Positions 1 through 24,598 of a stretch of 24,598 nt of DNA are shown one piece after another; within the stretch, counting starts at the first letter, position 1, and every line of letters starts with the position of its first letter. The translations under genes were made by a program, and so were the position numbers. The notes under the pieces are model-generated. The model was not told the origin of the DNA. It was given only the letters and a program-made list of their open reading frames with translations, and did not search any database. Source of the DNA: a virus. Location of the stretch: the IMG/VR virus record IMGVR_UViG_3300025252_000002, positions 1 through 24,598 of that record. One strand, 5' to 3'.

Positions 1-505
1 CCGCCGTAAGCACCTGGCCGGCGGCGGAGAAGCCACCTTTGAGAAGGGCGGCCTTGCCCCGCGCCTGGAGCGCACGCTGTTGCGCGGTCATCTCTGTCGC
101 CTGCGCCTTGCCTTCCTGGCGGATCGCAGCGGATCCGAACGCAAGCTCACGTGCCGCCGACTGGCCCAGATAGACGGCCGAGGGGCTTCCGAGGTCGATG
201 CCGCGGGCCGCGAGCTCGGCCCGCTGCGTCGCAATCTGCGCACCGAACTGCTGCCGGAAGCGATGATCCTGCACCGCATTCAGCTGAAGGGTCTGCTCTT
301 TCTGGGTCTGGATCGCGTCGATCTGCTGCTGGGCCGCTGCACTGGCCTGTCCGGCCTGCCAGAGGGAACCGACCACACCTGTCACGAGACCGGCCGTCTG
401 CAGGATGGAACCGGCGCTTGCTGCCGCGCCCGCTGCAGCTGCTGTGCCACCGGCTGCGGCGCCGCCGGCGCCGATCAGCGGGGCAATGACTGCTGGCAAA
501 CACAT
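1..505 (-). CDS. Internal virion protein, T7 gp14-like (partial, runs off the left edge)
   Basis: The frame is open from an ATG at 505 to the window edge (168 codons seen, no stop). The ATG shares one base with the stop of the nozzle gene (TAATG), so the two are translationally coupled. Residues 1-50 are an Ala/Gly-rich hydrophobic stretch, followed by a Gln/Ala-rich helical region (AAAQQQIDAIQTQ), then R-AELAARGIDLGSPSAVYLG and an alpha-helical tail. This N-terminal membrane-prone segment plus coiled-coil character, directly after gp11-like and gp12-like tail genes, is typical of the gp14-type core protein that is ejected into the host envelope at infection. The family call rests mainly on position and composition, not on a diagnostic motif. 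A 118-residue frame read in another phase of the same DNA is a shadow. Confidence 0.75.
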   Translation of the reverse strand, partial: MCLPAVIAPLIGAGGAAAGGTAAAAGAAASAGSILQTAGLVTGVVGSLWQAGQASAAAQQQIDAIQTQKEQTLQLNAVQDHRFRQQFGAQIATQRAELAARGIDLGSPSAVYLGQSAARELAFGSAAIRQEGKAQATEMTAQQRALQARGKAALLKGGFSAAGQVLTA

Positions 506-2967
506 TACGCGGCCACCTCCTCGATATTGGGGATGAGCCCGGTGATGGTCAGCGGCGCGAGCCCCTGCGGGAGAAACTCGATCGAAACCTCGTCGGCTTC
601 GCCGCTGTCGAGCTCGAGCTCGAGCACGCCGCTGGCATCGCGGGCTTCGGTCTGCACGACGCTGGCAAGCAGGATCTCGACCGGCGCGCCCTCGTAGATC
701 TCGCTGGCGTCCTTGCGCTCGATGACGCGGGCAAAACCGCCGCCGGCGCGATGGAGCATCAGGCCAGAGCCGCGCTGGAGCCGGCGCTTGCGGCCGCGGC
801 TGTCGCCGTCCGGGGCCTGAGCTCGGAGGGGAAGCGTCCGGGCCCGGTGCGTGTCATCGACCAGGCCGACAACCGCGTAGGAAACCTCGTCCGGGAGGGT
901 GACGGTTCCGTCATCTTCGACCTCGAGCTCGTCGTATGCGCCAAGGTCGGTCCAGGCGGAGACGGTCTCGCCCGCGAGATGCGGCATGGAGAGCTCGCTG
1001 CCACCCGCCTCGAAGACCAGCCCGCAGAATGCGTGGTTGAAGGTCTCGATCGCGGCGGCGCCGTTCATGGGCCGCACGTTGAGCGCCTGCTGCTCGACGC
1101 AGCGCACTGTTGAGCCGCCCAGCGTCCGCCGCACGATCATGGTCAGCACGTCGTATGCGCCGTCTGCGCTCGGCGTGATGTCCATGTCTTCGACGAAGCC
1201 GCCAGCCATGGGCACGATCGACCAGCCCAGGACATCCTGCTCGGGGTCGTAGACCAGGCAGGCGAGCGTGCCGTCACCACGACGAAGCCAGCCGCGGTGA
1301 TCTGGCGAAGTTTGCCAGACGATCTGCTCGAAGCCTTCGCCGCCGAGGTGCTGGGACGGCAGCGACAACTCGACCGGGCGCATGCTGTCCTCGGAGAAGT
1401 TGTAGCGGATCTCCATGACGCGGGCACGGTCGCGGGTCACGTAGACCGGCCAGCCGTAGGGCAGAGCAGGCAACACGGCTGCGGCGCCATCGGTTGCGAC
1501 CAGATCAGGACGAAACGTCGTCGGCGCGATCGGGTCGGTGCCGCCGCCGGAAGATCCGAGCCGCACGCCACCCAGCGAGCCGATGTAGATCCCGCGCCGG
1601 CCGGAGACCAACCAGTTGATCTCGTTCTTCGAGGACACGCCGCCGATATCGTAGCTGAACGATCCGTCATCCTCCTCGCTTGGGAGGAAGTCCCGGTAGG
1701 CGCCGATGGTTGACGCCGTTATGGTGCGCGGATCGGCATTGGTCCGCGCGGCGAAGAGGCGCTGTTCGTCCAGGCAGATGTGGCGGGGGTAGCCGTAGAT
1801 CTCGTTCCAGGACCCCTCCGACCACAACCAGGTGGGATCGTCGATGCAAGGCTGCGGCACCGCCTGAACGACGTCGGCCGTTGCGTTGTTGGCGTCCGTC
1901 ACGGCCGTGATGCGGACGATCCCCGCCGTGGTGGAGTGGTGGCGCCACTTCGTGCCCTTCGACACGTCGGTGCGGACGGTGCCCGAGGTGTGCACCGGCG
2001 GGTTCGTCCCGGTCTTCTCGCCCTGGACCAGCTCGTAGACATGGTCGCCGTAGCGCACCAGCTGGCCAACGCTGGCGTCGGCGTTGCCAACCCACAGCGG
2101 AACCTCAGACCAGTCCGTCGGCTCGAGCAGGAAGAGAACGCCCACGTGTTCGTCGGTGAAGATGTCGCCCGTACCGAGCAGATCCACTTCGGTGTCGCCA
2201 GTCTCCACCGTGGTGTCGTAGTCGAAGATCCAGAACGCGAGATCGGTGCCGAGATTGTCCGGATCGGAGTAGCCCACCGTGCCGGAGGTATGGCTGGGCG
2301 GGACTGCACCGCAGACGCCGTCGACGGCAGTGCCGAGATCGGGGCCAAGCCCCGCGAACTCATATACGCGCGATCCGAACTTGCGCTTGCTACCGATCAC
2401 AAGGCTTTCGTTGGAGGTCCAGTAGGTGACGGCGCCGGGGCCCGTCGTGCCCGTGACCTGGATGGTTTTCGTGTCGTCGAGGTTCTGGACGCGGAACGGC
2501 CCTGCCTCGAGCTCGGCATCCTCGAGCGTCCAATCGTCCAGATCGAAGCGGCTCAGCTGCTGCATCGGATTGCGGCCGTCGACGATGTACATCACATCCG
2601 CGTCCTGCAGCCACGACAGGTTCGGCAGGTCGCTCGCGAGAAACGGCGTGTCGAGCTCGTAGGGGGCCCCGTCCTTTTCGACCAGGACGCCATATCGCCA
2701 GACGCGCATCTTGCCGGCGCTGAACTCGAGCGAACAGGCGTCGTCTGCCGCAAAGATGAAGGGCAGTCGGCGCGCGACGGCATTGTTCCGGGTAGTGCCC
2801 TTGTAGATCGTGCCGGGCGCCCGGGTGATGCCGCCCTGGCGGAGGGGGATGAAGCCACGGCAGGCGGCAAGGCCGGTCTGGTGGCGCTGGAAATCCTCAC
2901 GGGCGTGCAGCAGCGGGTCGATCTCGCCAGAGGACCAGGCAACGCTCGGCGGGCGGGTTGCCGTCAT
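505..2967 (-). CDS. Tail nozzle protein, T7 gp12-like (tail tubular protein B)
   Basis: 820 residues. The N-terminus has the pattern seen in podovirus nozzle proteins: a short SGEIDPLLHAREDF block, then TGLAACRGFIPLRQGGITRAPGT, then LPFIFAADDACSLEFSAGKMRVWR. These are known in the family as conserved segments reading roughly 'ATGL..CRNF.....GG..RRPGT' and '...FVLEFG...MRV'. The length is close to that of T7 gp12 (about 790). The protein would form the distal tail tube below the gp11 adaptor. Its ATG overlaps the stop of the adaptor gene (ATGA at 2964-2967), and its stop overlaps the start of the next virion gene. The middle section carries repeated VHTSGTV-type strings near residues 222-238 and 325-330, which may mark duplicated beta modules. 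Confidence 0.85.
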   Translation of the reverse strand: MTATRPPSVAWSSGEIDPLLHAREDFQRHQTGLAACRGFIPLRQGGITRAPGTIYKGTTRNNAVARRLPFIFAADDACSLEFSAGKMRVWRYGVLVEKDGAPYELDTPFLASDLPNLSWLQDADVMYIVDGRNPMQQLSRFDLDDWTLEDAELEAGPFRVQNLDDTKTIQVTGTTGPGAVTYWTSNESLVIGSKRKFGSRVYEFAGLGPDLGTAVDGVCGAVPPSHTSGTVGYSDPDNLGTDLAFWIFDYDTTVETGDTEVDLLGTGDIFTDEHVGVLFLLEPTDWSEVPLWVGNADASVGQLVRYGDHVYELVQGEKTGTNPPVHTSGTVRTDVSKGTKWRHHSTTAGIVRITAVTDANNATADVVQAVPQPCIDDPTWLWSEGSWNEIYGYPRHICLDEQRLFAARTNADPRTITASTIGAYRDFLPSEEDDGSFSYDIGGVSSKNEINWLVSGRRGIYIGSLGGVRLGSSGGGTDPIAPTTFRPDLVATDGAAAVLPALPYGWPVYVTRDRARVMEIRYNFSEDSMRPVELSLPSQHLGGEGFEQIVWQTSPDHRGWLRRGDGTLACLVYDPEQDVLGWSIVPMAGGFVEDMDITPSADGAYDVLTMIVRRTLGGSTVRCVEQQALNVRPMNGAAAIETFNHAFCGLVFEAGGSELSMPHLAGETVSAWTDLGAYDELEVEDDGTVTLPDEVSYAVVGLVDDTHRARTLPLRAQAPDGDSRGRKRRLQRGSGLMLHRAGGGFARVIERKDASEIYEGAPVEILLASVVQTEARDASGVLELELDSGEADEVSIEFLPQGLAPLTITGLIPNIEEVAA

Positions 2968-3581
2968 CGCGTCACCTCATCGACCCAGTCGTCGCTCGTG
3001 CTTTCCGGCAGGCCGTCCATGCGGCTCGGCGATGCGCTGGTGTGGTCGGAGGATTTCGCGCGATCGAATGCCAGGCGCAGATCGTCCTTCAGCTCGGCGC
3101 GCTTGGTCCTCGAGGTGACGAACTCTGGCGAGAGAAGCACCGCCAGCTGGCAGGCCACGGCCAGCTTGAAATCGCTGGGCATCTGGGCCTCGTTCTCGAT
3201 CCGGCGGGTGCCCCGGATCAGGATCTCGGCCTGGTCGGATCGCAGCCAGCGGCCGTCGAGGCGGAAGTGCACCGCGATCCCGTCGTAACCGCCGGCGGGA
3301 TAGACCCTGCGGATCTTGAGAAGGTCGGCCGGGAGGGTGAAGGTGTAGGCGAACTCGGGGTCCGTGGGTTCGGTCCGTGGCAGGGTCGCCAGGGCGGGCG
3401 CGTAAAGCTTCCGCGCGAAGGCCCAATCGTAGGCCTCGAGCTGCATGCCTAGCGCCTCGGGGTACTGGTCGGTTGCCGCCTGCGCCTCGCGGGAGCTCTC
3501 GCCGAAGGTCTGTAGCGGACGCAGCTCCATGAGCCGGAACGCCTGTCTGGCGATGGTGCTGGAGGAGATAGCGACGGGCAT
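2964..3581 (-). CDS. Tail adaptor protein, T7 gp11-like (tail tubular protein A)
   Basis: 205 residues, close to T7 gp11 (196). It carries the features of this family: an N-terminal helical bundle with YPEALGMQLEAYDWAFARK, then a beta section with an FTLPADLLKIRRVYP segment (the family's 'Y.LP.D.lr...v' motif) and a helical C-terminal half. The role is to form the ring that joins the portal to the nozzle. It lies just before the nozzle gene with a 4-bp overlap, and 48 bp after the small structural gene at 3630-4091, which fits the head-to-tail order of podoviruses. Confidence 0.85.
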   Translation of the reverse strand: MPVAISSSTIARQAFRLMELRPLQTFGESSREAQAATDQYPEALGMQLEAYDWAFARKLYAPALATLPRTEPTDPEFAYTFTLPADLLKIRRVYPAGGYDGIAVHFRLDGRWLRSDQAEILIRGTRRIENEAQMPSDFKLAVACQLAVLLSPEFVTSRTKRAELKDDLRLAFDRAKSSDHTSASPSRMDGLPESTSDDWVDEVTR

Positions 3582-3629
3582 GGCGGCAACCTCACGTCTC
3601 GGCCGGGCCGGAGCCCGACCGGGGCGTCA

Positions 3630-4091
3630 TCAGGGCATCAGGTAGTGGATGCCGAACGGCATGGAGCCGGCGCCGGTCGCGGCCGCCTCGGCATGGGCCC
3701 AGATCTGGCAGACGCCGTCTTTCGGCTTTTCGGCCAGGCCGAGCACCTCCCACAGCGCAAGCCCGTGGTTGGCATCGCCGACAGCGATGGGCGTGACGAC
3801 GGTTTCGGTCGCCTTGGTCTGGTCGACCAGCGCATCGGTGTCGGTGCGGGTGCCGATCACCACCTGGGCAAATCCCCAGTTCTCGACGTCGAAAAACGTG
3901 TCGGGCAGCAGGATTGCCTCGGCCGGGATGTCGGCGAGATGGTACATCGACGCGCTGCTGTCCGTGGACAGGTTGGCGACAGTGCCGATGGCAACGACGA
4001 TACGGCCGCGGGCGCGCTGCGGATCCGGGGGAACGCTGTCGGGATCGGTGAAGTCGTGGATCAGGTCGGAATTGGTGGTCACAACGGCCAT
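3630..4091 (-). CDS. Small virion protein of unknown role (between capsid and tail adaptor)
   Basis: 153 residues, acidic, no signal peptide and no transmembrane segment. The sequence is rich in predicted beta strands (GRIVVAIGTVANLSTDSS, WGFAQVVIGTRTD, VVTPIAVG) and ends in a Gly-rich segment with FGIHYLMP. I do not recognise a named family. Its place, 64 bp downstream of the major capsid gene and 48 bp before the adaptor, suits a head decoration, head-fibre base or head-completion protein, but that is inference from order alone. The start ATG is preceded on the minus strand by a GAGGAGGG-type Shine-Dalgarno sequence (complement of 4096-4103). Confidence 0.7.
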   Translation of the reverse strand: MAVVTTNSDLIHDFTDPDSVPPDPQRARGRIVVAIGTVANLSTDSSASMYHLADIPAEAILLPDTFFDVENWGFAQVVIGTRTDTDALVDQTKATETVVTPIAVGDANHGLALWEVLGLAEKPKDGVCQIWAHAEAAATGAGSMPFGIHYLMP

Positions 4092-4155
4092 GTCTGGCCC
4101 TCCTCGGTGTCAGGTGTGAAGGAACGACGGGCCGGTCAGCGCCAGCCCGTGCGGC

Positions 4156-5097
4156 TTACGCCTCGGAACAGCGGATCACGCGCACGCCGGCGTCTTCGAT
4201 ACGGCCGGCGGCGGGATAGGCATCGACGAGGATCTGGGGCTGGTTGCGCTTGGAGCTGTCGTTGAAGATGTCACCTTCAACGTCCTGCCACATGCCGCAG
4301 ACGATGTTCGCCTTCGACCACAGCGGGATCAGGCGATAGCCGTTGCTGTCGGTCGGAAGGCGGTTGGTGAACAGCCAGTTGATGCCGAGAAGCTGGCCGG
4401 GCTTGCCCTGGCGGATCTGCTCGACGTCGAACGGGTTCAGCGAGGTCTTCGTCGCCAGCGCCAGGTTGATGAGGTCGGTCTTCTGCTTCGGGGTGATCAG
4501 GCCGTAGATCTCGTCCTCGGTCTCGAGGCCGAAATCCTCGAGTTCCATGGCCTCGGTCGCCATTCGAAGCTTCTCGGCGTTGAGGCGGGTGTCGTCGCCG
4601 GCCCCGTTGTGCGCGATGTAGTTCCCGGCCGGCAGGGCAGTGCCGGCGCCCGGCGTCTTGCCTTCGACCACGGAACCGAGGATCCCGCCTCCGCCGATCT
4701 CATAGCCGCCGCCGGCCTTGCGCTTCACACCGAGAATTCGATCGAAAACGCCGCGCTCGACGGCCTTGACGTGGGTCTCGTTCAGCTTGGACGTGGGGTC
4801 CATCGCCTTGTCGAACTTCTCTTCCTTGGTGATCAGCTGCCCGGACTGGATCACCGTGGGGCGCACCAGCCAGCGCCGGTGGTGGTTGGGCACGTTCTGG
4901 GGGTTGCGCTGCGAGTAGTCCTCGCCTTCCTCGTACTCGACGCGGTCGAGAAGGTCGGCCATGGATTGCGCTTCGCCCTCGGCGGAGACGATGGTGACGG
5001 CCGCGCGCAGGGGGTTCTGCATCTGCTGGGCCATCATCTGGATGTTGTCGGAATACATGAGCCGGTGATGCGGCTCGACCGTCTGACGGTAGGACAT
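4156..5097 (-). CDS. Major capsid protein (podovirus/HK97-fold type)
   Basis: 313 residues from the ATG at 5097, chosen over a 25-residue upstream extension because a GAGAGGGGA ribosome site sits just before it and because the extension reads as non-coding. The protein starts MSYRQTVEPHHRLMYSDNIQ and is rich in the strand/helix pattern of phage coat proteins, with a VEYEEGEDYSQRNPQNV segment and a C-terminal half containing LYGLITP-like and LPTDSNGYRLIPLWSK blocks. It belongs to the 'phage capsid protein' group found with gp8-type portals in alphaproteobacterial prophages. It would build the procapsid on the scaffold protein encoded at 6094-7095. The scaffold and capsid genes are usually adjacent; here the SieB-like gene sits between them. 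Confidence 0.8.
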   Translation of the reverse strand: MSYRQTVEPHHRLMYSDNIQMMAQQMQNPLRAAVTIVSAEGEAQSMADLLDRVEYEEGEDYSQRNPQNVPNHHRRWLVRPTVIQSGQLITKEEKFDKAMDPTSKLNETHVKAVERGVFDRILGVKRKAGGGYEIGGGGILGSVVEGKTPGAGTALPAGNYIAHNGAGDDTRLNAEKLRMATEAMELEDFGLETEDEIYGLITPKQKTDLINLALATKTSLNPFDVEQIRQGKPGQLLGINWLFTNRLPTDSNGYRLIPLWSKANIVCGMWQDVEGDIFNDSSKRNQPQILVDAYPAAGRIEDAGVRVIRCSEA

Positions 5098-5253
5098 GCG
5101 TGTCCCCTCTCTCGAAAAATCAGCGATGTGGTGAGATTTCGGAGGGGTCGCCCGGCATATCCGGACCCGCACCTAAGCCGTATCGTGGCCTGAGACGCCG
5201 GAGTTGCCCGGATCAGACGGACCCTGCTGAAGCAAGGTCACCCGTCGAGGCCG

Positions 5254-5283
5254 ATTTCAGCCTCAGCTTTGGGTCGATGTCAA
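5254..5283 (-). promoter_or_regulatory. Possible promoter for the capsid/tail half of the operon
   Basis: On the minus strand a perfect TTGACA (complement of 5278-5283) is followed after 18 bp by TGAAAT (complement of 5254-5259). It lies in the 242-bp spacer between the SieB-like gene and the capsid gene. Because an intrinsic terminator stands upstream of the SieB-like gene, the capsid and tail genes need either read-through or a new start, and this is the best candidate. The -10 matches TATAAT at only four positions, so the call is weak. Confidence 0.35.
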
Positions 5284-5339
5284 GAGAAACCACCACTGAG
5301 AGTATGATGCCAGCCCGATGCAATATACGATAGAGCTGT

Positions 5340-5966
5340 CTAACTCTTGGAGAGAGCCTCCCCTATGACTGGATGACCTTGCGGAAGCAATTGCAGTAGT
5401 CTCCGAGGGCTGGCGCCTTGAATCTGCGCGCGGATCAGTCCTTCTGGATCAGGAAGTTGAAATTCGGGCATGGTCAAGAGCAGCCTCCACACATCGCTCT
5501 CAATTTGAAAGTAACGCGTTCCGTCCCCGCAGACGACGAGTAGTGGCTCACTGATAAGCACGCCTTTATCAACCAGTGTTAATGTTACGCGCGCATGCGG
5601 CTTTAAGCTCACGTCGCGATCACTTCGTGCCAACGCAGTACTTACCACGTGAATTTCATCAGGGGTCAATTGAAGTAGCGCTCTCCGCATACGGGACTGT
5701 CGCGTTGGCGCAACCAATCGTCGATAAGCCGCTTGCGTCTTGGTCTTGATAAAATCCGCAACGAACAGGACGAGCGGGTACAGGGCAACAACTGCGAAGA
5801 AGATGAAGACAACTCGAAACGTAGGAAGGGCCCATGAGGGCAGACCATCAAACCACTCCGGCTTGAAATGATCGCAGGCCAGAACTGCCCCAGATGCGCA
5901 AACCAGTATCCAAGCGACCTTTGGACCTGCCTTGATCGCATCAACTACTTGCTGGACGTAATTCAC
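5340..5966 (-). CDS. SieB-like superinfection exclusion protein (moron)
   Basis: 208 residues from a GTG at 5966, preferred over the GTG at 5975 because GAGG then sits 8 nt upstream. Two transmembrane segments lie in the first 72 residues (about 14-33 and 49-70), followed by a cytoplasmic domain. The layout and the RRALLQLTPDEIHVVSTAL and GVL--SEPL----DGTRYFQI stretches match what I know of the SieB (superinfection exclusion protein B) family: two N-terminal helices, a 'L...E..il..' helix and a short beta domain. SieB proteins sit in the inner membrane of a lysogen and abort infection by related phages. The gene interrupts the scaffold-capsid pair, is AT-richer than its neighbours, has non-overlapping spacers of over 100 bp on both sides and follows a terminator, all typical of a moron. 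Alternative: another two-helix exclusion protein. Confidence 0.7.
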   Translation of the reverse strand: MNYVQQVVDAIKAGPKVAWILVCASGAVLACDHFKPEWFDGLPSWALPTFRVVFIFFAVVALYPLVLFVADFIKTKTQAAYRRLVAPTRQSRMRRALLQLTPDEIHVVSTALARSDRDVSLKPHARVTLTLVDKGVLISEPLLVVCGDGTRYFQIESDVWRLLLTMPEFQLPDPEGLIRAQIQGASPRRLLQLLPQGHPVIGEALSKS

Positions 5967-6039
5967 TGACCGCACCTCACAGAATTTCCGCCAAGGTGTT
6001 CGGTTTGGAAATTTTGGTCAAGACTGCGATCAAGAGGCA

Positions 6040-6074
6040 GATAGAAAGGTTGGAGACGCTACCGCCCTCCAACC
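6040..6074 (-). terminator. Intrinsic terminator after the scaffold gene
   Basis: On the minus strand GGTTGGAG (complement of 6067-6074) pairs perfectly with CTCCAACC (complement of 6048-6055) across an 11-nt loop, followed by TTTCTAT. It begins about 20 bp after the scaffold stop codon and directly precedes the SieB-like gene. It would stop or reduce transcription from the packaging half of the operon. Confidence 0.75.
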
Positions 6075-6093
6075 AAATCTCTCCTGTAGGTTA

Positions 6094-7095
6094 CTACTGT
6101 CCCGCGATCTTTAGCAGCTGCTCCCGGCGCGCCTCGAGGCGCTTGAAATCCGGAGAGGGCTTGCCCTGACGTTTCAGGGTGAACGCCTTCTGGTATTCGC
6201 TGCCTTCCGCCTTCATGGCCGCAAGTTCGGCGCGGGCATCGGCCGGCGTGGTGCCGAGACCGGGATTGCCGCCCTGGAGGCGGGGCATGGTGTCCTCGCC
6301 CATCATCTGCCCCACCGCCGCGAAGAGGCGCAGGCTGTTGGCATCACCGATCTGTCCCTTCAGCGACTGGGCGATGTTCATCAGGGCATCGCTGTCGAGC
6401 CCCGCAGCTTCTGCCAGCACGGAAGCCGCCTGCTGCGCCTGCGCCACCTTCGCGCCATACTGGTCGCCCCAGTCCCGCTGCAGTTCGGCCTGGAGCTGCT
6501 GGTTGGCCTGCTGCAGATCCTGCTCGGCCCCACTCATGAGGCCGGTGACGGCGCCGGCGTAGAGATCCACCATGGCCTGCATCTGTGCACCGTTCAGCCC
6601 GAGCTCGTGCCCTTTCGCACGGGCGCTGGCTTCGAGGGTCTCGTCCCACTTGGCGTCCTTCGGCCAGTCGTCCGGCCGCTTGATCTCGTAGGCCTCGGCA
6701 CTTTCTGGGATGCCGAAGATCTCGCCGTTTTGGCGCATCCACTCCGTGAGCTCCTGGCCTTCCTTGGGCCGGTCCATGAGCTGGGCGGCGGGCTTCCCGA
6801 GCTTGCGTTTCGCCGCCGCCTCCATGTCGGTCAGCCGAGCCACCGCCTCCAGTGGATCATCCACCGTCAGTCCCAGCGCGGTCAGCTGGTCGCGCTGGGA
6901 CTGGCTGAACGCTTTGCCCTCCCACCATTTCGGATCGCCTGCGCCTGCGATGGTGTCGTCGCCGCCGGCAGCGATGGTATCGGTGCCATCGCTGCCCGCC
7001 GCTGTGTCCTCGCCGCCACCGCCACCACCGGTCTCGTCCTCGGGGCTGAAGCAGCGGATGTCGCGGAAACGCGCGAGGAAACTGTTAATATTCAT
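6094..7095 (-). CDS. Capsid scaffold/assembly protein (T7 gp9-like position)
   Basis: 333 residues, strongly acidic and helical. After a short head, residues 20-53 are a Gly/Asp/Thr linker including six glycines, then DPKWWEGKAFSQSQRDQLTALG, a motif common in podovirus scaffolds ('..W...k.f...y.d.L.'). Long Gln/Ala-rich helices follow (EQDLQQANQQLQAELQRDWG), and the C-terminus is basic (RREQLLKIAGQ), as expected for the capsid-binding end. It should be an internal scaffold removed during maturation. The ATG at 7095 lies inside the 3' end of the previous gene (11-bp overlap). A terminator follows the stop. Confidence 0.8.
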   Translation of the reverse strand: MNINSFLARFRDIRCFSPEDETGGGGGGEDTAAGSDGTDTIAAGGDDTIAGAGDPKWWEGKAFSQSQRDQLTALGLTVDDPLEAVARLTDMEAAAKRKLGKPAAQLMDRPKEGQELTEWMRQNGEIFGIPESAEAYEIKRPDDWPKDAKWDETLEASARAKGHELGLNGAQMQAMVDLYAGAVTGLMSGAEQDLQQANQQLQAELQRDWGDQYGAKVAQAQQAASVLAEAAGLDSDALMNIAQSLKGQIGDANSLRLFAAVGQMMGEDTMPRLQGGNPGLGTTPADARAELAAMKAEGSEYQKAFTLKRQGKPSPDFKRLEARREQLLKIAGQ

Positions 7096-7411
7096 AGTCC
7101 TGGTCCTTCGTGAGTTGCTCGATTTGGGTGTGGGTAAGGCCGCCGGCCGAGAGCAGCTGTGCGGCGAAATCCCGGCGGCCCGCCTCGTAGGCCATCCGGT
7201 ATGGGTCGATCGGGGCCCGGCTCGGGATACCGTCCTTCATGACGACGGGTTGGCCTTCGAAGAGGCCACCTTCGCGGATGAGGTCGCCGAGAATGCGGGG
7301 TTCTCGGGCTGCGGCGGACCGCCAGATCTCGCCGTGCTCTGCTGCGCGGGCACGGCCATCTGGATCCAGGCCGAAGTGGGCCAAGAGGGTGCTGATGCGA
7401 TCGAGGATCAC
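7085..7411 (-). CDS. Bbp19-like small phage head-region protein
   Basis: 108 residues from a GTG at 7411. The GTGA overlap with the portal stop fixes the start: no nearby ATG gives a better frame, and longer frames upstream are portal shadows. The central pattern, AEHGEIW then LGDLIREGGLFEGQ then DPYRMAYEAGRRDFAAQLL, resembles the Bbp19-like domain of podophages (short helix with 'HG..fw..Ll...G.f', then 'a.eeGqRn.gl.Ll'). Such genes regularly sit between portal and scaffold. Their exact role is not known to me; a small head-assembly or head-completion factor is likely. It overlaps the scaffold start by 11 bp. Confidence 0.7.
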   Translation of the reverse strand: MILDRISTLLAHFGLDPDGRARAAEHGEIWRSAAAREPRILGDLIREGGLFEGQPVVMKDGIPSRAPIDPYRMAYEAGRRDFAAQLLSAGGLTHTQIEQLTKDQDYEY

Positions 7412-9060
7412 TCCTGCCCACCTCCCTGCATCAACGCCCCTGCCTGGGCCATGTCGCGCAGGCCGGCGCCGCCGGTCTTCGCCATCTCGGCCATGGCCTG
7501 CGCCTGCTGCGCTTGGGCACGGGCCTGCCGGTTTGCCTCGGCGTCTTCGCGGGAGACCAGGACACGCTGCGGAATGGCCGGGCTCGCCTCGTGGAGCACC
7601 TCGGCATAATCGTCGACGCTGATGCGATCGAGGATCTCCGGTCGCACCTGGGCCAGAGGCATCAGGTCGCCCAGGATCAGCTGGCGCGTGGCCGATGCCT
7701 CCGAGGCGCGCAGGGCCATTGCCGCGGCCGAGGTGTAGCGGACCTCGAGGGGCGTGCCCTCGGGGATGCCCTCGGGCGGCGGCGGGATCTGTCCTGCGCG
7801 CCACAGCATCCGGAAGCGCCGCTCGTATTTCCGGGCAGCGTATTCCTCCATGATCCGATCGGCATGCGGTGCCCAGTTGCGCAGGCGCGCCTCCTCGATG
7901 ACGCGGTTCTCGTCGTCGCTGATACCGGTCCGACCGGTCAGGCTCATGACCGAGTAGTAGAACGCGTCGCGCACGGTCTCGGCCGCAGCGCGCTTTTCCT
8001 CCATCGTCAGGCCGATGTTGCCGTTGAAGTCCTCGGACTGGACCAGGCGTTGGCCCTGCATCGTGATGGCGCCGTAGACCACCTTGCCGGGGCGGAACTC
8101 GCCGTTCAACGGCACGGCATTGCGGTCCGGGGCCAGCTTGGTCGGATCGGCCGCGCGCTGAGCGGCGCGCATCGTGGCGGCCTCCATGAGGTCGAGCTTG
8201 CGCGCCGATCCGAGCGCGATGAAACCCGGCCCGGTGCCGTAGCACATGCCGCTGTCAACGTCCCAGCGCGGGAAGTAGATCGGCATTTCATCGAAGCCGC
8301 CGACGCGAACGACGGTGTTCTCGTGTTCGCAGCACCAGATGCTGAGCCAGCGCTTTCCGCGTGGGCCCAGCCCGCGCGCGACGAACTGGTCGTTAGGCAT
8401 GACGTGCTGGTAGTAGGCGTGCTTTTCGGTGGAGCCGGTCTCCGCGAGATCTGCGATGCGCTCCGGAACGCTAGACCCGAACGCACGCACCGCCTGGCGT
8501 GGCGTGAGGTGGCGCTTGCGGACGGCTTCGACGACACGGCCGTGAAAGTCGATGTCCACCACGATCTCGGCCAGCGAGAAGGTCACGTCGATGAAGCGCC
8601 GGCTGCCCTGGTCGATTTCGTCGTAGCCGGCCGCGTTGCCGAAAGCGGAGATGTCTGCATAGGCCTGATAGCTCGCCGGGTAGAAACTCGACATGGACGG
8701 CGAGAACGTGCGATGCACCCGCGCTGCGGCGCCGTCCAGCCATTCCGCAAAGGGAGGCCAGCGGTTCAGCTCGTCGTCGGGCGTCCCGAGACCGCCCCAG
8801 CGCGTCGCTGGGTTGGTAATCCCCGCGTAGATGCCGGCGGCAAAGTTGCCGTGCGCGATGGCCCCATCGCTCGACAGGGTCTTCGTGAACTCGCGCGTGG
8901 TCGCGGTGTCGAGCCCGAAGCCGCCGCGCTGTGGGCGGATCAGGCGGGCGATGTCGTTCCAGTCGCCCTCCATCTGCTGCCGCGGCTCGCGGAGCTCCTG
9001 CCAACGCCGCGCGGCCTCGATGGCACGCGCGTCGTTGGGAAATCCCACCTCGTGTTTCAT
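7408..9060 (-). CDS. Portal (head-to-tail connector) protein, T7 gp8-like
   Basis: 550 residues, matching the podovirus connector family in length and order of segments: N-terminal LREPRQQMEGDWNDIARLI, a SSFYPASYQAYADISAFGNAAG segment (the 'f......f..y..l..fGTg' region), EIVVDIDFHGRVVEAVRKRHLTP, and a helical C-terminus ending in Gln/Ala-rich crown sequences. Twelve copies would form the ring at the capsid vertex through which TerL pumps DNA. The start ATG overlaps the stop of the 60-residue gene (ATGA), and the stop overlaps the GTG of the next gene, so translation is coupled on both sides. Confidence 0.9.
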   Translation of the reverse strand: MKHEVGFPNDARAIEAARRWQELREPRQQMEGDWNDIARLIRPQRGGFGLDTATTREFTKTLSSDGAIAHGNFAAGIYAGITNPATRWGGLGTPDDELNRWPPFAEWLDGAAARVHRTFSPSMSSFYPASYQAYADISAFGNAAGYDEIDQGSRRFIDVTFSLAEIVVDIDFHGRVVEAVRKRHLTPRQAVRAFGSSVPERIADLAETGSTEKHAYYQHVMPNDQFVARGLGPRGKRWLSIWCCEHENTVVRVGGFDEMPIYFPRWDVDSGMCYGTGPGFIALGSARKLDLMEAATMRAAQRAADPTKLAPDRNAVPLNGEFRPGKVVYGAITMQGQRLVQSEDFNGNIGLTMEEKRAAAETVRDAFYYSVMSLTGRTGISDDENRVIEEARLRNWAPHADRIMEEYAARKYERRFRMLWRAGQIPPPPEGIPEGTPLEVRYTSAAAMALRASEASATRQLILGDLMPLAQVRPEILDRISVDDYAEVLHEASPAIPQRVLVSREDAEANRQARAQAQQAQAMAEMAKTGGAGLRDMAQAGALMQGGGQE

Positions 9061-9239
9061 TGGGTGGCCCCCAGCTTCTGGCCAGAGGGTACGCCCAGGC
9101 CGGACGTCAGGATGTTGGCCGTCGCGCCGGAGCGCGCCCGGCGAAGGCGCGCCTCGAGCGCGACATCGCCGGTGGCGGACGCGTCGGGCGCGGGGATCAA
9201 CGCCGGCTTCGGGGACTTAACTTTCGGTGCGCTGCACAT
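9057..9239 (-). CDS. 60-residue conserved-type small protein before the portal
   Basis: The ATG at 9239 opens 60 codons ending in an ATGA overlap with the portal start. The protein is a Pro/Ala/Lys linker (residues 5-25) followed by RLRRARSGATANILTSGLG and a C-terminal G-rich end. I recall short proteins with a cysteine near the start, a Pro-rich linker and an 'iLTg..G..g' tail in this position in many podovirus genomes, where some are virion components, but I cannot name the family. The 5' end overlaps the GNAT-like gene by 23 bp. It is in the same reading phase as a longer frame reaching 9563, whose upstream part is a shadow of the GNAT-like gene. Confidence 0.65.
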   Translation of the reverse strand: MCSAPKVKSPKPALIPAPDASATGDVALEARLRRARSGATANILTSGLGVPSGQKLGATQ

Positions 9240-9738
9240 GCTCGGTGCCTCCTTTGCGGACCCATGCGAATTGGAGAAAGCAGGCGTTGCCGTCGGGTCC
9301 GTAGCCCGGCACCTGCGCCTCGAGGTGGAAGCCGGCCGCGCCCAGGAACCTCGGCGCGCTCGGGTGGTCAGCCCAACAACGGGCCTCGATGCGATGCAGT
9401 CCCGCGCCACGTGCCCATTCAGCGATCTTCCTGCTGATCTGGAGCGCGGCGCGGGCAATGGGCCAGCGATAGGCCGCATGGGATCGGGCCAGAAACGCCC
9501 CCTGCGCGACGCCGCGCGCTGTCGGCACGACGGCCAGCACAGCGAAGGGGGTGCCGGCGTCATTGCGCAGGATCAGGGACAGGGCGCCCGCTGCCTGCGC
9601 CTGCCGCCAGTCCGCGAAGAGCTCAAGGTGAGAGGCTTGTGCCCCGCGCGCCAGGCACGCCTCGCGATAGTCCGAGACGTCGAGCCGCTTGAAGATCTCC
9701 AGCGCCGCGTGGTCTTCGTATGGGCCGGGGTGGATCAT
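9217..9738 (-). CDS. GNAT-fold protein in the T7 gp13-like position
   Basis: 173 residues. The sequence follows an N-acetyltransferase fold: ALSLILRNDAGTPFAVLAVVPTARG (beta hairpin), then a helix, AGLHRIEARCWADHPSAPRFLGAAGFHLEAQVPGYGPDG (the C-terminal 'h..a..fle.lGF..eg...' GNAT signature), then FLQFAWVRK. The canonical acetyl-CoA loop (R/Q-x-x-G-x-G/A) is not clear, so catalysis is doubtful. T7 gp13 and its relatives have a degenerate GNAT-like fold and act in virion assembly; this gene may be their equivalent although it sits next to TerL rather than in the tail block. Its ATG overlaps the TerL stop (ATGA at 9735-9738). Confidence 0.65.
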   Translation of the reverse strand: MIHPGPYEDHAALEIFKRLDVSDYREACLARGAQASHLELFADWRQAQAAGALSLILRNDAGTPFAVLAVVPTARGVAQGAFLARSHAAYRWPIARAALQISRKIAEWARGAGLHRIEARCWADHPSAPRFLGAAGFHLEAQVPGYGPDGNACFLQFAWVRKGGTEHVQRTES

Positions 9739-11525
9739 GCGGTCTCTCCATAGGGGTTGTGAATGTCCCAGCCGGTCTGCAGGCCCCTTTGTTCGCGGCC
9801 CTGCGGACGCGGCCCTCCACTTCGGCCAGGTGCTTCTCCCCTGCCCTCCCGGCGGTCGCTAAGACGCGCCATGTACGGGCTCACGCCGTCGGCGCGGTGC
9901 TGCCCCAGCAGCAGGTATTGCAGACCGTCATGCACGTTGGCTTCGGTCAGCTTCTTGTTCGGCACCTTGCGCTTGTCGCCATTGCTGTCGACCTCGTCGG
10001 CCCAAACGTAGCGGGCTTCGAAACCGCGGATCAGGTAGCGGCAGGACGGGTCGATGATGATGCCGGGCTCGCCCGCCTCGATCGGCGCCTCGAGCGCGGC
10101 GCGCACGGCCTCCAGGCGGGGCTGGATCCGGTTGGTGCCGATCACCTGTGGCCGGATGTGGAAGCCAGCGGCGCGTCCCACCATGAGGTTCCAGGTCGCG
10201 TTCTCGTCCGCGGACTGGCTGGCGCCATGTTCGCCCGCCATATCCCCCCAGCCCGCCTCGATGTTGGCGCCAGGGCACCGTTCATCCAGCAGATCCCGCA
10301 GGCGCTGACCGAACACGTGCGCAAAGAGCCGTTCGTCGGGGAAATGCAGCTCTGCCAGGATCCGCCAGCGGAAGAAGCCCGCCAGCTGGGCGAGCACGGC
10401 CGCACCCTTGAAGCCCTGGTCCAGACCGAGAAGGACGGGGAGGCGTGGATCGAAGGGGATGGTCTCATCGGCCACGTGGATCCGGCGGTTGAACTCCCGC
10501 TTGAAGACGGGTTCCCCCTGCCGGAGGTAGACGATCTTGTTGTAGACCAGCCGATCGACCATATCGCCGCGGCCTTCCAGCTTCATCGACATGATCTGGC
10601 GCGGGTAGTAGCTCGAGCTGAGTTTCTCGAGGTTCTCGCAGCCCGGCTGGCCATAGCCCGGCTGGTTGTAGAACGCGATGCGCACGGGTTTGACCTTGCG
10701 GGGCGCGCGGCCCTCCTCGCGGGCGCGGCTGTCCTCGTCGGACTGCATCGCCAGCGTGAGCTCTTCGGCCAGAGACTTGCGCTTTGCCTCGTTGTGGAAC
10801 ACGCGGAACGCCCAGTTGTCCTCGTCCGGCGCGTTGAAGTCGCAGGCGATCTGGCCGTAGCTGCGCAGCTCGGGCGGCAGGCCCTCGAAATGCGTTTTCG
10901 CGGGGTAGCGGTCGATACGGCCGATGCCGACGGAGAGGATCTCGCCCGGCATGGTGTCGGCTTCGTTGAGCACGATGTCGGTGACCTGCATCCCGCGCAT
11001 GGAGGCGATGATGTCATCGCCGAAAGCCATGAACTCGGCGGTGAACTCGATCGGCCCAAAGGCATCCTCGAAGTGGATCACGTGGGTGACGGGGTCACCG
11101 CGGCCGCCAGACCAGGTGCCAAGGGCCTTCGGGTAGGTCTCCAGGTAGCTCGGGATGGTGGTCGACCACAGCTGGCGGTAGGTCTCTCGGATGAACAGGA
11201 CCTTGTAGCGCCGCACCCCGTCCACGGTGCTCCTGGGCATCATGATCGCCCGCCGCGCGCGGCTCTTCATCAGCGTCGTGGTCTTGCCGCTACCAACCGG
11301 GCCCTGGATACCGACCACGTCGCCGTCGTCGAAGTAGAACCCGCGGGCCATCGGGCCTGGGAAGTAGGGCGCCTCCTCGAGGGCGGGAAAGGTGTTGCCC
11401 TGGGCGAAGTCGCCCTCTAGGTTGTCGATTGCCTCTTTCGCGCTTCCACCCCGCAGCGCTTCGATCTGCTCGTCGGTCAGTTTGACGATCGGCAGATCGC
11501 TATTCCCCGGCCCCCCTCGGGCCAT
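9735..11525 (-). CDS. terL: Terminase large subunit (TerL)
   Basis: 596 residues from the ATG at 11525. The longer open frame to 11774 is rejected because its extra 83 residues are low-complexity Arg/Pro/Gly from a very GC-rich spacer. Walker A is GPVGSGKT at about 75-82 and Walker B is VLNEAD at 185-190, with the acidic catalytic residue in place. The nuclease half shows LLGLDQG (Asp 369), EAGWGDMAGEHG (Asp 428) and a late NVHDGLQYLLLG with the third acidic site. The enzyme translocates DNA into the procapsid through the portal and cuts the concatemer. It follows TerS after a 292-bp spacer and is coupled to the next gene. Confidence 0.9.
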   Translation of the reverse strand: MARGGPGNSDLPIVKLTDEQIEALRGGSAKEAIDNLEGDFAQGNTFPALEEAPYFPGPMARGFYFDDGDVVGIQGPVGSGKTTTLMKSRARRAIMMPRSTVDGVRRYKVLFIRETYRQLWSTTIPSYLETYPKALGTWSGGRGDPVTHVIHFEDAFGPIEFTAEFMAFGDDIIASMRGMQVTDIVLNEADTMPGEILSVGIGRIDRYPAKTHFEGLPPELRSYGQIACDFNAPDEDNWAFRVFHNEAKRKSLAEELTLAMQSDEDSRAREEGRAPRKVKPVRIAFYNQPGYGQPGCENLEKLSSSYYPRQIMSMKLEGRGDMVDRLVYNKIVYLRQGEPVFKREFNRRIHVADETIPFDPRLPVLLGLDQGFKGAAVLAQLAGFFRWRILAELHFPDERLFAHVFGQRLRDLLDERCPGANIEAGWGDMAGEHGASQSADENATWNLMVGRAAGFHIRPQVIGTNRIQPRLEAVRAALEAPIEAGEPGIIIDPSCRYLIRGFEARYVWADEVDSNGDKRKVPNKKLTEANVHDGLQYLLLGQHRADGVSPYMARLSDRREGRGEAPGRSGGPRPQGREQRGLQTGWDIHNPYGETA

Positions 11526-11587
11526 ATCCGAGGGCGCCCAGGCAGGGCTTCTCCCCCGACCCCATACCGCAGCTCCGAGGTTCCGGC

Positions 11588-11815
11588 TCAATTTCCGATC
11601 CTCCGGGTCCCGAAAACCTTGAATGGGGTCGGAGCGGGGGGCATCCAGGCTGCGCCCGGCAGGGCCCCCCGGGGGGCCCGGCGGGCGGCGGCCGGCGGGC
11701 AGGCGGCGCGCCCGGGAGCGCGGCGTACCGGCTCGACCGAGGCCGCGCCGAGCGCCGCGGTGCAGGTGGCCCACTGATTTTTAATCACTGTGACGGGTCC
11801 TGTTTTCGCCTGCAT
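11588..11815 (-). CDS. Doubtful 75-residue frame between terS and terL
   Basis: An ATG at 11815 opens 75 codons ending 62 bp before the terL start. The N-terminal part (MQAKTGPVTVIKNQWATC) looks protein-like, but from residue 25 it is Arg/Ala/Pro low complexity, as expected from the extreme GC content of this spacer. A TTG four bases from the terS stop could also start it. I see no motif. The same DNA is open in a second minus-strand frame, so an open frame here means little. Confidence 0.2.
   Translation of the reverse strand: MQAKTGPVTVIKNQWATCTAALGAASVEPVRRAPGRAACPPAAARRAPRGALPGAAWMPPAPTPFKVFGTRRIGN
11662..11679. repeat. Perfect 18-bp GC-only palindrome in the terS-terL spacer
   Basis: GGGCCCCCCGGGGGGCCC reads identically on both strands. 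It lies in a spacer that is almost pure G and C from about 11635 to 11760. It could be a transcription pause hairpin, or a terminase or packaging recognition element, because it is flanked by both terminase genes. No T-run follows on either strand, so it is not a standard intrinsic terminator. Confidence 0.6.
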
Positions 11816-11817
11816 TT

Positions 11818-12489
11818 TCAATCGCTTGCCTCATCTGTCCGAATTGCGCCGTCCGAATTGTCGGATTGCGTTTCGCTAACCCATTGATTTTGCTCATTTC
11901 TCCAACGCACATCCGCAGGCACCAATCCGGCACGCTCGGAAGGCGTGACATCGCGCGCATCGCGGGCGGGATCGGGTGCCGCAGCTCCGCCGCCCTGGAC
12001 AACCAGCGTGACCGCCTGGTTGACCGCCACGTCCGGCGAGGCCTTGGGCGTGCCGTAGGGCAGAAGCGCCTCGGCGGCGCGCAGCTGGACGGCGAAGACC
12101 TGGGCGAACGTGGACAGCCGCTGCTCGGGCGTGATCTTGCGCGGTTTGCCCTCTTCGCACAGGGCGTCGGCAAACGCCCAGGCGAGGATCTGCTCGGTCC
12201 GGGTCATGGCTGTCTCGAACACGTCGCGCGAGGACGCGAGGCCAGCCATCTCGGACAGCTGCTGCTCTGGCAGGCGGTAGCCCTTGGCCGCCAGCCAATC
12301 GCGCATCTGGCTCGATCCCTTGCCCGTGGCACCCTTGGGGCGGCCAGGCTTGCGGCCCGCGACCTCGGCGGGTGTCCGGCCGGGCTCATCGGCCAGGAGG
12401 GAGAGCTGCTCTCCGGTGCGGCGCGCCTCCTCCAGGCGCTTCGCGGCATCGCGGGCCAGCACTTCGGCGGTGTTCCGGGGCTTTGCCAT
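11818..12489 (-). CDS. Terminase small subunit (TerS), putative
   Basis: 223 residues. The N-terminal third is charged and helical, then an AT-hook-like basic motif GRKPGRPKG occurs at about residues 46-54, followed by a helix-turn-helix-like region (MRDWLAAKGYRLPEQQLSEMAG) and helical segments (RTEQILAWAFADALCEEG). This matches podovirus small terminases that bind the packaging site and recruit TerL. It sits directly upstream of TerL at the head of the packaging operon. A GAAGGGGG ribosome site precedes the ATG. Its position beside the decamer array at 12533-12806 makes that array a possible binding target. The identification rests on position and general character, not on a unique motif. 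Confidence 0.65.
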   Translation of the reverse strand: MAKPRNTAEVLARDAAKRLEEARRTGEQLSLLADEPGRTPAEVAGRKPGRPKGATGKGSSQMRDWLAAKGYRLPEQQLSEMAGLASSRDVFETAMTRTEQILAWAFADALCEEGKPRKITPEQRLSTFAQVFAVQLRAAEALLPYGTPKASPDVAVNQAVTLVVQGGGAAAPDPARDARDVTPSERAGLVPADVRWRNEQNQWVSETQSDNSDGAIRTDEASD

Positions 12490-12532
12490 GTCAGAAAACC
12501 CCCTTCTTATTTGTTTTCAGAGGGTTAGCGCA

Positions 12533-12806
12533 GGGCAAAACAGGGGCAAAACACTTTTCAGGACCTGTTTTGGGCAGTGTTTTGGGCTGTTTCCCTTTGT
12601 TTTCAATGTCTTGATATATGTCTAAAACAGTAAAACAGGGAAACAGGTATGCCCTCACGCGCGCGCGCGCATGCACACACATGTAGAGGGTGGCTGATCT
12701 GCGTTTTACTGTTTTGGGTGATGGGTAAGCCCATGATTTTGCCGGGTAAATCGGCAAAACAGTGGGCAAAACATGGGCAAAACACTGCGTCTTGCTGTTT
12801 TGCCCC
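12533..12806. repeat. Iteron-like array of GGGCAAAACA decamers (candidate origin)
   Basis: Exact GGGCAAAACA occurs at 12533-12542, 12544-12553, 12764-12773 and 12775-12784, and in inverse as TGTTTTGCCC at 12796-12805. CGGCAAAACA is at 12752-12761. Inverse near-copies TGTTTTGGGC/T are at 12566-12575, 12578-12587 and 12710-12719. Shorter TAAAACAG copies are at 12623-12630 and 12631-12638. Neighbouring copies are 11 or 12 bp apart, about one helical turn, so a protein bound to each would face the same side of the DNA. AT-rich DNA (12591-12640) and a Z-prone tract (12656-12685) lie between the two clusters. Direct and inverted decamers beside a primase/helicase operon recall the alpha-protein iterons of phage P4 ori and crr. 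One minus-strand frame is open across the whole region, but its composition follows the repeats. Confidence 0.75.
12656..12685. other. 30-bp alternating pyrimidine/purine tract (Z-DNA-prone)
   Basis: From 12656 to 12685 every step alternates pyrimidine and purine: a CG run of about seven repeats, then ATG, then a CA run, then TGTA. Such tracts can flip to left-handed DNA under negative supercoiling. It lies almost exactly between the two decamer clusters and next to an AT-rich stretch, which suits a DNA-unwinding function at an origin. A simple-sequence repeat with no function is the alternative. Confidence 0.7.
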
Positions 12807-12942
12807 GGACCCGTCGCACAAGCGCTAAGCCTCGCGAAAATCATGGCATCGAACGAGGTGTGGAGCAAGGGGGCACGACGGCACTTGCACGTTTGGCCGG
12901 GAAGAGAATGGGCGAGAGGGTGGCGAGGTGCGGAGATGCCCA

Positions 12943-14904
12943 TCAGAAATCGCCCTCCTCGTAGTAGGCTTGCTCGGCGGCGGCCGCGGGTTTCGTCGTT
13001 GCGCTCTGGCTCTCTGGGAAGGCGTTCAGCGCTGGGATACTGGCGAGCGGCAACATCGTGCCCCGCGTCCTTACGCCGGCCAGCGTCTTGGTGCTGTTCG
13101 GTCGATAGGCGTTGGGAACGCGCCTGGCGGACTGTGACCAGACGCCGCCAGCCCACTGACTGCCCTCGAACAAGCGCTTCATGAGGGCTGTGCCTGTGTT
13201 GGCAATGAAGAGCACGGGCTCGGTCTCGGCGTAGATCCGCAGGCCGTACTGGGCCAGCAGGTCGTTCGCCTGTCTCTTGCGTTCCTCGCGGCCGATATCG
13301 TCGGTCGAGTGATCGCCCAGCAGCTTCGCCGGCGCGCCTGGTAGCCCGGCCGCAACCATGATCCATTGCGAGACGGTGTACTGCTCGCCGCGCCGAAATG
13401 GATCCAGCAGCTGGCCCAGCAGGTGCGACAGCATCGCGTCGGCGTCGTTGGTCACCTCTTCCCGATCGGCCGCGACCAGCATTGCCACCTTGCGGGCCCA
13501 GCTGTTGCAGATCGACGGCTCTGGCAGTGCCTCGTCCATCGCCATGTCGGCCATGGCCAGTACGATCTCCCAGTTGTCGGCATTGCGGCCCGTCACGCCC
13601 TGCTTCTCCAGGGCGTGGCGATAGCGTGAGATCCGCTCGGGCAGAGACGGCCATCGCTCGATGAGCCGCGCCCTCAGCCGCGCCCCGCGTGCACGCCAGG
13701 TCTTCGGCTCCAGAGACAGACCGCTGGCATTCTCGATGCGGTTCATGTCGAGCCGGATCAGGCGCTGCACGTCCTGTGTCGACATGATCCCGGGGATCAG
13801 GATCGAAGAGAACAGGAAGGCGGAGTAGACCTTGCCGCCTACCGAGCTCTGGTCGGCCGATCCGCGCGACCACTCGCCACCCGACGACGCGACCCGCGCC
13901 AGCGTGATGATGTCCCGCTCCTTGTTGCTGCGCTCGTCGCCGGGCTCGAGCTCGTCCAGGGCGACGGGCAGCGATGACTGCTTGAGGCGCGAGGTGATGC
14001 CGGACTTCGTGGCGTCGGTCGACTGGATCAGAGCGCCGTCGCCATGCAGGAAGCCGATCATCTTCTGGAACTCGGACTTGCCGGCGCTTGCCGGTGCCGT
14101 CAGCCAAAAGGTCGGCCGCCAGCGCATGGCTCCGCACAGCATTTGCGTCGCGATCATGCCCAGAGCGACATGCGGGTGCAGATCCGGAATGGTCCAGTTC
14201 CAGCTCTTCAGCGTCTCGAGGATGTCGGGAACGGGGTCCGGACCACCTTCGATCGGGCGCGGCAGGGCCGGTGCTGCCGGGTAGATCCGGCCAGCGATGC
14301 GGCCCGGCGCCAGCAGCTCGCCGCCGTACAGGACCTTGTCGCCCATGTGGTAGATCAGCCCGCTGTCATCATCCGTCCAGGCGCCAACACCGCGCACGGC
14401 ATTGTCCGGGTTGAAGACGCCGCACTCGCCGGCCGCCGCCCATAGGTTGTTGCTGGCACACGTGCCATCGAACTGGCCGCGCACGCGCTCCGGAACGCCG
14501 TCCTCGCCCTTCCGCCATTTCGGGAAGGCGTCGCACAGGTAATCGAAGCGCGCCGCGAAGAGCGATGCCAGGAACTGGAGCTTGAGATCCTTCGACTCCC
14601 TCAGCTGCCCGAGGGCGTCAAGGAAATAGGCTTTGTCGCCACGGACGCCAAGAGCCTGGACCGGGCAGTTGTCCAGCACGCGGCCCGAGCTTCCGCGTAT
14701 GCCGCCACGCTGTCCCTCTGCTTTTTCGCTTCCCCTTGTGCCGCCAGATGCGCGGCCATTTCCTCGCCTGTCAGAAGTCGACCGTTGCTGTCGATCATTC
14801 CCGTCATTGCCTGCTTCCTCTCTCTTTGGTTGTGCCGGGGCATCCTGCAGAGCCGCCCGCAATTCGTTTTCAGTCGGTCGTTTCGGGCTCTTCGGTAGTG
14901 CCAT
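12943..14904 (-). CDS. Replicative helicase/ATPase, D5/DUF927-like (possible 5' frameshift)
   Basis: 653 residues as a continuous frame. Walker A is APASAGKS (270-277) and Walker B is VALDEL (314-319), followed by a long sensor/arginine-finger region, as in viral superfamily-3/D5-type and DUF927 helicases. The N-terminal domain (about 76-220) has the DNCPVQALGVRGDKAYFLDALGQL start typical of this phage helicase group. The extreme C-terminus (about 549-622) matches the C-terminus of the antirepressor at 22136-22966. The ATG at 14904 lies inside the primase gene. Residues 29-74 of this frame are low complexity, while a different frame over the same DNA (14807 to about 14663) reads like a better N-terminus with a good ribosome site; see the entry at 14601-14807. 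With the Toprim primase upstream it would form the replication fork pair. Confidence 0.8.
   Translation of the reverse strand: MALPKSPKRPTENELRAALQDAPAQPKREEAGNDGNDRQQRSTSDRRGNGRASGGTRGSEKAEGQRGGIRGSSGRVLDNCPVQALGVRGDKAYFLDALGQLRESKDLKLQFLASLFAARFDYLCDAFPKWRKGEDGVPERVRGQFDGTCASNNLWAAAGECGVFNPDNAVRGVGAWTDDDSGLIYHMGDKVLYGGELLAPGRIAGRIYPAAPALPRPIEGGPDPVPDILETLKSWNWTIPDLHPHVALGMIATQMLCGAMRWRPTFWLTAPASAGKSEFQKMIGFLHGDGALIQSTDATKSGITSRLKQSSLPVALDELEPGDERSNKERDIITLARVASSGGEWSRGSADQSSVGGKVYSAFLFSSILIPGIMSTQDVQRLIRLDMNRIENASGLSLEPKTWRARGARLRARLIERWPSLPERISRYRHALEKQGVTGRNADNWEIVLAMADMAMDEALPEPSICNSWARKVAMLVAADREEVTNDADAMLSHLLGQLLDPFRRGEQYTVSQWIMVAAGLPGAPAKLLGDHSTDDIGREERKRQANDLLAQYGLRIYAETEPVLFIANTGTALMKRLFEGSQWAGGVWSQSARRVPNAYRPNSTKTLAGVRTRGTMLPLASIPALNAFPESQSATTKPAAAAEQAYYEEGDF
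14601..14807 (-). CDS. Overlapping frame: likely native helicase N-terminus, shifted
   Basis: An ATG at 14807 preceded by AGAGAGGAAG at good spacing opens a frame beginning MTGMIDSNGRLLTGEEMAAH and continuing through LAAQGEAKKQRDSVAAYAEARAA, a natural-looking amphipathic helix. At about 14663 the good coding signal moves to the other frame (RVLDNCPVQALGV), and this frame then becomes junk and stops at 14601. The simplest reading is that one base is missing near 14663 in a gene that begins at 14807. Alternatives are that this is a short separate gene, a compensating pair of frameshifts, or that the 14904 start is real and the overlap is chance. There is no slippery heptamer at the junction, so programmed slippage is unlikely. 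Confidence 0.4.
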   Translation of the reverse strand: MTGMIDSNGRLLTGEEMAAHLAAQGEAKKQRDSVAAYAEARAACWTTARSRLLASVATKPISLTPSGS

Positions 14905-16039
14905 CTGCCATCCCTCTCAGCGCGTCATTGAGGTCTTTTCCGCCCCACTGGTTGAAGAACACGCGCACTTCTCTGCCTTTGCCCTGGTGCGCCTGGACGG
15001 CGCGCGCGAGGGTGTCTCTTGCGGTTTCGTTCTCGTCCCGATCCGCCACCAGCGTGACGGTCGCGACGTTCTCGGGCAGCCGCACGGCGCCCATGTTCGA
15101 GAGGCTCACGGCGCAAAGCACACGCTCTTCGGGCAGCAGCATGACGACGCTCAGCGCGTCCTCGATGCCCTCGGCGATGAAGACGTGGGTGCCGGGCTGA
15201 CACTGCGAGAGCGGCGCCGGCTTGCCGCCCTGCGGGCCGATGCCGCGCCACATGTTGATGGAGCAGCCCCAGTAGGTGCCGAGCACCTTCTTCGGCTGAG
15301 GCACCGATGCCTTCTGCCAGCGGCCGTCGCGCAGCTCGAGCCATGTGCGGTGGATCCCGAGCATCTTGCCGTCGGGCCCATTGATCGCGGCGACCATCGC
15401 CGGCCAGGTGCCCTCGAAGATCTCGCCGGTCTGCTCGTCCTCGTGGTAGTAGGAGAGCTCCGGGGCGAACCGGATCGCGCGCGGCTGGCGGCCGAGCCGC
15501 GCAAGGTCGATGCCACGAGTGTCGCGCAGGTAGCTCTCCACCGGCGTCGCGCGGATCCCCTCCTGGGCGCTGGCATAGATCGCGCGGGCAGCCCGCTCGC
15601 GCTTGTCGCGCTTGCGCCGCTCTTCCGCCTCCTTCTCGCGCCGTCGCGCTTTTGCCTCCTCTGCCCGCTCCTCGCGCTGCCGGCGCTCGGCCGGGTTCAG
15701 CGTCTCGAGGCCGAGAAATGCCCGGGCCTCTTTCATGGCCGCCCCGAGATCGCTGCGCCCCACGCCGTTGATCGACAGGTCGATGAGGTCGAGGATGTCG
15801 CCGCGGCAGTTGTCGACGGCGTAGTCGTTCCAGCTCCCCGCCCGAGCGCCCTGCATGCGGACCCGGAATGATCCTACGCGGGTGTCAGCCCGGCCGGGGT
15901 TCAGGGTCCAGTATTCCCCATGGTGGGTGTAGCTGTCCGATGACGGCGGCGCGTAGTGGTGCACCACGCTGTCGAGCTGCGCCAGCAGCATGTCCTTGAT
16001 CTGGTCAAGGCTGTAGGTCTGGTGGTGTGACACGGTCAT
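14870..16039 (-). CDS. Toprim-domain DNA primase
   Basis: 389 residues. The N-terminal domain (1-112) has the DDYAVDNCRGDILDLIDL-like layout (here at 72-88) seen in phage primase N-terminal modules. Residues 115-152 form a very basic/acidic helix (RRQREERAEEAKARRREKE), and the C-terminal half is a Toprim fold: FIAEGIEDALSV with Glu 290 and TLVADRDEN with Asp 333 and Asp 335, the metal-binding residues. It would prime lagging strands, or start replication, together with the helicase at 12943-14904, whose frame overlaps its 3' end. Its ATG overlaps the stop of the upstream twin-HTH gene (ATGA at 16036-16039). No zinc-finger cysteine cluster is visible. Confidence 0.85.
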   Translation of the reverse strand: MTVSHHQTYSLDQIKDMLLAQLDSVVHHYAPPSSDSYTHHGEYWTLNPGRADTRVGSFRVRMQGARAGSWNDYAVDNCRGDILDLIDLSINGVGRSDLGAAMKEARAFLGLETLNPAERRQREERAEEAKARRREKEAEERRKRDKRERAARAIYASAQEGIRATPVESYLRDTRGIDLARLGRQPRAIRFAPELSYYHEDEQTGEIFEGTWPAMVAAINGPDGKMLGIHRTWLELRDGRWQKASVPQPKKVLGTYWGCSINMWRGIGPQGGKPAPLSQCQPGTHVFIAEGIEDALSVVMLLPEERVLCAVSLSNMGAVRLPENVATVTLVADRDENETARDTLARAVQAHQGKGREVRVFFNQWGGKDLNDALRGMADGTTEEPETTD

Positions 16040-16914
16040 GCTGCCTTCGCAGCACGTGCCCGAAGGACTGCGACGAGGTGCGCTTGAGCATCCCAGCTGG
16101 GTTCGGGCAGCAGGGCTTTGAACCGCTTGCGGACGAGCTCCTGGTCGATGCCAAGCTGCGTTGCAACGGTGGGTAACTTGCGGCCCGCAGTCAGGCCTTC
16201 GATCAGGGCAAGATCTGCAGCAGGCGTCCAGGGGCTAGGGTAGCCGATCGCCCGAAGTCGGCGCTCGTGGGTGTGCTCGGGGATCTTCAGCTGATCGAGC
16301 TGAACGTAGAGGTCGAAACCCGATGAAGGCTGCGAGGCGCCTTCAGTGGCCGGATCTTCTGAGGGCCGCTGCTCTGCCTCAGCGAGCACGGGGCTCTCGG
16401 ATGCTTGCCTGTTTCGTTCTGCGGTCCGCTCACTCTCCTCCTTCTTGAGGAACTTGACCTTGTTGAAGACCGCCGGGACGGCTCGTTGCAGCGCGGCGGC
16501 GATCTCGGAGGTCGAGCGCCCGGCCTCGTCCATCCGCAGCGCCAGCCCCTCCTCGGACGCCGTCCAGGGGCCTGACTTGTAGGCGGGTTTTGCGTCCTCG
16601 GCAGGCAGTTCTGCCAGCGCGGGCTCCGGTTCGGGAGGCGGTGGCGAAGCGAGCTCTTCCGCCTCGGGTTCCGGTCGGGCCAAGTCGATCCCCACATACA
16701 TCGGAGCCGGCAACGCCAGCGGAGCGAGCTCGAGCTGATCCGGATCCACGGACAGGATCAGCATGCCGTCCTCGTCCACGAAGGTGGGCGAAAAGCCCTG
16801 CGCCTCTAGCGAGGATTTGCAATAGGCCAGGACTTCCACGAGCGATTGCTTGGCCTTGGCGGCCTCCATGTCGCGCGCAAAGGTCGCGCGCAGTTCGTCG
16901 ATCACGTCAGGCAT
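16036..16914 (-). CDS. DNA-binding protein with two Myb/SANT-like HTH units
   Basis: 292 residues from the ATG at 16914; an upstream extension of 64 residues is an Arg/Ser-rich shadow. Two similar modules are visible: GPWTASEEGLALRMDEAGRS with following helices (115-157), and SPWTPAADLALIEGLTAG with following helices (227-270). Each has the W...ED/AD..L..... pattern followed by a recognition-type helix ending in basic residues, as in Myb/SANT or GcrA-like modules. A Pro/Glu-rich acidic linker (80-112) separates the N-terminal domain from the first module. It sits directly before the primase, so it could be an origin-binding or regulatory factor; the decamer array is a natural candidate target. 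That link is inference. No enzyme motif is seen. Confidence 0.75.
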   Translation of the reverse strand: MPDVIDELRATFARDMEAAKAKQSLVEVLAYCKSSLEAQGFSPTFVDEDGMLILSVDPDQLELAPLALPAPMYVGIDLARPEPEAEELASPPPPEPEPALAELPAEDAKPAYKSGPWTASEEGLALRMDEAGRSTSEIAAALQRAVPAVFNKVKFLKKEESERTAERNRQASESPVLAEAEQRPSEDPATEGASQPSSGFDLYVQLDQLKIPEHTHERRLRAIGYPSPWTPAADLALIEGLTAGRKLPTVATQLGIDQELVRKRFKALLPEPSWDAQAHLVAVLRARAAKAA

Positions 16915-17218
16915 CGGCTTCCTCCGGGGTTTTCTCGATGATCCGGGTGAGGCGCCACTGGGCGAAGCCGTAGACGGCCGCGCGGGCCTCGTGTTGCGCC
17001 ACCACGTCGCGCGGTGAGCTGATGAGCATCCGGCCCGCCCAGGCGAGCTTCTTGATGACCTCGAGCTCGCTGCCGCTCTGCGCGATCGCGCGAGCCAGCT
17101 GGTCATGCAGCCACTCTTGCCAGAAGGCGTCCTGGTACGGCTGGCTGATCAGGCAGGTCATGACCATCGCCAGTTTATGATCCGCCAGGGTCAAGCCGGG
17201 TTCGGGTTGATCAGCCAT
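16907..17218 (-). CDS. Hypothetical early phage protein (103 aa)
   Basis: 103 residues, mostly helical, with FWQEWLHDQLARAIAQSGSELEVIKKL and AVYGFAQWRLTRIIEK segments. There is no signal peptide, membrane segment or motif I recognise. The start overlaps the stop of the upstream 95-residue gene (ATGGCTGA), and the stop overlaps the twin-HTH start by 8 bp. These overlaps and the minus-strand codon pattern support a real gene of the early replication operon. Role unknown. Confidence 0.75.
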   Translation of the reverse strand: MADQPEPGLTLADHKLAMVMTCLISQPYQDAFWQEWLHDQLARAIAQSGSELEVIKKLAWAGRMLISSPRDVVAQHEARAAVYGFAQWRLTRIIEKTPEEADA

Positions 17219-17498
17219 GGATATCCCTCCTGTCCTTGTCGGGCGGCGCGGGCATGTTCATGATCGCGAGCTGTGAAATCATCCGATCGGCCAGCTCGAT
17301 CTCGCGCGTCCGGCCGACTGCTTCGGCAAGGGCGACGCAAAAGACCTCGATCTCGCGGCTGAGCTCGTCGGGGTAGTAGGCGTAGCGCTGCACATGACCG
17401 CGCAGCGCCTCGAGATCGCCGCGCTCGACGGTGTTCGCCTTCAGCGCCATGCAATGCGCGAAGGCGGCCATCTTCAGGGCGATGCGCGGATTGCTCAT
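17211..17498 (-). CDS. Hypothetical early phage protein (95 aa)
   Basis: 95 residues starting MSNPRIALKMAAFAHCMALK and continuing with helical, acidic sequence (YPDELSREIEVFCVALAEAVGRTREIELADR). A longer frame to 17951 in the same phase is rejected because its upstream part is Arg/Pro/Cys-rich noise over other genes. Both ends overlap neighbouring genes by a few bases, which marks it as one link in a coupled chain. No family recognised; it may be an accessory factor of replication or regulation. Confidence 0.75.
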   Translation of the reverse strand: MSNPRIALKMAAFAHCMALKANTVERGDLEALRGHVQRYAYYPDELSREIEVFCVALAEAVGRTREIELADRMISQLAIMNMPAPPDKDRRDIHG

Positions 17499-17755
17499 GG
17501 CCGTATCTCCGATCCAGCCCCGGGACCGCCCAAGTTCGGCCCCGGGGGGATCGACAGCGCGCTCTGCTCGCCGGTGGCTCGGACACCAACACGCGCCGGA
17601 TCTGAAACAAAGGTGGGCGCCTGCAGGGAAACATCGCAGGCGCCCAGTCGTCCCACGGCAGCTGCCGAGCCGTGGGCCAAGGCAGAACGATCCATTCCAC
17701 CCCCGAACGGGACAGGACGAGGGGACACGAGGAGAGGGATCGGTCGGCAGTTCAT
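17495..17755 (-). CDS. Possible small early protein (86 aa)
   Basis: The frame begins with an ATG overlapping the Cro-like stop (ATGA at 17752-17755) and ends in an ATGA overlap with the next gene (17495-17498), exactly the junction style of this operon. The sequence (CDVSLQAPTFVSDPARVGV, EQSALSIPPGPNLGGPGAGS) is Gly/Pro/Ser-rich, with little predicted helix and no known motif. Without it the operon would have a 253-bp gap. The other minus-strand frames here are richer in Arg, Cys and Pro. I favour a real gene but the composition leaves doubt. Confidence 0.45.
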   Translation of the reverse strand: MNCRPIPLLVSPRPVPFGGGMDRSALAHGSAAAVGRLGACDVSLQAPTFVSDPARVGVRATGEQSALSIPPGPNLGGPGAGSEIRP

Positions 17756-18048
17756 TCGGCGGCCACCTTTCCGGGGGTCGCGCTTTCCATCTGTTGGAGC
17801 AGCGCGTTGATCTCGGCCTCGCTGGCACCCCAGATGAGGTGGTCAGGCCGCAGCGGAATACCCCGTGCCGCGGCATGCGCGAGAAGAGCGCGATTGACCC
17901 GCGAAGGCATGTCGCCGGCATCGCGCCAGCTCGACGCGCGTCGCCACACATAGCCGGCCTTCTCGTTCAGGCCGGCTATCTTGCTCAGGCGCTCCACTGG
18001 CGCAATGAGGCGCTCGCATACCTCAACTGGTGTTAGATGCTTATCCAT
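17752..18048 (-). CDS. Cro-like regulator, first gene of the early lytic operon
   Basis: 98 residues from the ATG at 18048. Residues about 8-60 (VCERLIAPVERLSKIAGL, then YVWRRASSWRDAGDMPSRVNRALLAHA) follow the Cro/YdaS-type helix-turn-helix pattern, with the 'W....G.mP' recognition loop, then GIPLRPDHLIWG. It is transcribed divergently from the repressor gene across a 94-bp operator region, the classical place for cro. It would repress the repressor promoter and tune early transcription. The half-site TGTGGG (complement of 18052-18057) overlaps its ribosome-binding region, so translation initiation and repressor binding are close together. Confidence 0.75.
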   Translation of the reverse strand: MDKHLTPVEVCERLIAPVERLSKIAGLNEKAGYVWRRASSWRDAGDMPSRVNRALLAHAAARGIPLRPDHLIWGASEAEINALLQQMESATPGKVAAE

Positions 18049-18051
18049 GAC

Positions 18052-18118
18052 CCCACATCTACACGGCAATCCCACATGTGGGAACCCACTTTGTGGGAAC
18101 TTCTCATCTTTTTGTGGG
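18052..18118. promoter_or_regulatory. Divergent operator region with TGTGGG half-sites
   Basis: A perfect 12-bp palindrome CCCACATGTGGG lies at 18071-18082. A second inverted pair CCCAC-TTT-GTGGG lies at 18085-18097. Single half-sites are CCCACA at 18052-18057 and TGTGGG at 18113-18118. The string TGTGGGAAC repeats at 18077-18085 and 18092-18100, 15 bp apart. It separates the Cro-like gene (minus) from the repressor (plus), so these are the expected repressor/Cro operators. The same half-site reappears at 18955-19040 before the next plus-strand operon. I could not fix the -35/-10 boxes of either divergent promoter with confidence. Confidence 0.8.
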
Positions 18119-18142
18119 TGAGTTAGTGTTTACTTACACCGC

Positions 18143-18829
18143 ATGGATACGAGTTGGTTCAAGGCTCAGCAGAAGCGCGCAGGCGTAACATCCGCGGATA
18201 TCGCGGCCCTGATTGGAAGAGACCGGTCAACGGTCTCTCACATCTATAACGGTCGGCAGCGCCTGAACCTTGACTGGGCAAAAGCATTTGCCCAGGCGTT
18301 CGATACAAGCGTCGAAGAGGTCCTGAAGCACGCCGGCCAGTTGGAAGGGCCAGACGTGTACTTTGAATTTCAAGACCCCGCCCCGGCAAACGGCATCAGC
18401 TTCTCCGATGGCGACGTATACCGTGTTCACAATGACCAAAGTGCTCGCAATGACCAGCTCGGCATCGTTGCGGCAGCGCTCTATCCCGGAAAAACCGCAG
18501 AGATCTGGCGAATTAACTCGGATGCCATGGCCCTCGCGGGGCTGATGCCTGGGGACTTTATCCTCGTTGATCCGATGCTTTCCGAGCTCACCCGCGCGGG
18601 TGATATCGTACTGGCGGACAGCCACGATCCGAAGCGGGGCACGCAGAAGGTTCTTCGCCGCCTCGAGCCGCCTGTCCTGGTCTCTGCATCGACCGATCCG
18701 AAGCACCAACGTGCAATGGTGGTCGACCACAACAACGTCGTGATCCGCGGCAAGGTCGTTGCGACCTGGCGCATGCCGCCGAACCAGCTCCGGCTCGAGG
18801 TGAAGAGCACTCAGCGCGCTCACACCTAG
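18143..18829 (+). CDS. Phage repressor, XRE HTH plus S24-like domain without catalytic residues
   Basis: 228 residues. Residues 5-62 form a helix-turn-helix (TSADIAALIGRDRSTVSHIYNG) and residues about 105-215 an S24/LexA-type fold. At the place of the family's 'G(D/S)-S-M' nucleophile the sequence is NSDAM (125-129): Ala 128 replaces Ser. The Lys of the dyad appears to be Arg 172 (LRRL in place of VKRL). The fold should therefore serve dimerisation only, and the protein should not cut itself in response to RecA. From memory, related alphaproteobacterial prophage repressors share 'SAMALAG' here. There is no Shine-Dalgarno sequence before the ATG, which lies just downstream of a possible -10-like TTTACT (18129-18134), so the message may be leaderless, as lambda cI is from PRM. 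A strong terminator follows. Confidence 0.85.
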   Translation: MDTSWFKAQQKRAGVTSADIAALIGRDRSTVSHIYNGRQRLNLDWAKAFAQAFDTSVEEVLKHAGQLEGPDVYFEFQDPAPANGISFSDGDVYRVHNDQSARNDQLGIVAAALYPGKTAEIWRINSDAMALAGLMPGDFILVDPMLSELTRAGDIVLADSHDPKRGTQKVLRRLEPPVLVSASTDPKHQRAMVVDHNNVVIRGKVVATWRMPPNQLRLEVKSTQRAHT

Positions 18830-18871
18830 GATCGCACACCGCCCAGGGATCGAGAGAGCTCATGAAAACAG

Positions 18872-18903
18872 ACGCCGGCGCAAAGGCGAACGCCGGCGTT
18901 TTC
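18872..18903 (+). terminator. Intrinsic terminator after the repressor gene
   Basis: ACGCCGGCG (18872-18880) pairs perfectly with CGCCGGCGT (18891-18899) across a 10-nt loop, and T residues plus CTGTTATT follow. It lies 43 bp beyond the repressor stop. The A-rich stretch just upstream (18865-18868) would also give some U-run on the other strand, so it may act in both directions. It isolates the repressor from the next operon. Confidence 0.85.
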
Positions 18904-18952
18904 TGTTATTCGGCAGGGCGTATTAGTGACGGGTTCTCACGTGTGACCGCGC

Positions 18953-19040
18953 AATGTGGGTAAAAATCACAATGTGGGTTGACAGTGCCTAGTGGGCGGT
19001 CCTAACTCTTGTGGAGCTTTCGCCCACAGGAGTACCCACA
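18953..19040 (+). promoter_or_regulatory. Repressor-controlled promoter of the plus-strand operon
   Basis: AATGTGGGT occurs at 18953-18961 and 18971-18979, 18 bp apart. The second runs into a perfect -35 TTGACA (18979-18984). After 17-18 bp comes CTAACT/TAACTC (19002-19008) as the -10. Inverted half-sites CCCACA follow at 19023-19028 and 19035-19040, right at the ribosome site and start codon, and TGTGG at 19010-19014 pairs with CCACA at 19024-19028. The half-site is the same as in the cro/repressor operators, so the repressor should shut this promoter in the lysogen. It drives the genes from 19041 onward, probably through integrase and antirepressor. Confidence 0.7.
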
Positions 19041-19289
19041 ATGCCAATTGTTCCGGCCAACGATCCGATCCCCCGCGCTCGAGTGACCGTCACCGACGAC
19101 ATGCTCGTGTCTTTCTCTCGCACCGCCACGAAAGCCATCAGCGGTGATAGCCTTGATGAAGATGGTGCCGCCCTGCTGCTCGCGCTGGCCGGCCCGATTG
19201 CCTACGAGCTGCAGCAGCGCCGCGCCGCGATGGCCACCGCGCGCGATCTCTTCGATCTCGACAACGTCCTGTTCATGCCGGGCTCGTGA
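19041..19289 (+). CDS. Hypothetical early protein (82 aa), first gene of the plus-strand operon
   Basis: Start chosen at the ATG at 19041, with AGGAG 8-9 nt upstream; a GTG at 19011 gives a 10-residue extension lying inside the operator/promoter and is rejected. The protein is helical (DDMLVSFSRTATKAISGDSLDEDGAALLLALAGPIAYELQQRRAAM) with no motif I recognise and no membrane segment. Repressor-type half-sites touch its ribosome site. As first gene after the regulated promoter it may be an early accessory factor, but I cannot say which. Confidence 0.75.
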   Translation: MPIVPANDPIPRARVTVTDDMLVSFSRTATKAISGDSLDEDGAALLLALAGPIAYELQQRRAAMATARDLFDLDNVLFMPGS

Positions 19290-19292
19290 CCG

Positions 19293-19562
19293 ATGATCAC
19301 GGGCCCCTATGAAGATCGCTCCGACCAACTGCCCGACACGCAGATGCTGGAGGCGCGGCCGCTCACTCGGGAGGAGGAGCTGGTCTTCATCTTTGTTCTG
19401 GACCGCCTGCGGACCTGGGCGGCCCAGCTGAACGCCTCTGCTCTGATGCTCAGCAACCGGCCCGAGGACGCCGTCTCCCTGACGCCCCGGGAACTCGCCA
19501 CCGCCAAATACGCGATGGTCAACGACCTCGCCCACGCCATGCAGCTCGGCTTCGCCCGGTAG
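19293..19562 (+). CDS. Hypothetical protein (89 aa)
   Basis: Begins 3 bp after the previous stop. Helical, with TREEELVFIFVLDRLRTWAAQLNASALMLSNRPEDAVSLTPRELATAKYAMVNDLAHAMQLGFAR: two helices separated by a loop, acidic overall. No known family. Tight spacing, orientation and codon use support a real gene co-transcribed with its neighbours. Confidence 0.75.
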   Translation: MITGPYEDRSDQLPDTQMLEARPLTREEELVFIFVLDRLRTWAAQLNASALMLSNRPEDAVSLTPRELATAKYAMVNDLAHAMQLGFAR

Positions 19563-19662
19563 CTGCCGCTGATCCAGGCCGCCCCGGCGCTCCCCCAAGC
19601 ACGCCGCCTGGCCACCACTCACATCCCCGACCGCGGGCGGCGATCGGGGCAACCACACGAGG

Positions 19663-19839
19663 ATGACCGTGCAGGACTACTTGATCTGGGGCTTCGGCGT
19701 CGTGCTGGCAGGTGTTGCCGGCTTCGCTCTCCGCGACTGGCTGCACCTGCGGCTCGATGATTGCGCCCCCGAAACGCAGGACGACTTCGTCACCGCCATG
19801 CGGAAAAACTCCGCGCGCATGGAAAGGATGGGCGAATGA
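19663..19839 (+). CDS. Small single-span membrane protein (58 aa)
   Basis: The ATG at 19663 has AGG-type spacing to an upstream GAGG. Residues 6-24 (YLIWGFGVVLAGVAGFAL) form one transmembrane helix, followed by a charged cytoplasmic tail (RLDDCAPETQDDFVTAMRKNSARMERMGE). The stop overlaps the next start (ATGA at 19836-19839). The 100 bp before it (19563-19662) hold no gene or signal that I can support. Role unknown. Confidence 0.65.
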   Translation: MTVQDYLIWGFGVVLAGVAGFALRDWLHLRLDDCAPETQDDFVTAMRKNSARMERMGE

Positions 19840-20090
19840 AGGACTTCATCGACGCTGATGACGTTGCGCAGCTGACCGGCTTCTCGAAGGGCACCGCCTT
19901 TCTCGCCGCCCGGTTTCGCCTGGAGACCCAGGAGGGCTTTCCGCTTCCCATGCCAACCTGCCGTCGCCCCATGAAATGGCGCCGCGATGCGGTCGAGGCG
20001 TGGGTCTCGGAACAGGGCCAGCCCGAGCACGCGGCGCCGGTGGTTCCCGCGGGAAACGTGGTGCTTCTCAACATGGCGAGGACGGCATGA
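19836..20090 (+). CDS. Excisionase/AlpA-like helix-turn-helix protein (84 aa)
   Basis: Start at the ATG at 19836 in the ATGA overlap; the longer frame from 19761 is Arg/His-rich noise. The layout IDADDVAQLTGFSKGTAFLAARFRLETQEGFPLPMP, then RRPMKWRRDAVEAWVSEQ, is the winged-HTH pattern of small phage excisionases and AlpA/MerR-like proteins: 'sv.evA.llgvs..tv......g..FP.p......r.....W....v..Wl'. It lies four genes before the integrase in the same operon, which suits a recombination directionality factor, although a transcription regulator is equally possible. Confidence 0.7.
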   Translation: MKDFIDADDVAQLTGFSKGTAFLAARFRLETQEGFPLPMPTCRRPMKWRRDAVEAWVSEQGQPEHAAPVVPAGNVVLLNMARTA

Positions 20091-20389
20091 CCGAGGCGAC
20101 TGATCCCCAGGTATTCGGCCCGATCCGGGTTCTCGGCATCAACGAGAAGGGCGCCGCCTTCCGTGATGCTCTCGGCTTCGAGCGCCAGACCGCCGACATC
20201 AATCTGGCATTCGTGCTGATGCTCTTCGCGGGCAACGCGGCCTACCTCGAAGAGACCTTCCCGCGCACCGATGAGCAGCAGGGCTTCGAGCTGATCAACG
20301 TGGCCCGCGCCCTGTGGGATGCCGCCGCTGCTGTCGGCGTCTACCGCGTCGTCCGTGGTCCTATGCGCACGGAGGTCGCAGGATCATGA
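20087..20389 (+). CDS. Hypothetical protein (100 aa)
   Basis: Start at the ATG at 20087 in the ATGA overlap with the previous stop. Helical C-terminal two-thirds (DINLAFVLMLFAGNAAYLEETFPRTDEQQGFELINVARALWDAAAAVGVYRV) after a short N-terminal strand region. One hydrophobic stretch (about 48-58) is too short to call a membrane span. Its stop overlaps the next ATG (ATGA at 20386-20389). No family recognised. Confidence 0.7.
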   Translation: MTEATDPQVFGPIRVLGINEKGAAFRDALGFERQTADINLAFVLMLFAGNAAYLEETFPRTDEQQGFELINVARALWDAAAAVGVYRVVRGPMRTEVAGS

Positions 20390-20583
20390 CCAAGAAAATC
20401 AAGGTCGGGAAGACCGTTACCCTCAAGAGCGGCGGGCAAGTGATGACGGTTGTGGCGATCCATGCCGCCTATCCGGACAGCGCACATGTTGTCTGGTTCG
20501 ATCGTGACGGTCGGCTGCACCAGAATGATTTTCCCCTTTGCGCGCTGCGACGCTGCCCGGTTGACGAAGAGATCCCGTTCTGA
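20386..20583 (+). CDS. YodC-like (DUF2158) small protein
   Basis: 65 residues. KIKVGKTVTLKSGGQVMTVVAIH, then HVVWFDRDGRLHQNDFPLCALR, follows the YodC/DUF2158 pattern closely: 'f.vGd.V.LkSGGp.MTV......v.c.WFd......F....L'. These are small beta-barrel-like proteins common in proteobacteria and phages, with no firm function. It is coupled to both neighbours: its start overlaps the previous stop, and its TGA overlaps the integrase start (TGATGA at 20581-20586). Confidence 0.8.
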   Translation: MTKKIKVGKTVTLKSGGQVMTVVAIHAAYPDSAHVVWFDRDGRLHQNDFPLCALRRCPVDEEIPF

Positions 20584-21740
20584 TGAGCCGGGCGCCCTTC
20601 CAGACCCTCCCTCGCGGCCTCGGCCTGCGTCAGCGCCAGCGCGCAGACGGGTCCTGGCGTGTCTGGTGGGAGCCCACGACTGAGGCTCGCAAGGCGGGCG
20701 CGCTGCCCGTCGAGCTCGATGCCAACCGGCCGACCTGGTCGAAGCGCCAGGCCGAGCGCCTGAAGGGCGACGCCGCAGCCCCAGGACCGCAGCGCACCTC
20801 GTCCAACGGCCGCACGGTCGACGCCCTGATCGCGGAATACAAGCGCTCGAGCCGGTTCGCGAAAACCAAGCCGGCGACCCAGAAGGGCTACGTCGCGGAT
20901 TTCAACGTGATCTCGAAGAAGTGGGGCGGGCAACCGATTGCCAGCTTCGACCGACCGGTGATCTACACCTGGTACGAGACCCTGCACGGGAAGACGCCCA
21001 CCTACGCGTCGAAGCTGATCCGGTCCTTCTCGATCCTCTTCAGCTATGCCGAGCTCCTCGGCTGGCGCCCCGAGAATTCCAACCCGTGTTTCCGGCTGCA
21101 GCTGCAGCAGGCCGGGAAGAGGAAGCGGTTCGCGACCTGGGCGGAGTATGACGCCCTGATCGCCTCCGCAGAGGCCCTTGGCTGGCCTGCGATGGCCTGC
21201 GCGATCTCGCTGGCCACCTTCGCCGCCCAGCGGCAGATCGACGTGATCTCGGCCGAGATCGGCGCCTTCGACGTGCTCGAGCTTGAGGAGCGCGAGGTGT
21301 GGGTCTGGGACCTGACACGCTCGAAGCGCGGGAACCTCGGTCGTGTCCCCCTGCACGATGAACTGGCACCCAGGGTGCGCGCCCTCAAGGAAGCAGCCGG
21401 GGCCAACCGGGTGCGCCTGTTCCATGACGACGCGACCGGCGAACCCTGGTCAGGCGATCTCTTCCGGAAGCGCTGGAGCGCCGTGCGCGCTCGCGCTGCG
21501 AAGACCTGCCCTTCCCTACTGGATCCGAGCCCGCTGGAGTTTCGGGACCTACGCCGCACCTTCGGCGTCTGGGCCCGCTCCGGCGGCGCCTTGCGCGAAG
21601 ACGTGGGCGATGTTCTGGGCAACTCGGCGGCGGTCGATGCCGGCCTCGGCGAGGTTTACATGCCCGCCCAGCTCGAAACGGCCGCGCGCGCCGTCAGCTC
21701 CATCCGCCGTCCAAAACCCGACGACAGGAAGCGGGCATGA
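20583..21740 (+). CDS. int: Tyrosine recombinase (prophage integrase), non-canonical active site
   Basis: 385 residues. An N-terminal arm/core-binding region (75-170: TVDALIAEYKRS, KGYVADFNVISKKWG, LIRSFSILFSYAELLGW) precedes the catalytic domain (about 180-375). Visible catalytic residues are Arg 217 (AAQRQIDV), Lys 248 (TRSKRGN), Arg 324 in FRDLRRTF and Tyr 359 in EVYMPAQ. The two usual histidines are replaced: R at 321 (family 'H-x-L-R') and N at 347 in LGNS (family 'LGH'). It would integrate and excise the prophage, probably with the HTH protein at 19836-20090. It is coupled to the YodC-like gene before it and to a 47-residue gene after it. Confidence 0.85.
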   Translation: MSRAPFQTLPRGLGLRQRQRADGSWRVWWEPTTEARKAGALPVELDANRPTWSKRQAERLKGDAAAPGPQRTSSNGRTVDALIAEYKRSSRFAKTKPATQKGYVADFNVISKKWGGQPIASFDRPVIYTWYETLHGKTPTYASKLIRSFSILFSYAELLGWRPENSNPCFRLQLQQAGKRKRFATWAEYDALIASAEALGWPAMACAISLATFAAQRQIDVISAEIGAFDVLELEEREVWVWDLTRSKRGNLGRVPLHDELAPRVRALKEAAGANRVRLFHDDATGEPWSGDLFRKRWSAVRARAAKTCPSLLDPSPLEFRDLRRTFGVWARSGGALREDVGDVLGNSAAVDAGLGEVYMPAQLETAARAVSSIRRPKPDDRKRA

Positions 21741-21880
21741 CGGCTGTGGCAATTGTCCTGCTCGTCGGCGCTGTCAGCGAGACGTTCGAAGAGCGCGCCT
21801 GGCGCCGCCAATCCCTGCTAAATCAGCCCCTGCTGCGCCAGTACGGCTGGGCAGATGAGCAGACGAGGGCCGAGCCATGA
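21737..21880 (+). CDS. Small protein (47 aa) after the integrase
   Basis: The ATG at 21737 overlaps the integrase stop (ATGA). Residues 2-12 are hydrophobic (TAVAIVLLVGAV), then the sequence is charged and helical (SETFEERAWRRQSLLNQPLLRQYGWADEQ). It ends in an ATGA overlap with the next frame at 21877. The overlaps at both ends support it; no family known. Confidence 0.55.
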   Translation: MTAVAIVLLVGAVSETFEERAWRRQSLLNQPLLRQYGWADEQTRAEP

Positions 21881-21990
21881 GCCGACGTCACAGCCGCTGG
21901 CGGCCCGTCGCGTTTGGCGCGCTCGCAGTCTTCTTCGTCGCCAACTGGGCGCTCGTCTACGTGGGCGTCCGCTGCCTGCTGACCCACTGA
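21877..21990 (+). CDS. Very small membrane protein (37 aa)
   Basis: Start at the ATG at 21877 in the ATGA overlap. A basic head (MSRRHSRWRP) is followed by one transmembrane helix (FGALAVFFVANWALVYVGV), then RCLLTH. The 'positive-inside' layout and the coupled start favour a real gene. Its role is unknown; a holin would normally have more than one span or a longer tail. Confidence 0.5.
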   Translation: MSRRHSRWRPVAFGALAVFFVANWALVYVGVRCLLTH

Positions 21991-22029
21991 GAGCTTCGGC
22001 CCACTTCTTCAACGCCCCGGAGGTCAGGC

Positions 22030-22146
22030 ATGGGTCGACCACCGCCTCCGTCACAGCAGGAGACGTCGTATCCCCCACGTCAGGCAACCCGGCCATGGGC
22101 AAGCCGGTGCGCCGCATTCCCCCAAGGAGCAAGCCATGAGCGCTGA
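22030..22146 (+). CDS. Doubtful 38-residue frame before the antirepressor
   Basis: An ATG at 22030 lies 6 nt after a good GGAGG (22019-22023). The product is Pro/Arg-rich (MGRPPPPSQQETSYPPRQ...) and overlaps the antirepressor start by 11 bp. The ribosome site is the main support; the composition argues against it. It may be a leader peptide or nothing. The rest of 21991-22135 shows no other signal. Confidence 0.25.
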   Translation: MGRPPPPSQQETSYPPRQATRPWASRCAAFPQGASHER

Positions 22147-22966
22147 AATCATCCCCTTCGATTTTGAAGAACAGGCCGTGCGCGTCGTGATGCGCGGCGA
22201 AGACCCGTGGTTCGTGGCCGCCGATGTCTGCCGCGTGCTGGGCATCGTAAATACATCTCAGGCCGTGCAGCGTCTGGACGAGGACGAAGTTACCCTATGT
22301 CAGATAGAGGGTAGCCACCGCCCGACGAACCTCCTCAGCGAAAGCGGCCTATACGCCCTTGTCATTCGATCCGACAAGCCAGAGGCGAAGCGGTTCCGAA
22401 AATGGATCACCGCCGAGGTGCTTCCCGCGATCCGCCAGCATGGGCGCTACGAGCTGATCCCGACGCCCCAGCCCGAGGTCGGGCAGATCGCAGGGCTGCC
22501 GATCCGGGAGGCCGAGCTCTGGCTGCAGATGGTACGTGAGGCGCGGCTGACGCGAGGCAATCGGGCGGCGAACTCGATCTGGGACCGCTCTCCCCTGCCC
22601 GCCCTCACGCCACTGGGCTCGGGTCGCTCAGGATCGGAGCCGCAGGACGGTCGCGGTTGTCTCGCGCACCTGATGGCGACGCTGGGTGAGGAGATCACCG
22701 AGGCGCGCCTGGTCGGCCGGGAAGATCCGGCCCTTACTGAGCAGGGGATCCGCCCCTATGCCGACGCGCTCTTCCTGGCGAACTTCGCCCTGCCCGTCTT
22801 CCATGGAACGCGCTGGCAGGGCGGGATGCATCGCGCCGCCCTGATGGAACTGCCGAATGTACATCCTGCGCCGGGTGCACGGACGCTGGCGGGCGTCAGG
22901 ACACGCGGGCTGGCATTGCCGTGGCGGCTGATCGATGGGGCGGATGTGGTGGAGTTTCCGAAATAA
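22136..22966 (+). CDS. Antirepressor: Bro-N domain with a helicase-like C-terminal tail
   Basis: 276 residues, with AAGGAG before the ATG. Residues 1-105 are a Bro-N domain: FEEQAVRVVMRGEDPWFVAADVCRVLGI, TNLLSESGLYALVIRSDKPEAKRFRKWITAEVLPAIRQHG. This domain is typical of phage antirepressors that bind the repressor or DNA. The C-terminal part is not a common KilA-C domain: residues about 175-266 align with the C-terminus of the prophage's own helicase (LAHLMATL with LSHLLGQL; GIRPYAD with GLRIYAE; FHGTRWQGG with FEGSQWAGG; TLAGVRTRG identical). It probably triggers induction, which fits a repressor that cannot cleave itself. It is followed 8 bp later by a convergent gene. Confidence 0.85.
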   Translation: MSAEIIPFDFEEQAVRVVMRGEDPWFVAADVCRVLGIVNTSQAVQRLDEDEVTLCQIEGSHRPTNLLSESGLYALVIRSDKPEAKRFRKWITAEVLPAIRQHGRYELIPTPQPEVGQIAGLPIREAELWLQMVREARLTRGNRAANSIWDRSPLPALTPLGSGRSGSEPQDGRGCLAHLMATLGEEITEARLVGREDPALTEQGIRPYADALFLANFALPVFHGTRWQGGMHRAALMELPNVHPAPGARTLAGVRTRGLALPWRLIDGADVVEFPK

Positions 22967-22974
22967 GCGATGTC

Positions 22975-23340
22975 TCAGAGACAGGGAAAAGCCTGAAAAA
23001 GAGCTTGCCACGCGATATTAGCGGCAGTGAAATGCCGCTTTTCAGGGTGGGTCTCGAGATGCCTTACCACGATGTCTTGCACCTGACCGGCAACGACTCC
23101 GTCAACACCTTGTGGGACGCACACACCAGTGCCAGGCGCCTGAGAAACAAGTCCGAGCCCTTGGGCGGTCAAAATTGTGTCGTGAACACCAGAGATGAAG
23201 CCTAGACAAACCGCTTGATCAACAGTGCTCTCGCTCGAACATAAGGCCAGAAGATCATTTCCAGATCTGAACTCCGCGCTGGCGGCCACCGGGCTCACTA
23301 GCCCAGCAAAGAGGGCAAGCACTCTGAGGTAATGTGTCAT
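22975..23340 (-). CDS. Secreted Rap1a/Tai-family-like protein
   Basis: 121 residues with AGGAG about 10 nt before the ATG. Residues 1-22 are a signal peptide (hydrophobic core VLALFAGLVSPVAASA). The mature part follows the Rap1a/Tai pattern: NDLLALCSS...CLGFISGVHDT, then GVCVPQGV, VQDIVVRHLETHPEKRHFTAANIAWQALFQAFPC, with four cysteines that could form two disulfides. Known Rap1a/Tai proteins are periplasmic immunity proteins against type VI amidase effectors, but many relatives are orphans of unknown role. No effector gene is next to it. It converges on the antirepressor with an 8-bp gap, and its 3' end contains a TGTCTC-A-GAGACA inverted repeat (22974-22986). It could be a lysogeny-expressed cargo gene or the first host gene beyond the prophage. 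Confidence 0.75.
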   Translation of the reverse strand: MTHYLRVLALFAGLVSPVAASAEFRSGNDLLALCSSESTVDQAVCLGFISGVHDTILTAQGLGLVSQAPGTGVCVPQGVDGVVAGQVQDIVVRHLETHPEKRHFTAANIAWQALFQAFPCL

Positions 23341-23607
23341 TCGTTAAAGTCTCCTATGGGTGTGGTTTGGCATGGTAGCCGCCCCAAACGCAAACAGCTT
23401 CACCGAAACCGTCTTGTACGCCGCGTCCAGATCGAACGCAGCCAAGCGGTATGCCGCGGTGCTGATTTCAACGGCCCACCCCAAAACACCGCCTCCCTCA
23501 CACCTCCCGAATTGCAGCGGGCCCCATAAAACAACCGCTCGTGCACCACCCGCGGGAGAGCGCTTGGCGCTGATCGTCTGCTCGAATCGAGCCACCCGGG
23601 CAGACGA
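23341..23607. other. 267-bp gap with a perfect 12-bp inverted repeat at its right end
   Basis: No convincing gene. CTGATCGTCTGC (23570-23581) is the exact reverse complement of GCAGACGATCAG (23600-23611), with an 18-nt loop. The second arm contains the stop codon of the SEC-C gene, so its mRNA would end in a stable hairpin; no clear T-run follows on the minus strand. An 83-residue minus-strand frame (23344-23595) with a natural-looking C-terminal third may be a gene remnant. Confidence 0.55.
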
Positions 23608-24291
23608 TCAGTTCCGACCGCAACATTGCTTATACTTGCGTCCAGACCCGCAAGAGCATGGATCGTTCCGCCCAGGGCGAGCGGCCGCCTTGAACGGCAT
23701 ATCGGAGGGATCTCCCGCCTCTAGGCTACATAGCTCAGGCCGGGACTGAGCGAGTATGGTAGCAACGCAGTTCGGGATTAGATCCGGCGCTTCGCGGTCG
23801 ATCTCGTCGATCTCCTCATCCGAGAAATTACTCTGCCCGATGTAGATCTCGTGGAGCGCCATCAGGAAAATAATCGTCGACTGCGTCGCCTCATCGGCCC
23901 GCTCGATCAACCGCTCCCAAGGCTCCTGCTGCAACCGCATTGCGCGCGTGAAGCCATCAATCCAGGGCTCCCACAGAACCTCGTCGCTGTTGGGGTCGAC
24001 CTCGTAGATCGGATCGATCCAGATGGATTCGAGCATCGCCTCGGCGACGGAGTTATAGTGCTCCATCACGGCACCGATCGTGACCGAGGCCGTCGCTTCA
24101 TCCTTGAACTCTGCCTCGCCGGTCTCGGCCCAGACGAGAGGCAGCCACTCAGAGGGCGGGATAAGTTCCGGGCAGGTAAGAAGACCAGTCACGTAGCCGT
24201 CCAGCTCGCTGATCGACATGGGCATGTCCTCGTGAGGCAATGCGTGCAGAAGCTTGCTTAGGCGATCGAGGTCTTGGTCGGTTTGGCTCAT
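23608..24291 (-). CDS. UPF0149/YecA-like protein with C-terminal SEC-C zinc motif
   Basis: 227 residues from the ATG at 24291, chosen because AGGAGG lies 7 nt upstream; a 26-residue extension is rejected. Residues 10-190 are helical and acidic with [32 protein letters not shown], the signature region of the UPF0149/YecA family ('m....LdGfl.a......p..wlp'). The last 20 residues are the SEC-C motif ([18 protein letters not shown]), which binds one zinc through Cys/His-type ligands as in SecA. YecA-type proteins are reported as SecA- or ribosome-associated factors. Codon use and length look chromosomal, so this is likely host DNA or passenger cargo. Confidence 0.85.
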
Positions 24292-24305
24292 GGCATGCCT
24301 CCTAG

Positions 24306-24347
24306 GATTGCGGGCGACCGTATCGCGCGTGAAGCGCGCCCGCAATC
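24306..24347. other. Hairpin in the leader of the SEC-C gene
   Basis: GATTGCGGGCG (24306-24316) is the exact reverse complement of CGCCCGCAATC (24337-24347). A competing small hairpin CGCGC-GTGAA-GCGCG lies inside (24324-24338) and shares two bases with the outer stem. The structure ends 9-15 nt before the AGGAGG of the SEC-C gene, so it could affect translation or transcription there. It could also be a terminator-like element without a T-run. Confidence 0.45.
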
Positions 24348-24502
24348 TGAGCGCGGCTGACGAAACCAAGGAGTACGCGCAGAGGGTCGCGCATGACCGA
24401 GCGTCACGACATCGATCGGCTCAGCGACGCTGAATTTCATGACCAGCCCGTTGAGGTTCTTGCCCCGCCATCCGTCCGGCGTGGTACGCTCATCAGTGTA
24501 AC

Positions 24503-24598
24503 GTAAGCGCTTTGCCGATCCCCTACGCGGCGATGCTTGACGGGATCTGGTAGTTCCAGGGCATGAGTGCGTCGATGCGGCTTTTGGGATGCCCATCG
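24503..24598. mobile_element. End of an IS66-family insertion sequence (continues to the right)
   Basis: The sequence from 24503 starts GTAAGCG, the terminal signature of IS66-type elements, reading inward. It contains the tnpC C-terminus on the minus strand. The 8 bp just outside (24495-24502, AGTGTAAC) would be one copy of the 8-bp target duplication of this family; the other copy lies beyond the window. The element landed about 210 bp upstream of the SEC-C start, in DNA (24370-24502) where I see no intact gene. Confidence 0.7.
24523..24598 (-). CDS. tnpC: IS66-family transposase TnpC, C-terminal end (partial)
   Basis: The last 24 residues before a TAG are visible: DGHPKSRIDALMPWNYQIP and then SSIAA. 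The 'HP.srid.L.PWN' ending is characteristic of the C-terminus of the IS66 DDE transposase. The gene runs from beyond the right edge toward the window. The stop codon lies 20 bp inside the GTAAGCG terminus. Confidence 0.75.
   Translation of the reverse strand, partial: DGHPKSRIDALMPWNYQIPSSIAA

Follow-up and report, generated by a model that had tools for sequence, protein, structure and literature searches.

What is the function of a set of short repeats that flank, on both sides, a run of strictly alternating pyrimidines and purines, and that lie between a helicase gene and the genes for DNA packaging? They are found in an IMG/VR virus record of 24,598 bases (IMGVR_UViG_3300025252_000002), the whole of which was analysed and is termed here the window. 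The record encodes its own large terminase, and the array of repeats sits in a phage genome, that of a temperate phage in the best explanation. An earlier note on this DNA proposed the array as a candidate replication origin. Judged by comparison with relatives, this is the best-supported reading: the array adjoins the helicase gene in all loci used, it has the form of a dyad of six plus six sites, and its repeat word changes with the C-terminal domain of the helicase. It is very probably a phage replication origin that the helicase recognises and across whose core two hexamers would be loaded.

The array and its setting

The array extends from 12533 to 12805, directly downstream of the helicase gene (12943–14904, minus strand) and upstream of the start of terS (11818–12489, minus strand), and so does lie, as had been stated, between the replication operon and the terminase genes. 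It is made up of 12 short sites, divided equally by the alternating tract into six and six. The earlier note had counted at least nine copies of a decamer, GGGCAAAACA, five of them exact. The five exact copies, in both orientations, are there (12533, 12544, 12764 and 12775 on the plus strand, 12796–12805 on the minus strand), but a further three are near copies with one or two mismatches, and the heptamer CAAAACA is a better description of the unit. Between 12490 and 12942 there are nine exact copies of this heptamer, whereas 500 first-order Markov sequences contain 0.29 on average and never more than 2; if one mismatch is tolerated the figure rises to 14, and that for the Markov sequences to 3.5 on average and 11 at most.

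Starting from the terS side, an outer pair of CAAAACA sites 11 bp apart at 12536–12553 (12536–12542 and 12547–12553, plus strand) is followed by a middle pair of the same word, 12 bp apart and in the opposite orientation, at 12566–12584 (12566–12572 and 12578–12584, minus strand), and by an inner pair of TAAAACA, 8 bp apart, at 12623–12637 (12623–12629 and 12631–12637, plus strand). Then comes the central tract, a perfect 30-bp alternation of pyrimidine and purine occupying exactly 12656–12685, which is Z-DNA-prone, has counterparts in relatives and is the longest such run in the window, the runner-up being 14 bp. On the helicase side an inner pair with 8-bp spacing at 12702–12716 (minus strand) comprises TAAAACG, with two mismatches, at 12702–12708 and CAAAACA at 12710–12716; beyond it are a middle triplet of CAAAACA at 12755–12784 (beginning at 12755, 12767 and 12778, plus strand; 12 and 11 bp apart) and a single outermost CAAAACA at 12796–12802 (minus strand). 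The count of six plus six includes the 8-bp-spaced TAAAACA/TAAAACG pairs flanking the tract. The spacing of 11–12 bp initially given for the whole array thus applies to its outer sites and not to the inner pairs. AT-rich DNA had also been remarked on between the two groups, and an AT content of 0.68–0.72 is indeed present at about 12590–12649, on the terS side, making this stretch a candidate unwinding element.

The putative small terminase gene, terS, takes its name from its conservation and its position before TerL, without a family match. The partner gene upstream of the helicase, at 14870–16039 (minus strand), encodes a DUF7146/Toprim primase and is separate from, rather than fused to, the helicase gene. 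Between the helicase stop codon and the array, at 12840–12869 (minus strand), there is a conserved promoter-like element, CTTGCT-N18-CATGAT, recognisable in 35 of 50 loci with the consensus cCTtcCCCgcaCCC...tGCCAttAT; it may serve as a promoter for terS and the late genes.

Conservation of the architecture in relatives

About 100 related loci were gathered by TerS alignments and then by helicase alignments, and in about 50 of them a word specific to the locus occurs some 12 times after the helicase stop codon. The array follows that stop codon in all 50 of the loci selected for analysis; in some other homologue loci (e.g., L068, L096 and L112) no clear array is present within the 520–700 bp examined. 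Site counts, the helicase tree and the presence of TerS and the Myb-like protein were assessed on 46 non-redundant loci, and in about that number the array is a dyad of six plus six sites with its central tract. The typical layout, with signs for orientation and numbers for spacing in bp, is + 8 + 22 - 12 - 44 + 8 + (alternating tract) - 8 - 44 + 12 + 22 - 8 -, and is nearly constant. The inner sites across the tract are about 75 bp apart in it, and the relatives keep both the orientations and the spacings of 8, 11–12, 22 and 44 bp. All left-inner sites in the 46 loci are in the plus orientation and all right-inner sites in the minus. Twelve sites is the commonest number (24/46 loci), with 11 in another 12/46; the left half has six in 38 of the 46 loci and the right half six in 28. 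The longest alternating run has a median length of 23 bp compared with 8 bp in control windows of the same loci, 0.1% of which reach 17. Mean AT content across loci has its minimum, 0.32, at the centre and its peak, 0.60–0.62, at 60–80 bp away on the terS side.

What does vary is the word itself. It is CAAAACA in the window and elsewhere CCACAACG, CTACGACG, CCGCTACA, GGTAACA, CTACAACG, CTGCGACG, CCACTACA, CATACC, TGAAACC and others, with at least 32 changes on the tree of 46 helicases. The arrangement also occurs in two loci outside IMG/VR: in an Ancylobacter chromosome (L003), GCAACAC is present in 11 copies together with an alternating tract, and in an unannotated gut phage scaffold (L123), with the word AGAACCG, array and central tract are just downstream of a helicase homologue. 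Searches of annotated phage records gave distant helicase homologues only, and of seven that were inspected array and central tract were present only in L123; the helicase alone as query found no viral relative and one genome locus, and almost nothing came of searching phage records with TerS or of an initial survey of genomes from alphaproteobacteria. An Rfam search with the array gave no match, on which ground a structured RNA was rejected. GC skew was uninformative.

Which protein does the word follow?

The earlier note had proposed looking in relatives for covariation of the repeat with one of several named proteins, and just such covariation is seen: with the layout kept in about 50 loci, the word covaries with the C-terminal domain of the helicase, one of those named, and not with TerS or the Myb-like protein. 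When word divergence was compared with segment divergence along the whole helicase, with overall divergence removed, the peak was at residues 605–616 (r = 0.45; scan mean 0.02, sd 0.12). Within the word it is base 3 for which the relation is sharpest. Among 1,831 columns in helicase, TerS, primase and TerL the best for this base is helicase residue 607 (z = 11): threonine or serine there is paired with A in 30 of 30 loci, and lysine, arginine or histidine with G in 14 of 15, the exception being L083, which has G with serine. Loci left out of the base-3 fit, whose registers were read by eye and are ambiguous in two cases, concur, with G and K/R together in eight, A and T in one and C and W, a new combination, in four. 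On the tree, changes of base 3 number only about five; three of four supported independent pairs agree and none disagrees, but so small a number cannot reach significance. Residue 612 is less clean, R being found with A at base 5 and S, A or P with G. For positions 2, 5 and 8 of the word the C-terminal domain offers no clean explanation; the best column for position 5 is residue 355 in the helicase core, and the windowed scan is also fairly high for TerL (0.35) and primase (0.35). In two sister phages, L072 and L074, most segments of the helicase core are 95–100% shared, yet the C-termini differ and the words are CCACGACG and CCACTACG, respectively. This suggests that C-terminal domain and array were exchanged together as one module. 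By covariation, then, it is the C-terminal domain of the helicase that would set word specificity. The proposed DNA-binding domain comprises residues of about 560–630 (13015–13227, minus strand) and the putative recognition segment residues 607–616 (13057–13086, minus strand), both delimited from covariation and a structure model.

What kind of helicase is involved? The AlphaFold2 model (pLDDT 86) gave Foldseek matches with E-values of 1e-6 to 4e-8 to the SaPI5 primase-helicase and to vaccinia D5, ASFV and NrS-1 helicases, though with a TM-score that is low, about 0.3 over the query, and points to the D5/SF3 family fold of D5-type hexameric helicases. A DUF927 profile matches 12 of 46 relatives (best E-value 4e-4); the window helicase has no match to either DUF927 or D5, and a sequence search of the PDB gave none. 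In its own model the C-terminal domain is of mixed helix and strand, with residue 607 within a strand; compared with the PDB it has no significant fold match, several of the weak ones being winged-helix-like.

What else might the array be?

Could it instead be a packaging start site (pac or cos) bound by TerS? Packaging sites are often in or close to terS, terS is immediately downstream of the array, and all 46 non-redundant loci have a TerS homologue. However, no segment of TerS covaries with the word, its best window reaching r = 0.20 where the helicase C-terminus in the same loci reaches 0.41, no TerS column comes out near the top for any word position tested, and a dyad of six plus six sites with a helicase-matched code is beyond the needs of a packaging site, all of which renders this explanation highly improbable. 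Least credible is an operator or enhancer through which the Myb-like protein of the same operon would control the late genes, even if that protein is found in 31 of the 46 loci, the promoter-like element precedes the array and several of the words resemble YAACKG, the eukaryotic Myb site. Nine loci that carry the array, each with 7.5 kb or more of sequence upstream, yielded no Myb-like protein, and in the 31 loci that have it, its best column against base 3 of the word scores 0.20 where helicase residue 607 scores 0.73. Of the binders originally put forward, the helicase has therefore been retained and TerS and the Myb-like protein have not.

Another idea leaves the helicase as binder and changes the purpose, the array being a site for copy control, partition or incompatibility and not an origin. 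The rapid diversification of the words would fit incompatibility or immunity typing, and the window also encodes a Bro-N protein that shares the C-terminal domain of the helicase. A further array was not seen in the vicinity of the helicase genes, though, and a single array per helicase, with its dyad of six plus six sites, fits two hexamers being loaded, as has been published for SaPI Rep (PMC7581432). This alternative too is improbable.

How might the proposed origin work?

The mechanism that we infer takes in physical binding, the stoichiometry of the hexamers, what the tract does, where the DNA melts and the activity of the array as an origin. The word would be recognised by the C-terminal domain of the helicase, whose gene is just upstream. 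Since there are six sites in each half and SaPI Rep is reported to bind as two hexamers, there may be one site per subunit, and so one hexamer on each side of the core, the two facing each other across the GC-rich alternating tract. The tract itself might take up torsional strain by adopting another DNA form, or might mark the point where the two rings meet. DNA nearby would be opened by the hexamers, the AT-rich stretch at about 12590–12649 being the likeliest place, and bidirectional replication would then start with the participation of the adjacent Toprim primase.

Relation to known initiator-origin systems

The likeness first suggested was to the origin of P4, whose alpha protein is an initiator helicase that presumably acts on short repeats through a C-terminal domain. 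That pointed in the right direction, but the P4 origin consists of ori plus a distant crr, and alpha is a primase-helicase fusion, in contrast to the separate Toprim gene here at 14870–16039; the published SaPI Rep-ori system is closer. SV40 T antigen and papillomavirus E1 are also alike in having dyad origins at which two SF3 hexamers are loaded. Their origins have four central sites, in contrast to six plus six. According to the relevant part of PMC7581432, those two proteins recognise DNA via their N-terminal domain.

For SaPI Rep, the C-terminal domain is reported to recognise iterons directly downstream of its gene, with binding as two hexamers (PMC7581432, in part). As far as the portions of PMC7581432 and PMC6092414 used here extend, the origins of SaPIbov1, SaPI5 and Gram-negative PICIs resemble the array in several respects: they are directly 3′ of the initiator helicase gene, which for the array is a matter of position; they have two sets of short iterons, where the array has six plus six sites; the helicase C-terminal domain is responsible for recognition, for which the evidence here is covariation; and the primase gene is separate or fused, here separate. 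The differences are as instructive. SaPIs and PICIs are satellites, and the array belongs to full-size phages that carry terminase and virion genes themselves; and where PICIs are described as having an AT-rich region between two iteron sets (PMC6092414, in part), the centre here is a GC-rich alternating tract (AT 0.32), the AT-rich stretch being within the terS-side half. For SaPIs or PICIs, those portions of the two papers say nothing of exactly six sites in each half, of a readable code that links residue to base or of an ORF crossing the array. Because of the phages' own terminase and the GC-rich alternating tract in place of an AT-rich centre, the array is likened to the SaPI/PICI Rep-ori in its presumed working and not filed as a member. 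It is a variant of the SaPI-type initiator-origin system in which the covariation of initiator and origin is unusually clear. Within the open-access literature searched, which has the primary SaPI origin papers and their site numbers outside it, no description of such an arrangement was found.

An open frame through the array

Is the array also part of a gene? Family searches bear out the original statement that no recognised gene covers it, but an ORF of 150 codons (12491–12943, minus strand) spans it entirely, its ATG overlapping the helicase stop codon (TGATG) and its end adjoining the start of terS. Almost all relatives have its equivalent open: in 46 of 50 loci the array can be read through without a stop in one or more forward frames, and the other frames carry several stops. 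In close pairs the substitutions at the three codon positions of this ORF number 99/113/87 compared with 61/28/377 in the helicase, and hence there is no constraint on a peptide. The same equality across codon positions led to rejection of the array as a by-product of a coding gene. The frame, it seems, is kept open irrespective of the peptide. As a guess, this would keep translation going into terS and avert premature transcription termination. A stop-free and unconstrained frame through a candidate origin raises a separate question, that of translation through an origin.

Implications

How initiator helicases recognise origins and load two rings is only partly understood. The combined reading would have one C-terminal residue set base 3 (T or S for A, K, R or H for G, W for C), exactly one site per subunit in each half, a Z-DNA-prone core as meeting point or strain absorber, and an origin kept translatable for reasons unrelated to the peptide; that all of these hold together is tentative, with a probability a little under even. 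If it is true, nature offers a large set of initiator helicases whose protein-DNA code can be read. With dozens of matched helicase-origin pairs, specificity would be predictable from sequence and residue swaps could be designed, and the origins of uncultured phages could be found and typed. The fixed count of six plus six gives a direct prediction of subunit-to-site stoichiometry, and with a conserved central alternating tract a role of Z-DNA in origin opening becomes testable.

Other proteins with the helicase C-terminal domain, and further observations

The Bro-N protein mentioned above (22136–22966, plus strand) is antirepressor-like, and its C-terminus (22796–22933) is the same domain as that of the helicase. 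The shared domain corresponds to positions 557–602 of phrog_21086, and its motif, TLAGVRTRG, is identical to that of the window helicase. As a matched second binder, however, the protein was rejected: the identity is a feature of the window, and the Bro-N-like proteins in L045, L046, L056 and L079 have motifs unlike those of their own helicases. Another protein, unrelated-looking, with a C-terminal domain of the helicase type is encoded in L104 (2211–2762, minus strand). A Rap1a-type immunity protein has its gene close to the end of the record, at 22975–23340 (minus strand), and at the right end, at 23608–24369 (minus strand), there is a UPF0149/SEC-C protein, which has the look of a host gene and may mark a prophage boundary.
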